55,488 nucleotides of DNA from Lentzea tibetensis (GTDB lineage Bacteria > Actinomycetota > Actinomycetes > Mycobacteriales > Pseudonocardiaceae): NCBI RefSeq assembly GCF_007845675.1, contig NZ_VOBR01000042.1, positions 1 to 55,488 on the forward strand, read 5' to 3'. Every line of letters starts with the position of its first letter. Position 1 is the stretch's first letter. The translations under genes were made by a program, and so were the position numbers. Below are positions 1 through 55,488 of this stretch, in pieces. The notes under the pieces were generated by a model. It was not told the DNA's origin and searched no databases. It worked only from the letters and a program-made list of their open reading frames with translations.

Positions 1-188
1 CGCGCCGACGCCGGACCGAGGGGGGAGGTGTCCGGCGAGCTTTTGGTCTGAAGAGCCGAATCGTCTACGCCGTTTCCGACTAGACCAATGCAACCCCTCA
101 GGGCATCAGCGTAACTCCATAACCCCGCTGTTCGCTACATCCTTCCGAAAACCAATCCATCGGAAGTTCACTTTCGAGGTGATGCAGG
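1..188. other. Window-edge stretch with no supported gene
   Basis: This stretch lies downstream of rsmE and I find no convincing gene in it. A short plus-strand frame stops at 49-51 and could be the last codons of a gene entering from outside the window, but it is too short to judge. In the usual actinobacterial order the next gene after rsmE is a minus-strand phoH-type gene, so this could be its upstream region. The bases at 178-193 form a short inverted repeat (GGTGA, six-base spacer, TCACC) over the rsmE stop, possibly a weak terminator. Confidence 0.3.
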
Positions 189-920
189 TCACCAGCGGTT
201 TGTCAAGGCGCCCAGTGCGCCGAGAGCGACCACGCCTGCGGTGGAGGCGCGGAGAACGGTCGTTCCGAGCCGGACAACGCGTGCACCTGCGGTTGTCAAG
301 GCTGTCAACTCTTCGTCGGTGATTCCGCCCTCTGGGCCGACGACGATGAGGACGTCTCCGGATTCGGGCAACTGGACGTCGGCGAGCTTGTCGGAAGCGC
401 TCTCGTGGAGGACCAACGTGAGTGCGCTGGCCGTTACCAAGCGTGACAGTCCGGCGGTGTTGACGGCTTCGGCGACGGACGGAACTCGGGAGCGTCTTGC
501 TTGCTTCGCGGCTTCGCGGGCGGTCGACTGCCAGCGGGCGAGTTGTTTGGCTCCGCGTGGTCCGTCTTCCCACTTGGTGATGCAGCGGGAAGCGCGCCAC
601 GGGACGACGCCGTCGACGCCTGCTTCGGTGGCGAGTTCGACGGCGAGCTCGCCCCGGTCGCCTTTGACGAGTGCTTGGGCGAGCACGACGCGCGGGGACG
701 GTTCGGGGTCGGTCCAGCGCTGTTGGACGCGCAGGTCGAGCACGTCCTTGCCGACGGACTCCACGACGCAGCGGACGAGCGAGCCGGAGCCGTCGGACAG
801 CACGAGCTCCTCACCGACGCGCAGCCGCCGCACGGTGGCCGCGTGCCTGCCTTCCGGACCGTCGAGCACGCAGGTGTCCGACACGGGCAGCGCAGGAACG
901 AGGAAGACGGGCAGGGTCAC
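189..920 (-). CDS. rsmE: 16S rRNA (uracil-1498-N3)-methyltransferase RsmE
   Basis: RsmE uses S-adenosylmethionine to methylate N3 of U1498 in helix 44 of 16S rRNA, in assembled 30S subunits. The 243-residue product has the usual length. It carries an N-terminal PUA-like part with [12 protein letters not shown], then the SPOUT (trefoil-knot) domain with [26 protein letters not shown], the VGPEGGIT loop and a C-terminal [11 protein letters not shown] knot segment. The start is GTG at 920-918 and shares four bases (GTGA) with the dnaJ2 stop, so translation is probably coupled. It is the last gene of the hrcA-dnaJ2-rsmE operon, the order seen in most actinobacteria. The assignment is firm. Confidence 0.95.
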
Positions 921-2065
921 CGGTGTCCGCGCGAGGCGCGCAGCCGTGAGAACAGTCCTCCGCCGCCCTTGCCGTTGTGCGACAGCGACGGTTCGGTCTC
1001 GCCGCGCAGCTCGGCGAGTTCGCGCAGCAGGTCGACCTGCTTGCCGTCGAGCCTGGTCGGCACGACGACCTCGAGGTGCACGTGCAGGTCGCCTCGTCCG
1101 TCGACGCGGCCGGTGGAGCGGAGCTTGGGCATGCCGAGGCCCTGGAGCACGATCTCGGTGTTCGGCTGGGTGCCGGGGTCGATCTCCAGCTCTTCCTCGC
1201 CGTCGAGCGTCTTGAACGGCAGGGTCGCGCCGAGTGCGGCGGTGGTCATCGGGATCTGCACCGAGCAGTGCAGGTCCGCGCCGTCGCGTTCGAAGATCTC
1301 GTGCGGGTGCTCCTCGACCTCGACGTAGAGGTCACCGGCGGGGCCGCCGCCGGGGCCGACCTCGCCCTGGCCGGCGAGCCGCACGCGCATGCCCTCGGCG
1401 ACACCGGCCGGGATGTTGACGTTGATCGTGCGGCGCGAGCGCACCCGGCCCTCGCCTGCGCACTGCTGGCACGGGTCGGGGATGACCTCGCCGTAGCCGC
1501 GGCAGACGGGGCACGGGCGGGCCGTGACGACCTGGCCGAGGAACGACCGCTGCACGGACTGCACCTCGCCGCGGCCGCCGCAGGTGTCGCAGCGGACGGG
1601 CTTGCTGTTGTTCTGGCAGCCGGCGCCGTGGCACCGGTCGCAGAGCACGGCCGTGTCGACGGTCAGCTCGCGGGACGCGCCCGCGGCGCACTCCTCCAGC
1701 GTCATGTCGAGCCGGATCAGCGCGTCCGAACCGGGCTGGACGCGACTGCGCGGTCCGCGGCCGCCGCCTCCGGTCGACGCGCCGAAGAAGGCGTCCATGA
1801 TGTCGCCGAGCCCGAAGCCCGCGAACGGGTCCTGCGCGCGTCCGCCGCCACCTGACTCCAGCGGGTCGCCGCCGAGGTCGACGATCTGCCGCTTCTTGGG
1901 GTCGGACAGCACCTCGTAGGCGGCCGTCACTTCCTTGAAGCGGGCCTCCTCGTTGGGATTGACGTCCGGGTGCAGCTGCCTCGCGAGCTTGCGATAGGCG
2001 CGCTTGATCTCCTCGGGTGTGGCGTCCTTCTCCACACCGAGGGTGCCGTAGTAATCCCGTGCCAC
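917..2065 (-). CDS. dnaJ: Chaperone protein DnaJ (DnaJ2 type)
   Basis: This is a type I J-domain co-chaperone: it binds unfolded clients and stimulates the DnaK ATPase in the cytoplasm. The 382 residues hold a J-domain with HPD at about 32-34, a short Gly/Phe-rich stretch at about 70-105, and four CxxCxGxG-type zinc-finger repeats at about 142-208. These are followed by the two beta-barrel substrate domains and the dimerisation tail. Location after hrcA and the modest G/F region fit DnaJ2, the second actinobacterial DnaJ, rather than the copy in the dnaK operon. The start is GTG. It begins 29 bases after the hrcA stop and overlaps rsmE by four bases. No CIRCE element is visible, so control is probably through the promoter upstream of hrcA. 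Confidence 0.95.
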
Positions 2066-2094
2066 CGTGTATCCGTCTCAGTCACTTGCCAAGG

Positions 2095-3117
2095 TCAACG
2101 AGAAGTCAGGATCTCCCCGACGTAGTTCGCGACCGCTCGCACGGCCGCCATGGTTCCGGGGTAGTCCATCCGAGTGGGGCCGACGACGCCGAGTCCCCCG
2201 AGGAGGTTGTCACGGCTGCCGTATCCGATCGACACCACGGACGTGCTGCGCATCTCAGCGGCCTCGTTCTCCTCGCCGATGCGCACGAGCACGGTACCTG
2301 GGTCGCGTGAGGCCGCGAGGAGCTTCAGCACTATCACCTGCTCCTCGAGCGCCTCCAGCACCTGCCGCAGCGAGCCGGGGAAGTCCGCGACGTTGCGCGT
2401 GAGGTTCGCGGTGCCGCCGAGCACGTAGCGCTCCTCGGGGTGGTCGACGAGGGTCTCGATGAGCACGGTCGCGATCCGCAGGGTGACGTCGCGCAGCTCG
2501 TTCGGCACCTCCTCGGGCAGTTCGGCGACCCTCGCGGACGCGTCGGGCAGCCGCTTGCCCGCCATCGCCGCGTTCAGCGTCGCGCGCAGCTGGTGCACGT
2601 TGTCCTCGGTGATCACGTCACCGAGCTCGACGATCCGCTGGTCGACGCGGCCGGTGTCGGTGATCAGCACCAGCATCAGCCTGGACGGCGAGATCGGCAG
2701 CACCTCGAGGTGCCGCACGGTCGAGCGGCTCAGCGTGGGGACCTGGATGACCGCGACCTGCCGGGTGAGCTGGGCGAGCAGCCGGACGCTGCGCCGCATC
2801 ACGTCGTCGAGGTCGAGCGCGCCTTCCAGAAAACTCTTGATCGCGCGGCGTTCGGCCGGGGAGAGCGGCTTGATCTCGCTCAGCCGGTCGACGAACAGCC
2901 GGTAGCCCTTGTCCGTGGGCACGCGGCCGGCGCTGGTGTGCGGCTGGGCGATGAAGCCCTCGTCCTCGAGCACGGCCATGTCGTTGCGGACCGTGGCGCT
3001 CGACACACCCAGGTTGTGCCGTTCGACCAGCGCCTTCGACCCGACGGGCTCCTGGTTGGACACGTAGTCGGCGACGATCGCGCGCAGCACCTCGAACCGA
3101 CGCTCATCGGCGTTCAC
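2095..3117 (-). CDS. hrcA: Heat-inducible transcription repressor HrcA
   Basis: HrcA represses class I heat-shock genes by binding CIRCE inverted repeats, with GroEL as a folding partner. The 340 residues include the N-terminal winged helix ([16 protein letters not shown], then PVGSKAL and [18 protein letters not shown], then HTSAGRVPT), followed by the GAF-like dimerisation region. The GTG start at 3117 is preceded by a strong GGAGGTGAAGC ribosome-binding site. It heads the operon with dnaJ2 and rsmE. I looked for TTAGCACTC/GAGTGCTAA in 3118-3277 and saw none, so autoregulation through a classical CIRCE site next to the gene is not supported here. Confidence 0.95.
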
Positions 3118-3277
3118 CGCTTCACCTCCATGCCCTTCCCCACGAGTTTACCCAGGTGGTTTCGGGGCGGGCCCCGGATGTAAACACCGCAGAACGCCCC
3201 CGGCGACTTGACGCCCGACATTACGACCACGTTTCGTGGAGCACGCCGTCGCCCCGGTTGTAGTGAGGGGTGCGCGC

Positions 3278-5014
3278 ATGCGCAGATTTCTGTGTCTGCT
3301 GCTGGGGGTGGCGCTGCTGGCGCCGCCGGGAGTCGCCGCAGGAGACGTGACATCGGGTCGCGACGGCATCCGCGGGTGGACGATCCTCTCGGACAGCGAC
3401 GCGGGCGACGACCAGGTGATCGCGGCCGCGAAGCAGTACCGGGTCAACCACCTGCAGCTCTCCCACGACGTCGTGCACGACCTGCGCGAGGTGCGCGAGC
3501 CCGCGCGCCAGGCGCAGGTGAACCGGCTGACCGACCTGGCGCACCGCTCCGGCGTCAAGGAGGTCGCCGCCTGGGACCACGCGCTGTACGCGCTGACGTA
3601 CTACCCGGCCGAGTACCGCACCGGCCCCGGCGGGACGATCGACCTGGACAACGAGAAGTTCTGGGAGTGGTTCCGGAGCGACTACCGCCAGATGCTCGAC
3701 CTGGTGCCGAACATCGACTCGATCGTCCTCACGTTCATCGAGACCGGTGCGCGCGTGGAGAACCAGCACTCCGAGAAGCTGAAGACGGCGTCGGAGAAGC
3801 TGGCGTACCTGGTCGACCAGATCGCGACCGTGCTCGAGGAGCGCGGCATGCTGCTCTACCTGCGCACCTTCGGCTACTACCCGGAGGAGATGCAGCGCAC
3901 CATCGACGCGATCAACCTGGTGAAGAACACCAAGGTGCGCGTGATGGCGAAGGCGCAGCCGCACGACTTCTTCCTGACCCACCCGATCGACGTGACGGTC
4001 AAGGACATCAAGCGCCCGGTGCTGATCGAGTACGACACCACCGGTGAGTACAACGGCCAGGGCAAGATCGCGAACGCGTTCGTCGCCGAGCACGCCGACC
4101 GGTTGCGCTACTACAAGAAGCTGCCGAACGTCATCGGCTACGTGGGCCGGACCGACCGGTACCGCGAGTCGCGGATCGTGGGCACGCCGACCGAGATCAA
4201 CCTGTACGCGCTGAAGCGGGCGAGCGAGGGCGCGTCGAACGACCTGATCTACTTCGAGTTCGCGGCCCGCAAGTACGGCCTGCTCGCCGCACCGCACGTG
4301 GCGCGGGCGTTGAAGCGCTCGCCGGAGATCATCACCTCGTCGCTGTACTCGTTGGGCAGCAACACGGCCAACCACTCGCGGCTGGACTACGACCCGTACT
4401 GCTCCAGCTACCACCGCAGCGTGTCCGGCAAGTGGATCGACCCGCCGACGACGTTCGTGAAGCACGGCGTCAACAAGAAGTTCCACTACTGGATCGACGT
4501 CGCGGACCACCTGTCGCCGCCGCACTGCAAGACCGACGGCATCCTGCGGCGTGAGGCCGGCTACGTGCTGGACAAGGGCTGGGTGACGCCCGGCAACCAC
4601 ATGACCGCGCCGTACCTGAAGGACATCACCGTCGAGAAGGACCACGGCGTGAAGCTCGCCGAGGCGTCGCTGCGCGACATCGAGACGGTCAGGAAGTTCC
4701 TGCGCCCCAACGACTACGCGCAGCTCAAGTCGTACTTCGAGCGCACCGTCATGACGACCAAGCTGCACCGCTCGGTGGCGAAGGCCTACTTCGGCTACCG
4801 GATCTACATCCAGGAACCGTCAGCCGACCTGGCGAAGACCATCTGGGAGGGACTGGACGAAGCGAAGCTGATCGCTGCTCAAGTGCGGGCGTACCCGGCA
4901 CCGTCGACCGGGGAGTGGAACTGGGTGATCGACGCAGCCCAGGCCGACCTCTACTACACGCGGATCTCAGAGGGCTGGGACCGCTACTCCAACATCAAGG
5001 TGCCTCGACCGTGA
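3278..5014 (+). CDS. Secreted glycoside hydrolase-like protein, tandem copy 1
   Basis: The product has 578 residues and a clear Sec signal peptide (MRRFLCLLLGVALLAPPGVAAG), so it is exported. The mature protein begins with IRGWTILSDSDAGDDQ and looks like a TIM-barrel carbohydrate enzyme. It has a WDHALYALTYYPAEYRTGP segment, FIETGARVE, a segment around residues 225-265 with P-H-D-F and IEYDTTGEYNGQGK, and many aromatic residues. The P-x-DF ... E-x-x-x-x-EYxGQ spacing reminds me of the central part of GH67 alpha-glucuronidases. That link is inference and the family is unassigned. ATG 3278 follows GAGGGG with good spacing and leaves a clean signal peptide. The gene overlaps its paralogue by GTGA. 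A small palindrome, CCACG-TTT-CGTGG (3227-3239), lies upstream and could be an operator. Confidence 0.7.
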   Translation: MRRFLCLLLGVALLAPPGVAAGDVTSGRDGIRGWTILSDSDAGDDQVIAAAKQYRVNHLQLSHDVVHDLREVREPARQAQVNRLTDLAHRSGVKEVAAWDHALYALTYYPAEYRTGPGGTIDLDNEKFWEWFRSDYRQMLDLVPNIDSIVLTFIETGARVENQHSEKLKTASEKLAYLVDQIATVLEERGMLLYLRTFGYYPEEMQRTIDAINLVKNTKVRVMAKAQPHDFFLTHPIDVTVKDIKRPVLIEYDTTGEYNGQGKIANAFVAEHADRLRYYKKLPNVIGYVGRTDRYRESRIVGTPTEINLYALKRASEGASNDLIYFEFAARKYGLLAAPHVARALKRSPEIITSSLYSLGSNTANHSRLDYDPYCSSYHRSVSGKWIDPPTTFVKHGVNKKFHYWIDVADHLSPPHCKTDGILRREAGYVLDKGWVTPGNHMTAPYLKDITVEKDHGVKLAEASLRDIETVRKFLRPNDYAQLKSYFERTVMTTKLHRSVAKAYFGYRIYIQEPSADLAKTIWEGLDEAKLIAAQVRAYPAPSTGEWNWVIDAAQADLYYTRISEGWDRYSNIKVPRP

Positions 5015-6738
5015 AGAGATTCGTGAGTGTGCTGCTGGCGGCAGCTCTGCTGTCGCCAGTCGGCGTCGCCCAGGCCAAACCCGAGCAGATCCGCGGCTGG
5101 ACCCTGTTGTCCAACAACGACGCGGGCAACGAGCAGACGATCGCAGCCGCCAAGAACTACAAGATCAACCACCTGCAGCTGTCGCACGACGTGATCCACC
5201 ACCTGCGTCAGCTGAAGGAGTCCGACGCCCGCCGGGAACGCGCGGTCCGGCTGACCGACCAGGCGCACGCAGCGGGCATCAAGGAGGTGGCGGTCTGGGA
5301 CCACGCCCTCTACTCGCTGACCTACTACCCAGCCGAGTTCCGCACCGGCCCGAACGGGACGATCGATCTCGACAACCCCGCGTTCTGGGAGTGGTTCCGC
5401 AACGACTACCGGCAGATGCTCGACCTGCTGCCGAAGATCGACTCGGTGATCCTCACGTTCATCGAGACCGGCGCGCGCGTCGAACGCCAGCACTCCACGA
5501 AGCTGAAGACCGCGGAGGAGAAGCTGGCGTACCTGATCGACCAGATCGCCTCGGTCACCGAGGAGCGCAACAAGCTGTTGTACCTCAGGACGTTCGCGTA
5601 CTTCCCCGAGGAGATGCAGAACGTCCTCAAGGCCATCGACCTGGTCAAGAACCAGCACGTGCGGGTGATGGCCAAGGCCCAGCCGCACGACTTCTTCCTG
5701 ACCCACCCGATCGACGTGACCGTGCCGCAGATCAAGCGCCCGGTGCTGATCGAGTACGACACCACCGGTGAGTACAACGGCCAGGGCAAGATGGCGGGCG
5801 CGTTCGTCGCCGATCACGCCGATCGGTTGCGGCACTACCGGAAGCTCAAGAACGTCATCGGGTACGTGGCGCGCACCGACCGCTTCCAGGACTCGCACAT
5901 CGTGGGCACGCCGACCGAGGTCAACCTGTGGGCGTTGCACCGGGCGCCGTACGCGTCGAACTCGCAGATCTACCTGGAGTTCGCGGCGCGCGAGTACGGC
6001 TGGGTGGCGGCTCCTCGCGTGGCACGGGCGTTGTCGCGGTCGACGGAGATCGTGAAGTCGACGCTGTACACGCTGGGCAACAACAGCGGCGACCACTCGC
6101 GGCTCAACTACGACCCGTACTGCCCCGGCTACCACCGCAGCGTGTCCGGCAAGTGGATCGACCCGCCGATCGCGCACGTCGAGCACGGCGTCAACAAGGA
6201 CTACCACTACTGGATCGACGTGGTGAACCACCTGGCGCCACCGCACTGCAAGCTGGACCCGATCCTGCGCAACGAGACGCCGTACGTGCTCGACCGGGGC
6301 TGGGTGACGCCGGGCAACCTGATGGAGCCGTCGTACCTGGCCGACGTGGTGACCGAGAAGGACCACGGCGTGCGGCTGGCCGAGAAGTCGCTGGCGGACA
6401 TCGAGAGCGTGCGACGGTTCCTCAAGGCCGACGACTACGCGCAGCTCAAGGCGTACTTCGAGCGGACCGTGATCTCGACCCGGCTGCACCGCTCCATCGC
6501 CAAGGCCTACTTCGGGTACCGGCTCTACATCAAGACGCCCACGCCTGAGCTGGCTCGCACGATCTGGGAGGGCCTGGACGAGTCGAAGCTGATGGCCGAC
6601 GCGGTGCGCACCTACCCGGCGCCGCCCGGCAAGGGTGAGTTCGACTGGGTGAGCGACGCCGGTCGGGCCGACACCTACTACAAGCGCATCTCCGAGGGCT
6701 GGGACACCTACGGCAACATCAAGGTCCCGCGCCCTTAG
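5011..6738 (+). CDS. Secreted glycoside hydrolase-like protein, tandem copy 2
   Basis: This 575-residue protein is a close paralogue of the preceding one over its whole length. It has the same start to the mature region (IRGWTLLSNNDAGNEQ), the WDHALYSLTYYPAEFRTGP block, FIETGARVE, IEYDTTGEYNGQGK, and a shared C-terminal ISEGWDTYGNIKVPRP. The signal peptide is MKRFVSVLLAAALLSPVGVAQA. The start is the GTG at 5011, fused by a GTGA overlap to the stop of copy 1. The pair is therefore one transcript and presumably acts on related polysaccharide bonds outside the cell. The TAG stop (6736-6738) interlocks with the hemW stop on the other strand. The substrate is unknown; a GH67-like hydrolase of an acidic sugar is my best guess. 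Confidence 0.7.
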   Translation: MKRFVSVLLAAALLSPVGVAQAKPEQIRGWTLLSNNDAGNEQTIAAAKNYKINHLQLSHDVIHHLRQLKESDARRERAVRLTDQAHAAGIKEVAVWDHALYSLTYYPAEFRTGPNGTIDLDNPAFWEWFRNDYRQMLDLLPKIDSVILTFIETGARVERQHSTKLKTAEEKLAYLIDQIASVTEERNKLLYLRTFAYFPEEMQNVLKAIDLVKNQHVRVMAKAQPHDFFLTHPIDVTVPQIKRPVLIEYDTTGEYNGQGKMAGAFVADHADRLRHYRKLKNVIGYVARTDRFQDSHIVGTPTEVNLWALHRAPYASNSQIYLEFAAREYGWVAAPRVARALSRSTEIVKSTLYTLGNNSGDHSRLNYDPYCPGYHRSVSGKWIDPPIAHVEHGVNKDYHYWIDVVNHLAPPHCKLDPILRNETPYVLDRGWVTPGNLMEPSYLADVVTEKDHGVRLAEKSLADIESVRRFLKADDYAQLKAYFERTVISTRLHRSIAKAYFGYRLYIKTPTPELARTIWEGLDESKLMADAVRTYPAPPGKGEFDWVSDAGRADTYYKRISEGWDTYGNIKVPRP

Positions 6739-7946
6739 GGCAGCAGCCGACGGACCACGGCGTCAGCCAGCAGGCGGCCGCGGTCCGTCAGCACGCACCG
6801 ACCGGTGTCCAGCGGTTCGAGCAGACCGTCGGCCACCGCCTTGTGCGCCTCGGTCTGTCCCTCGGCGTCCAGCACGTCGAGGGGCAGGCCGTCAGCCAGG
6901 CGCAGTTCGAGCAGCACCCGCTCCACCCTGCGATCTTCTTCCGACAGGATCTCCCGGCCCGCGGCCGGTGAGTTGCCTTCCGCCAGCACCGAGGCGTAGC
7001 GCGCCGGGTGCTTCACGTTCCACCAGCGCACCCCGCCGACGTGGCTGTGCGCGCCGGGACCGGCACCCCACCAGTCGGCGCCCTGCCAGTACAGGATGTT
7101 GTGCCGGCAGCGGGCATCGTCAGAACGAGCCCAGTTCGACACCTCGTACCAGGTCAGGCCCTGTGCGGTCATCGCGGCGTCGATCATCTCGTAGGACGAC
7201 GCGAGCACGTCGTCATCAGGCATCGGCAGGTCGCCGCGCTTGATCCGCCGCGCGAGCCCCGTGCCGTCCTCCACGATCAACGCGTACGCGGACACGTGGT
7301 CGGCGCCGGAGGTGAACACCGCGTCGAGCGACGCCTTCAGGTCCTCGGGCCGCTCCCCCGGCGTCCCGTAGATCAGGTCCAGGTTCACGTGCTCGAAGCC
7401 GGCCCGCAGCGCCTCCTGCGCGGCGGCCACCGGACGGCCGGGCGTGTGCTTGCGGTCGAGCACCTGCAACACGTGCCGCGCGGCCGACTGCATGCCCAGC
7501 GAGACCCGCGTGTAACCAGCGTCACGAATGCCCTCGAAGAAGGACGCCGACGTCGACTCGGGGTTCGACTCGGTGGTCACCTCGGCCCCCGGCGCCAGCC
7601 CGAACGACGAGCGCACCGCGGCCAGCACCTCACCCAGTCCGGCGGCGCCCAGCAGCGATGGCGTCCCGCCTCCGACGAACACCGTGGACGCTGCAGGAGC
7701 GGTTCCCAGCACCTGGGCGGCGAGGTCCAGCTCGCGCTTCAACCCCTCGAGCCACGACTCGGGAGAGGCGGAAGTGCCCAGCTCACCGGGGGTGTAGGTG
7801 TTGAAGTCGCAGTATCCGCACCTGGTCGCGCAGAACGGGACGTGCACGTAGACGCCGAAGGGCCGGGTGCCCAGCCCGCGGAGTGCCGAGGACGGCAGTG
7901 AGCCGTCTGGGGGTGCGGGTTCACCGTCAGGCAACGCGGAGGGCAT
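6735..7946 (-). CDS. hemW: Radical SAM heme chaperone HemW
   Basis: HemW is the HemN-like radical SAM protein that binds heme and hands it to apo-cytochromes; it is not the coproporphyrinogen oxidase itself. The 403-residue product has VYVHVPFCATRCGYCDF at about residues 32-48, giving the CxxxCxxC cluster motif with a Phe two residues after the last Cys, as in HemW rather than HemN. It also has GGGTPSLL, the TTESNPES block, and the C-terminal HemN domain. I chose ATG 7946 (MPSALPDGEP) over the possible ATG at 7967 because this N-terminus is typical of actinobacterial HemW. Its stop overlaps the convergent gene's stop. It belongs to the old lepA-hemW-hrcA-dnaJ backbone. Confidence 0.93.
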   Translation of the reverse strand: MPSALPDGEPAPPDGSLPSSALRGLGTRPFGVYVHVPFCATRCGYCDFNTYTPGELGTSASPESWLEGLKRELDLAAQVLGTAPAASTVFVGGGTPSLLGAAGLGEVLAAVRSSFGLAPGAEVTTESNPESTSASFFEGIRDAGYTRVSLGMQSAARHVLQVLDRKHTPGRPVAAAQEALRAGFEHVNLDLIYGTPGERPEDLKASLDAVFTSGADHVSAYALIVEDGTGLARRIKRGDLPMPDDDVLASSYEMIDAAMTAQGLTWYEVSNWARSDDARCRHNILYWQGADWWGAGPGAHSHVGGVRWWNVKHPARYASVLAEGNSPAAGREILSEEDRRVERVLLELRLADGLPLDVLDAEGQTEAHKAVADGLLEPLDTGRCVLTDRGRLLADAVVRRLLP

Positions 7947-7996
7947 GAAACCAGTGTCGCGCAGCACGCGAATGGCGGTTCCGACAGCCCATCAGT

Positions 7997-8013
7997 ATCT
8001 GTCTGTGACAGAT
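7997..8013. promoter_or_regulatory. 17-bp palindrome in the hemW/sulfur-operon divergent region
   Basis: The sequence ATCTGTC-TGT-GACAGAT is a perfect inverted repeat with seven-base arms. It lies between hemW and the sulfate-reduction operon, upstream of the leader peptide. A second, shorter perfect repeat, CGGTGG-A-CCACCG, lies at 8078-8090. Either could be a regulator site for the sulfur operon, but no regulator gene is adjacent and I do not recognise the motif. The rest of 7947-8116 shows no gene. Confidence 0.35.
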
Positions 8014-8116
8014 CTTTTACGGAGCGAGATCGGCTCTCAATGTCAACTCATCCTGGTAAATCCCAGCATCCGGTTGGCGGTGGACCACCGTCTGGACGCG
8101 TGGCACGCTTGGTCCC

Positions 8117-8203
8117 ATGCATTCGACTGGAGTTTTCCTCGTGGCCCGTCGCCACGTCGACTTCCGTCGTGTTTCCAGCGCGATGTGCCGTCGTTCGGCA
8201 TAA
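8117..8203 (+). CDS. Cysteine-containing leader peptide of the sulfate-reduction operon
   Basis: A 28-codon open frame starts at ATG 8117 and stops at TAA 8201-8203, 109 bases before the sulfite reductase start. Its C-terminal half reads RRHVDFRRVSSAMCRRSA. Short peptides with RRHVD...VSSA.C endings precede sulfur-assimilation genes in many actinobacteria. Cys-codon upstream ORFs in mycobacteria have been shown to act as cysteine-responsive attenuators. Here the single Cys codon sits five codons from the stop (C24 of 28), where slow translation under Cys shortage could change folding of the GC-rich downstream leader (8204-8312). I see no Shine-Dalgarno sequence before it, so it may be read from a leaderless or near-leaderless transcript. 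It is below usual gene-caller size limits. Confidence 0.75.
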   Translation: MHSTGVFLVARRHVDFRRVSSAMCRRSA

Positions 8204-8312
8204 CCTCGCGCCGTTTTGTTCCCGTCGGCGCCGGGTGCGCTGACGAGACCCCCACCACGCACCTCCGGGCTCGCACGCGCATCCTGCGCCCAAAGTTCCC
8301 CGGAGGACGCAG

Positions 8313-9992
8313 ATGGTCCCGCCGCAGACGACCCCGCGCGCCAAGCAGCGTCGCGGCGAGGGGCAGTGGGCGCTCGGCTATCGCGAGCCGCTCAACCCCA
8401 ACGAGCGGAGCAAGAAGGACGACAACCCGCTCAACGTCCGCACTCGCATCGAGAACATCTACGCCCACGGCGGCTTCGACTCCATCGACCCGGCTGACCT
8501 GCGCGGACGGTTCCGCTGGTACGGCCTCTACACCCAGCGCAAGCCCGGTATCGACGGCGGCCGCACCGCCACGCTCGAGCCCGAGGAGCTGGACGACGAG
8601 TACTTCATGCTCCGCGTCCGCATCGACGGCGGCAGGCTCACCACGCAGCAGCTCGCGCTGATCGGTGAGCTCTCGCAGACCTACGCGCGCGACACCGCGG
8701 ACATCACCGACCGGCAGAACATCCAGTACCACTGGATCCGGATCGAGGACGTCCCGACGATCTGGCAGAAGCTCGAGGCCGCCGGCCTGACCACGATGGA
8801 GGCGTGCGGCGACAGCCCGCGCGTCATCCTCGGCTCCCCGGTCGCGGGCATCGCCCAGGACGAGGTCATCGACGGTTCGCCCGCGATCGACGAGATCCTC
8901 ACCCGCTACATCGGCGACCCGCGCTTCTCGAACCTGCCGCGCAAGTTCAAGACCGCGATCTCCGGGCTGCAGGACGTCGCGCACGAGGTGCACGACATCG
9001 CGTTCGTCGGCGTGAACCACCCCGAGCACGGCCCCGGTTTCGACCTTTGGGTCGGCGGCGGCCTGTCCACGAACCCCATGCTCGGCAAGCGGCTCGGCAC
9101 CTGGATCCCGCTGGACGAGGTGCCGGACGTGTGGGAGGGCGTGATCAGCGTCTTCCGCGACTACGGCTACCGCCGCCTGCGCCACCGCGCGCGGATCAAG
9201 TTCCTCGTCGCCGACTGGGGTCCCGAGAAGTTCCGGCAGATCCTGCAGGACGAGTACCTCAAGCGCGAGCTGGTCGACGGCCCCGCGCCAGAAGCACTGC
9301 CCCAGGCCCGCGACCACATCGGCGTGCACCCGCAGAAGGACGGCCTCTTCTACGTCGGCGCCGCGCCGATCGCGGGCCGCGTCTCGGGTTCCACGCTCGT
9401 CGAGGTGGCGAAGGTCGTCGAGCGCGCCGGGTCCGGCCGGGTGCGCCTGACGCCGCAGCAGAAGCTGATCGTGCTGGACGTGCCCGAGTCCGAGATCAAG
9501 ACGCTCCAGGCGGACCTCGCCAAGCTGGGCCTGCAGACCGAGCCGTCGCCGTGGCGGCGCGGCGTGATGGCCTGCACCGGCATCGAGTTCTGCAAGCTGG
9601 CGATCGTCGAGACCAAGGCCCGCGCGGTGGACCTGGTGTCCACTTTGGAGACCTCGCTCAAGGACATCGTCGACGGCGTCAGCGCGCCGATCTCGGTGCA
9701 CATCAACGGGTGCCCGAACTCGTGCGCCCGCATCCAGACGGCGGACATCGGCCTGAAGGGCCAGATCGTCACGGACGCGGACGGCAACCAGGTCGAGGGC
9801 TTCCAGGTGCACCTCGGCGGCGGGCTCGGCCTGGACGCCGGGTTCGGCCGCAAGCTGCGCGGCCACAAGGTGACCGCCGACGAGCTGTCCGACTACGTGG
9901 AGCGCGTGGTCCGCAACTTCGTGGCCCAGCGGACCGAGGACGAGCGGTTCGCCCAGTGGGTCGCTCGCGCCGAAGAGGGTGACCTCAAGTGA
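8313..9992 (+). CDS. sir: Ferredoxin-dependent assimilatory sulfite reductase
   Basis: The enzyme reduces sulfite to sulfide with six electrons from ferredoxin, using siroheme coupled to a [4Fe-4S] cluster. The 559 residues show two ferrodoxin-like halves and two siroheme/cluster halves. The cluster cysteines are C421, C427, C467 and C471 (ACTGIEFC and NGCPNSC). Tyr70 in FRWYGLYTQR and Cys165 in MEACGDSPR sit where mycobacterial NirA has its crosslinked Tyr-Cys pair next to the siroheme, a feature of sulfite rather than nitrite reductases. ATG 8313 follows GGAGGA with six-base spacing. The neighbours cysH, cysD, cysN and the sirohydrochlorin chelatase confirm the sulfite role. It is the first enzyme gene of the operon, behind the leader peptide. 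Confidence 0.93.
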   Translation: MVPPQTTPRAKQRRGEGQWALGYREPLNPNERSKKDDNPLNVRTRIENIYAHGGFDSIDPADLRGRFRWYGLYTQRKPGIDGGRTATLEPEELDDEYFMLRVRIDGGRLTTQQLALIGELSQTYARDTADITDRQNIQYHWIRIEDVPTIWQKLEAAGLTTMEACGDSPRVILGSPVAGIAQDEVIDGSPAIDEILTRYIGDPRFSNLPRKFKTAISGLQDVAHEVHDIAFVGVNHPEHGPGFDLWVGGGLSTNPMLGKRLGTWIPLDEVPDVWEGVISVFRDYGYRRLRHRARIKFLVADWGPEKFRQILQDEYLKRELVDGPAPEALPQARDHIGVHPQKDGLFYVGAAPIAGRVSGSTLVEVAKVVERAGSGRVRLTPQQKLIVLDVPESEIKTLQADLAKLGLQTEPSPWRRGVMACTGIEFCKLAIVETKARAVDLVSTLETSLKDIVDGVSAPISVHINGCPNSCARIQTADIGLKGQIVTDADGNQVEGFQVHLGGGLGLDAGFGRKLRGHKVTADELSDYVERVVRNFVAQRTEDERFAQWVARAEEGDLK

Positions 9993-10028
9993 CTGCCGGC
10001 CGACGTACGTCTCCCAGCGGAGGCTGCA

Positions 10029-10187
10029 ATGACTGAGCGTGCGACGCCCTTCTACTGCCCCTACTGCGGCGACGAGGACCTCCGCCCGCAGGAGGAACCC
10101 AGCTACTCCTGGCTCTGCTCCGGCTGCCGCCGGGTGTTCCAGGTCAAGTTCGTCGGACTCAACCTGCCTCAGGGGGTGAAGAAGTGA
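10029..10187 (+). CDS. 52-residue zinc-ribbon protein in the sulfur operon
   Basis: A small gene lies between sulfite reductase and cysH. ATG 10029 follows GGAGG (10019-10023) by five bases. The stop at 10185-10187 overlaps the cysH GTG start (GTGA). The protein has two CxxC knuckles, C10/C13 (YCPYC) and C30/C33 (LCSGC), a conserved-looking aromatic and charged linker, and a short C-terminal tail (VFQVKFVGLNLP). This is a rubredoxin-like or zinc-ribbon fold by pattern. A small protein at the same place occurs in the Streptomyces operon as I recall it. Its function is unknown. A scaffold or metal/sulfur handling role beside Sir and CysH is only suggested by the position. Confidence 0.85.
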   Translation: MTERATPFYCPYCGDEDLRPQEEPSYSWLCSGCRRVFQVKFVGLNLPQGVKK

Positions 10188-10879
10188 GTGACCTCAAGGA
10201 AGATCTGAAGATCATCGCCGAGGCGGCGGAGACCGAGCTCGCGGACGCGACCGCCCAGGAGGCGCTCGAGTGGACCGCGCGGACGTTCGGCGACAGCTTC
10301 ATCGTCGCGTCGAACATGCAGGACGCCGTGCTGATCGACCTGGCGGCCAAGGTCAAGCCGAACTTCGACGTGCTGTTCCTGGAGACGGGCTACCACTTCC
10401 CAGAGACCATCGGCGTCCGCGACGCGGTCGGCCTGGTGTACCCGGAGGTGCGGGTCGTCAACGCCGCCGCCGAGCAGTCGGTCGCCGACCAGGAGGCCGA
10501 GTTCGGCCTGCTCTACCAGTCGGATCCGGCGAAGTGCTGCCACCTCCGCAAGGTCGTCCCGCTGCGCAACGAGCTCGCGAAGTACGACGCCTGGGTCACC
10601 GGCGTGCGCCGCGTGGACGCGCCGACGCGGGCGAACACGCCGATCGTGCAGTGGGACGAGCGCAACGGACTGGTGAAGATCAACCCGATCGCGCCGTGGA
10701 GCGACGACGAGTTCAACGGCTACCTCCACTCGAACGGGATCCTGGAGAACCTGCTGGTGCAGGAGGGATATCCGTCGATCGGCTGCGCGCCGTGCACGGC
10801 CAAGCCGCTGCCGGGTCAGGACGCGCGGAGCGGCCGCTGGGCCGGTTCCGCGAAGACAGAATGCGGGTTGCACGGATGA
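10184..10879 (+). CDS. cysH: Adenylylsulfate (APS) reductase
   Basis: CysH reduces adenylylsulfate to sulfite and AMP using thioredoxin. The 231 residues include the PP-loop-like nucleotide-binding region and LETGYHFPET. The iron-sulfur cysteine pairs are C118-C119 (AKCCHLRK) and C201/C204 (IGCAPCT), and the catalytic tail is ECGLHG (C227). The two Cys pairs bind [4Fe-4S] and mark the APS-type enzyme; PAPS-type CysH lacks them. This fits the operon, which has cysD and cysN but no APS kinase (cysC) between cysH and cysD. The GTG start overlaps the zinc-ribbon stop, and the TGA stop overlaps the cysD ATG. Confidence 0.94.
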   Translation: MSDLKEDLKIIAEAAETELADATAQEALEWTARTFGDSFIVASNMQDAVLIDLAAKVKPNFDVLFLETGYHFPETIGVRDAVGLVYPEVRVVNAAAEQSVADQEAEFGLLYQSDPAKCCHLRKVVPLRNELAKYDAWVTGVRRVDAPTRANTPIVQWDERNGLVKINPIAPWSDDEFNGYLHSNGILENLLVQEGYPSIGCAPCTAKPLPGQDARSGRWAGSAKTECGLHG

Positions 10880-11775
10880 CACTGGCTCTGGACACGCTGG
10901 GACGTCTCGAATCCGAGGCGATTCACATCTTCCGCGAGGTAGCGGGAGAGTTCGACCGACCGGTGATCCTCTTCTCCGGCGGCAAGGACTCGACGCTGCT
11001 GCTGCACCTCGCGATCAAGGCGTTCTACCCCGCTCCGGTGCCGTTCCCGCTGCTGCACGTGGACACCGGGCACAACTTCGACGAGGTCATCGAGTTCCGC
11101 GACCGCGTCGTCGCACAGCACGGCCTGCGCCTGGAAGTGGCTCACGTGCAGGACTGGATCGACGACGGCAGGCTCCAGGAGCGCCCGGACGGCACGCGCA
11201 ACCCGTTGCAGACGGTGCCGCTGCTGGACTCGATCACCGCGCACAAGTACGACGCGGTGTTCGGCGGCGGCCGTCGCGACGAGGAGCGCGCCCGCGCCAA
11301 GGAGCGGATCTTCAGCCTGCGCAACGCGTTCGGCCAGTGGGAGCCGAAGCGGCAGCGCCCGGAGCTGTGGAACCTCTACAACGGCAGGCACCGCGCCGGT
11401 GAGCACGTGCGGGTGTTCCCGCTGTCGAACTGGACCGAGCTGGACGTGTGGAACTACATCGCCCGCGAGGGCGTGGAGCTGCCGTCGATCTACTACGCGC
11501 ACGAGCGCGAGGTCTACCTGCGTGACGGCATGTGGCTCGCCGAAGGCCCGTGGGGCTCGGCGCGCGACGACGAGACGTTGCTGCGCAAGACGGTCCGCTA
11601 CCGCACGGTCGGCGACGGCTCGTGCACCGGTGCGGTCGAGTCCGACGCCGCCGACATCGAGACGGTCATCGCCGAGGTCGCGGCGTCGCGCTTGACGGAG
11701 CGCGGTGCGACCCGAGCGGACGACCGGTTGTCCGAGGCCGCCATGGAAGACCGCAAGCGGGAGGGCTACTTCTAA
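10876..11775 (+). CDS. cysD: Sulfate adenylyltransferase subunit 2
   Basis: CysD is the catalytic ATP-pyrophosphatase subunit of ATP sulfurylase, forming adenylylsulfate from sulfate and ATP with the GTPase CysN. The 299 residues show the PP-loop SGGKDSTLLLHLA near residue 35. They also contain LLHVDTGHNFDEVIEFRD, the FGGGRRDEERARAKER block and the C-terminal DRLSEAAMEDRKREGYF, all typical of CysD. The start is ATG 10876, chosen because it overlaps the cysH stop as ATGA and gives the family length; longer upstream frames only run through cysH. The stop lies one base before the cysN start. Confidence 0.95.
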   Translation: MTLALDTLGRLESEAIHIFREVAGEFDRPVILFSGGKDSTLLLHLAIKAFYPAPVPFPLLHVDTGHNFDEVIEFRDRVVAQHGLRLEVAHVQDWIDDGRLQERPDGTRNPLQTVPLLDSITAHKYDAVFGGGRRDEERARAKERIFSLRNAFGQWEPKRQRPELWNLYNGRHRAGEHVRVFPLSNWTELDVWNYIAREGVELPSIYYAHEREVYLRDGMWLAEGPWGSARDDETLLRKTVRYRTVGDGSCTGAVESDAADIETVIAEVAASRLTERGATRADDRLSEAAMEDRKREGYF

Positions 11776-11776
11776 C

Positions 11777-13120
11777 ATGAGCGACCTGTTGAGGCTTGCC
11801 ACGGCGGGCAGCGTGGACGACGGGAAGTCCACGCTGGTCGGCAGGCTGCTCTACGACACCAAGTCCGTGCTGGCGGACACGCTCGACGCCGTCCACCGGG
11901 CGAGCGCCGACCGCGGACTGTCCACTCCGGACCTCTCGCTGCTCGTCGACGGGCTGCGGTCCGAGCGCGAGCAGGGCATCACGATCGACGTGGCGTACCG
12001 GTACTTCGCGACGCCGAAACGGTCCTTCGTGCTCGCGGACACCCCCGGCCACGTGCAGTACACCCGCAACACGGTGACCGGTGCGTCGACCGCGCAGCTC
12101 GCGGTGCTGCTGGTGGACGCGCGCAAGGGCGTCATCGAGCAGACCCGGCGCCACGCGGCCGTGCTCGCCCTGCTGGGCGTGCCGCGGCTGGTGCTCGCGG
12201 TCAACAAGATCGACCTGGTCGGCTACGACGAGGTGACGTTCTCCCGGATCGCCAAGGAGTTCACCGCGCACGCGGTCGAGCTGGGCTACACCGAGGACAG
12301 CGTGCTGGAGATCCCGGTCTCCGCGCTCGCAGGCGACAACGTGGTGGAGCGCTCGGCGAACACGCCCTGGTACACCGGCCCCACGCTGCTGGAGCACCTG
12401 GAGGACGTGCCGGTCGAGCCGGACCCGCACGACGCGCCGTTCCGCTTCCCGGTGCAGTACGTGATCCGGCCGCGCACGCCCGAGTTCCCCGACTACCGCG
12501 GCTACGCGGGGCTGGTCGCGTCCGGCACCGTGCAGGTCGGTGACGAGATCGTCGTGCTGCCCTCGGGCATCCGCACGACCGTCACGAAGATCGACACGGC
12601 GGACGGGCCGCTGGACGAGGCCGCCGCGGGCCAGTCGGTGACGCTGTTGCTCGCCGACGACGTGGACATCTCGCGCGGCGACCTGATCGCCGACGCGGGC
12701 AACCCGCCGGAGGTGACCGACGACATCGACGCCACGCTGTGCTGGCTGGCCGAGAAGCCGCTGACGCCCGGCGCACGGGTTCTGGTCAAGCACGGGGCGC
12801 GCACCGTGCAGGCCATCGTCACGGAGCTGCGCGACCGCTTCGACGAGCAGAAGCTGTCCAGTGTGGACAGCCCCGGCTCGTTGAAGCTGAACGAGATCGG
12901 CCGAGTGGCTCTGCGCACCGCGGAGCCGGTTCCACTGGACGACTACAGCAACAGCCGGCGCACCGGGGCGTTCCTGGTGATCGACGCGAGCGACGGAAGC
13001 ACGCTCGCCGCCGGGCTTGTCGGGGCTCCGCTGCCGGTCATGGACGGCGTGGAGAGCTGTACCGAGGGCGGCGTCACAGCCGCCCGTGATTCTCACGCCC
13101 TCGTCTCCCCCGGTCCCTGA
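11777..13120 (+). CDS. cysN: Sulfate adenylyltransferase subunit 1 (GTPase)
   Basis: CysN is an EF-Tu-like GTPase whose GTP hydrolysis drives APS synthesis by CysD. The 447 residues contain the G1 loop GSVDDGKST, G2 region EREQGITIDVAYRYF, DTPGH, NKID and SALAGDNV, followed by two beta-barrel domains. Its length shows it ends after the third domain: there is no fused APS kinase, unlike the bifunctional mycobacterial CysNC. Together with the APS-type CysH this points to direct APS reduction without a PAPS step in this operon. The gene starts one base after the cysD stop. Confidence 0.95.
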   Translation: MSDLLRLATAGSVDDGKSTLVGRLLYDTKSVLADTLDAVHRASADRGLSTPDLSLLVDGLRSEREQGITIDVAYRYFATPKRSFVLADTPGHVQYTRNTVTGASTAQLAVLLVDARKGVIEQTRRHAAVLALLGVPRLVLAVNKIDLVGYDEVTFSRIAKEFTAHAVELGYTEDSVLEIPVSALAGDNVVERSANTPWYTGPTLLEHLEDVPVEPDPHDAPFRFPVQYVIRPRTPEFPDYRGYAGLVASGTVQVGDEIVVLPSGIRTTVTKIDTADGPLDEAAAGQSVTLLLADDVDISRGDLIADAGNPPEVTDDIDATLCWLAEKPLTPGARVLVKHGARTVQAIVTELRDRFDEQKLSSVDSPGSLKLNEIGRVALRTAEPVPLDDYSNSRRTGAFLVIDASDGSTLAAGLVGAPLPVMDGVESCTEGGVTAARDSHALVSPGP

Positions 13121-13134
13121 AAGGTTCAACTTCC

Positions 13135-14196
13135 GTGAGCACCAAGCGTTTTCTGACGACATCACTGGCCGTACTGACCGCCTTCGCCGCCATCGCCGGA
13201 TGCTCACGCGCCGGGAGCAGTGACGCCCCTGCTCCCGCCGATGACAAGGGTGCCGCCGCCGAGGTCCGCGTCGGGTACTTCCCGAACGTGACCCACGCCG
13301 CCGCCCTGATCGGTGTTGAGAAGGAGCTCTTCAAGAAAGAGCTCGGTTCCACCAAGCTCACCACCCAGACCTTCAACGCGGGTCCGGACGAGGTGAACGC
13401 GCTGCTCGGCGAGTCGCTGGACGTCGCGTACATCGGTTCCGGCCCGGCCATCAACGCCTACTCGAAGTCCAAGGGCGAGGCCGTCAAGCTGATCGCGGGT
13501 GCGACGTCCGGTGGCGCGCAGCTCGTGGTGAAGCCCGAGATCAACTCGATCGAGGACCTCAAGGGCAAGGTCATCGCCACGCCGCAGCTCGGCAACACGC
13601 AGGACGTGTCGCTGAAGAAGCACCTGGCGGAGAAGGGACTCACCGGCCAGGTCACGGTCACGAACGTGGAGAACGCCCAGTCGCTCGACCTGTTCAAGAA
13701 GGGCGACATCGCCGCGGCCTGGTCGCCGCAGCCGTGGTCCGCGCGCCTGGTCGCCGAGGCGGGCGCGAAGGTGCTGCTGGACGAGAAGACCCTGTGGGAG
13801 GGCGGCGCGTTCCCGACCACGGTGATCATCGTGCGGACTAAGTTCCTCAAGGAGCACCCGCAGACCGTCGAGGCGATCCTCAAGGGTCACGTCGCGGCCA
13901 TCGACTGGGCGAAGAACAACAAGGACGACGCCAAGAAGGCCGTCAACGCCGCGCTGGAGAAGCTCACGTCCAAGAAGCTCGGCGACAAGATCCTCGACGC
14001 CGCGTGGGACAACATCGAGCTCACCACCGACGCGCAGGCCAAGACGTTCCCGCAGCTCGCCAAGGACGCCGTCACCGCGGGCATCGCGAAGGAAGCCGCG
14101 AACGTCGCCGGGTACGCCGACTTCACGTTGCTGAACAAGGTCCTGCAAGCGCAGGGCAAGCCGCAGGTCGAAGCAGCAGGTCTGGACAAGAAGTAG
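13135..14196 (+). CDS. ABC transporter substrate-binding lipoprotein (SsuA/NrtA-like)
   Basis: The 353 residues begin with a lipoprotein signal (AFAAIAGC, Cys23), then a Ser/Ala/Pro spacer and a periplasmic-binding fold with VRVGYFPNVTHAAALIG. It also has FNAGPDEVNALLGESLDVAYIGSGP and ATPQLGNTQDVSLKK segments, as in the SsuA/TauA/NrtA family. It would capture an oxidised sulfur or similar anion at the outer face of the membrane. It starts at GTG 13135, 14 bases after cysN, and is followed by its ATPase and permease. No sulfonate monooxygenase (SsuD/TauD) is nearby. With the sulfate-reduction genes alongside, sulfate or a sulfate-like anion is as likely a ligand as an alkanesulfonate. Confidence 0.88.
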   Translation: MSTKRFLTTSLAVLTAFAAIAGCSRAGSSDAPAPADDKGAAAEVRVGYFPNVTHAAALIGVEKELFKKELGSTKLTTQTFNAGPDEVNALLGESLDVAYIGSGPAINAYSKSKGEAVKLIAGATSGGAQLVVKPEINSIEDLKGKVIATPQLGNTQDVSLKKHLAEKGLTGQVTVTNVENAQSLDLFKKGDIAAAWSPQPWSARLVAEAGAKVLLDEKTLWEGGAFPTTVIIVRTKFLKEHPQTVEAILKGHVAAIDWAKNNKDDAKKAVNAALEKLTSKKLGDKILDAAWDNIELTTDAQAKTFPQLAKDAVTAGIAKEAANVAGYADFTLLNKVLQAQGKPQVEAAGLDKK

Positions 14197-14222
14197 TTCT
14201 TTTCGAGGGGAAGAGGCACACC

Positions 14223-15005
14223 ATGACCGCCACGCTCGAGACCTCCGTCGCCCGATCCACTTCGGACACCGCGGTGGCGCTTTCCGGAGTCAGCAAGGTG
14301 TTCGGCCACGGCAGCTCGGCCGTGGCGGCGCTCGACGGCGTCGACCTGCGGGTCAAGCCGGGCGAGTTCGTGTGCCTCCTCGGCGCGTCGGGCTGCGGCA
14401 AGAGCACGCTGCTGAACCTCGTCGCGGGGCTCGACAGCCCCACGGCGGGCAGCATCGAGCTCAGCACGTCGCGCCCGGCCGTCATGTTCCAGGAGCCCGC
14501 CCTCATGCCGTGGCTCACGGCGTCGCGCAACGTCGAGCTGGCGTTGCGCTTCGCCGGGGTCGGCCGCGCCGACCGGCGCCGTCAGGCCGGCGAGCTGCTG
14601 GAGCTGGTGCGACTCGGCGACGTCGCGGGCAAGCGCCCGCACGAGCTGTCCGGCGGCATGCGCCAGCGCGTCGCACTGGCCCGTTCGCTGGCGTCCACGC
14701 TGGCGTCGGGTGACGCGCCCGGCCTCCTGCTGATGGACGAGCCGTTCGCCGCGCTCGACGCCATCACCCGCGACGTGCTGCAGGCGGAGCTGTTGCGCGT
14801 CTGGGAGACCACCAACACCGCGATCATCTTCGTGACGCACGACGTCCGCGAGGCGGTCCGGCTGGGCCAGCGCGTCGTGCTGCTGTCGTCACGCCCCGGC
14901 CGCGTCGTGCGCGAGTGGTCGGTCGACGGCGTCACCGACTCGGTCGCCGTGCTGGACGAGATCAACACCCACCTGCGAGAGGTCATCAGTGGCCACGCCT
15001 CATGA
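14223..15005 (+). CDS. ABC transporter ATP-binding protein (SsuB-like)
   Basis: This 260-residue importer ATPase powers the uptake system encoded around it. It has Walker A GASGCGKST, Q-loop FQEPALMPWL, signature LSGGMRQRV, Walker B LLLMDEPFAALD and the H-loop THDVREA. The match is to the nitrate/sulfonate/taurine ATPase group. ATG 14223 follows a purine-rich GAGGGGAAGAGG site; longer frames to the left run inside the binding-protein gene. Its 3' end overlaps the permease start by 17 bases, which ties their translation. Confidence 0.92.
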   Translation: MTATLETSVARSTSDTAVALSGVSKVFGHGSSAVAALDGVDLRVKPGEFVCLLGASGCGKSTLLNLVAGLDSPTAGSIELSTSRPAVMFQEPALMPWLTASRNVELALRFAGVGRADRRRQAGELLELVRLGDVAGKRPHELSGGMRQRVALARSLASTLASGDAPGLLLMDEPFAALDAITRDVLQAELLRVWETTNTAIIFVTHDVREAVRLGQRVVLLSSRPGRVVREWSVDGVTDSVAVLDEINTHLREVISGHAS

Positions 15006-15861
15006 CACCCTGGAAGCGGTAGGCGCGGGCCTCGACGCACTGGACGCGCCGGTCGCGTCGCACCGAGCGCCCGTGTGGCAACGCTTCCTGAAGACCGGGG
15101 TGCCGCCGCTGGTCGCGTTCGCGCTGCTGCTCGGCGTGTGGCAGGGCCTGTGGGCGTCGGCGATCCTGCCGGAGTTCCAGCTGCCGTCGCCGCTGTCGGT
15201 GTGGAACGAGCTGGTGTCGTCGATCTCCTCCGGCGAGGCGTTCGGCATCCTCTGGACCTCGTTGCACCGCGCGGTGTTCGGCTTCATCGCGGCCGTTCTC
15301 ATCGCCACGCCACTGGGCCTGCTGGTGGCGAAGGTGCGGGTGGTCCGCGCGGCCATCGGCTCCCTGCTCACCGGTCTGCAGTCGCTGCCGTCCGTGGCGT
15401 GGGTACCGGCCGCGATCCTGTGGTTCGGCGTCACCCCGTCGACGATCTACTTCGTCGTGCTCATGGGTTCCGTGCCGTCCATCGCCAACGGCCTGGTCGC
15501 AGGCATCGACCAGATCCCACCGCTGCTGCCGCGCGTCGGCCGTGCGCTGGGCGCCGGTCGGCTGGCTTCCGCCCGGCACATCCTGCTGCCCGCCGCCCTG
15601 CCCGGCTACCTGGCAGGCCTGAAGCAGGGCTGGGCGTTCTCGTGGCGGTCGCTGATGGCCGCCGAGATCATCGCGACGTCCCCGCAGCTCGGCGTCGGGC
15701 TCGGCCAGTACCTGCACAACGGTTCCTCGTTGAACGACATCAACATGGTGATCGCGGCGATCTTCCTGATCCTGTTGGTGGGCATCGGGATCGAGCTGCT
15801 GCTGTTCCGCCCGCTGGAGCGCGCCGTGCTGCGGGCTCGTGGTCTGACGGGGGCGCTGTGA
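14989..15861 (+). CDS. ABC transporter permease (SsuC-like)
   Basis: The 290-residue integral membrane subunit has about six hydrophobic segments. After a charged N-terminus the first lies near residues 35-55. A MetI-type EAA loop sits near the C-terminal half (ALGAGRLASARHILLPAALPGYLAGLKQGWAFSW, quoted only in part by key residues A-G-R and the L-P-A-A-L-P motif). It belongs to the BPD_transp_1 family used by sulfonate and nitrate importers. It starts at GTG 14989 inside the end of the ATPase gene and its stop overlaps the next gene as GTGA. Confidence 0.9.
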   Translation: MATPHDTLEAVGAGLDALDAPVASHRAPVWQRFLKTGVPPLVAFALLLGVWQGLWASAILPEFQLPSPLSVWNELVSSISSGEAFGILWTSLHRAVFGFIAAVLIATPLGLLVAKVRVVRAAIGSLLTGLQSLPSVAWVPAAILWFGVTPSTIYFVVLMGSVPSIANGLVAGIDQIPPLLPRVGRALGAGRLASARHILLPAALPGYLAGLKQGWAFSWRSLMAAEIIATSPQLGVGLGQYLHNGSSLNDINMVIAAIFLILLVGIGIELLLFRPLERAVLRARGLTGAL

Positions 15862-16592
15862 GCTTCGTTTCCGGTCCCTGCTCGGCAGGTCCGCCGCCGC
15901 TGGTCGCGGTGGCGCACGGCAGCCGCGATCCGCGTTCCGCCGCGACCGTGCACGCCCTGCTCGACGTGGTGCGCTCGCTGCGCCCGTCGCTGGACGTGCG
16001 CGGCGCGTTCCTCGACCTGTCCGCTCCGCGGCTGTCCGACGTGCTGCGCGGCCCGGCCGTTGTCGTACCCCTGTTGCTGGGCAAGGCTTTTCACGCGCGC
16101 GTCGACGTGCCCGCCGCCGTGGCCGAGTCTCGGGTTCCCGCTGTGGTGTCGGACGTGCTCGGGCCGTCGCCCCTGCTGGAGTCCGCGGCCCTGCGGCGGT
16201 TGGCCGAGGCCGGGGTGACGTTCGGGGACTCCTCGCTCGGTGTGGTGCTCGCGGCGGCCGGGTCGTCGCACGCGCCCGCCAACGAGGCTGTTGCCTCGGT
16301 TGCCCGGCGGTGGGCTCGTGAGTCGGGGTGGGCCGGGGTCGAGCCCGCGTTCGCCTCTGCCGCTTCTCCTGACGTGCCAACGGCTGTCGCTCGGTTGCGG
16401 GCGCGTGGGGCCACCCGGATCGCTGTTGCCTCGTGGTTCCTGGCGCCAGGGTTGTTGCCCGATCGCATCGCTTCGCTCGCCGGGGACGCCGTGGTGGCTG
16501 CGCCGTTGGGGGCGGACATCGAGGTGGCTGAGCTGATTCTCAGCCGCTACTCGGAGGCTCTGGCGGAGGAGCGCACAGCCCGTTCCGCGTAG
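15858..16592 (+). CDS. Sirohydrochlorin ferrochelatase-like protein (CbiX/SirB family)
   Basis: The enzyme inserts Fe2+ into sirohydrochlorin to make siroheme, the cofactor of the sulfite reductase at the front of the operon. The 244 residues form two CbiX-like halves. The first starts with VAVAHGSRDPRS, with the metal-binding His of AHGSR, and carries LLGKAFHARVDVP with the second His. The second half starts at about residue 125 (LGVVLAAAGSSHAPAN) and is degenerate. Family members in the same operon position occur in mycobacteria (Che1) and Streptomyces. It overlaps the permease stop by GTGA and is the last gene of the sulfur operon. Confidence 0.88.
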   Translation: MSFVSGPCSAGPPPLVAVAHGSRDPRSAATVHALLDVVRSLRPSLDVRGAFLDLSAPRLSDVLRGPAVVVPLLLGKAFHARVDVPAAVAESRVPAVVSDVLGPSPLLESAALRRLAEAGVTFGDSSLGVVLAAAGSSHAPANEAVASVARRWARESGWAGVEPAFASAASPDVPTAVARLRARGATRIAVASWFLAPGLLPDRIASLAGDAVVAAPLGADIEVAELILSRYSEALAEERTARSA

Positions 16593-16692
16593 CCGGCGAC
16601 CTGTCTCAATCCGATGACGGCATTTGCCCTGAACACGAGGCCCACCAGCCCGCGTCGCGCAGGGCCATCCGGGCGATGTGAACTGTGAAGTG

Positions 16693-16721
16693 TTGACGTG
16701 AAACCTACTCACGAGTAGGCA
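16693..16721 (+). promoter_or_regulatory. Promoter with overlapping palindrome upstream of the secreted protein
   Basis: TTGACG (16693-16698) and TAGGCA (16716-16721) are separated by 17 bases and resemble an actinobacterial housekeeping promoter. A perfect inverted repeat, CCTACTC-AC-GAGTAGG (16704-16719), fills the spacer and touches the -10 box. A repressor bound there would block RNA polymerase. The repeat has the size of a TetR-type operator; no regulator gene of that type is in the window. Confidence 0.5.
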
Positions 16722-16775
16722 GAAACCTGCCGCGGTCAGCTGGACGCCCTCGCCACCTCAACGGGGAGAGGCACC

Positions 16776-17390
16776 ATGAAACTTGCCCGAATCGCAGCTC
16801 TGGTACTGGTACCGATGCTGACGCTGACCGCCCAAGCGTCGGCAGCACCGCAGACGATCACGTTCAAGTGCAAGGCGACGGCACTCGGTCAGTCCGCCGA
16901 GTTCAACCTCGACCAGGTCATAGACGCGACCGCCCCGGAGACGGTCGCCCCGAACGGCAGCGTCAAGGTCACGGCCGACCCGGCTCCCGACAAGATGCCC
17001 GCCGAGGCGTCCGGCTACCAGGTCGTCGAGGTCAAGGGCCTCGCGCTCCGGGTGCCCATCCCCGGCAACTCCAAGTTCCAGTCAGCTTCGCTCGAGGGCG
17101 GCTCCGGCCTCAACTCGACGCCGACCATCGGTCTCGAGGGCAACAACGTCGTGCTCCGCGTGCCCGGCCCGATCAAGGGCGGCGCCGACTACGAGCTGCC
17201 GACCGTGACCGTCGTCCTCCAGGCGGGTGGCACCGGCCAGATCGTGACGAAGCTCGGCGGCACCGGCTTCGACAACCCCGGCCTGACGTTCGTGGCCACC
17301 ATCATCGCGTTCGGATTCCGCGTGGACGCGAACGCGGGCGGGTACCCCGACCCGAGTCCCGTGCTCACCACGACGACGATCTCCGGCTGA
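16776..17390 (+). CDS. Secreted protein of unknown function
   Basis: The 204-residue product has a Sec signal peptide ending near ASAAPQ and a mature region of about 180 residues. This region is rich in Gly, Thr and Val with alternating hydrophobic positions, so it is probably an all-beta sandwich. Only one Cys (in TFKCKATALGQ) is visible in the mature protein. The pattern resembles exported beta-sandwich proteins common in actinomycetes, but I cannot name the family with confidence. It is a single gene with its own promoter and ends 39 bases before a strong hairpin terminator. Confidence 0.75.
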   Translation: MKLARIAALVLVPMLTLTAQASAAPQTITFKCKATALGQSAEFNLDQVIDATAPETVAPNGSVKVTADPAPDKMPAEASGYQVVEVKGLALRVPIPGNSKFQSASLEGGSGLNSTPTIGLEGNNVVLRVPGPIKGGADYELPTVTVVLQAGGTGQIVTKLGGTGFDNPGLTFVATIIAFGFRVDANAGGYPDPSPVLTTTTISG

Positions 17391-17429
17391 CCGGCGCGGG
17401 TGCCCACCCCCTGCCGGGCATCCGCGGGT

Positions 17430-17460
17430 CGTGGGCGACCGGGACTACCGGTCGCCCACG
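17430..17460. terminator. Bidirectional hairpin terminator inside the MarR gene end
   Basis: A perfect 13-bp stem, CGTGGGCGACCGG / CCGGTCGCCCACG, with a GACTA loop lies between two convergent genes. The loop holds the TAG stop of the minus-strand MarR gene (17445-17447), and one arm encodes its last residues. It can end transcription from the plus-strand secreted-protein gene and perhaps from the other side. Confidence 0.75.
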
Positions 17461-17876
17461 ATCTCATCAGCCTCCACCGCGGCGACCAGCTTCGTCATGA
17501 CCTCCAGCGTGGTGCGCAGGTCCTCCAGCGGCACCTGCGCCGACACGCGGTTGGTGAACCCGTGCTGGACCTCGCGCAGCTTCGCGATCGCCGCGTAGCC
17601 CTCCTCGGTCGGCGTCAGCAGCTTGGCCCGCCGGTGCGCCGGGTTGGGCATGTACTCGGCGAGTCCCTTGTCCACCAACAGGTCCGCGATGCGCTGCACG
17701 CTCTGCCGCGTGAGGCCTGCCTCGCGGGCGACGCCCGAGACGGAGAGCGGCTCGCGCAGCACCATCCCGAGCACCTGCCACCAGGCCGCGGTGAGCCCGA
17801 CCGGCTTCGTCATGACGTCCGCGGCGGACAGGAACGCGCCGTAGAGCCGGAACGTGCGCATGATGACGTCGGTCAT
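17445..17876 (-). CDS. MarR-family transcriptional regulator
   Basis: A winged-helix regulator of 143 residues. It has the MarR core: LTAAWWQVLGMVL, then SVSGVAREAGLTRQSVQRIADLLVDKGL as recognition helix region, then the wing with NPAHRRAKLLTPTEEG. I chose ATG 17876, which has AAGGCGG upstream. A GTG at 17903 would overlap the PfpI gene and lacks a ribosome-binding site. It lies downstream of the PfpI gene in one operon. The likely targets are the two TGACAG-N4-CTGTCA palindromes at 18504-18539, which would give autoregulation and control of the divergent crotonase gene. The ligand is unknown. Its 3' end forms a terminator arm. Confidence 0.85.
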   Translation of the reverse strand: MTDVIMRTFRLYGAFLSAADVMTKPVGLTAAWWQVLGMVLREPLSVSGVAREAGLTRQSVQRIADLLVDKGLAEYMPNPAHRRAKLLTPTEEGYAAIAKLREVQHGFTNRVSAQVPLEDLRTTLEVMTKLVAAVEADEIVGDR

Positions 17877-17889
17877 GACGTCGCCGCCT

Positions 17890-18504
17890 TCAGTTCGGGA
17901 CACTCTGCACCAGCTTCGCGTACCACTCCGGGTCGCCCGTGCTGAACAGGCCGTACCACGCGTCGACGACCTGCGGCTCGTACATGTCCAGCTCGACGAA
18001 GATCTCCCGCGCGAAGTCCAGCGCGTCCGACGGGCCCGCCGTGATCACGCCCCCGTCGGACACCGCGCGCTCCTGCCGGTACCGCGCCGCGCCGCCGTAC
18101 TCACCGAGCTGCTCGACCGCACCGCTCGTGTGGTCGACGTCGTCGAGCAGGCCCTCCTGCGCCAGGCCCGTCGTCGCGCCGCAGATGGCCGCCACCGGCA
18201 CGCCGGCCTCGCGGAACCGCCGCGCGAGCTTGGCGAACGGGTCGTTCTGACCGGTCGCCCAGCTCTCGCCGCCGGGCAGGATCAGCATCGCGCTGTCCGC
18301 CGGATCGACGTCTCCGATCACCAGATCGGGCAGCATGCGGACGCCCCCCGCGGTCGTGACCGGCTCGGCCGCCAGCGCCACCGTCTGAATCCGGTAGCGG
18401 CCGGGCACCTTCTGGAAGTCCTGACTGTTGATCTGGGCGGCCGCGTAGCCGTACTCCCAGTCGGCGAGCCCGTCGTAGATCGCGAGGTGAACCGTCGTTG
18501 TCAT
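17890..18504 (-). CDS. DJ-1/PfpI family protein
   Basis: This 204-residue class I glutamine-amidotransferase-like protein has the nucleophile elbow AAICGATTGLA (Cys near residue 108), an LPGGESW loop and an N-terminal HLAIYDGLADWEYG strand carrying the partner acidic residue. Family members act as glyoxalase III-type enzymes, amidases, or isonitrile hydratase-like proteins; the exact reaction cannot be told. The gene starts at ATG 18504, where the start codon touches the first palindromic operator. It is followed 13 bases later by the MarR gene. Confidence 0.85.
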   Translation of the reverse strand: MTTTVHLAIYDGLADWEYGYAAAQINSQDFQKVPGRYRIQTVALAAEPVTTAGGVRMLPDLVIGDVDPADSAMLILPGGESWATGQNDPFAKLARRFREAGVPVAAICGATTGLAQEGLLDDVDHTSGAVEQLGEYGGAARYRQERAVSDGGVITAGPSDALDFAREIFVELDMYEPQVVDAWYGLFSTGDPEWYAKLVQSVPN

Positions 18505-18539
18505 GACAGTAGACTGTCACTTTGACAGCATCCTGTCAA
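18504..18539. promoter_or_regulatory. Two tandem palindromic operators, TGACAG-N4-CTGTCA
   Basis: Site 1 (18504-18519) is TGACAG-TAGA-CTGTCA and site 2 (18522-18539) is TTGACAG-CATC-CTGTCAA. Both are perfect inverted repeats with the same half-site and spacer length, about 19 bp apart centre to centre, so two dimers would sit on nearly the same face of the helix. They fill the divergent region between the PfpI-MarR operon and the crotonase gene. The MarR protein next door is the obvious candidate binder. Confidence 0.75.
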
Positions 18540-18549
18540 TAGTTAGGCT
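18522..18549 (+). promoter_or_regulatory. Promoter of the crotonase gene, probably leaderless
   Basis: TTGACA (18522-18527) and TAGGCT (18544-18549) are 16 bases apart. The -10 box ends six bases before the ATG at 18556, so the transcript probably begins at the start codon. No Shine-Dalgarno sequence is present. The -35 box is part of operator site 2, so the regulator would compete directly with RNA polymerase. Confidence 0.6.
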
Positions 18550-18555
18550 CTGCGC

Positions 18556-19320
18556 ATGCTGGTCAACTACGAGGTGCACCGCGGCATCGCGACGATCACG
18601 CTCGACTCGCCCCACAACCGCAACGCGCTGTCCGCACAGCTGCGTGCGGAGCTGCGGGACGGGCTGCGTCAGGCGATCGAGGACGACGCCGTGCGCGTCG
18701 TCGTGCTGACCCACACCGGGTCGGTCTTCTGCTCCGGCATGGACCTCAAGGAGGCCGCCGGCGCGAGTGCCGGCGACCAGGGGGTCAACGAGTTCCCCGC
18801 CATCCTCGAGCAGATCTGGACCAGCCCGAAGCCCGTCGTGGCACGGCTCGCCGGGCCCGCCCGCGCCGGTGGCGTCGGCATCGTCGCGGCGTGCGACATC
18901 GCCGTGGCGGCCCACGAGGCGACGTTCGCGTTCAGCGAGGTGCGGATCGGTGTCGTGCCCGCGGTCATCTCGGTGACCGTGCTGCCCAGGCTGCTGCCGC
19001 GCGCCGCGCACGAGCTGTTCCTCACCGGCGAGGCGTTCGACGCCGTCAAGGCGGTCGAGTACGGGCTGCTGAACTCGAGCGTGCCCGTCGACCGGCTCGA
19101 CGACGAGGTGCGGCGCTACACGGACATGCTCGCGCTCGGGGCACCGTCCGCGCTGGCCGCCACCAAGCGCATGCTCCAGCAGCCCCGGTCGCACGAGCTC
19201 AGCCAGGTGTTCGCGGACATGCTGAAGCTGTCCGCGCAGCACTTCGGCGGGCCGGAGGGCCAGGAGGGCATCGCGGCCTTCAAGGAGAAGCGCAAGCCTT
19301 CCTGGGTGCCCACCGACTAG
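18556..19320 (+). CDS. Enoyl-CoA hydratase/isomerase family protein
   Basis: A 254-residue crotonase-fold protein. It has the CoA-binding/oxyanion segments SPHNRNALSAQLR and VFCSGMDLKEAAG, the second oxyanion region AGPARAGGVGIVAACDIAV, and FAFSEVRIGVVPAVIS. The first catalytic Glu of enoyl-CoA hydratase (the E of GGGCEL) seems to be Gly here, and the second is not obvious. The protein may therefore be an isomerase or another crotonase-family activity rather than a standard hydratase. It is divergent from the PfpI-MarR operon and probably under the same regulator. Confidence 0.85.
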   Translation: MLVNYEVHRGIATITLDSPHNRNALSAQLRAELRDGLRQAIEDDAVRVVVLTHTGSVFCSGMDLKEAAGASAGDQGVNEFPAILEQIWTSPKPVVARLAGPARAGGVGIVAACDIAVAAHEATFAFSEVRIGVVPAVISVTVLPRLLPRAAHELFLTGEAFDAVKAVEYGLLNSSVPVDRLDDEVRRYTDMLALGAPSALAATKRMLQQPRSHELSQVFADMLKLSAQHFGGPEGQEGIAAFKEKRKPSWVPTD

Positions 19321-19329
19321 AACGGCCCG

Positions 19330-19746
19330 CTAGAACCACCCCGTGCAGTCGATGACGCCCTGCGAGGAGCCGCAGGCGCGCATCAGCTTGCCGTCGTTCT
19401 TGAACGCTTCGGTGTACTTGGCGTCCCCGGAGTCGATGCGCGTGTAGCCGAGGAACCCCTCGTGCTCGTCGGCTCCGGGGTCCTTCCGGTCTGTCCAGAT
19501 CTCCTCGCCGGGTGTGCCGCTGGAGATGCGCCCCCAGGCGCACTTGGACTTGTTCGACGCGCGGAGCTCGACGACCCGGCCGGACTGCATGACGACCGGG
19601 TTGTCGCCGTCGAGGGTGTCGAACGGCGTGAACGGGTCTTCCTGGCTGCAGTCGGGGTCTCCGGCCTGCGCGGGCACCGCGAAGAGCACACCGATGGCGA
19701 CGGTTGCGGTGAGCACGGCGCCCACCCGACGCGAAAGCGTTTCCAT
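19330..19746 (-). CDS. Secreted DUF2690-like protein
   Basis: The 138-residue product has a Sec signal peptide (from METLSRRVG to VPAQAGDP). The mature domain has four cysteines (DPDCSQ, KCAWGR, MRACGS, VIDCTGW), probably two disulfides. The segment VVELRASNKSKCAWGRIS followed by PGEEIWTDR matches my recollection of DUF2690 (YjfA-like), a secreted family of unknown role. ATG 19746 was chosen because the longer frame adds residues before the signal peptide. The gene converges on the crotonase gene with nine bases between the stops. Confidence 0.7.
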   Translation of the reverse strand: METLSRRVGAVLTATVAIGVLFAVPAQAGDPDCSQEDPFTPFDTLDGDNPVVMQSGRVVELRASNKSKCAWGRISSGTPGEEIWTDRKDPGADEHEGFLGYTRIDSGDAKYTEAFKNDGKLMRACGSSQGVIDCTGWF

Positions 19747-19789
19747 GAATCCGCACTGTCCCCCGGCGAGAGGGATCGCGCAGCACAGG

Positions 19790-20101
19790 TCACCGTTCGG
19801 TGTGAACAACTTTCAGGACACGGTCACCCGATTCGGCGGTCCGCTCCTGCGCGTCACGGAGAACGCCCTCGACAGCGGGGTCCAGAGTGGACTGAACGAC
19901 CAGCACGTGCTCGCCACTTTCGAGCCACGACAGGTCAGTAAGGCTGTCGTGCAAGGCATCCAGGTTGTGACCGAACCAGTCCGGAAAGGACAGTGCGTCC
20001 GCGATGGCGGCGATCTCGGCCTTCTTGCCGCGCGCCGGGCGCATGACGTGCGGCCGCGCGCCGCGGTCCACGGCCCACGCGACGGCCTGTTCGGGGGTCA
20101 T
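19790..20101 (-). CDS. Barstar-family ribonuclease inhibitor
   Basis: The 103-residue protein has the barstar signature FPDWFGHNLDALHDSLTDLSWL (shortened here to the WFGHNLDAL core) and the usual size. Barstars bind the active site of barnase/RNase Sa-type enzymes and protect the producing cell from its own RNase in the cytoplasm. The start codon overlaps the stop of the RNase gene (ATGA), so enzyme and inhibitor are made from one mRNA with coupled translation. Confidence 0.88.
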   Translation of the reverse strand: MTPEQAVAWAVDRGARPHVMRPARGKKAEIAAIADALSFPDWFGHNLDALHDSLTDLSWLESGEHVLVVQSTLDPAVEGVLRDAQERTAESGDRVLKVVHTER

Positions 20102-20535
20102 TTGCGCACGTCCACCACGACGAACGAGTCGTAATGGTCCTGCGTGTAGTACAGCTCCTCCTGCTGACCGGTGATCAGCCTCCGCGCACCCCGGTCCTGA
20201 CTGCCCGGCGTCGGCACGGTGTACTCCCGGTAGTAGTCGGACTTCTTCGCGGGCAGCCGCTTCTCGCGGTTCTGGAACGTCACGCCGTCGTTGCGCGGGT
20301 ACGGGAACGGCCCGTTGGACTTGATCAGCTGGTACGTCTTGCCCGCTTCGGGCGGCAGGCTCGACAGCGCCTTCGTCTGCATGCCCGACGGCGCGTTGGG
20401 CGCACCGCTGCTGACGATCGTGGGCGCGGTGTCCGCGGGTGGCACTGTGCTCGCCACGTCGCGCGCGAACCACCCGACCACGACCAGCGCGATCAGCCCC
20501 ACGAGCGCGACCGTGAGACGACGACCAGGGCTCAC
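20098..20535 (-). CDS. Guanyl-specific RNase (RNase Sa type), exported or membrane-anchored
   Basis: The 145 residues start with a positively charged N-terminus and a hydrophobic segment (about 7-24), followed by a Pro/Ala/Ser linker and a catalytic domain from about residue 58. The domain closely follows Streptomyces RNase Sa: LPPEAGKTYQLI, GPFPYPRNDGVTFQNRE, EYTVPTPG and TQDHYDSF. Expected catalytic residues are Glu104, Arg115, Arg119 and His134, with the spacing of E54, R65, R69 and H85 in RNase Sa. The two disulfide cysteines of RNase Sa are absent. The GTG start overlaps the upstream stop. It is paired with barstar, so it is probably active outside the cell or at the membrane. Confidence 0.88.
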   Translation of the reverse strand: MSPGRRLTVALVGLIALVVVGWFARDVASTVPPADTAPTIVSSGAPNAPSGMQTKALSSLPPEAGKTYQLIKSNGPFPYPRNDGVTFQNREKRLPAKKSDYYREYTVPTPGSQDRGARRLITGQQEELYYTQDHYDSFVVVDVRK

Positions 20536-20738
20536 GCGGGAACCTTCTCCGGCTCGTCGATCTCCTCGACCACGGCTCCCTTGTCCTTGGCTCCCCAGTC
20601 CGCGACCCGGTCGATCAGCCGCGCCACGCCGAGGCACAGCGGCAGGATCACGATCATCACGACGGGGAACTGCAACGCGACAGGGAGCTGGACGAGCCAC
20701 AGCTCGACCCCGTCCCACCACTGCGCCAGCCAGTCCAC
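20532..20738 (-). CDS. Small single-span membrane protein
   Basis: A 68-residue protein with one long hydrophobic segment (about residues 12-40) and a charged tail (DRVADWGAKDKGAVVEE). It starts at GTG 20738 (VDWLAQWWDG). Its TGA stop overlaps the RNase start. No family is recognised. As first gene of the RNase-barstar operon it could help export or hold the RNase, but that rests on position alone. Confidence 0.6.
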   Translation of the reverse strand: MDWLAQWWDGVELWLVQLPVALQFPVVMIVILPLCLGVARLIDRVADWGAKDKGAVVEEIDEPEKVPA

Positions 20739-20756
20739 CCGCCTCAGCGTAGTCCG

Positions 20757-20771
20757 GTGACGTGAGTCACG
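20757..20771. promoter_or_regulatory. Short palindrome between divergent genes
   Basis: GTGAC-GTGA-GTCAC (20757-20770) overlaps a second inverted repeat, CGTGA-G-TCACG (20761-20771), between the small membrane protein and the MDR oxidoreductase gene. A TATGTT box at 20796-20801 ends six bases before the ATG at 20808, suggesting another leaderless start, although the TTGACG box is only 14 bases upstream of it. The binding protein is unknown. Confidence 0.3.
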
Positions 20772-20807
20772 GCATTTGACGGGGTCCGGGCTGGGTATGT
20801 TGCTGTC

Positions 20808-21773
20808 ATGTTCGCCGTTTACGCAGCTGAGCCGAATCGTGACGACCCGCTGGCCTCGCTCAGGGTGGGCGACCGCCCGGACCCGGTGGCGCCCGACGGC
20901 TGGGTGAAGGTCGCGGTGCGCGCGGCCAGCCTGAACATGCACGACCTGTGGACGCTGCGCGGCGTCGGCATCAAGCCCGACCAGTTCCCGATGATCCTCG
21001 GCTGCGACGGCGCGGGCGTGCTCGAAGACGGCACCGAGGTCGTGCTGCACTCCGTCATCGGCGACCCGAGCTGGTCCGGCGAGGAGACGCTCGACCCGCG
21101 CAGGACGCTGCTGACCGAGAAGCACCAGGGCACGTTCGCGGACCACGTGGTCGTGCCCGCGCGCAACGCGCTGCCCAAGCCGGCGGGCCTGTCGTTCGCC
21201 GAGGGCGCCTGCATGGGCACGGCGTGGCTGACGGCCTACCGCATGCTGTTCGTGAAGTCCGGGCTGCGTCCGGGCCAGACGATGCTCGTGCAGGGCGCGT
21301 CCGGCGGTGTGTCGACGGCGCTCATCCAGCTCGGCCGCGCGGCCGGGTTCCGGGTGTGGGTGACCGGCCGCTCCGAGGAGAAGCGCGCGCTGGCCACGTC
21401 GCTGGGCGCGCACGCCGTGTTCGAGTCCGGCGCGCGGCTGCCCGAGCGGGTGGACGCGGTGTTCGAGACCGTCGGCAAGGCCACCTGGTCGCACTCCATG
21501 AAGGCGCTCAAGCCAGGTGGCATCGTCGTCATCTCCGGCGCCACCAGCGGTGACGCCTCGGCGGCCGAGTTGCAGCGGCTCTTCTTCCTCCAGCTGCGGG
21601 TGGTCGGCTCGACCATGGGCACGCGTGAGGAGCTGGCCGACCTGATGGCGTTCTGCGACCTCAACGACCTCAAGCCGCAGATCGGTACCGAGTTGCCGTT
21701 CGAGGAGGCTGAGAAGGGCTTCCAGGCGATGTTGGACGGCGAGACGGCCGGCAAGATCGTCTTCACGCGGTAG
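20808..21773 (+). CDS. MDR-family NAD(P)-dependent oxidoreductase
   Basis: The 321-residue medium-chain dehydrogenase/reductase lacks an obvious catalytic-zinc Cys. It carries the GroES-like N-terminal domain with NMHDLWTLRG and GCDGAGV, and a Rossmann domain starting at LVQGASGGVSTALIQLGRAAG. It ends with DGETAGKIVFT. This is the quinone oxidoreductase-like branch that reduces activated double bonds or quinones with NADPH. It is a single gene, probably with its own short promoter, and is followed by a hairpin terminator. Confidence 0.88.
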   Translation: MFAVYAAEPNRDDPLASLRVGDRPDPVAPDGWVKVAVRAASLNMHDLWTLRGVGIKPDQFPMILGCDGAGVLEDGTEVVLHSVIGDPSWSGEETLDPRRTLLTEKHQGTFADHVVVPARNALPKPAGLSFAEGACMGTAWLTAYRMLFVKSGLRPGQTMLVQGASGGVSTALIQLGRAAGFRVWVTGRSEEKRALATSLGAHAVFESGARLPERVDAVFETVGKATWSHSMKALKPGGIVVISGATSGDASAAELQRLFFLQLRVVGSTMGTREELADLMAFCDLNDLKPQIGTELPFEEAEKGFQAMLDGETAGKIVFTR

Positions 21774-21788
21774 GTGACTGTGTGGCGT

Positions 21789-21816
21789 GGTTGGTCGGCG
21801 GGAGCGCCGGCCAACC
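21789..21816. terminator. Hairpin terminator after the MDR gene
   Basis: GGTTGG-T-CGGCG, loop GGAG, CGCCG-G-CCAACC forms an 11-bp stem with one opposed mismatch, 15 bases after the MDR stop. No T-tract follows, as is usual in high-GC actinomycetes. It overlaps the start of the 39-bp tandem repeat. Confidence 0.6.
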
Positions 21817-21917
21817 CGTTGGACTCGGTCGCTGGGCCGATCCGTTGAGCCAACCCGTTGGACTCGGTCGCTGGGCCGATCCGTTGAGCTGAGCCGTTGG
21901 ACTCGGTCGCTGAGCCA
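21811..21917. repeat. 39-bp tandem repeat, 2.7 copies
   Basis: Units at 21811-21849 and 21850-21888 are identical over 39 bases (CCAACCCGTTGGACTCGGTC then GCTGGGCCGATCCGTTGAG). A third partial unit, 21889-21917, is slightly diverged. Each unit begins with the palindrome CCAAC-CC-GTTGG. The repeat lies between the convergent MDR and P-loop ATPase genes. Since 39 is divisible by three, it gives false 13-residue repeats in translated frames. The identity of two units points to recent duplication. Nothing else is seen in 21918-22021. Confidence 0.9.
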
Positions 21918-22021
21918 CTGTGCCGCGTGCTGACGCAGGCGTCCCCGCCTGGGGGTCCCCTGGTTCCATTCTCCCAGCGACCTCTGACAATTCCGGGCCC
22001 CGAGCGCCGACTTCCCGCAAT

Positions 22022-22552
22022 TCACCGCGGACATGCAGCCGACAGGACCACCGCGACCCGGTCGGCCAACAGACCGGCCGGCACGTCGACCAACCGGAAC
22101 CCCAACTCGCGGTACACGTCCTCGTGAACCTGCTCGAAGACGAGCGAGTCGGCGAAGCTGATCCGCCGCGCCGAGGTCCGCTCGACGTGCCCCTGGTTGC
22201 GCACGAAGAAGACGGTCGGCTCGTACCGCTGCCGAGCGAGGACGACCTCGTCGGTCAGCGCGCGGGGCGGCGGGAAGCCCAGGTACCGGCTGAGCGCGAG
22301 CGTGCACACCGGTGAGCGGTCCCAGAAGACCACGCCCTCACCGGGCGCACGCGCCTGCCTGGCCCGCTGCAGGGCCAGGACGTTGTCGATGAACGACGGG
22401 TCGCGCTGCGGCCGGTCGCACCCCTGCGCGGCCTCCAGCGCGATCACGGCGGTCGCGGCCTCCTCGACCACGGCGTGGCCGAGCACCTCCAGCCTGCGCA
22501 GCAGCGCGGTCTTGCCGGCACCCGGAGTGCCGGTCAGGACGTAGTTCGGCAT
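22022..22552 (-). CDS. P-loop ATPase/kinase-like protein (AAA_28 type)
   Basis: A 176-residue nucleotide-binding protein. Walker A is LTGTPGAGKTALLRRLE right at the N-terminus, and a Walker B-like strand GVVFWDRSPVCTLALSRYLG is followed by RYEPTVFFVRN and an Arg-rich lid region. The layout is that of small kinase-like AAA_28 proteins whose substrates are unknown. ATG 22552 follows GAGGAGGG; the longer frame starting at 22588 is less likely. It is divergent from the permease gene. Confidence 0.8.
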   Translation of the reverse strand: MPNYVLTGTPGAGKTALLRRLEVLGHAVVEEAATAVIALEAAQGCDRPQRDPSFIDNVLALQRARQARAPGEGVVFWDRSPVCTLALSRYLGFPPPRALTDEVVLARQRYEPTVFFVRNQGHVERTSARRISFADSLVFEQVHEDVYRELGFRLVDVPAGLLADRVAVVLSAACPR

Positions 22553-22681
22553 GACCCTCCTCGAACTCGAAACATCACGGAAGTACAAAACACTCCCGGC
22601 TGATTGGTGCGATCACACAAAGCGCGTGACAGTTGACGCGCATAGGTTTCGCCGAGGTCCACTCATCAAGGGAGATGAAGC

Positions 22682-24100
22682 ATGACGACGGCGCAGGGCG
22701 TCTTCAGGCGCAAGCCCATCGACCAGATCGGCGAGGAGGGCGGCACCGAGCTCACGAAGACGCTGGGCTTGTGGCAGCTCACCGCGATCGGGATCGGCGG
22801 CATCATCGGCGCGGGCATCTTCTCACTCGCGGGCGCGGTGGCCAACAAGACCGCGGGTCCCGCGGTGCTCATCTCGTTCCTGATCGCCGGTATCGCGAGC
22901 GCGGCGGCGGCGTTCTCGTACGCGGAGTTCGCGGGACTGATCCCCAAGGCCGGGTCGGCTTACACGTACGGCTACGCGGTGCTCGGCGAGATCGTCGGCT
23001 GGTTCATCGGGTGGGACCTGCTGCTCGAGTACACCGCGATCGTCGCGGTCGTGGCGATCGGCATCAGCGGGTACTTCACCGAACTGCTGAGCCTGCTGCA
23101 CATCAACCTGCCGCAGTGGATGCTCGGCGCGCCCGGCACGGAAAGCGAGGGAATAGCCGAGGGCACGTACAAGGTGAACCTGTTCGCGGTGATCCTGTGC
23201 CTGCTGATCGCGTACGTGCTCAACATGGGCATGAAGAACGCCGCGCGCTTCGAGACCACGCTGGTGTACCTCAAGGTCGCGGTCGTCGTACTCGTGATCG
23301 CGGTCGGCGCGTTCCACATCGACACCGACAACTACAACCCGTTCTTCCCGTTCGGGCTCAGCGGCGCTTTCACCGGTGCGGCAACGGTTTTCTTCGCGGT
23401 CTTCGGGTACGACGCGATGAGCACGGCGGCCGAGGAGTCGAAGGACTCGCAGCGGCACATGCCGAAGGCGATCATCTACTCGCTGGCCGTCTCGATGGTG
23501 CTGTACGTGCTCGCCTGCCTGGTGCTGACCGGCATGGTCAACTACAAGAACGTGGACCCGGAGAGCGCGTTCGCCACGGCGTTCTCCGACGTCGGACTGC
23601 AGTGGCTCGGCATCATCATCAGCGTCGGCGCGATCCTCGGCATCACCACGGTGCTCTTCACGTTCCTCCTCGGCGCCGCCCGCGTCGGTTACTCGATGAG
23701 CCGCGACGGGTTGCTGCCCCAGTGGTTCGCGAAGACGCACCCGGTGAAGCACGTGCCCAGCCGGATCACCTGGGTGCTCGGCATCGCGTCCGCGATCATC
23801 GCGGGCTTCCTGCCCATCGCGGAGGCCGCCGAGCTCACCAACATCGGCATCCTGCTGGCGTTCGTCGTCGTGTGCGTCGCGGTGATCGTGCTGCGCTACA
23901 AGCAGCCCGACCTGCCGCGCACGTTCAAGACGCCGGGCATGCCGGTCGTGCCGATCATCGGCGTGATCTTCTCGCTGTGGCTGATCACGTTCCTCGCACC
24001 GGAGACGTGGCTGCGGTTCGCGGTGTGGTTCGTGCTCGGCCTGATCGTCTACTTCACGTACTCGAAGAAGAACTCGGTGCTGGAGAAGACCAAGCGGTGA
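22682..24100 (+). CDS. Amino acid permease (APC superfamily, CAT-like)
   Basis: The 472-residue protein has about twelve membrane segments. TM1 contains the unwound helix motif IGIGGIIGAGIFSLAG that binds the amino-acid carboxylate. Later come FSYAEFAGLIPKAGSAYTYGYA and FFAVFGYDAMSTAAEESKD, both hallmarks of cationic amino acid/polyamine transporters of the YfnA/CAT group. It is a secondary symporter in the cytoplasmic membrane; the substrate cannot be fixed from sequence alone. ATG 22682 follows AGGGAGA. Its end overlaps the convergent DUF885 gene by 47 bases. Confidence 0.92.
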   Translation: MTTAQGVFRRKPIDQIGEEGGTELTKTLGLWQLTAIGIGGIIGAGIFSLAGAVANKTAGPAVLISFLIAGIASAAAAFSYAEFAGLIPKAGSAYTYGYAVLGEIVGWFIGWDLLLEYTAIVAVVAIGISGYFTELLSLLHINLPQWMLGAPGTESEGIAEGTYKVNLFAVILCLLIAYVLNMGMKNAARFETTLVYLKVAVVVLVIAVGAFHIDTDNYNPFFPFGLSGAFTGAATVFFAVFGYDAMSTAAEESKDSQRHMPKAIIYSLAVSMVLYVLACLVLTGMVNYKNVDPESAFATAFSDVGLQWLGIIISVGAILGITTVLFTFLLGAARVGYSMSRDGLLPQWFAKTHPVKHVPSRITWVLGIASAIIAGFLPIAEAAELTNIGILLAFVVVCVAVIVLRYKQPDLPRTFKTPGMPVVPIIGVIFSLWLITFLAPETWLRFAVWFVLGLIVYFTYSKKNSVLEKTKR

Positions 24101-25622
24101 CCACGTCCGCGAGCACGGCCAGCGGCAGCGGTCCGCCGCCGATCACGAGGTCGTGGAACTCGCGGATGTCGAACCGGTCCCCCATCGTCGCGGAAGCCTG
24201 ATCGCGCAGGCGCTGGATCTCCAGACGCCCCACCATGTAGGCCAGCGCCTGCCCTGGCACCTCGATGTAGCGGTCGATCTCCGCCTCGACCTCCACCGGG
24301 CTCATCACGGTGTTCTCCAGCAGGAAGTCGATCGCGCGCTGCCGGGACCAGCCGAACGCGTGGATGCCGGTGTCGACGACGAGCCTGCCCGCGCGCATCG
24401 CGTCCTGGGTCAGCATGCCGATGCGCGCCAGGTCGTCGGTGTAGAGGCCCATCTCGTCGGCGAGGCGCTCGGTGTAGAGCGCCCACCCCTCCAGGTACGC
24501 GTCGATGAACGCGTACTTGCGGATGTCCGGCAGGTCCAGCTCCTTCGACAGCTCGATCTGGAAGTGGTGGCCGGGCACGGCCTCGTGGAACGCGATCGCA
24601 TCCGACAGCGAGCGGTGCCGTTCGGTCGCACCCTTCGGGTTCAGGAAGTACGTACCGGGACGGGATCCGTCGGGTGCCGGGTCGACGTAGTACGCCAGCG
24701 GTGCGATGTCCTGCTCCGCCTCCGGCACGAACTCGACCTGGCAGCGCGTCGACGGCACCCGCCCGAACCACTGCGGCGCGGCCTCCTCGGCGCGCGTGAT
24801 GCTGAGCCTCGCCGCGTCGATCATCGACTGCTCGTCCGGCCAGCGCAGTGAGGTGTCGGTGCGCAGCTTCTCGAAGACTTCCTCGACGGTGTCGAGGCCG
24901 AAGACCTTCGACCCGATCTCCACGTACTCCTCGCGCAGCTTCGCGATCAGGTCGAGCCCGATCTGGTGCAGCTGCTCCGGCGTGTGCTTGGTCGTGGTGT
25001 ACCGCTCGACCAGCCGGGCGTAGTTGCGCTCGCCGTCGGGCAGCCAGCACAGGCCCGCCTCGTCGTCCGGACGGCCGTGCGGCGCGATCTCGTCGCGCAG
25101 CACGTCGCGGTACTCGGCGAACGCCGCGCGCACGAGCTCGGAGTTGGACTCCTCCCACTTCGCCACCGGCGAGGCGAGGTAGCGCTCGACGTGCGCGACG
25201 GCGGTTGCCACGTGCCGGCTGAGCGGATACCGGTCCTCGGTGCGCAGCCGGTCCGCGACCTGGCGCAGGTACTCGGGGATCTTCGGCAGCCGCGGCGCCG
25301 CGTCGATCAGCGGCAGCATGGTGAACAGCGACCCGACCGGCCCGAAGAAGCCTTCCGCGACCACGTGCTCGACGATGCGCGAGTCGATGGTCGCGATCAG
25401 CGAGTGGGCCTGGTCGACGATGACCGCGCGCGTGACCGGGTCCTCCTCGGTGTCCGCCGCGGCCCGGTCGACGATGTCGGCCGCGCGAGCGCGCAGCGCC
25501 TGGTCGCCTTCCTCGCTCCAGTCGCGCATCCGGTCTTCGTATCCGGGGATCCCGATGACCGACGCCATGATCGGGGAGTCGTCGAGGATCAGCCGGAACA
25601 TGTCATCCGCGAGGCTCGTCAC
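24054..25622 (-). CDS. DUF885 metallohydrolase
   Basis: The 522-residue cytoplasmic protein belongs to DUF885, a putative zinc-dependent carboxypeptidase-like family. The metal site is the HEAVPGHH motif near residue 342, followed by the downstream EGWALYTERLADE block that supplies the third ligand. No signal peptide is present. It starts at GTG 25622 and ends inside the convergent permease gene, so its last 15 residues are encoded antisense to the permease C-terminus. It lies nine bases after the nitronate monooxygenase stop and may be cotranscribed with it. Confidence 0.88.
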   Translation of the reverse strand: MTSLADDMFRLILDDSPIMASVIGIPGYEDRMRDWSEEGDQALRARAADIVDRAAADTEEDPVTRAVIVDQAHSLIATIDSRIVEHVVAEGFFGPVGSLFTMLPLIDAAPRLPKIPEYLRQVADRLRTEDRYPLSRHVATAVAHVERYLASPVAKWEESNSELVRAAFAEYRDVLRDEIAPHGRPDDEAGLCWLPDGERNYARLVERYTTTKHTPEQLHQIGLDLIAKLREEYVEIGSKVFGLDTVEEVFEKLRTDTSLRWPDEQSMIDAARLSITRAEEAAPQWFGRVPSTRCQVEFVPEAEQDIAPLAYYVDPAPDGSRPGTYFLNPKGATERHRSLSDAIAFHEAVPGHHFQIELSKELDLPDIRKYAFIDAYLEGWALYTERLADEMGLYTDDLARIGMLTQDAMRAGRLVVDTGIHAFGWSRQRAIDFLLENTVMSPVEVEAEIDRYIEVPGQALAYMVGRLEIQRLRDQASATMGDRFDIREFHDLVIGGGPLPLAVLADVVTAWSSPAPSSSSST

Positions 25623-25631
25623 AGGTCCTTC

Positions 25632-26678
25632 TTAGTCGCGCGCGAACCTCGCCGCCACGGAATTGATCGCATCACGCATCTCGGCGTCGATCCTGCGCAC
25701 CACGTCCGCGGCGGGCTCGGCCGTCGCGAGCGGGTAGGTGGTGCCCGCGTAGAGCGACATGACCTCGACCTCACCGGTGGCGCGCACGGGCTTGGTGAGG
25801 TGGTTGACGTTCGGGTACGCGGCGGGCGCGTGCGACGTGTTCTCGATCAGGAACCGGTTCACCATCGCCCGCGCGGGACGGCCGCTGAACGCGCGCGTCA
25901 ACGCGGTGCGCCTGGCTCCCTCGGCGAGCGCTTCCCGGTGCGCCGGTTGGGTTCCCGCCTCCGGGCAGCCGAGGAACGCGGTGCCGAGCTGCGCCGCGAC
26001 GGCGCCCGCGGTGAGCACGGCGGCGACGTCCGCGCCGTGCATCAGGCCACCGGTCGCGATGAGCGGCAGGTCGACGACACCCGCGACGAGCCGGAGCGCG
26101 GCCAGCGTGCCGTACAGCTCGCCGCCGCCGGGCGAGATGCCGTCGTCGCTGAACGTGCCGCGGTGCGCGCCCGCGTCCGCGCCCTGCACGCACAACGCGT
26201 CCGCGCCGATCTGCTGCGCCTGGCGGGCCTCGCTGGGCGTGGTGACCGTGATGATGATCGTCGTGCCCGCCGCGTGCAGCCGCTGCACGTCGTCGGCGTC
26301 GGGCAGGCCGAACGTGAACGACACGATCGGGATCCGTTGCGCCAGCACGAGTTCGAGCTTCGAGCCGTAGTTGTCGTCGTCCCACCGCGGCTCGCCGGGC
26401 TCGACGCCGAACTGGCGGGCCTGCGCGCGGACCCGGTCCCGGTAGCCGGTGAGGTCGGTGGTCGGTCGAGTGCCCGGCACGAACAGGTTCACCGCGAACG
26501 GCCGGTCCGTCAGCTCGGTGGTGCGCCGGATCTGGTCGGCCAGCGCCTCGACGGTCAGGTAGCCGGCGGCGAGGAAGCCGAGACCGCCCGCGTCGCAGAC
26601 CTCGGCGACCAGCCGGGGTGTGGACACGCCTCCCGCCATGGGTGCGGCGATCACGGGGACGGCGAGGGCGTCGAACAT
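25632..26678 (-). CDS. Nitronate monooxygenase family protein
   Basis: This FMN TIM-barrel oxygenase of 348 residues oxidises alkyl nitronates such as propionate-3-nitronate, a plant and microbial toxin. Visible are IAAPMAGGVSTPRLVAEV, FAVNLFVPGT, the FMN-binding GADALCVQGADAGAHRG, LPLIATGGL and GAVAAQLGTAFLGCPE. I chose ATG 26678 over the GTG two codons upstream because a TAGGTT -10 box ends six bases before it, which fits a leaderless transcript. Confidence 0.88.
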   Translation of the reverse strand: MFDALAVPVIAAPMAGGVSTPRLVAEVCDAGGLGFLAAGYLTVEALADQIRRTTELTDRPFAVNLFVPGTRPTTDLTGYRDRVRAQARQFGVEPGEPRWDDDNYGSKLELVLAQRIPIVSFTFGLPDADDVQRLHAAGTTIIITVTTPSEARQAQQIGADALCVQGADAGAHRGTFSDDGISPGGGELYGTLAALRLVAGVVDLPLIATGGLMHGADVAAVLTAGAVAAQLGTAFLGCPEAGTQPAHREALAEGARRTALTRAFSGRPARAMVNRFLIENTSHAPAAYPNVNHLTKPVRATGEVEVMSLYAGTTYPLATAEPAADVVRRIDAEMRDAINSVAARFARD

Positions 26679-26684
26679 GTGCAC

Positions 26685-26690
26685 AACCTA
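26685..26690 (-). promoter_or_regulatory. -10 box of a probable leaderless promoter
   Basis: TAGGTT on the minus strand matches the actinobacterial TAGRRT -10 consensus and ends six bases before the ATG of the nitronate monooxygenase gene. No clear -35 box and no ribosome-binding site are seen. Confidence 0.4.
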
Positions 26691-26724
26691 GTTCGACCGG
26701 CGGCTGAACGCTCGACGAATTCCG

Positions 26725-26755
26725 GTTCACATTGGTTTCGAAATTGGTTTCATTC
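26725..26755 (+). promoter_or_regulatory. Possible PHO box upstream of phoD
   Basis: Three repeats of the GTTYC type lie just before the phosphatase start: GTTCACATT (26725), GTTTCGAAA (26735) and GTTTCATTC (26747). The first and third are 22 bases apart, that is two 11-base units, as in Streptomyces PhoP direct repeats whose core is GTTCACC. The middle one is off by a base. The ATTGGTTTC element is also exactly repeated (26731 and 26743). The downstream operon, two secreted phosphatases, is what PhoP would control. Confidence 0.4.
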
Positions 26756-28333
26756 GTGTCCGATGTACCGGTGTTCCAGAACGGTTCTGCTTTGCCTCGG
26801 CGTGACCTGCTGCGTTTCAGCGCCTTCGCGGGTGCGGCTTTCGTCATCGCTCCGTCGGCCGCCGACGCCGCCCGCAGTGTTTTCCGACACGGCGTCGCGT
26901 CCGGCGATCCTCTACCCGATCGCGTGATGCTGTGGACCCGCGTGACGCCGACCTCCGACGCGGTGCCGGGCTCCGGCCGCGGCCCGTCGGTGACGGTCGG
27001 GTACGAGGTCGCCGAGGACGCCGTCTTCAAACGGGTCGTCCGCCGCGGTTCCGCCACGACCGGACCCGCGCACGACCACACGGTCAAGGTCGACGCCACC
27101 GGGCTGCGCGCGGGCCGGACCTACTTCTACCGCTTCACGTTCGACGGTCACCGCTCGCCGGTCGGCCGCACCAAGACCGCACCCACCGGATCCGTGTCAC
27201 AGCTGCGGTTCGGCGTCGTGTCGTGCTCGAACTACCAGGCCGGCCACTTCGCGGCCTACCAGCACCTCGCCGAGCGCGGTGACCTCGACGCGGTCGTGCA
27301 CCTCGGTGACTACCTCTACGAGTACGGCCCAGGCGAGTACGGGGCGTTCCGCGCGCACCAGCCGGCGCGCGAGGTGACGACACTCGCCGAGTACCGGATG
27401 CGGCACGGGCAGTACAAGACCGACCCTCAGCTCCAGCAGCTGCACGCCGCGTACCCGTGGATCATCACGTGGGACGACCACGAGACCGCCAACGACGCCT
27501 GGTCCGGCGGCGCGGAGAACCACACCGAGGGCGCGGAGGGCACGTGGGTCTCGCGGCGTGCGGCCGCGTTGCGCGCCTACCACGAGTGGATGCCGATCCG
27601 GTTCGGCGCCGGGGACACCATCTACCGACGGCTGCGGTTCGGCTCGCTCGCCTCACTGTCCATGTTGGACCTGCGCAGCTACCGCGCGAAGCAGGGAACT
27701 CCGGGCTCGCTGACCGGACCGGACCAGATGGCGTTCCTGCGGGAATCGCTGCTCGACTCCGACGTGCAGTGGAAGCTCGTCGGCAACCCGGTGATGTTCT
27801 CGCCGCTGCTCGTGCCTCCGCTGCCGCTGGCCGTCGGCACGGCTTTGGCTTCGCTGACCGGCCAGTCCCCCGACGGCGTCGTGCTGAACAACGACCAGTG
27901 GGACGGCTACTCGGCCGACCGGCGCGCGTTGATCTCGCTGCTGGCCGACAACGGCGTGCGCGACACGGTGTTCCTCACCGGTGACATCCACACGTCGTGG
28001 GCGTTCGAGGTGCCGGTGGACGCGGGCACGTACCCGTTGTCCCGCACCGTGGCGACCGAGCTGGTCGTGCCGTCCGTGACGTCCGACAACATCGACGACC
28101 TGACCCGCACACCACCGCGCACGTCGTCCGTGGCGGTCGAGACGGCGTTGATGGGGCTCAACCGCCACCTCAAGTGGGCCGAGCTCGACTCGCACGGGTA
28201 CGCCGTGCTGGACGTGCGGCCCGCCGAGGTGCGGATGAGCTGGTACTTCCTGGCGGACCGGCAGCGCGCCGACTCGCCTGCCGCGCTGGCCAAGTCCGTC
28301 GTGGTGCCCGCCGGAACGCAGAGCATCCGATGA
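26756..28333 (+). CDS. phoD: Alkaline phosphatase D (PhoD), Tat-exported
   Basis: The 525-residue enzyme hydrolyses phosphomono- and diesters outside the cell to free phosphate, using Fe/Ca. The N-terminus holds the twin-arginine signal LPRRDLLRFSAFAG. The catalytic blocks are FRHGVASGDPLPDRVMLWTR, VVHLGDYLYEYG, TWDDHETANDAW and VFLTGDIHTSWAFEV. GTG 26756 is chosen as start because it puts RR near residue 14; the TTG at 26732 is an alternative. The next gene overlaps by ATGA, forming a two-gene phosphate-scavenging operon. Confidence 0.9.
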   Translation: MSDVPVFQNGSALPRRDLLRFSAFAGAAFVIAPSAADAARSVFRHGVASGDPLPDRVMLWTRVTPTSDAVPGSGRGPSVTVGYEVAEDAVFKRVVRRGSATTGPAHDHTVKVDATGLRAGRTYFYRFTFDGHRSPVGRTKTAPTGSVSQLRFGVVSCSNYQAGHFAAYQHLAERGDLDAVVHLGDYLYEYGPGEYGAFRAHQPAREVTTLAEYRMRHGQYKTDPQLQQLHAAYPWIITWDDHETANDAWSGGAENHTEGAEGTWVSRRAAALRAYHEWMPIRFGAGDTIYRRLRFGSLASLSMLDLRSYRAKQGTPGSLTGPDQMAFLRESLLDSDVQWKLVGNPVMFSPLLVPPLPLAVGTALASLTGQSPDGVVLNNDQWDGYSADRRALISLLADNGVRDTVFLTGDIHTSWAFEVPVDAGTYPLSRTVATELVVPSVTSDNIDDLTRTPPRTSSVAVETALMGLNRHLKWAELDSHGYAVLDVRPAEVRMSWYFLADRQRADSPAALAKSVVVPAGTQSIR

Positions 28334-29556
28334 GGCGCCGGTCGTTCCTGCGCGCCGCCGCCGGTGCCGTGGTGCTGTCCGCGGCGCCCGGCGTCGCGTT
28401 CGGCGCCGTCCGGCCGGGGCGCCGGGTGTACGTCGTGGTGCTCGACGGGCTGCGACCGGACGAGGTCGGCCCGTCGCTGACGCCTCATCTCGTTGCGCTG
28501 CAAGGGGAAGGCACGTACTTCCCGCGGGCGCGGTCGTTGCCGGTGATGGAGACCATCCCGAACCACGTGATGATGATGACCGGCGTGCGGCCCGACCGGA
28601 CCGGCGTGCCGGCCAACAGCGTGTACGACCGGCTGCAGGGCGCCGTGCGGACCATGGACCGCGCGTCCGACCTGCGGTTCCCGTCGGTGCTGGAACGGTT
28701 GCCCGCACTGGGTTCGCGCACCGGGACCGTGTTGTCGAAGGAGTACTTGTACGGCGTGTTCGGCACACGCGCTTCATACCGCTGGGAGCCCGCGCCGGTG
28801 CTGCCGGTCACCGGGCACGCGCCGGACGTGTTCACCTCGCAGGCTCTTCGCGCGATGGTCGACTCGGCCGATCCGGACCTGGTGTTCGTCAACTTCGGCG
28901 ACTGCGACCGGGTCGGGCACTCCGATGTCACCGGGTCCGTGGCGCGTTCCGTCGCGGTGCGGTCGGCCGACGCGCAGCTCGGCTCGTTCGTGACGCACCT
29001 GCGGGAGACCGGGCGCTGGGAGCGGTCCGTGCTGGTCGTGCTGGCGGACCACTCGATGGACTGGTCGCTGCCCACCGCGTTGATCTCGTTGCAGCCCGTG
29101 CTGGACGCCGATCCGGTGCTGCGCGGGAACGTGGTGATCGCGCAGAACGGCGGCGCGGACCTGTTGTACTGGACGGGATCCGAGGCGGATCGGCCGCTCG
29201 CGGTGGCTCGGATGCGGTCGGTGGTCGAAGCGGTCGAAGGCGTGCTGTCGGTGCACGAGCCCGCTTGGCTGCGACTCGGACCGGAAGCAGGCGACCTCGT
29301 CGCGTACTGCCGCGCGGGGTGGCGGTTCAGCGACCCGAAGCCGTGGTCGAACCCGATTCCCGGCAACCACGGTCACCCGGCCACCTCACCCATCCCGTTC
29401 CTGATCGCGGGCGGGGATCCGGTGGTGCGCAAGGGAGTTGTCTCGTCGGCCGCCGCGTCCACGATCGACGTGGCGCCGACGGTCGGTGCGCTGTTCGGCC
29501 TCCCCTCGCCGCACGGTGACTACGACGGCACCGTGCGGCGGGAGGCCATCACCTAG
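28330..29556 (+). CDS. Alkaline phosphatase-superfamily phosphodiesterase (NPP-like), Tat-exported
   Basis: The 408-residue protein has a Tat signal (MRRRSFLRAAAGAVVLS) and the type I phosphodiesterase/nucleotide pyrophosphatase core. Metal site one is VVVLDGLRPDE. The nucleophile loop is ETIPNHVMMMTGV, with Thr as nucleophile. Then come VNFGDCDRVGHSD, LADHSMDW and a final GNHGHP His. The expected reaction is hydrolysis of phosphodiesters or pyrophosphates outside the cell. It shares ATGA with phoD. Its stop overlaps the chitinase stop on the other strand at a CTAG. Confidence 0.85.
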   Translation: MRRRSFLRAAAGAVVLSAAPGVAFGAVRPGRRVYVVVLDGLRPDEVGPSLTPHLVALQGEGTYFPRARSLPVMETIPNHVMMMTGVRPDRTGVPANSVYDRLQGAVRTMDRASDLRFPSVLERLPALGSRTGTVLSKEYLYGVFGTRASYRWEPAPVLPVTGHAPDVFTSQALRAMVDSADPDLVFVNFGDCDRVGHSDVTGSVARSVAVRSADAQLGSFVTHLRETGRWERSVLVVLADHSMDWSLPTALISLQPVLDADPVLRGNVVIAQNGGADLLYWTGSEADRPLAVARMRSVVEAVEGVLSVHEPAWLRLGPEAGDLVAYCRAGWRFSDPKPWSNPIPGNHGHPATSPIPFLIAGGDPVVRKGVVSSAAASTIDVAPTVGALFGLPSPHGDYDGTVRREAIT

Positions 29557-31013
29557 GGCAGGGAGTCCAGGTGAGGGGCAACGGTGTTCGCGAACTGCCA
29601 GTTGTTCGAGGCGTCCCAATTGATCGACCACGTCATCGCGCCGCGGATCGACGGCCACGTCGTGGACGGCTTGAACGAGCCGCAGCTGGTGCCCCTGGCG
29701 AGGCAGCTCAACGCGTTGTTGACGTTGGACGGCGACTGGTAGCCGCCGCCCGCACCGCTGGGTGACGCGGGCAGGCCGAGACCGACCTGGTCGGGCCGCA
29801 GGCCGCTCTGCAGCTGGATGCACGCGAGCGCGGTCAGGAAGTCGACCGTGCCCTGGCCGTACACCTTCTGGTCGCAGCCGAGCATGGTGCCGGAGTTGTA
29901 GTACTGCATGTTGACGATCGTCAGGATGTCCTTGATGTTCAGCGCCAGCTTGAAGTACTCGGCACCGGTGTTCTGCATGTCGATCGTCTGCGGCGCCATG
30001 GTGATCACGGTGCCGCCACCGGCGTGGATGCTGCGCAGCGCCTGGCCCATGTAGGTCGAGTTGACGCCGTTCTCCAGGTCGATGTCGACGCCGTTGAAGC
30101 CGTAGCTCGAGATGAGCGACTTGATGCTGTTGGCGAAGTTGGTCGCCGAGTTCGAGTCGTTGACGCTGATCGTGCCGTTCTGGCCGCCGACCGAGATGAT
30201 CACCTTCTGGCCGCGATTCTGCAGCGTCCTGACGTCCGCCTTGAACTGCGCGTCGGTGTAGCCGCCGAGCTGGCCCGACAGACCCGAGTCGAGCGTGAAC
30301 GAGACCTGGCCCGGAGTGCCGGTGGCGTCGGCGAACGAGACCGCGACGATGTCGTACGTCGTGGGCACGTCGGCGAGCTTCAGCGCGCGGGCGCCGTTGT
30401 AGAAGTTCTGCCAGTACCCGGTGAGGACGTGCTTGGGCAGGCCGGTGTTCGGCGGGTTGCCCGTCGTCGTGGTCGTGGTGGTGGTCGTCGTCGTGGTGGT
30501 GCTGGTGGTGCTCGTGGTCGTCGGCGGGGTGCCGGGACCGTCGAGGCTCACGTCGTCGGCGTAGTACGCGGGCTGGCCGTACCAGCCGTGCAGGTAGATC
30601 GTGACCTTCGTGGCGCTGCCGCTGTTGAAGTCGACGGTGAGCTGGCTGAAGCTCGCCGACCCCGGCGTCCACGTGTTCTTCTCGACGCCACCGGTGACGC
30701 CGAGGTACACGTAGCTGCCCTGCACCCAGGCGGACAGCTTGTACGCCGTGTTCGGCTGCACGGTGATGGTCTGCGAACAGCGCGCGTTGTCCTGGCCGGC
30801 GGGCGTGCCGGCGAGCGCGTAGTTGCCGGAGCGCTTGGGACTGGTCACGACGCTGGCGCCGGTGCAGGTCCAGCCGCTCGTGTTGCCCGCTTCGAACCCG
30901 TTGTTCGCCGCGAGGTTCGCGGCGGCCGCGTTGCCGTTCAGCACGAGCACCAGACCGGCGCAGGCGAGCAGCGCGGAGAGCAGGGCTATGGCCACTCGTC
31001 TGGTTCGGGACAT
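29553..31013 (-). CDS. Secreted GH18 chitinase with N-terminal carbohydrate-binding module
   Basis: The 486-residue enzyme has a signal peptide (about 1-32), a beta-sandwich carbohydrate-binding module (about 33-158, starting NLAANNGFEAGNTSGW), a Thr-rich linker (165-184, nearly all Thr) and a GH18 domain from about 192. The catalytic motif is GFNGVDIDLEN with Glu314 as acid, preceded by ISVGGQNG and followed by the MQYYNSG strand of substrate-assisted catalysis. It cleaves beta-1,4 GlcNAc bonds in chitin. ATG 31013 follows GGAGG. A dre-type DasR site lies about 50 bases upstream, so induction by chitin breakdown products is expected. Confidence 0.92.
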   Translation of the reverse strand: MSRTRRVAIALLSALLACAGLVLVLNGNAAAANLAANNGFEAGNTSGWTCTGASVVTSPKRSGNYALAGTPAGQDNARCSQTITVQPNTAYKLSAWVQGSYVYLGVTGGVEKNTWTPGSASFSQLTVDFNSGSATKVTIYLHGWYGQPAYYADDVSLDGPGTPPTTTSTTSTTTTTTTTTTTTTGNPPNTGLPKHVLTGYWQNFYNGARALKLADVPTTYDIVAVSFADATGTPGQVSFTLDSGLSGQLGGYTDAQFKADVRTLQNRGQKVIISVGGQNGTISVNDSNSATNFANSIKSLISSYGFNGVDIDLENGVNSTYMGQALRSIHAGGGTVITMAPQTIDMQNTGAEYFKLALNIKDILTIVNMQYYNSGTMLGCDQKVYGQGTVDFLTALACIQLQSGLRPDQVGLGLPASPSGAGGGYQSPSNVNNALSCLARGTSCGSFKPSTTWPSIRGAMTWSINWDASNNWQFANTVAPHLDSLP

Positions 31014-31061
31014 GGTCGACCTCCACGAATCATGCGGCGACCACGATGCGAGTGGCATCAC

Positions 31062-31077
31062 AATGGACTAGACCACT
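31062..31077. promoter_or_regulatory. dre-type DasR operator shared by chitinase and SGNH hydrolase genes
   Basis: AATGGACTAGACCACT matches the dre consensus ACTGGTCTAGACCACT at 14 of 16 positions by my count. DasR, the GntR-type repressor released by glucosamine-6-phosphate, uses this site to control chitinases and GlcNAc uptake in Streptomyces. The site lies between the divergent chitinase (start 31013) and SGNH hydrolase (start 31143). It touches a TTGATC box (31077-31082) that pairs with TATTAG (31101-31106) as a promoter for the latter. Confidence 0.65.
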
Positions 31078-31142
31078 TGATCTGAGCAAGTGATCGGATG
31101 TATTAGTCTGACGTCGACGCCGCCCTGTCGTTGAGGAGCGGC

Positions 31143-32282
31143 ATGCGCGTTTTGCTCGTACTGGCTCTGCTACTGGGTTTCACCACTCCGGCTCAGAGCG
31201 CTCCGGCCTGGGTGGCCGCGTGGGGGTCGGCCGTGCAGACACCGGTTTCACCCGATGTCACCGGAACCGCTTACACCGTGCGGAACGTCGTCCGGCTGAC
31301 CGTCGGCGGTTCGTCCGTCCGATTGAGGCTGTCGAACGTGTTCAGCTCGGGCGACCTGACCGTCGGACGGGTCACCGTGGCACCGGGCAACGGTGCCGCG
31401 GCCACCGACACCCCGCGCCGGGTGTCGTTCTCCGGCAGGACTTCGGTCGTGGTGCGGCGCGGCGCGGAGCTGCTGTCCGACCCGGTCCCGTTGCGCGTCG
31501 CGGCGGACACGTCCGTACTGGTGAGCATCTACGCGTCGAAGGCTCCCGAGGTGCCGACGTACCACCGCAGCGCGTTGCAGACGAACTACGTGGCGGCCGG
31601 CGACCACGCCCGCGACGTCGCGGGCGACGCGTTCACGCAGAAGACCGGCTCCTGGTACTACCTGTCCGAGGTGTCGGTCGGCGGCTCGCCGGTGCGCGGA
31701 TCCGTGGTGGCACTGGGTGACTCGATCACCGACGGCTCCGGGTCGACCGGCGGCGCGCACCGGCGGTGGACGGACGTGCTCGCGTCCCGCACGCCGCTGG
31801 GCGTGGTGAACTCCGGCATCAGCGGCAACCAGCTGCTGCGCGACGGCACCTACGGCGTGTCCGGCATCGCGCGCACGCCGCGTGACGTGCTGGCGCGGGC
31901 CGGGGTGCGCACGGCGATCGTGCTGGAAGGCATCAACGACATCAAAGCGTCACCTGAGGCCACGTTCGAGCAGCTGCGAACCGGATATCAGCAGGTCATC
32001 GCGCTCGCACACCAGCGGGGCGTGCGCGTGCTGGGCGCCACGATCACGCCGATGGGCGGCTACTCGGGGTTCACCGAGAAACGTGAGGCCGTACGCTCGG
32101 CCGTCAACGCCTGGATCCGCACGAGTGGCGAGTTCGACGGCGTCGTCGACTTCGATGCCGCCGTGCGCGACCCGGCCCGCCCGACCTGGCTCCTCGAGCC
32201 CTACGCCCGACCGGACCGCCTGCACCTGACGGACGCCGGGTACGAGGCCATGGGCAGGGCGGTTGACCTGATGCTGCTGTAG
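31143..32282 (+). CDS. Secreted SGNH/GDSL hydrolase
   Basis: The 379-residue exported esterase has a signal peptide ending PAQSA. A beta-rich N-terminal domain (about 21-180) begins PAWVAAWGSAVQTP. The SGNH domain carries the nucleophile in ALGDSITDGSG (Ser194), the SGNQ and EGINDI blocks, and DRLHLTDAGY with catalytic Asp and His. It probably removes acyl groups from polysaccharides. Its position opposite the chitinase across a dre-like site suggests a role on chitin or acetylated sugars, by inference. ATG 31143 follows GAGGAG. Confidence 0.88.
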   Translation: MRVLLVLALLLGFTTPAQSAPAWVAAWGSAVQTPVSPDVTGTAYTVRNVVRLTVGGSSVRLRLSNVFSSGDLTVGRVTVAPGNGAAATDTPRRVSFSGRTSVVVRRGAELLSDPVPLRVAADTSVLVSIYASKAPEVPTYHRSALQTNYVAAGDHARDVAGDAFTQKTGSWYYLSEVSVGGSPVRGSVVALGDSITDGSGSTGGAHRRWTDVLASRTPLGVVNSGISGNQLLRDGTYGVSGIARTPRDVLARAGVRTAIVLEGINDIKASPEATFEQLRTGYQQVIALAHQRGVRVLGATITPMGGYSGFTEKREAVRSAVNAWIRTSGEFDGVVDFDAAVRDPARPTWLLEPYARPDRLHLTDAGYEAMGRAVDLMLL

Positions 32283-32291
32283 GAGGTTGTT

Positions 32292-32741
32292 TTGACGTTC
32301 ACCCTCGACGACGCGATCCGCATCGCAACCGAGGCCCACGACGGGCAGACCGACAAGTCCGGCCAGCCCTACATCACGCACCCGCTGCGCGTGATGGACA
32401 ACGTCGAGGGTGAACACCACAAGATGGCCGCCGTCCTGCACGACGTCATCGAGGACACCGCGGTGAGCGCGGCGGACCTGGCCGCGGCCGGCTGCCCCGG
32501 CGCCGTGCTCGACGCCGTGGTCGCACTGAGCAGGGAACCCGACGAGCACCAGGAGGAGTACCTGACCCGCGTGGTCGCCGACCCGATCGCGCTGGTCGTG
32601 AAGCGGGCGGACATCGCGGACAACGCCTCGCCCGCGCGCATCGACCAGCTCGACCCGGCGACCCGCGCCCGGCTGCGGATCAAGTACGACAACGCGCTGC
32701 GCTTCCTCGACACGGCTGTGACGAAGCTTTCGTCCCACTGA
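32292..32741 (+). CDS. HD-domain hydrolase, small alarmone hydrolase (MESH1)-like
   Basis: The 149-residue protein follows the (p)ppGpp hydrolase half of RelA/SpoT. It has AHDGQTDKSGQPYITHPLRV with a metal His (H30), the HD pair in VLHDVIEDT (H50-D51, E54-D55), and VKRADIADNASP giving the later Asp/Asn. Such short proteins hydrolyse alarmones (or NADPH in the metazoan MESH1). There is no synthetase or regulatory domain. The start is TTG 32292, five bases after a perfect AGGAGG. Confidence 0.8.
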   Translation: MTFTLDDAIRIATEAHDGQTDKSGQPYITHPLRVMDNVEGEHHKMAAVLHDVIEDTAVSAADLAAAGCPGAVLDAVVALSREPDEHQEEYLTRVVADPIALVVKRADIADNASPARIDQLDPATRARLRIKYDNALRFLDTAVTKLSSH

Positions 32742-32819
32742 CGCAGGTCACATCCGGAATCGATGCAGATGGCGCGAACAGGGTGGATGATGGGTTGTGT
32801 AGACCAATGAAAGGAAGAG

Positions 32820-33050
32820 ATGACCCGCCACACCCTGTCCGTCAAGTCCCTGCGCACGACCATGGCCGACCGCCGCGCGGCGCGCCGTAGTCGCCAGAGC
32901 CTTGAGCGGCAGCTGGCCAGCTACACCTCCGAGAGCGACCGCATCGAGCTGGACGCCATCCTCTCCCGCCACTCCGGCGCGGAGGCGAACGAGCTCCGTT
33001 CGATCATCAACCGTCAGGCGATGGACCGGCTGATCCGCACCGGCGCCTGA
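32820..33050 (+). CDS. Small charged protein of unknown function
   Basis: A 76-residue basic, Arg/Ser-rich protein (MTRHTLSVKSLRTTMADRRA...) predicted to be mostly helical, with no membrane segment or cysteine. ATG 32820 follows GGAAGAG. A strong terminator begins 14 bases after its stop, so it ends its transcript. Short proteins of this kind are common in actinomycetes; I cannot name a family. Confidence 0.7.
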   Translation: MTRHTLSVKSLRTTMADRRAARRSRQSLERQLASYTSESDRIELDAILSRHSGAEANELRSIINRQAMDRLIRTGA

Positions 33051-33064
33051 TAACGAGGATCCCC

Positions 33065-33099
33065 AAGGCCACCCCGGCAACGACGCCGAGGGTGGCCTT
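33065..33099 (+). terminator. Strong intrinsic terminator
   Basis: AAGGCCACCC and GGGTGGCCTT form a perfect 10-bp stem enclosing a second short stem (CGGC / GCCG). The downstream bases include a short GTTT. It follows the small charged protein gene. Confidence 0.8.
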
Positions 33100-33161
33100 C
33101 GCGTTTCCGCACACCTTTAAGGCCGGTGCAGGCCGATTTTCAGCGGACGTTCCTAGCTTCG

Positions 33162-33183
33162 TCTCCAGGAGAAATCCTGGAGA
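33162..33183 (+). promoter_or_regulatory. 5' mRNA hairpin with GAAA tetraloop
   Basis: TCTCCAGGA-GAAA-TCCTGGAGA is a perfect 9-bp stem closed by a GNRA loop. Its 3' arm ends inside the ribosome-binding site (GAGGGG, 33182-33187) of the following secreted protein. A TAGCTT -10 box at 33154-33159 would place the transcript start near the foot of the hairpin, so the mRNA would begin with this structure, perhaps protecting it from decay or tuning translation. Confidence 0.55.
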
Positions 33184-33191
33184 GGGGAACG

Positions 33192-33626
33192 ATGACAATG
33201 CTCAAGAAAGCGCTCGCGGTCGGACTGGCTGCCTTCGCGGCGACGGCGGTGACCGCCGCACCTGCGTCGGCAGACCCCGGCACCGCCGACTTCTTCAAGT
33301 GTCCTGTCGCGCCCGAGACCGTCCAGAGCCGCGCCGACTTCGCGGGCCTGGTGCTGGAGAGGTGCTGGTCGACCAAGCGCAACGCGTGGATGTACCGGGC
33401 CAACCAGAAGATCGTCTTCAACCGCGACCAGCTCCGGACGGGCTACGTCCCGTACCACACCAAGGGCTGGGTGGCGAACTCCTACCGAGAGGCTCCGGCG
33501 AACGTCGACCCGGAGACCGGCGAGATGCCGAACGAGTGGGTTCTGTCCGGGCAGCCGAGGGGGCAGGACCTGCAGGCCTGCCTCACCAGCGGGATCACCG
33601 GCGAGTTGTTCTGCACCTGGCCGTAG
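33192..33626 (+). CDS. Small secreted Cys-containing protein
   Basis: The 144-residue product has a Sec signal peptide (MTMLKKALAV to APASADP). The mature domain of about 115 residues has four cysteines (FKCPV, ERCWS, QACLT, LFCTW), probably two disulfides, and many aromatic and charged residues. No family is recognised. Start ATG 33192 is used; ATG 33198 two codons later is possible. Its stop is ten bases from the convergent AfsR-like gene's stop. Confidence 0.75.
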   Translation: MTMLKKALAVGLAAFAATAVTAAPASADPGTADFFKCPVAPETVQSRADFAGLVLERCWSTKRNAWMYRANQKIVFNRDQLRTGYVPYHTKGWVANSYREAPANVDPETGEMPNEWVLSGQPRGQDLQACLTSGITGELFCTWP

Positions 33627-33636
33627 TCCCCGTCCG

Positions 33637-36606
33637 TCATTGACGGTGGTGACGAGCCCTGGCCTCCACCAGCCGTTGTCCTGATCCGGCCGCCAGCTCC
33701 ACCGCGCGGTCCAGGCAGGCACGCGCCCGGTCGGCAGCACCGAGCGCGCGGTGGGTGAGACCCAGCTCGATCAGGGCGTCCGGCTCGGCGAGCCGGACGC
33801 CCGTGGTCTCGACGAGTTCCACGGCCCGGTCGGCGTGCCCCAAAGCGCCGTCCGGGTCGCCGGCGTCGCGCAGGACCGAGGCCATCCGGCACCTCAGCGG
33901 CAGCTCGCCGTGCGCGAAGCCGATGGTCTCGGCCCGTCGCAACGCCGAGGCGTAGTCGTCCAGGACGTCGGCTCCGGTGTGGCGGCGGACGTCGGCGACG
34001 ATCATCGTGCCCACGACCTCGTGGCGGGGATCGCCCGCGGTGCGACCGGCGGCGATGCCCGCCTCGGCGGCCGCGACAGCGCGGTCGTGCAGACCCGCTT
34101 CGCAGCACGACATCGCCAGCCAGATCTGAGCGAAGCCGAGCAGTTGGTGGTCACCCGTGGCCAGGTCGCACGCCTGTTGGTGGGCCGAGATCGAGTTCGT
34201 CAGGTCGCCTCGGGCCCAGGCCACCAGGCCCAACCCGTTCCACGCGTGCGCCGTCGCGAGCACCTCGGACGCGGCGGCCAATTCCAGTGCGCGGCGGTGG
34301 TGGGCTTCGGCGGTGTCGAGCCGGCCGGAGACGAACGCGGCGAAGCCCAGGTGGTTGAGGTGCAGCAGGGTCGCCGTGACGGAGCCGGTCCGCGAACCCA
34401 GCTCGATGGCCTCGGTGTGCAGGGCGATCGCGTTGTCGTGATGGCCTAGCCCCGCGTGTGCGCGGGCGAGGTTGTGCAGGCTCGTCAGCGTCGCCACGTG
34501 GTCGCCGGAGCCCTGGTGGTGGGACAGCGCGCGGCGGTGGTGGCCGATGGCCTCCCGGTAGTGGCCCAGCACGTAGTCGGTGAGGCCCGCGAGATCGTCG
34601 GAACCCTTGCCGGACAACGCCTCCCGCCACAGAGCGAGTCCTTCGGCGCGCAGATGCCCCCGCAGGACCTCGGCCACCTGCCGCTCGTAGCGGTGCCGTC
34701 CGAAGTGGTGGGCGCTCACGGCGCAGGCGACCAGATTGGCCAGTTCCGCGTTCAGCCACGCACGGGCGCCGGACGGCGAGCGGTGGTCACGTGGGCGAAC
34801 GGACGACGGACTCAGCGCCGGGCGCTGGTGGTCCGGGTAGAGCGCGCGCGTGGCGTTGTCGGCGGTGTGCAGGTAGAAGTCCAACGCGCGGTTCGCCGCG
34901 TCGGTCGTGTCCGCTTCGGCGCGGGCTGACGCGTGGCCGCGGATCAGGTCGTGCACCTGGTAGCGGTCGCTGCCGGACGGGGTGACGAGGTTCGCGGTCA
35001 CCAGGCGGTCCAACGCCTCCGAGGAGTCGGGGACCGCGGCGACCGCCACGTCGCGGGAGAAGTCCGCACCGGGAAGCACGCCCAGCAGCCGGTACAGCTC
35101 ACGGCCTGCCGGGGACAGGCGCTCGTAGGACAGGTCGAACGACGCGCTGACGGCTATCTCGCCGTCGCCGACGCGCAGGCGGGCCGCCGGTGCCGCGCGG
35201 AGCACGTCGCGGTAGTCGGACACGGCCAGGTGCGGGTTGGCGGCCAGGTTCGCGGCGGCGATGCGCAGGGCTAGCGGCAGCCCGCCGCACACCTCCGTCA
35301 GATCGCCGATCGCGTCCGGTTCGGCCGCGGCTCGGGCACCCAGCGCGGTGGTCAGCAGGTCACGTGCCTCCTGGCCGGTCAACGGGGCCAGCCGCACGTG
35401 GGACGCGCCGTCGGTGACCGCCAGCCCCGGCATGGCCTCCCTGCTGGTGACGAGCAGTGCGCTGCCCGCACCCGGCACGAAGGGGCGCACCTGCGCCGCG
35501 GATCCGGCGTTGTCCAGCACCACCAGCACGCGGCGGCCGGACAACAGACTGCGGTACAGCGCCACCTGCTCACCCTCGTCGGCAGGCACCTGGTGCGGGG
35601 CGAGGCCCAGTGCGCGCAGGAACCGTTCCAGCACCAGGCGAGCGGGCAGCGGGTCATCGGCGGAGAAGCCGCGCAGGTCCGCGTGCAGCTGACCGTCCGG
35701 GTAGTGCGAGCGCACGCGGTGGGCCACGTGCACGGCCAGCGCCGTCTTCCCCACACCGGGCGGGCCGGACAGCACGACCAGCGGAGCGCGGGCCACGGCG
35801 TCCACCAGCTCCGCGCGTTCCCGCCGGCGTCCGACGAACACGGGCAGCTCGGACGGCAGCTGGGCGGGTGCGACCGGCTGCTCGTCGGCCAGCACGGCCT
35901 GGTGCGCCGCCTGCACGCGCGGATGCGGTTCCACGCCCAGTTCAGCGCGCAGCACCGTGCGGACGCGGTGGTAGGCCGCCATCGCCTCGGCCCGGCGGCC
36001 GGTGTGGCGCAGTGCGGACAGCAGGTGCGCCCACGCCATCTCGCGCAACGGGTGCTCCGCCACCACCGCGGTCATGTCGGCCACGACCTCGTCCGGTTTG
36101 CCGAGCGCCAACGCGAGTTCGGCGCGGCGCTCGACGGCGTCGAGGCGTTGCTCGTCCAGCCGCGTGCCCTCGGTGCGGCGCAGCGCCTCGGAGTCGACGT
36201 CGGCCAGTACCGGGCCTCGCCACAGCGCCAGCGCGCCGGTCAGCACAGCGTGTTCCTGCTCGCGGTCGGTCGTGTCGCGGGCCCTGCTCAGCAGGTCGCG
36301 GAACTCGGTGACGTCGCACACCGCCGCGTCCGCGGGCACGAGGTACGCCCCGGCTCGGGTCCGGACCAGGTCCTCCCCGAGCGCGCGGCGCACGCGGAGC
36401 ACGTGCACCTGCAACGTCGACCGCGCGGCGCCCGGCGGGTCGTCACCCCACAGCACGTCGACGAGCGCGTCCATCGCGACCGGCCTGCCCTCGGCCAGCA
36501 GCAGCGCGGCGAGCACCGTCCGCGGCCGTGCGGGCAGGGGAACGACCACTTCCCCTCGACGTGCCCGGAAAACGCCCAGCAGTCCGAACTCGAGCCCAGT
36601 TCTCAC
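33637..36606 (-). CDS. AfsR/SARP-type transcriptional regulator
   Basis: The 989-residue multi-domain activator has four parts. An OmpR-like winged-helix DNA-binding domain spans about 1-90, with LPARPRTVLAALLLAEG and STLQVHVLRVRRALG. A bacterial transcriptional activator domain spans about 95-245. An NB-ARC/STAND NTPase follows, with Walker A LSGPPGVGKTALAVHVA and RVLVVLDNAGS. A TPR-like C-terminal half (about 640-985) completes it. SARPs activate secondary-metabolite genes by binding direct repeats; AfsR is the pleiotropic version. No biosynthetic cluster lies in the window, so the target is unknown. I chose GTG 36606 because AGGGGG is correctly spaced; the frame extends to 36627. That ribosome-binding site lies inside a long hairpin. 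Confidence 0.9.
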   Translation of the reverse strand: MRTGLEFGLLGVFRARRGEVVVPLPARPRTVLAALLLAEGRPVAMDALVDVLWGDDPPGAARSTLQVHVLRVRRALGEDLVRTRAGAYLVPADAAVCDVTEFRDLLSRARDTTDREQEHAVLTGALALWRGPVLADVDSEALRRTEGTRLDEQRLDAVERRAELALALGKPDEVVADMTAVVAEHPLREMAWAHLLSALRHTGRRAEAMAAYHRVRTVLRAELGVEPHPRVQAAHQAVLADEQPVAPAQLPSELPVFVGRRRERAELVDAVARAPLVVLSGPPGVGKTALAVHVAHRVRSHYPDGQLHADLRGFSADDPLPARLVLERFLRALGLAPHQVPADEGEQVALYRSLLSGRRVLVVLDNAGSAAQVRPFVPGAGSALLVTSREAMPGLAVTDGASHVRLAPLTGQEARDLLTTALGARAAAEPDAIGDLTEVCGGLPLALRIAAANLAANPHLAVSDYRDVLRAAPAARLRVGDGEIAVSASFDLSYERLSPAGRELYRLLGVLPGADFSRDVAVAAVPDSSEALDRLVTANLVTPSGSDRYQVHDLIRGHASARAEADTTDAANRALDFYLHTADNATRALYPDHQRPALSPSSVRPRDHRSPSGARAWLNAELANLVACAVSAHHFGRHRYERQVAEVLRGHLRAEGLALWREALSGKGSDDLAGLTDYVLGHYREAIGHHRRALSHHQGSGDHVATLTSLHNLARAHAGLGHHDNAIALHTEAIELGSRTGSVTATLLHLNHLGFAAFVSGRLDTAEAHHRRALELAAASEVLATAHAWNGLGLVAWARGDLTNSISAHQQACDLATGDHQLLGFAQIWLAMSCCEAGLHDRAVAAAEAGIAAGRTAGDPRHEVVGTMIVADVRRHTGADVLDDYASALRRAETIGFAHGELPLRCRMASVLRDAGDPDGALGHADRAVELVETTGVRLAEPDALIELGLTHRALGAADRARACLDRAVELAAGSGQRLVEARARHHRQ

Positions 36607-36612
36607 GCGAAA

Positions 36613-36646
36613 CCCCCTGTGCGCCAACGTATTGGCACACAGGGGG
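36613..36646 (-). terminator. Long hairpin between lepA and the AfsR-like gene
   Basis: Arms CCCCCTGTGCGCCAA and TTGGCACACAGGGGG (15 bases, one mismatch) close a four-base loop. On the minus strand the hairpin follows the lepA stop by 17 bases and is followed by TTT, so it can end lepA transcription. Its 3' arm contains the AGGGGG ribosome-binding site of the AfsR-like gene, so it may also hide that site in any read-through mRNA, or serve as an operator. Confidence 0.65.
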
Positions 36647-36663
36647 CCGGGGCGATCGTTTTC

Positions 36664-38499
<1,836 letters not shown>

Positions 38500-38572
38500 G
38501 GTGGTCCTCTGCAGCAATTTCGGACGGGTGTCACGCTAATGGTCCCATGGCGGCCCGAGTGGCCTGCACCAC

Positions 38573-38578
38573 TAGGGT
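38573..38578 (+). promoter_or_regulatory. -10 box of a probable leaderless promoter
   Basis: TAGGGT matches the TAGRRT -10 consensus and ends six bases before the GTG start of the PemK-like gene. There is no Shine-Dalgarno sequence. A -35 box is not evident. Confidence 0.45.
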
Positions 38579-38584
38579 GCGTTC

Positions 38585-39013
38585 GTGCTGCAGAACGGTG
38601 AAGACCCCCGCCCGGTGAAGGGCGCGGTGCGCGAGGTTTACGACGCGGCCGGTGCCGCGAAACTCGACTACTCCCCCGCCGTGGACGGCGACGCCGACCC
38701 CGGCGAGGTCGTCTGGGCGTGGGTGCCCTTCGAGGAGGACGCGAACCGCGGCAAGGACCGCCCGCTGCTGGTCGTCGGCCACGCGGGCGGCGGCGAACTG
38801 CTCGCGCTGATGCTGTCGTCGAAGGAGCCGCGCGAGGACTACCTCGAGCTCGGCGCCGGAGCGTGGGACCGCGACGGCAGGCCCTCCTACCTGCGGCTCG
38901 ACCGCGTCTTCGCGCTCGACGAGGACGACATCCGGCGCGAGGGCGCGGTGCTCGGCCCCGCCGCGTTCGGCGAGGTCGTCGACGTGCTGCGGGAGCGCCA
39001 CGGCTGGCGCTGA
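38585..39013 (+). CDS. PemK/MazF-like protein divergent from lepA
   Basis: A 142-residue protein with EVVWAWVPFEEDANRGKDRPLLVVGH, the beta-barrel core of PemK/MazF-type ribonucleases where the R-P strand follows a charged loop. A gene of this type opposite lepA is common in actinobacteria (Rv2405 beside Rv2404c in Mycobacterium tuberculosis, from memory). No antitoxin gene is adjacent, so it may not be a toxin. It starts at GTG 38585 and probably has no leader. It converges on the transglutaminase gene with one base between stops. Confidence 0.75.
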   Translation: MLQNGEDPRPVKGAVREVYDAAGAAKLDYSPAVDGDADPGEVVWAWVPFEEDANRGKDRPLLVVGHAGGGELLALMLSSKEPREDYLELGAGAWDRDGRPSYLRLDRVFALDEDDIRREGAVLGPAAFGEVVDVLRERHGWR

Positions 39014-39014
39014 G

Positions 39015-39857
39015 TCAGGCCAGCCGCGTGATGTCCACCGTCACTTCCAACGCCGACGCGGCGCCGCCCGAGTAGATGCCTTTCAGCGGCGCCACGTCGG
39101 CGTAGTCACGCCCCAGCGCCACCCACACGTGCCGGGGCCCGACCGGCATGGCGTTGGTGGGGTCGTACCCCCACCACCCGCCGGTCCACGCCTCGATCCA
39201 CGCGTGCGACTCGCCGCGCACGGTCTCCCGCAGCGCGCCGTCCTTCTTGGTGTGCAGGTACCCGGACACGTACCGCGCCGGGATGCCCATCGCGCGCAGC
39301 AACACCAGGGTCAGGTGCGCGAAGTCCTGGCAGACGCCCTTGCGCTCCTGCCACGCGTCGACCGCCGAGCTGTGCACGCCGGTGCTGCCCGGCTGGTACT
39401 TCAGCTGCTCCCACACCCACTGCGAGGCGTCCAGCACCGCGTCGGCCGGCGTCTTGCCGCGCTTGAGCTCCCGCGCGACGGCGATCAGCTCGCGGTTGCG
39501 CGGCGTGTAGCGGGTCGGTTCCAGGAACTCCGTGTACCGGTCGACCAGGGCGTCCGCGCGGACGTCCGCCCACGAGCCGGTCCGCACCGGCTCGATCTCG
39601 GCGCTGGTCTCGACCACGGACGACGCGACGACCTTCAGCTCCCGGTGCGGCGCGTGCAGGTCGAACGACGTGACCTCGGTGCCCCAGTAGTCGGTGTACC
39701 GGTACGCCCTGGTCGCCGGGTTGGTCTCGACCCGGCTCACCACGACGTTCTGCCGCCGGTCACCGCGCGGCGTGAGCCTCGCCTCGTTGTACGACTGCAC
39801 GACGGCTGTCTCGTACACGTACCCGGTCGTGTGCACCACGCGGACGCGCCACGTCAT
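39015..39857 (-). CDS. Transglutaminase-like cysteine protease family protein
   Basis: The 280-residue protein has the N-terminal beta domain of this subgroup (TWRVRVVHTTGYVYE) and a transglutaminase core. The catalytic triad is in GVCQDFAH (Cys), ESHAWIEAW (His) and YDPTNA (Asp). It is the third member of a widespread set with alpha-E and an ATP-grasp ligase. Such sets may cut or transfer peptide/amide bonds made by the ligase, but the substrate is unknown. ATG 39857 starts one base after the alpha-E stop; the longer frame overlaps alpha-E. Confidence 0.88.
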   Translation of the reverse strand: MTWRVRVVHTTGYVYETAVVQSYNEARLTPRGDRRQNVVVSRVETNPATRAYRYTDYWGTEVTSFDLHAPHRELKVVASSVVETSAEIEPVRTGSWADVRADALVDRYTEFLEPTRYTPRNRELIAVARELKRGKTPADAVLDASQWVWEQLKYQPGSTGVHSSAVDAWQERKGVCQDFAHLTLVLLRAMGIPARYVSGYLHTKKDGALRETVRGESHAWIEAWTGGWWGYDPTNAMPVGPRHVWVALGRDYADVAPLKGIYSGGAASALEVTVDITRLA

Positions 39858-39858
39858 C

Positions 39859-40803
39859 TCAGACCACCTCAGCGTTCGTCCAGGCGACCCACGGCGCCGA
39901 GTGGAAGTACTGCTTGGACACCGCGTCACCGACGTCGCGCACGGTCTTCTGCAGCGCGCCGAGCCGTTTCGGCAGGTCCTCGAGCAGGTCGTGCGGCTTC
40001 AGGAACTCCAGGTCCGACCGGGCGCGGCCGAGCAGGCGCAACGCCTCCGCCCGCGCGCCGACGCGCACCGACGGCTGGTGGTCGAGCTGTTCGAGGCACG
40101 CCTCCGCCTGCCGCAGCGCGTGGAACACCGACCGCGGGAACAGCCGGTCCAGCAACAGGAACTGCACCACCCGCCCGGCGTCCAGAGCGCCCCGGTAGGT
40201 GCGCAGGTACGTGTCGTGCGCGCCGGCGGACCGGAGCACCGTGACCCAGCCGGGCGACGACGCCTTGTCGCCGACGCGCGCGAGCAGCAGCCGCACGATC
40301 ATGTCGACGCGTTCGACGGACCGGCCGAGCACGAGGAACCGCCAGCCGTCGTCGCGCGACATGGTCGAGTCCGCGAGGCCCGCGAACATCGCGGCGCGTT
40401 CCTCGACGAACGAGAAGAACGCGTGCGGGCCCATCGTGCGGGCGTAGCGCTGCCGTTCCGCGACGGCGTTCCACATCGCGTTGAGGCACTCCCACATCTC
40501 GCTCGAGACGACCTCGCGCGCGCCACGGGTGTTCTCGCGCGCGCTGTTGACCGACGCGACGATCGACGCCGGGTTGTCCTTCTCGTACGCGACGAGCTCG
40601 GTCAGCGACCACACGTCGAACTGCGCGTCCTTCGGCGGTGTGATGCCGAGAACGTTGAGCAGCTGGCGGGAGGCGCGGTCCGGGTCGACCGTGGCGTCCT
40701 CGAGCAGCTGGTGCACCGAGACGTCCAGGATCCGGGCCGTGTCGTCAGCGCGTTCGACGTACCGGCCGATCCAGTACAGGGACTCCGCGTTCCGTGCGAG
40801 CAT
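39859..40803 (-). CDS. Alpha-E domain protein (DUF403)
   Basis: The 314-residue helical protein starts MLARNAESLYWIGRYVERADDTARI, which is diagnostic of the alpha-E (DUF403) family. It always travels with a circularly permuted ATP-grasp protein and a transglutaminase, as here, and its molecular role is not known. ATG 40803 is used; the GTG just before it has a poorer spacing to the GAGGGGG site. It starts nine bases after the ATP-grasp stop. Confidence 0.9.
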   Translation of the reverse strand: MLARNAESLYWIGRYVERADDTARILDVSVHQLLEDATVDPDRASRQLLNVLGITPPKDAQFDVWSLTELVAYEKDNPASIVASVNSARENTRGAREVVSSEMWECLNAMWNAVAERQRYARTMGPHAFFSFVEERAAMFAGLADSTMSRDDGWRFLVLGRSVERVDMIVRLLLARVGDKASSPGWVTVLRSAGAHDTYLRTYRGALDAGRVVQFLLLDRLFPRSVFHALRQAEACLEQLDHQPSVRVGARAEALRLLGRARSDLEFLKPHDLLEDLPKRLGALQKTVRDVGDAVSKQYFHSAPWVAWTNAEVV

Positions 40804-40812
40804 CACGCCCCC

Positions 40813-42459
40813 TCACTGCTGCTGTTGTTGCTGTTGCTGGGACGAGGTCAGTTCCGGGCCCTGCTCGGCGGCGAGCGCGTCCATCGCGGACGGCGCCGCC
40901 GGTCCGGCCAGGCCGGGTTCGGCGAGCTCGCGCTCCACTGTGGACGACTTGGGTGCGAGCACCCAGGTGTCCTTGGAACCGCCGCCCTGCGACGAGTTCA
41001 CGATGAGGCTCCCCTCCGGCAGCGCGACGCGGGTGAGGCCGCCGGGCAGCACGAAGATGAAGTTCCCGTCGTTCACCGCGAACGGCCGGAGGTCGACGTG
41101 CCGCGGCACCAGCTTGTCGCCGACCTTCGTCGGCACCGTCGACAGCTGCACCACCGGCTGCGCGATCCAGCCGCGCGGGTTGTTCCTGATCCGCTTGCGC
41201 AGCGAGTTGAGCTCCTTGGGTGTGGCGTCCGGGCCGAACACGATGCCGTAGCCACCAGAGCCCTCGACCGGCTTGACGACCAGCTGGTCGAGCTCGTCGA
41301 ACACGTGCGCGCGCTCGTCCGGCAGCCAGCAGCGGAACGTGTCCACGTTGGGCAGCAACGGTTTCTCGTCCAGGTAGTACTGGAGGATCTCCGGCATGTA
41401 GGTGTAGACGAGCTTGTCGTCCGCGACACCGTTGCCGACCGCGTTGGCGATGACGACGTTGCCCGCGCGCGCGGCGTTGATCAGGCCCGCGATGCCGAGC
41501 ACCGAGTCCGGCCGCAGGTGCACCGGGTCCAGGAAGTCGTCGTCGATGCGCCGGTAGATGACGTCCACCTGGCGCTCGCCCTCGGTGGTGCGCAGGTAGA
41601 CGAGGTTGTCGCGGCAGAAGAGGTCGCGGCCCTCGACCAGCTCGACGCCCATCTGGCGGGCGAGCAGCGAGTGCTCGAAGTACGCGGAGTTCGCGAGACC
41701 GGGCGTGAGCACCACGACGTTCGGGTCGGCCGCGTTGGCCGCGGCGGCGTTGCGCAACGCCCTGAGCAGGTGCACCGCGTAGTCACCGACCGCGCGCACC
41801 CGGTGCCGGGCGAAGAGGTCCGGGAACACGCGCGCCATCGTGCGGCGGTTCTCCATCACGTAGGACACCCCGGACGGGCAGCGCAGGTTGTCCTCCAGCA
41901 CCCGGAACGTGCCCTGCTCGTCGCGCACCAGGTCGACGCCCGAGACGTGGATGCGCACGCCGTTCGGCGGGTTGATGCCCGCGGCCTCGCGGTGGAAGTG
42001 CTCGCAGGACGTGATGAGGCGGCGCGGCAGCACGCCGTCGCGGATGATCTGCGCGTCGCCGTAGATGTCCGCGAGGAACATCTCCATCGCACGCACCCGC
42101 TGCACGATCCCGCGTTCCAGCCTCGTCCACTCCGACGCGGTGAGCACGCGCGGGATGAGGTCGAGCGGGAAGGGCCGTTCCTGTCCGGACAGCGAGAACG
42201 TGATGCCCTGGTCCACGAACGCCCGGCCGAGCGCCTCCGCCCGCGCGGTCAGGTCGGACACCTGCGACGGGGCGATGGACTCGTACAGAGCTTTGTAAGC
42301 CGAACGCACGCCGGACTCGGCGGTGAACATCTCGTCGTACGCGCCCGCGTGCGGGCGCTCCGGATCGAGATACCCGTTGAACAGCTCACCGAGGCGGGGC
42401 GCAGTCACCGTGCGGCTCCTGCGCAGTCCTGACGTGCGTCGGCGTTCCATGGTCGACAT
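40813..42459 (-). CDS. Circularly permuted type 2 ATP-grasp protein
   Basis: The protein, about 548 residues long, has the permuted ATP-grasp layout (DUF404/DUF407): VLEDNLRCPSGVSYVMENR, VVLTPGLANSAYFEHSLLARQ, DDDFLDPVHLR and VVKPVEGSGGYGIVFGP. It probably forms an amide bond using ATP, with a peptide or amino acid as acceptor. In proteobacteria an Anbu-type proteasome homologue joins such sets; none is present here. The C-terminus ends in eight Gln (40816-40839), an odd low-complexity tail. The start could be ATG 42459, ATG 42450 or GTG 42465; none has an ideal ribosome-binding site. Confidence 0.88.
   Translation of the reverse strand: MSTMERRRTSGLRRSRTVTAPRLGELFNGYLDPERPHAGAYDEMFTAESGVRSAYKALYESIAPSQVSDLTARAEALGRAFVDQGITFSLSGQERPFPLDLIPRVLTASEWTRLERGIVQRVRAMEMFLADIYGDAQIIRDGVLPRRLITSCEHFHREAAGINPPNGVRIHVSGVDLVRDEQGTFRVLEDNLRCPSGVSYVMENRRTMARVFPDLFARHRVRAVGDYAVHLLRALRNAAAANAADPNVVVLTPGLANSAYFEHSLLARQMGVELVEGRDLFCRDNLVYLRTTEGERQVDVIYRRIDDDFLDPVHLRPDSVLGIAGLINAARAGNVVIANAVGNGVADDKLVYTYMPEILQYYLDEKPLLPNVDTFRCWLPDERAHVFDELDQLVVKPVEGSGGYGIVFGPDATPKELNSLRKRIRNNPRGWIAQPVVQLSTVPTKVGDKLVPRHVDLRPFAVNDGNFIFVLPGGLTRVALPEGSLIVNSSQGGGSKDTWVLAPKSSTVERELAEPGLAGPAAPSAMDALAAEQGPELTSSQQQQQQQQ
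40816..40839. repeat. Trinucleotide (CAG/CAA) run encoding eight Gln
   Basis: Eight consecutive Gln codons, on the plus strand CTG and TTG units, close the ATP-grasp gene just before its stop. Triplet runs are prone to slippage; the mix of CAG and CAA moderates this. Confidence 0.85.
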
Positions 42460-42572
42460 CTTCACCCCGGTAACGGGTGTAGCGCACTACCCCGACCGGA
42501 CAGAAACTTCCCCGAAACAAGGTCAGGGCCATCCCGGATGCGGTCATGGCTGGTCAGTGGTGCCCTGGAGAC

Positions 42573-43169
42573 ATGACGAATGCGCTGATGAAGGTGTTGG
42601 ACCAGACTTTCGCCCACCCGTCCGGCAAGCTCGGCGAGTTCGGCGGAAAACTCATGGCGAAGATGAACGCGCCCATCGAGGAGCAGGTCGTCGCACTCGC
42701 GCAGCCAGCGGCGAACGAGACGGTGCTGGTGATCGGCCCCGGACCGGGTGTCGGTCTCTTCGCCGCAGGTAGCAGGGCCGCGCACGCGATCGGCGTCGAC
42801 CCGTCCGAGACCATGCTGACCGAGGCGCGGCAGCGGTGCGCGGCGCTCATCGCCGACGGCCGCGTCGAGCTGCGGCACGGCACCGCCAACGCCACCGGCC
42901 AGCCCGACCAGTCGGTCGACCTGGTCATCTCGGTCAACAACGTGCACTTCTGGGAGGACCGCGCGGCCGCGTTCGCCGAGCTCGCGCGGGTGCTGCGCCC
43001 CGGCGGCAGGCTCGTCGTGTCGATCACCAGGTGGATGCTGCCGGTGACCGACCACGAGCTGGTGGGCGAGGCCGAGTCGGCCGGGTTCAGCGACGTGCGG
43101 GCGTCGTTGCAGCGCTACTCCGGCCTGACCGCGACCGCGCTGCAGCTAACGGCGCGAGTCGACGCGTAG
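42573..43169 (+). CDS. Class I SAM-dependent methyltransferase
   Basis: The 198-residue enzyme has the SAM-binding loop ETVLVIGPGPGVGL, the acidic GVDPSETML strand end, and DLVISVNNVHFWED before a VLRPGGRLVVS strand, as in small-molecule methyltransferases. The substrate is unknown. ATG 42573 has GGAG close upstream. The gene's last 24 bases overlap the convergent VOC gene. Confidence 0.85.
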   Translation: MTNALMKVLDQTFAHPSGKLGEFGGKLMAKMNAPIEEQVVALAQPAANETVLVIGPGPGVGLFAAGSRAAHAIGVDPSETMLTEARQRCAALIADGRVELRHGTANATGQPDQSVDLVISVNNVHFWEDRAAAFAELARVLRPGGRLVVSITRWMLPVTDHELVGEAESAGFSDVRASLQRYSGLTATALQLTARVDA

Positions 43170-43514
43170 CGGGTGGTCGTCGGGGACCTGCACGAGCACG
43201 ATGCTCCGCCCGTCCGGGTCGAGCAGCCACGCCTCGCGCAGGCCCCACGACTCCGTCTTCGGCGGCCGGATGATGTGCTCCTCGAGCTCTTCCGCCACCT
43301 CGTCGACGTCCCTGACCTGCAGCCACAGCTGGGTGGCGCCGGAAGGGGGCTCGTTCACCCTGCCGGACACCTCGAGGAAGGCGCCTCCGAAGAAGAACAC
43401 CGTGCCACCGGGGAACTCCCGGTAGACCGCGAGCTTCAGCACGTCCCGGTAGAACGCGGTCGTCTCGTCCGGGTCGGCCGACCTGATGAGGATTCGGCTG
43501 CTCAGGATCTCCAT
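43146..43514 (-). CDS. VOC superfamily (glyoxalase/bleomycin-resistance-like) protein
   Basis: A 122-residue single-domain protein with two beta-alpha-beta-beta-beta units. It has LIRSADPDETTAFYRDVLKL, FFFGGAFLEVSG, LWLQVRDVDEVAEEL, WGLREAWLLDPDG and a final VLVQVP strand. Metal ligand positions are not fully conserved by eye, so lyase, dioxygenase and binding roles are all possible. Its 3' end overlaps the methyltransferase gene by 24 bases and its start is divergent from the YdeI gene. Confidence 0.85.
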   Translation of the reverse strand: MEILSSRILIRSADPDETTAFYRDVLKLAVYREFPGGTVFFFGGAFLEVSGRVNEPPSGATQLWLQVRDVDEVAEELEEHIIRPPKTESWGLREAWLLDPDGRSIVLVQVPDDHPLRVDSRR

Positions 43515-43533
43515 CTTGGGCATGATGCCCGGC

Positions 43534-44103
43534 ATGGAGCCGAAGTTCTTCCCGACGCCCGAATCCTTCCGTTCGTGGCTGGCGGAGAACCACGCTTCAG
43601 CCGCCGAACTGCTGGTCGGTTTCCACAAGAAGGGCTCGGGACGGCCGTCCATCACCTGGCCCGAGTCGGTGGACCAGGCGCTGTGCTTCGGGTGGATCGA
43701 CGGGGTGCGGCGGTCCTTCGACGCGGACTCCTACACGATCCGCTTCACGCCGCGACAAGCCCGATCGCACTGGTCGAACGTCAACATCGCGCGGGTCGCC
43801 GAGCTGACCGCTCTGGGCTTGATGACGCCCGCCGGGGTGCGAGCCTTCGAGGCCCGGTTGGATTCGAACTCCGGGCGGGCCTCGTTCGAGCAGAAGGACG
43901 TCGCGCTGCCCGACGAGTACGCCGCCGAGCTCCAGGCCGTTCCGGGTGCGTGGGAGTTCTGGTCCGCGCAGCCGCCCGGATATCGGCGGACGGCGACCTG
44001 GTGGGTGATCAGCGCCAAGCGTGAGGAGACGCGGCGCAAACGCTTGGCCGAGTTGATCGAGGACGCGGCGAACGGTCTGCGCATCAAGGGGCTGCGCCGG
44101 TGA
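43534..44103 (+). CDS. YdeI/OmpD-associated family protein
   Basis: The 189-residue cytoplasmic protein has ELLVGFHKKGSGRPSITW, then DQALCFGWIDGVRRS and YTIRFTPRQARSHWSNVN. These are diagnostic of the YdeI family (bacteriocin-protection/OmpD-associated in Salmonella and relatives, role unclear). The start is probably ATG 43534, although ATGs a few codons earlier are possible. The stop overlaps the next gene as GTGA, so it is cotranscribed with the large KAP NTPase. Confidence 0.85.
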   Translation: MEPKFFPTPESFRSWLAENHASAAELLVGFHKKGSGRPSITWPESVDQALCFGWIDGVRRSFDADSYTIRFTPRQARSHWSNVNIARVAELTALGLMTPAGVRAFEARLDSNSGRASFEQKDVALPDEYAAELQAVPGAWEFWSAQPPGYRRTATWWVISAKREETRRKRLAELIEDAANGLRIKGLRR

Positions 44104-46940
44104 ACGAACTCGCGTTAGCCACCCCCGGCGCAGCCGCCGTACTCATCGGCACCGACCGCACCGAATTCGGTGAGTTGCTGGTTGAACAGTGCGGCTTACC
44201 CGAGGACAACCTGTACCTGCACGAGGATGACCTGGTCTCTGTACTCGCCGAGGCAACCGGTGTTCTTCTGATCGTCGTTGACGATCAGACACGGCTGCGC
44301 ATCATCCAGGACGACACATGGAGCCGCCGCGCGGTGTTCGCGATGGTGGCGGGCCCTCAGGTGATCCAAGAGCTCGTCCGGGTAGTACGGCACGGCATCG
44401 AACACGGTCCTGCCAAGCTGACTATGCGAGACATCGCCGAACATGCAAACGCCCGGTTCATCAGGTCCGACGGCGCGGACGAACTGGTCCTCACGTACAA
44501 CGCCGCAGGCGAGGTCTCTCCAGCACACATCATCGCCACCGGCAGACAGGTGGCGGCCATGACCACCACCAGACTCGACGGCTCCAGGGTGTTGGTCGTG
44601 GCTGACGACGAAGCCGTGACGCTGTGGGACCTCGACTCCGAGAAGCTAGTGCGCCGGATAAACGGTCTAGGTGTGGATGCGCAGGCTCTGCGAATGATCG
44701 AGCCCGCTACCTGTGTCATCAGCGGCTTCCACGGTGTGCAGCGCTGTGACCTGAGCACAGGCGAGTACACCGACCTCACCCCCGCCGACGTCACAGACAT
44801 CCCGGTAGTCGACAAGGACAGGATCCTCAGGTTCCGGGACAGCCGGTCGGGCTACAGATACACGGATCACCGCGACCTGCACGATCTATTCAGATTTTGT
44901 GCCGTTGCCCGCGCGAGCGGCACAGTCCTGGCCAGGACTGACGACGCCAACTCGATCATGCTCCATTTCATCTCCCTGGACACCGTGCGGAAGCTCGCCG
45001 CACATAGCACCGAGATCTCGGCGCTGGCGTCGGTGCCGACGCCTGACAGCGACCACTTGCTGGTGTCAGCGAGCATTGGCGGCACGATCCGGGTGTGGGA
45101 CCCGGAAACGGGTATCCAGCTGCGGGTGTTCGTGCCCTTCGAGTCCACGACCGCATTGACCGGATTCATCGGGTTCGACGGCGGGCCGCGACTGGTGTCG
45201 GCGGACCGGAACGGACTCTTGCAAATCTGGGACCTCGGCATGGCTCCTGGCCGGAACACCGGCCCCGTGCTCACCCGAGGCTTCTCGGACCGCGTGTCCA
45301 CAAAGGACCTGCTCGGCCGCGAGGCCGTCGTCGCCACGCTCGTGAGCTCGCTACGGCCGTCCGAGACCGATGACGACGACACCGGCCCGACCGTCATCAC
45401 CGTCGAAGGCCCGTGGGGATCGGGCAAGAGCACGGTCCTCGACCTGGTCCGAAGACGTCTGCACGTCGAACACGGCGGCGAGGACGGCCACCGCAGGCTG
45501 ACCGTGATGGCGGCGGACCGCCTGTTGCGCAAGGCACCCGACGAGCCGGAACCGACGGAACTACCGCCCGCTCGGGTCCCGCTGGTGGCGACGTTCAACC
45601 CGTGGCGCCACCAGTCGAGCGAACAGGTGTGGGCGGGCCTGGCGAAGTCGATCGTCGACGCCGCCGAGCGCACGATGCTCCGCGACCGGGACCGCCGCGA
45701 GCACTACTGGTTCACCCGCAACACCGAACGCATCGACCGCAGGCACACCCAGCGGGAGCTCTGGAAGCGGATCCGCTCTCCCCTGCTGTCCGCGGGTGTG
45801 CTGGGCCTCGGGCTGTCGCTCGTCGCGCACCTCACCAAGCTCGCCACGCCGTGGCCGTGGGTCGCCACCGCCGCGTTGTTCGCACTGGGCCTCGGACACA
45901 CGGCGAAGCGCTACTGCTGGGACCGCGCGTCGGCGTTCCTCCCCGCCGAGCTGTTCACCGGCCCGGTCCGGAGCACGGCGTTCGCCTCCGGCCGGACCGG
46001 CGGCGACCTGAGCGTGCGGGATCCGTTCTACCAAGCCAAGTCCGGTTACCTGTACCTCGTGCAGCACGACGTGAAGGCCGTGCTGCGCAGCCTCGCCGAG
46101 CAGGGCACCCAGCTGATCCTGCTGGTGGACGACCTCGACCGCTGCACGCCGCGCACCACGGCCGAGGTGTTCGAGGCGATCAACGTGTTCCTCGCCGAGG
46201 ACTTCCCGCGCACCCGGTTCGTGCTCGGCCTCGACCCGCTGGTGGTCGCGTCGCACGTCGACCGCGCGTACCAGGAGCTCGCCGACGCGGACATCGTCCG
46301 GCACCCGGACGACCCGAGTCCGGGGTGGACGTTCCTGCGCAAGCTCGTGCAGCTCCCGGTCCGCCTGCCGACCACGACCGACGACAACGTCGAGCACGTG
46401 CTCGAAGCCCACCTGGGCCCCGTGCACCGCGAGGAGCCCGTGGTGACGATCGCGGCAGCCGAGACCCCGTCGGTGACACCTCAGGAAGCCGAGGTGCGAA
46501 CCACGTCCCCGGCACCGCGGCCGATCCGGTCACCGGTCCGCGCCGAGGCGGTGATCGTCGCGATCGAACGGGACGCGAAGGTGCGCGAGTACCTGTTGCG
46601 CAGGCTGGCCGCGCAGCAGGAGCACTCGGTGCGCGAGGAGAAGCGGCTGATCAACGTGTGGCAGTTCTACCTGCGCGTGCTGGCGTCGGCCGACGTCGAG
46701 CAGGCGTGCCACCTGGTCGTGGTCGCCGAGATCGTCACCCGCTGGCCCGCCTACCAGCACCTGCTGCGGCGCAACTGGCAGCTGTTCGCCGACTCCGTCT
46801 CCGACGACGTCGCGTGGGGTGCCGCGCTCGCGAAGGCCGGGTTCAAGCGGGCCGACGAGCGGGCCGCGACGAACCTCCGCGCACTGCTGCTCGACTGCGA
46901 CGCGCAGGCCGTGGCGCAGCTCGCCGACAGATTGCTGTGA
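44100..46940 (+). CDS. Caspase-like remnant / WD40-like / membrane KAP NTPase fusion
   Basis: A 946-residue protein with three parts. Residues 1-125 look like a shrunken caspase-like domain: AAAVLIGTDRTEF, a GVLLIVVDD strand, and a LVRVVRHGIEHGPAKLTMRDI end. The catalytic His and Cys loops are missing. Residues about 150-385 hold irregular WD40-like blades (AVTLWDLDSEK, TIRVWDPETG, LLQIWDLGM). Residues about 400-946 form a KAP P-loop NTPase with Walker A GPWGSGKST (437-445), Walker B LILLVDDLDRC (Asp677/678, Asp680, Arg681) and an inserted hydrophobic hairpin (about 561-600). KAP NTPases are membrane-linked and often occur in conflict systems. The first 1.2 kb looks less GC-rich than the rest, suggesting a joined module. 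The GTG start overlaps the YdeI stop. Confidence 0.8.
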   Translation: MNELALATPGAAAVLIGTDRTEFGELLVEQCGLPEDNLYLHEDDLVSVLAEATGVLLIVVDDQTRLRIIQDDTWSRRAVFAMVAGPQVIQELVRVVRHGIEHGPAKLTMRDIAEHANARFIRSDGADELVLTYNAAGEVSPAHIIATGRQVAAMTTTRLDGSRVLVVADDEAVTLWDLDSEKLVRRINGLGVDAQALRMIEPATCVISGFHGVQRCDLSTGEYTDLTPADVTDIPVVDKDRILRFRDSRSGYRYTDHRDLHDLFRFCAVARASGTVLARTDDANSIMLHFISLDTVRKLAAHSTEISALASVPTPDSDHLLVSASIGGTIRVWDPETGIQLRVFVPFESTTALTGFIGFDGGPRLVSADRNGLLQIWDLGMAPGRNTGPVLTRGFSDRVSTKDLLGREAVVATLVSSLRPSETDDDDTGPTVITVEGPWGSGKSTVLDLVRRRLHVEHGGEDGHRRLTVMAADRLLRKAPDEPEPTELPPARVPLVATFNPWRHQSSEQVWAGLAKSIVDAAERTMLRDRDRREHYWFTRNTERIDRRHTQRELWKRIRSPLLSAGVLGLGLSLVAHLTKLATPWPWVATAALFALGLGHTAKRYCWDRASAFLPAELFTGPVRSTAFASGRTGGDLSVRDPFYQAKSGYLYLVQHDVKAVLRSLAEQGTQLILLVDDLDRCTPRTTAEVFEAINVFLAEDFPRTRFVLGLDPLVVASHVDRAYQELADADIVRHPDDPSPGWTFLRKLVQLPVRLPTTTDDNVEHVLEAHLGPVHREEPVVTIAAAETPSVTPQEAEVRTTSPAPRPIRSPVRAEAVIVAIERDAKVREYLLRRLAAQQEHSVREEKRLINVWQFYLRVLASADVEQACHLVVVAEIVTRWPAYQHLLRRNWQLFADSVSDDVAWGAALAKAGFKRADERAATNLRALLLDCDAQAVAQLADRLL

Positions 46941-46983
46941 AAGCGGCTGACGGTCCGGCGGCGGAGAACCGGACCGTGCCGAC

Positions 46984-48333
46984 CTACGGCGCGAGCGGAC
47001 CGACGTCCGCCGTCGTGAGCGCCTTGCGGGACACCGAACCGCCGAACTCGTCCGCACCCACGTCGAGCTTGCCGGTGCGGGCGTGCGGGTCGAAGTCGGC
47101 CGTCACGTACGAGTACGTGCCCGCCGACGCGTCGATCGCCGGACTGCCCGCGCCGAGGTGGAACAGGCCGTTGGCGTCGCGCGTCAGCTTCGGGTCGACC
47201 GAGCGGTAGCCGGACGACGGGATGCTGCCAGCCGTGCCGCCCCACACGATGTTGCCCTCATAGCGGACCGTCGAACCGCTGCGCATGTCGACGAGCTTGC
47301 TCGACTTGCCCTGGATGACGTTGTTGGCCACCACGCAGTCCTTCGGCAGGAAGGCACCGCCGTCGCTGTCGACGACCGCGCCCGTGCCGATCAGCGTGTT
47401 GAACGCGACCGTCACGCGGTCCGGCCGGTCGTGCAGCTTCGACGTCGGGCCGCTGTCCGCCTCCTTGCCCGAACCGAACACCATCGCCCGGTCCCGCGTG
47501 TTCTCCACGTAGTTGTTGATGATCTTGTGATCGTTGCCGTGGAAGCGAATTCCGCTCTGGAACAACACGTTGCCCTCGACGACCGAGCGGTCGCCGTGGC
47601 GCAGCACCAGGAAGCCCTTGCTGTCGCGCATCGTGTTGTAGCGGACGATGTTGTCCGACGACTTCACCGAGATCGCCTCGGAGTCGCCGTTCGCCTTCTC
47701 GAACAGGTTGTGTTCGAGAATCGTGTTCGCGGATCCCTTCTGCCGCCAGCTGTTGCCGATCCGGACCGACTCGCCTCCGTTGCCACCGCTGAACTTGTGG
47801 TTGTAGAAGTAGTTGTGGTGCACCCACGACCGCTTGGCCATGCCGTTGGCGCCAGGACCCGAGATGTGCACGTACACGCCCTCGTTCGTCCTGTTCTGGA
47901 ACATGTTGTGGTCGACCTCGGCGTCGTCGCCGCTGACCTCGACCCAGCCACCCGCGTCGTCCGGGATCACCGGCACGTCGATCTCGAGGTTGTTGCGCGT
48001 GATCCGGACCCGGTGCGAGTCCGGCGGGATGGCCAGCCTCCCCTTGTGCCGCAACGTGAACCCGGTCAGCACGACATCGCTCGCGCCGGAGGCGAACACG
48101 AAGCCCGCGCTGCCGCGGATCTCAGCCTTGCCGACGTTCGCCGCGGCCACGGTGATGCCGGACTTGCGGATGGTGATGGCCTTGGTGGAGGTGTAGACGC
48201 CGTCCGCCAGCTCGATCCGGGCGCCCGGCGCAGCGGCGTCGATGGCCGTCTGCAGTGCGGCAAGGCTGGTGACCGGCGCGACAGGCGCGGCGGTCACCAG
48301 ACCTGCCAGCAGTAAGACCGCGCCCGCGATCAC
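46984..48333 (-). CDS. Secreted PL6-family lyase (chondroitinase B-like), copy 2
   Basis: A 449-residue parallel beta-helix enzyme with a short signal peptide (MIAGAVLLLAGLVTAAP). Hallmarks are DHNMFQNRTNEGVYVHISG, NGGESVRIG, NLFEKANGDSEAISVKSSDN, LVLRHGDRSVVEGN and RFHGNDHKIINNY. Lys224 and Arg245 are 21 residues apart, the spacing of the catalytic K250/R271 of Pedobacter chondroitinase B. PL6 enzymes cleave uronic-acid polymers such as alginate or dermatan by beta-elimination with Ca2+. The GTG start overlaps the stop of its upstream paralogue (GTGA). Its stop lies 43 bases from the convergent KAP gene. Confidence 0.88.
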   Translation of the reverse strand: MIAGAVLLLAGLVTAAPVAPVTSLAALQTAIDAAAPGARIELADGVYTSTKAITIRKSGITVAAANVGKAEIRGSAGFVFASGASDVVLTGFTLRHKGRLAIPPDSHRVRITRNNLEIDVPVIPDDAGGWVEVSGDDAEVDHNMFQNRTNEGVYVHISGPGANGMAKRSWVHHNYFYNHKFSGGNGGESVRIGNSWRQKGSANTILEHNLFEKANGDSEAISVKSSDNIVRYNTMRDSKGFLVLRHGDRSVVEGNVLFQSGIRFHGNDHKIINNYVENTRDRAMVFGSGKEADSGPTSKLHDRPDRVTVAFNTLIGTGAVVDSDGGAFLPKDCVVANNVIQGKSSKLVDMRSGSTVRYEGNIVWGGTAGSIPSSGYRSVDPKLTRDANGLFHLGAGSPAIDASAGTYSYVTADFDPHARTGKLDVGADEFGGSVSRKALTTADVGPLAP

Positions 48334-49676
48334 GGCGCACCCGGCCCGACATCGGCCTTCGTCAGCGCCTTGCGGGAGACCGAGCCGCCCTGCTCGTCGG
48401 CACCGACGTCGAGCTTGCCGGACCGCGCGTGCGGGTCGAAGTCGGTCGTCACGTACGAGTAGGTGCCGACGGACGCGTCGATCGCCGGGCTGCCCGCGGC
48501 CAGGTGGTACAGGCCGTTGGTGTCGCGCGTCAGCTTCGGGTCGACCGAGCGGTAGCCGGACGCGGGGATGCTGCCCGCGGTGCCGCCCCACACGATGTTG
48601 CCCTCGTACTTGACGGTCGAGCCGCTGCGGACGCTGGTGAGCGCACCGGAACCCTGGATGACGTTGTTCGCGACCACGCAGTCCTTCGGCAGGAACTTGC
48701 CGCCGTCGCTGTCGATCACGGGGCCCTTGCCGAGCACGGTGTTGAACGCGACCGTCACGCGGTCGGGACGGTCGTGCTCCTTGGACGTGGGCCCGCTGTC
48801 GGCCTCGCTGCCCGACCCGAACACGATGGCGCGGTCACGGGTGTTCTCCACGTAGTTGTTGATGACCTTGTGGTCGTTGCCGTGGAAGCGGATGCCGGTC
48901 TGGAACAGCACGTTGCCGTCGACGACGCTGCGGTTGCCGTGGCGCAGCACGATGAAGCCCTTGCTGTCGCGGATCGTGTTGTAGCGCACGATGTTGTCGG
49001 ACGACTTGATCGAGATGGCCTCGGAGTCACCGTCGGCCTTCTCGAACAGGTTGTGCTCGACGATCGCGTTCGCGGACTTCGACTGCTTGTGGCTGTAGCC
49101 GAGCCGGATGGACTCACCGCCGTTCGCGCCCTTGAACTGGTGGTTGTAGAAGTAGTTGTGGTGGATCCACGAGCGCTTGGCTATGTCGCTGCCCGGCCCG
49201 GTGATCTGCAGGTACACGCCCTCGTTCGTGCGGTTCTGGAACGTGTTGTGGTCGATCTGGACGTCGTCGGCCCCCACCGACAGCGAGGCGCCGGACTTGT
49301 TGCCGGTGTAGGTGTTCCGGGTGATGCGCGTGGCCTGCGCCTCGGGCGGCACGACCATGCCGCCGTAGTTCTCGAAGACGAGACCCTGCACGGTGACGTC
49401 GCGGACGGCGCCGAGCGTGAACGCGCCGGAGCCGGTGATCACGGCGCCGCCGACGTGCTCGGCGGTGATCGTGACGCCGGAGGTGTTGATGGTGATGGGC
49501 CTGTTCGCCCGGTACACGCCGTCCGCCAGCTCGACCCGTTCTCCCGGCTGGGCGGAGTCGATGGCCCATTGCAGCGCGGACACGCTGGCCACCCGGACGG
49601 CATCGGCCGACGCGGGTGTGTGCACGCAGAAGGAAACAAGAACTGCCGCGCCTAGCGCGGCCAGTGAGCGGTACAT
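48330..49676 (-). CDS. Secreted PL6-family lyase (chondroitinase B-like), copy 1
   Basis: A 448-residue paralogue of the following gene, near-identical in the core (RFHGNDHKVINNYVENTRD, DGDSEAISIKSSDN, VLRHGNRSVVDGN, VDPKLTRDTNGLYHL). Lys224, Arg245 and Glu219 sit at the catalytic and calcium positions of chondroitinase B. The signal peptide runs from MYRSLAALGA to PASADA. ATG 49676 follows GGGAG by six bases. It differs most in the first third, around residues 100-140. The two genes form one operon of exported uronate-polymer lyases. Confidence 0.88.
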   Translation of the reverse strand: MYRSLAALGAAVLVSFCVHTPASADAVRVASVSALQWAIDSAQPGERVELADGVYRANRPITINTSGVTITAEHVGGAVITGSGAFTLGAVRDVTVQGLVFENYGGMVVPPEAQATRITRNTYTGNKSGASLSVGADDVQIDHNTFQNRTNEGVYLQITGPGSDIAKRSWIHHNYFYNHQFKGANGGESIRLGYSHKQSKSANAIVEHNLFEKADGDSEAISIKSSDNIVRYNTIRDSKGFIVLRHGNRSVVDGNVLFQTGIRFHGNDHKVINNYVENTRDRAIVFGSGSEADSGPTSKEHDRPDRVTVAFNTVLGKGPVIDSDGGKFLPKDCVVANNVIQGSGALTSVRSGSTVKYEGNIVWGGTAGSIPASGYRSVDPKLTRDTNGLYHLAAGSPAIDASVGTYSYVTTDFDPHARSGKLDVGADEQGGSVSRKALTKADVGPGAP

Positions 49677-49717
49677 CGCCAACTCCCGGAGTGGTCGTTG
49701 GCGGCGGTGATCTGACG

Positions 49718-50149
49718 CTACCGCAAGATGCCAGCTGGTGGGCTAGTGCGGAATAGGCCGAGCGCCACGTCCAGCGAGCGGACTCGGGGCAGATCGGGCA
49801 CATCGCCCAGGTCGAACCACTTGGCCTGGTCCGTGCTGCCGCCCACCTCGTCCCGCAGCTCGCCGCCCACGATGCGGACCTCGTAGAGCACGCGCAGCGC
49901 GTGGTAGTCCCGCTCGGCCTCGTGCCGGAGCTCGGAGTCGATGCCGAGCAGCCGCTCGACCTCGATGTCGTGGCCGGTCTCCTCCTCGAACTCGCGGATC
50001 ACCGCGTCGTGCGGGTGCTCGCCGTGGTCGATGCCACCGCCGGGCAGGATCCACTTCTTCCCGTCGGGTCCGAGCCACCGCGCCAGCAGAATCCGCTCGT
50101 CCTCGATGCACACCCCGTACGCGGCCACCCGCTGCTTCTGGACCCTCAT
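49718..50149 (-). CDS. Nudix hydrolase
   Basis: A 143-residue protein with a complete Nudix box, GGGIDHGEHPHDAVIREFEEETG (key residues G-x5-E-x7-REFEEETG), at about 37-60. It hydrolyses a nucleoside diphosphate linked to another group; the substrate is not predictable. The start ATG 50149 is ten bases after the amidase stop, so it is probably translated from the amidase mRNA. Confidence 0.9.
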   Translation of the reverse strand: MRVQKQRVAAYGVCIEDERILLARWLGPDGKKWILPGGGIDHGEHPHDAVIREFEEETGHDIEVERLLGIDSELRHEAERDYHALRVLYEVRIVGGELRDEVGGSTDQAKWFDLGDVPDLPRVRSLDVALGLFRTSPPAGILR

Positions 50150-50159
50150 GGACCCGAGC

Positions 50160-51653
50160 CTAGAAGGACGGCGGGATCCTCGTGTGCCATTCGGTGACCC
50201 GCTGGTAGGTGTCCGCGAGCGAGGCCAGCGCGTGCTCGGAGCGCGGCGGGCCCATCAGCTGCGCGCCGACCGGCATGCCGGACTCGCTGAAGCCGCACGG
50301 GAACGCGACCGCGGGCAGTCCGGCGAGGCTCGCCGGGAAGGTGAACGGCGTCAGCACCGGGACCAGCGGGACGCCGTCGACCTCGGAGATGCCGTGCGGC
50401 AGGTCGGTGACCGGCGAGGTGGGCGTCAGCAGGACGTCGACCCGTTCGAAGAGCGCCGCGTACTCGCGCTTGATCGCGGCGCGGACCCGTTGCGCGTGCA
50501 GGAAGTCCGTGATCGGCACGACCCGGCCGATGTCGAGGAACGCCTGGATGTCGTCGGCGAACGGGCCCTGGTCGCGGAACTCGGCGGCGGCTTCGGCGAA
50601 CACCAGCACGGTGGCCGCGGCGGCGGTGACCTCCAGCGACGGCAGTTCGACGGGCTCGACGCGGGCGCCCAGGTCCTTGAACGTCTCGACGACGTTGGTG
50701 GTGTGCGGGTGCTCGACGACGCCGATGCGGACGTGCTCGGGGCTCAGCGAGCGCAACGCCGCCGTCCCGCCGAGCAGGACCTGGAGCAGCATCCAGCAGT
50801 CCCGCGCGGTGCGGGCCATCGGGCCGACCGCGTCGAACGTCGGCGCCAGCGTCATGACGCCCTCGCGCGGCACCAGCCCGTGCGTCGGCCGGATCGCCGT
50901 GGTGCCGCAGAACGCCGACGGCAGCCGCAGCGACCCGCCGGTGTCCGTGCCGAGCGCGGCGGGGACCTGCCGGGCGGCGAGCGCCGCGGCCGACCCGCCG
51001 GACGAGCCGGACGCCATGCGGTCCGGGTTCCACGGGTTGCGGGTGTGCGGCGTGGACACGCCGTACGCGATCTCGTGCGTGGCGGTCTTGCCGACGAGGA
51101 TGCCGCCCGCCGCGCGCAGCCGGGCGACGACGACCGCGTCCCACGGGGCCGTGCGCCCGGCGAACACCGGGCTCCCCCACTCGGTCGCGAGCCCGTTCGT
51201 GTCGATCAGATCCTTGACGGCGAAGGGGATCCCGTGCAGCGGACCGGCGGGCCACGCGGCCTCGGCGACACCCGCCTGCGCGCGGGCCGCCTCGTCGCTC
51301 CTGCGCACGAACGCGCCGATCACCTCGTCCGTCGCGGCGATCCTGGCGAGGCACGACTCCAGCAGCTCCTGCGGCGACAGCTTGCCCTCGCGGATGGCCT
51401 GCGCGGCCTCCAGCGCACCCAGCTCGTGCGGCTGCGCCACGTCCGGCACCTCGACCGGCAGCGGGCTGCTGAACGGCAGTTTCCTCAGCTGCGGGGCCGG
51501 TGCGTCGTCCGCGCCGGCGACACCGGCGATCACCTCCGCCGAGCCGGTGAGGAACGGCAGCGCCCACTCGAGCCTGCGGACCCGGTCAGCTGTCGCGTCC
51601 ATGCCGAGGAAGCGCGCCACCGCCGCGAGATCGTCAGCCCGTTGCGTTCTCAT
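50160..51653 (-). CDS. Amidase signature family enzyme
   Basis: The 497-residue amidase has the Ser-cisSer-Lys triad: Lys in GIPFAVKDLIDTNG, cis-Ser in MASGSSGGSAAA, nucleophile Ser in GTDTGGSLRLPS. A non-catalytic N-terminal extension of about 75 residues precedes the core. It hydrolyses an amide or acts as an acyltransferase; the substrate is unknown. No GatB or GatC is nearby, so it is not a tRNA amidotransferase subunit. ATG 51653 starts 11 bases after the preceding gene's stop. Confidence 0.88.
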   Translation of the reverse strand: MRTQRADDLAAVARFLGMDATADRVRRLEWALPFLTGSAEVIAGVAGADDAPAPQLRKLPFSSPLPVEVPDVAQPHELGALEAAQAIREGKLSPQELLESCLARIAATDEVIGAFVRRSDEAARAQAGVAEAAWPAGPLHGIPFAVKDLIDTNGLATEWGSPVFAGRTAPWDAVVVARLRAAGGILVGKTATHEIAYGVSTPHTRNPWNPDRMASGSSGGSAAALAARQVPAALGTDTGGSLRLPSAFCGTTAIRPTHGLVPREGVMTLAPTFDAVGPMARTARDCWMLLQVLLGGTAALRSLSPEHVRIGVVEHPHTTNVVETFKDLGARVEPVELPSLEVTAAAATVLVFAEAAAEFRDQGPFADDIQAFLDIGRVVPITDFLHAQRVRAAIKREYAALFERVDVLLTPTSPVTDLPHGISEVDGVPLVPVLTPFTFPASLAGLPAVAFPCGFSESGMPVGAQLMGPPRSEHALASLADTYQRVTEWHTRIPPSF

Positions 51654-51664
51654 CCAGGCTGAGG

Positions 51665-52588
51665 CTAGCCGACCCTCGGCGCGAAACGACGGTTGAAGAA
51701 GTCGAAGTCGTACACGGTGCCGAACCGCGCCTCATCCGTCCAGCCGAGTGTCCGGAAGGGATCACCGGATGAGCCGCCGCCGGGACGCACGGACACGGTC
51801 TCGCTCTTGCCGTCGTACCTGACGTCCACCGCGAGCTCCCAGTCGTACTGGTGGTCCCGCGCGATGGCGAGAACATCGAGCACCAGCGGTTCGCCTTTCT
51901 CCAGGTACCGGAAGTTGACGTCGAGGTAGGGCCGGAGACCGTCGTCACCGCGCACCTCGGCCCTCGGCTCGGACGACGTGTCGAGGTCGAGGTAGACCTC
52001 GTCGAGTGTGCCCCCGCCCTGCGGCGGACCGAAGAGCAGCGTGCCGCGAGGTGGCTTCTCCTTCGCGAGCACCTTCGCCCTGACGTCGACCAGCTGAACC
52101 TTCTGCTCCCTGTTGCCGGTGAGGGTCACCTTCACGTGGGTCGACCCGACGCAGAGGTTGGGCTCGTTCGGCTTGTAGGTGGGGTTCACCCTCGTACCGC
52201 CCGAGGTCTGCGCCAGTGCCTCGAACTCCGGCCGCACCGGATCCGGGTGCCGGTGCTCGTCCAGCACCAGTTCGCCCTCGATCGCGGCGGCTTGCGCGGG
52301 CGTCAGGTCGTCGCGGAACACCCACGTGCCCGCGTCGAGCGCGAACGGCGTCACCTGCGCCAGCAGAGCGGGCGCGGACGCGAGCTGCTCGTCCTTGGCC
52401 CGGTCGACCGCGCGCTGCGCGTCCACCGCGGTCTGCGAGGTGCGCACCCACTGCACGAGCGCGATGATCATGCCGAGCACCGTCAGCGCCACGGGCAGCC
52501 AGAACTTCCAGGTCTTCTCACCGGTGCGCACCGGTGCCGGGCGTCCAGCTGTTCTCGGCCGTCTCCTGTTCGCCTTGTTTCTCCCCAC
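51665..52588 (-). CDS. Single-pass membrane protein of unknown function
   Basis: The 307-residue protein has a basic N-terminal tail (RRRPRTAGRPAPVR), one membrane segment at about 28-47 (FWLPVALTVLGMIIALVQWV) and a long hydrophilic domain. The domain opens with a helix (AQRAVDRAKDEQL) and then becomes beta-rich, ending in FFNRRFAPRVG. The domain is probably outside the cytoplasm. No family is recognised. It starts at GTG 52588 and lies just upstream of the amidase gene, possibly in the same operon. Confidence 0.7.
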   Translation of the reverse strand: MGRNKANRRRPRTAGRPAPVRTGEKTWKFWLPVALTVLGMIIALVQWVRTSQTAVDAQRAVDRAKDEQLASAPALLAQVTPFALDAGTWVFRDDLTPAQAAAIEGELVLDEHRHPDPVRPEFEALAQTSGGTRVNPTYKPNEPNLCVGSTHVKVTLTGNREQKVQLVDVRAKVLAKEKPPRGTLLFGPPQGGGTLDEVYLDLDTSSEPRAEVRGDDGLRPYLDVNFRYLEKGEPLVLDVLAIARDHQYDWELAVDVRYDGKSETVSVRPGGGSSGDPFRTLGWTDEARFGTVYDFDFFNRRFAPRVG

Positions 52589-52644
52589 GTCCTTGTTGTC
52601 GCTCGCCGAGGGACCCGTGCAACACGGTGGCGGCCGCTCAGAAA

Positions 52645-52658
52645 AAGTGATATCACTT
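52645..52658. promoter_or_regulatory. Perfect 14-bp palindrome upstream of the SPFH operon
   Basis: AAGTGATATCACTT is a gapless self-complementary sequence 33 bases before the SPFH start, close to where a promoter would lie. It stands out as A/T-rich in a very GC-rich setting. The ribbon-helix-helix protein encoded two genes on is a likely binder, giving autoregulation. The divergent membrane-protein gene could also be affected. Confidence 0.65.
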
Positions 52659-52690
52659 AGCTAGTCATTCGATAGACATGAGGGGGCACG

Positions 52691-53608
52691 ATGAGCGCGA
52701 CGACGGACACCGTGGTTCGGATGCCGGCTCCGGTGGTGCGGGAAACGAAGGCTGTTGAGCTGCCCGGCATCGCGATGTTCTTCGCGGGCCTGGTGACGGT
52801 GCTGGTGGGCGCGGGGTTGTTCGTGCTCGGCATGGGTGACGGCGAGCCGGTGGTGGCGCTGGCCGTGTTCGGCCTGCTGGTGATCACCGCGGGTGCCGTG
52901 GTGCTCAGAGGGCTGTTCACCGTCGCGCCGGGCCAGGCGCGGGTGCTGCAGTTCCTCGGCAGGTACGTCGGCACGGTGCGCTCGGACGGCCTGCGCTGGG
53001 CGAACCCGTTGGTGACGCGGGAGAAGATCTCGACGCGGATCCGCAACCTCGAGACCGCGACGCTGAAGGTGAACGACGCCGACGGCAACCCGATCGAGAT
53101 CGCGGCGGTCGTCGTGTGGCAGGTCGAGGACACCGCGCGGGCCCGGTTCGAGGTCGACGACTTCGTGCGGTTCGTCGGCATCCAGACCGAGACCGCGGTG
53201 CGGCACATCGCCACGAGCTACCCGTACGACAACCACGAGGAGTCGGGGCTGTCGTTGCGGGAGAACGCGGACGAGATCACCGAGACGCTGTCCATCGAGA
53301 TCGCGGCGCGGGTCGAGTCGGCGGGCGTGCGGGTGATCGAGTCGCGGCTGACGCACCTCGCGTACGCGCCGGAGATCGCGCAGGCCATGCTGCAGCGGCA
53401 GCAGGCGGGCGCGGTCGTGGCCGCGCGGACGCGGATCGTGGAGGGTGCCGTGGGCATGGTCGAGCTGGCGCTCGCGAGGCTGGCCGAGCAGGACGTGGTC
53501 GAGCTGGACGAGGAGCGCAAGGCGGCGATGGTGTCGAACCTGCTCGTCGTGCTGTGCGGTGAACGATCGACGCAGCCCGTGATCAACACCGGATCGCTCT
53601 ACCACTGA
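52691..53608 (+). CDS. SPFH (stomatin/prohibitin) domain membrane protein
   Basis: A 305-residue protein with two adjacent hydrophobic segments (about 27-47 and 53-72) followed by the SPFH fold. The fold has [50 protein letters not shown] and an Arg/Ala/Glu-rich helical part around [23 protein letters not shown] proteins oligomerise into membrane rings that organise microdomains or hold proteases. ATG 52691 follows GAGGGGG. Its stop overlaps the RHH gene start by one base (TGATG). Confidence 0.9.
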
Positions 53609-53829
53609 TGGCCGAGCGCAAAAGCGTTCTGCTCCGGCTCGACCCCGCCGTGCACGACGCGCTGACCCGGTGGGCGAACGACGAGCTGCGCAGCACCAAC
53701 GCGCAGATCGAGTTCCTGCTCCGGCGCGCGCTGGCCGACGCGGGCCGGTTGCCCGGCGAGGCGAAGCAGATGCCTCGCCGGGGCAGGCCGCCCAAGGAAC
53801 AGCAATCGAGCCAAGAGCAATCGGGTTGA
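53608..53829 (+). CDS. Ribbon-helix-helix (Arc/CopG-like) protein
   Basis: A 73-residue protein whose first 45 residues (ERKSVLLRLDPAVHDALTRW to IEFLLRRALADAG) form a ribbon-helix-helix DNA-binding fold. A basic, Gln-rich disordered tail (PRRGRPPKEQQSSQEQ) follows. Translation is coupled to the SPFH gene. It is the best candidate for binding the palindrome at 52645-52658 and repressing its own operon. It has no toxin partner. Confidence 0.8.
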   Translation: MAERKSVLLRLDPAVHDALTRWANDELRSTNAQIEFLLRRALADAGRLPGEAKQMPRRGRPPKEQQSSQEQSG

Positions 53830-53850
53830 CGAGGCTGCGACGGTGGGTGA

Positions 53851-55341
53851 ATGGACGATCTGCCGACAGCCGACGCCCGTTCGCTCGCCACCTCGATCCG
53901 CAGGCTGTTCGAGGACTCGCACCGACTGCTCGCGGACACCTCGTCCGAGCTGGTCGCCGCGATCACCGGCCACATCGGGTGCCCGATGAGCCAGGTCCCG
54001 AACGTGACGGCCCGTTTCGAAGGCTGGGAGCACGTCAACGTGCACCGCGGGCTGGAGAGCTTCCTCGCGGAGCACTCGCCGGGTGCGGAGTGGTTCGGCA
54101 TCGCGGGTAACCGCATGCACCAGTCGTTGATGGACATGCTCACGGGCGCGATGCACGGCGGCTACGAGCTCGGCGCGGTGGACTACGTGACGCTCGCGAC
54201 CGGCCCGGACAGCGCCGAGGAGGCGGTGCAGTTCGGGCTGGTCCGCACGGTCGCCCCCGGTGGCGCGCCGGTCGTGCTGGCGGTGCAGGGCCCGCAGGAG
54301 GACCGCGGCGAGTTCCGCTGCGCGGTGCAGGTGCTGGCCGCGGACCGGGAGACCGCGACGCTCGCCCGTGAGGAGGTCGAGCGGCAGGTGCGTGCGCACG
54401 ACGTGTTCCGCGGCCAGGTGCTCGCGTTCGGCATCAGCGAGCACCGCGGCAACCAGCTGCTGACGTTCCTGCCGCGGCCGTCGCTGCGGCCGGAGGACGT
54501 CGTGCTGCCGGACGGCGTGCTGCGAGCGATCGAGCGGCACGTGGTGCGGTCGGCGTCGCAGAGCGAACGGCTCCGCGCGCACGGCCAGCACCTCAAGCGC
54601 GGCCTGCTGCTGTACGGGCCGCCGGGAACGGGCAAGACGCACACCGTGCGGTACCTGCTCGGGCGGCTGGAGAGCACGGTGATCGTGCTCAGCGGTGTCG
54701 CGATGTTCCGGTTCCTGCGCACCGCCACCGCGCTGGCGCGACGGCTGGAGCCCGCCGTCGTGGTCGTCGAGGACGTCGACCTGATCGCCGAGGACCGGAA
54801 CTTCACGACGTCCGGCAGCCCGGCGCTGTTCGAGCTGCTGAACGAGATGGACGGCATCGGCTCCGAGGCGGACGTGACGTTCGTGCTCACCACGAACCGC
54901 GTCGAGATGATGGAGCAGGCGCTCGCCGAACGTCCCGGTCGCGTCGACCTGGCGATGGAGGTGCCGCTGCCGGACGCCGAGTGCCGCGAACGCCTGCTGC
55001 GCCTGTACGCGTCCGATGTGGACCTCGACCTCACCGACGCGTCCGCGATCGTCACGGCGTCCGACGGCGTGACGGCGTCGTTCGTGAAGGAGCTGGTGCG
55101 GCGGGCCGTGCTGATCGCGCTCGACGAGCAGCCGTCGGCAGCGCGGGTGCGGCTCGACGAGTCGACGATCACGGCCGCGCTCGGTGAGCTGATGGACGAG
55201 CGGCAGGCGTTGACGCGCAGCATCCTCGGCGGCGGTGGACCGGCGGACCGCCAGCGCGCGACGGTGTCGCGCGCACCCGCCGCGGTGCGCCAGGCATTCG
55301 CTGTCCCGACAGGGGCCTCACCAGGCGTTTCACCTGCGTGA
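53851..55341 (+). CDS. AAA+ ATPase of the SPFH operon
   Basis: The 496-residue protein has a unique N-terminal region (1-220) and a classical AAA module. Walker A is LLYGPPGTGKTHT (255-265), Walker B VVVVEDVDLI (303-312), sensor-1 Asn349 in LTTNR, and the arginine-finger segment ERPGRVD (360-366). The AAA part resembles FtsH/Cdc48-type unfoldases, but there is no HExxH protease domain and no membrane segment. With the SPFH protein it recalls the FtsH-HflKC pairing, except that the ATPase is soluble and protease-free. The start ATG 53851 lies 21 bases after the RHH stop. Confidence 0.85.
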   Translation: MDDLPTADARSLATSIRRLFEDSHRLLADTSSELVAAITGHIGCPMSQVPNVTARFEGWEHVNVHRGLESFLAEHSPGAEWFGIAGNRMHQSLMDMLTGAMHGGYELGAVDYVTLATGPDSAEEAVQFGLVRTVAPGGAPVVLAVQGPQEDRGEFRCAVQVLAADRETATLAREEVERQVRAHDVFRGQVLAFGISEHRGNQLLTFLPRPSLRPEDVVLPDGVLRAIERHVVRSASQSERLRAHGQHLKRGLLLYGPPGTGKTHTVRYLLGRLESTVIVLSGVAMFRFLRTATALARRLEPAVVVVEDVDLIAEDRNFTTSGSPALFELLNEMDGIGSEADVTFVLTTNRVEMMEQALAERPGRVDLAMEVPLPDAECRERLLRLYASDVDLDLTDASAIVTASDGVTASFVKELVRRAVLIALDEQPSAARVRLDESTITAALGELMDERQALTRSILGGGGPADRQRATVSRAPAAVRQAFAVPTGASPGVSPA

Positions 55342-55364
55342 AACCGCTTCCATGACGGTTCCTC

Positions 55365-55427
55365 CTAATGAGTCGTGAGTCGCCCGTCGGGCAGACTCGG
55401 GTCTGGTAGCCGCTGGCAGGTGAGCAC
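55365..55427 (-). other. Possible 20-residue ORF or gene end at the window edge
   Basis: On the minus strand an AGGAGG (55433-55438) lies six bases before a GTG (55427) that opens a 20-residue frame ending at TAG (55365-55367). A second AGGAGG overlaps that stop and precedes an ATG (55353) with only seven codons. The same frame is also open to the window edge, so these bases could instead be the last codons of a larger minus-strand gene. I cannot decide from this window. Confidence 0.25.
55377..55398 (+). terminator. Probable hairpin terminator after the AAA+ gene
   Basis: GAGTC-GCCCG and CGGGC-A-GACTC form a stem with a small bulge, 36 bases after the AAA+ stop. It would end the SPFH operon. 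No T-tract follows. Confidence 0.45.
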
Positions 55428-55488
55428 TCGTTCCTCCTGGACGTCTGAGTCCTGACGAAAGATCGTGCCCCTGCTGGTGGGCCGGGAG

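Follow-up and report, generated by a model that had tools for sequence, protein, structure and literature searches.

A conserved SPFH and ribbon-helix-helix gene pair behind a palindromic operator, a probably self-regulated module with an added AAA+ gene in Lentzea tibetensis

The last three genes of the window analysed here (i.e. the whole stretch of 55,488 nucleotides from Lentzea tibetensis) stand in tandem on the plus strand and code for an SPFH protein, a small ribbon-helix-helix (RHH) protein and an AAA+ ATPase; behind the third, the contig continues for only 147 nt (Table 1). In the window, the SPFH reading frame overlaps that of the RHH protein by 1 nt, and the gap between the RHH and AAA+ genes measures 21 nt. 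Upstream, at a spacing of 32 bases from the SPFH start, lies the gapless palindrome AAGTGATATCACTT with the core TGATATCA, of which the next base pair outward is mismatched. A first-pass annotation, made from the letters of the window, had described precisely such a tandem behind a perfect 14-bp palindrome, and the open reading frames and coordinates confirm it. The 307-aa neighbour upstream of the SPFH gene has no Pfam match.

Table 1. Features of the three-gene locus, with positions in the window
Feature	Position	Strand	Basis or remark
Putative operator, perfect palindrome AAGTGATATCACTT with core TGATATCA	52645..52658	.	Sole exact copy genome-wide
AGCTAGT, local NGnTA form of the TGnTA box	52659..52665	+	Positional enrichment across 89 loci
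SPFH (Band_7) membrane protein, 305 aa	52691..53608	+	Pfam Band_7, 6.5e-21
Small protein of 73 aa, RHH (Arc/CopG-like), presumed to bind DNA	53608..53829	+	RHH_5 below cut-off; Arc in distant relatives
Soluble classical AAA ATPase, 496 aa, lineage-specific add-on	53851..55341	+	Pfam AAA, 5.1e-19

The SPFH protein belongs to Band_7 with 75.6 bits (gathering score 23.6) and has an N-terminal membrane segment, residues 20-81 being hydrophobic according to hydropathy. Among solved structures, its family profile finds QmcA (8z5g, 1.9e-6) and 2rpb (1.4e-4), while its HflK score (16.8 bits) falls far under the NCBIfam cut-off of 159.4. The second protein was called an RHH protein by the first-pass annotation; its reading frame is sound, but the RHH_5 match of the window protein (E 0.0034, 17.5 bits) remains below the Pfam cut-off of 26. 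The same holds for its homologues, with RHH_5 found in 20/20 and ParD_like in 19/20, all below the Pfam cut-offs, and the family matches the ParD, FitA and HicB models weakly; the Arc cut-off is reached in four of nine distant relatives. The monomer is modelled as one continuous helix (residues 13-44) with no ribbon, which forms only in the dimer. A structure search with the monomer model returned no RHH structure and nothing significant, and the RHH profile against the PDB returned designed or unrelated chains only, again without an RHH structure. Among 50,697 phage records there was one weak match to the RHH protein, and a PADLOC search for defence systems gave no match for either the SPFH or the RHH protein.

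Taken alone, the palindrome is unremarkable, since the G+C-rich 55-kb window contains 12 perfect palindromes of at least 14 bp. That it is nevertheless more than chance follows from its being single in the genome, from the lack of a second site within three mismatches elsewhere in the window, and from its position, which is the same in further genera, also beyond the order; conservation across relatives rules out that this A/T-rich stretch is a chance palindrome. Of the 397 genomes of the order, 27 (own genome included) contain the exact 14-mer, and a reversed-pattern control on these 397 genomes gave none among the matches listed. Directly behind it, SPFH and RHH genes follow in 24 of the 26 loci other than that of the window, the remaining two (both from genus g43) having an ABC exporter behind it instead.

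The family was sampled with 120 genomes (own included), which were not selected for SPFH. An SPFH match was found in 75 of these (own included), always a single one per genome, and an RHH match in 76, i.e. in the identical 75 plus G005; by coordinates, the two genes adjoin in 72 of the 75. The upstream regions of all 75 family SPFH genes were compared together with those of 14 further loci (L277-L282, chosen for holding the palindrome, L038-L044 from the AAA+ scan, and L283 from the RHH search), the rows of the alignment being anchored on the palindrome. The search for the palindrome upstream of homologues, as the first-pass annotation had proposed, finds the TGATATC core in all 75 SPFH-bearing family genomes and, at the matched site, in 89/89 loci, and the longer TGATATCA in 88 of the 89, the exception (L253) reading TGATATCG. 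The outer bases of the operator vary, in part as matched pairs: among the 86 loci that are left when three without an adjacent RHH gene are set aside, pair 3/12 remains complementary in 71, six of which have C-G in place of G-C. The information content is about that of the background beyond positions -2 to +18.

A degenerate pattern, WWSTGATATCASWW, matches 65 of the 75 SPFH-positive family genomes versus none of the 45 SPFH-negative ones (Fisher 1e-23, without kinship correction), compared to one of 120 for its reversed control. The match sits at the SPFH gene in 63 of the 65, whereas G006 and G040 have matches only away from it, their SPFH operators being variants. At the level of the class, 87 of 296 genomes carry an SPFH match, counting the own genome and G045. 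The best 28 of these 87, which lie outside the family set (L338 was left out, being the same place as G045), all have a site with at most two mismatches, with the core intact in 24 and one core change in each of the other four. Moreover, WWSTGATATCASWW matches 59 of 80 SPFH-bearing class genomes (85 minus three with weak and two with partial SPFH matches), versus one for the reversed control; in G564 and G712 the matches occur only away from SPFH. An rpsT-like cluster (named by eye) is near the SPFH gene in 43 of the 89 loci. There are two kinds of exception to the pairing. G005 carries a natural deletion, which leaves ~33 aligned C-terminal residues of SPFH beside a retained RHH gene and an operator with two mismatches. 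In genus g19 (G019, G057 and G109) the RHH gene is unlinked from SPFH, which retains its operator with three or four mismatches, and no TGATATCA core was found within 6.5 kb around the unlinked RHH genes, an arrangement that fits action in trans rather than autoregulation in that genus. Overall, this comparison shows that operator, SPFH and RHH gene are inherited jointly, and it supports well the proposal of the first-pass annotation that the unit is self-regulated.

The RHH proteins of the 86 loci share invariant residues R4, K5, L9, R10, D12 and P13, and all 86 have GRP in their tails (RRGRPPK in the window), by sequence an AT-hook-like core, the AT-hook being built on a basic residue-x-G-R-P. 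In 62 of the 86 the tail reads [RK][RQKG]GRPx[KR]; the GRP tail is absent from several distant relatives. Separately, residue 6 is Lys in all 12 loci with an operator starting with ATGTG, which hints at co-variation, albeit confounded by kinship.

Next to the operator, TGnTA is found at a fixed position in 64 of the 89 loci, compared to a rate of 0.6% per position in the upstream regions, and NGnTA at this position in 76 (i.e. 25 loci are without TGnTA and 13 without NGnTA). The information content drops to background on either side of this box, which alone is free of anchoring bias because the rows were anchored on the palindrome. The box is promoter-like, resembling an extended -10 element; a -35 box was not enriched in the 89 upstream regions.

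Plasmids extend the comparison to other phyla. In 10 of the 15 plasmid loci compared (out of 28 records with an SPFH match), a profile search finds RHH directly behind SPFH, these neighbours being annotated, in one case each, as 'HicB family antitoxin', 'Arc family DNA-binding protein' and 'PTS ascorbate transporter subunit', and otherwise as hypothetical. The full core lies upstream in six of the 10 (Deinococcus NW-56 and QL22, Qipengyuania, Bosea, Acetoanaerobium, and Nonomuraea), which amounts to five of nine outside Actinomycetota since Nonomuraea belongs to that phylum; a simple simulation gives each locus a probability of 0-1.2% of showing a full core within 250 nt by chance. Two near-cores are present at the Rhizobium locus, and six-base half-sites recur at a spacing of 11 bp in Parabacteroides and Prevotella (which may be chance in A/T-rich DNA), whereas Phocaeicola has no core, near-core or half-site upstream. 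None of these three was found either in the five plasmid loci without RHH (D. radiophilus, D. proteolyticus, P. aeruginosa, P. amygdali and Teredinibacter), so that loci with and without RHH differ by 6/10 versus 0/5 (Fisher, p 0.042) or, all forms counted, 9/10 versus 0/5 (p 0.002). Three of the five loci without RHH are weak controls: the SPFH proteins of P. amygdali and Teredinibacter are only 34-35% identical, and the P. aeruginosa upstream region was placed by guess because there is no intact SPFH frame at the site examined. The full core together with the SPFH-RHH pair thus occurs in four phyla (Actinomycetota, Deinococcota, Pseudomonadota and Bacillota), and a pair with a fixed site across several phyla has the appearance of an old membrane module that regulates itself, the ATPase gene being an addition made in the lineage of the present bacterium.

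The degenerate pattern also finds 22 operator copies away from SPFH, 11 in the family set and 11 in the class set, of which 15 lie by transport or drug-modification genes (identified with Pfam on one example of most, and by similarity or by eye for the rest). Six of them are beside an ABC-2 exporter, three in genomes of g43 and three in genomes of g168, a genus of another order whose ATPases share 61-69% identity with the one taken from g43 for comparison. Two (G018 and G066) adjoin an ABC gene that is accompanied by a type II thioesterase. Four, all in g16, lie by an EryCIII-type UDP-glycosyltransferase, to which a PNPOx-MFS pair is divergently oriented in three of these genomes. Two are next to a MATE exporter and a divergently oriented membrane hydrolase, and one is next to that hydrolase alone. 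For the remaining seven (L315, L316 and L385-L389), no connection with stress or export is evident. From the neighbours of the 15 copies we propose, with modest confidence, that the signal is stress on the membrane or by drugs.

Following these results, it is quite likely that SPFH and the small RHH regulator form a conserved two-gene module behind a dedicated operator, through which the RHH protein would repress its own operon. Repression via the operator beside the conserved TGnTA box seems the likeliest mechanism: an RHH dimer would read the TGATATCA core, the GRP tail would grip the A/T-rich flanks of the operator in the minor groove, and the dimer, seated on the TGnTA-marked promoter, would block it and thereby repress its own operon (including AAA+ where present). 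Membrane or drug stress may then lift the repression and allow more SPFH scaffold to be made, and in some genera the other operator copies could at the same time yield an exporter or a drug-modifying enzyme. Arc, CopG and omega-type repressors combine a small RHH protein with an inverted-repeat operator over the promoter, as is presumed here, and TATCACT is reminiscent of the omega heptad; they differ in that the protein is here paired with SPFH, and in that the actinobacterial members bear an AT-hook-like tail.

The ATPase is soluble and protease-free, as the first-pass annotation had it, neither an HExxH motif nor a membrane-like hydrophobic stretch being present. Walker A occupies residues 256-263, behind an N-terminal region of ~220 residues which, as the first-pass annotation suggested, might recognise the SPFH ring, and for which a sequence search of the PDB gave one chance-level match. 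On plasmids, 43 records match the ATPase, none of them spanning 80% of the query. It scores 82.1 bits as FtsH (cut-off 600) and 58.6 bits as the anti-phage ATPase IetA/IteA (NCBIfam equivalog cut-off 510); a role in phage defence was rejected, as the best PADLOC ATPase match (4.7e-17, residues 210-423) reflects mainly AAA-domain similarity. The predicted structure (pLDDT 84.8) resembles unfoldases. Bacillus subtilis YjoB, an AAA protein like the present one, was the second-best Foldseek chain (7w46, 7w42; 429 columns, 18% identity, rmsd 10.2), yet it is missing from the 50 rows of a second aligner; yjoB appears in a table of PMC3514339 as an 'ATPase possibly involved in protein degradation'.

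These features invite the alternative that SPFH ring, RHH regulator and AAA+ unfoldase constitute a joint quality-control machine, reminiscent of HflK/HflC-FtsH, where an SPFH membrane protein likewise has a classical AAA ATPase nearby. The tandem order, the short gap before the ATPase gene, the common operator and the unfoldase-like model all agree with it, and the triple recurs in five named Lentzea, two named Actinophytocola and G115, which are exactly the fetched AAA+ loci that bear the palindrome. In addition, all 11 other family genomes with a full-length AAA+ are SPFH-positive (P 0.004, with kinship ignored and the own genome included in the totals of 75 and 120, though left out of the 11). 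This co-occurrence is weakened, however, by the absence of a match to the present SPFH protein at 1e-20 from 13 of 16 AAA+ genomes (from 17 loci hand-picked for spread, L045 being left out), and SPFH lies within the fetched flanks of just eight of the relatives' 91 AAA+ loci. Moreover, 4/4 sampled genomes of the same genus have SPFH-RHH without a full-length AAA+ or a remnant of it at the locus. With an SPFH protein that is no HflK by score, and a soluble ATPase that lacks HExxH and is not conserved beside SPFH, the suggestion of an HflKC-FtsH-like unit with a freed ATPase finds no support, and a joint machine is unlikely; AAA+ as a core partner of SPFH was rejected on the locus and genome counts given above. 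The refuting condition named by the first-pass annotation, loss of the palindrome at homologous SPFH genes together with an ATPase gene not conserved beside them, has a split outcome: the palindrome core is conserved, the ATPase gene beside SPFH is not. The regulatory half of that reading is stronger than stated, and its ATPase half weaker. In the present lineage the ATPase gene joined the operon as its third gene and is probably co-regulated, but the preferred two-gene module exists without it.

A second alternative has an unrelated regulator (e.g. of BldD or GntR type) binding at the palindrome, with the RHH protein acting otherwise. Operator copies preceding exporters away from RHH, as well as the unlinked RHH of g19, would suit this idea, as would the AGTGA..TCAC arms of the operator, which are reminiscent of other actinobacterial sites. 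Such a regulator would, however, be expected to have sites in the 45 SPFH-negative genomes, where the degenerate pattern finds none; the 20 commonest neighbour clusters, judged by eye from a representative, include no regulator besides RHH; and among the plasmid loci, which span several phyla, the presence of the operator follows RHH, all of which renders it distinctly improbable. A toxin-antitoxin-like pair, with RHH as the autoregulating antitoxin and SPFH, encoded first, as the harmful partner, is hardly credible: autoregulation via a palindrome is usual in such operons, one RHH neighbour is annotated as a HicB family antitoxin and the family weakly matches antitoxin-type models (ParD, FitA, HicB), but SPFH has no RHH neighbour in 5/15 plasmid loci, RHH persists without intact SPFH in G005, and one SPFH per genome in 75/75, often near the rpsT-like cluster (43/89), speaks for stable chromosomal synteny.

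Returning to the self-repressing SPFH-RHH module, a wider reading may be put forward as a speculation that is rather doubtful as a whole. The module could be an ancient envelope-stress circuit, widespread in bacteria, in which the SPFH ring would sense the membrane and control the RHH/AT-hook repressor (e.g. by tethering it to the membrane), the repressor would switch SPFH as well as, in certain lineages, drug exporters and inactivating enzymes via the near-invariant TGATATCA, and AAA+ unfoldases would be optional remodellers. SPFH proteins are widespread, and to our knowledge their control is seldom known. A candidate SPFH regulator, an exact DNA site and a few further targets can now be read from sequence, which makes it a directly testable question when bacteria build SPFH assemblies.

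In the open-access literature searched, no description of the SPFH-RHH pair was found. SPFH together with ribbon-helix-helix yielded a co-mention through a reference list only, nothing was returned for SPFH combined with 'Arc family DNA-binding', GTGATATCAC gave no title on a bacterial SPFH regulator among the matches listed, and TGATATCA with Streptomyces gave nothing apt by title. In PMC7159879 and PMC8656257 the searched terms were confined to the reference lists, and PMC3936707 matched through an unrelated gel band. The flotillin/NfeD and PspA/band-7 operons are alike in having a membrane-associated, stress-linked SPFH/band-7 protein, sometimes with an AAA+ that has coiled-coil and beta-propeller parts (PMC11237479), but here the partner is an RHH protein. 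SCO2834, an SPFH protein that may be of another family than the present one, adjoins cslA-glxA (PMC9040799), and a paraslipin is near an ABC transporter (PMC11960670). In the two Actinophytocola loci (L043 and L044), an ABC gene is divergently oriented across the SPFH operator.

The SPFH C-terminus, in which an 11-residue stretch is followed by ...QPVxNTGSLY, is strongly conserved and recurs in many of the distant plasmid homologues (among L399-L410), which suggests that this end of the protein may make a specific contact. Upstream of SPFH, repeated half-sites or full cores of the operator (the 14-bp palindrome) have an 11-bp spacing at three of the plasmid loci (L402, L404, L409). This spacing is approximately one turn of the helix and would suit a pair of RHH dimers sitting next to each other on the DNA. 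Within a single genus, four genomes (L309-L312) carry an operator copy in front of a gene for an EryCIII-type glycosyltransferase, with a divergent PNPOx-MFS pair at three of these four loci.

Of the gene pair upstream of SPFH in the window, one member is amidase-like (by eye), while the other encodes a 307-aa protein for which a Pfam scan gave no match. Some Lentzea loci whose gene order otherwise matches that of the window, for example L039 and L040, lack the pair. The secreted beta-helix genes (neighbour cluster 13) adjoin SPFH in several Lentzea loci too.

Features of the window and AAA+ relatives elsewhere
Feature	Location	Strand	Remark
Two tandem similar secreted beta-helix genes	window 46984-49682	minus	polysaccharide-lyase-like by eye
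Two genes	window 50160-52588		between NUDIX-like gene and SPFH
Conserved SPFH C-terminus	window 53480-53605
AAA+ family, three in tandem	L090:38-4136		one metagenome-derived genome labelled Gammaproteobacteria
AAA+-like fragment, 54 residues	G019:C3:921944-922105		78% identity to AAA+ residues 331-384

The AAA+-like fragment of G019 (genus g19), perhaps a remnant, lies far from the SPFH gene of that genome.
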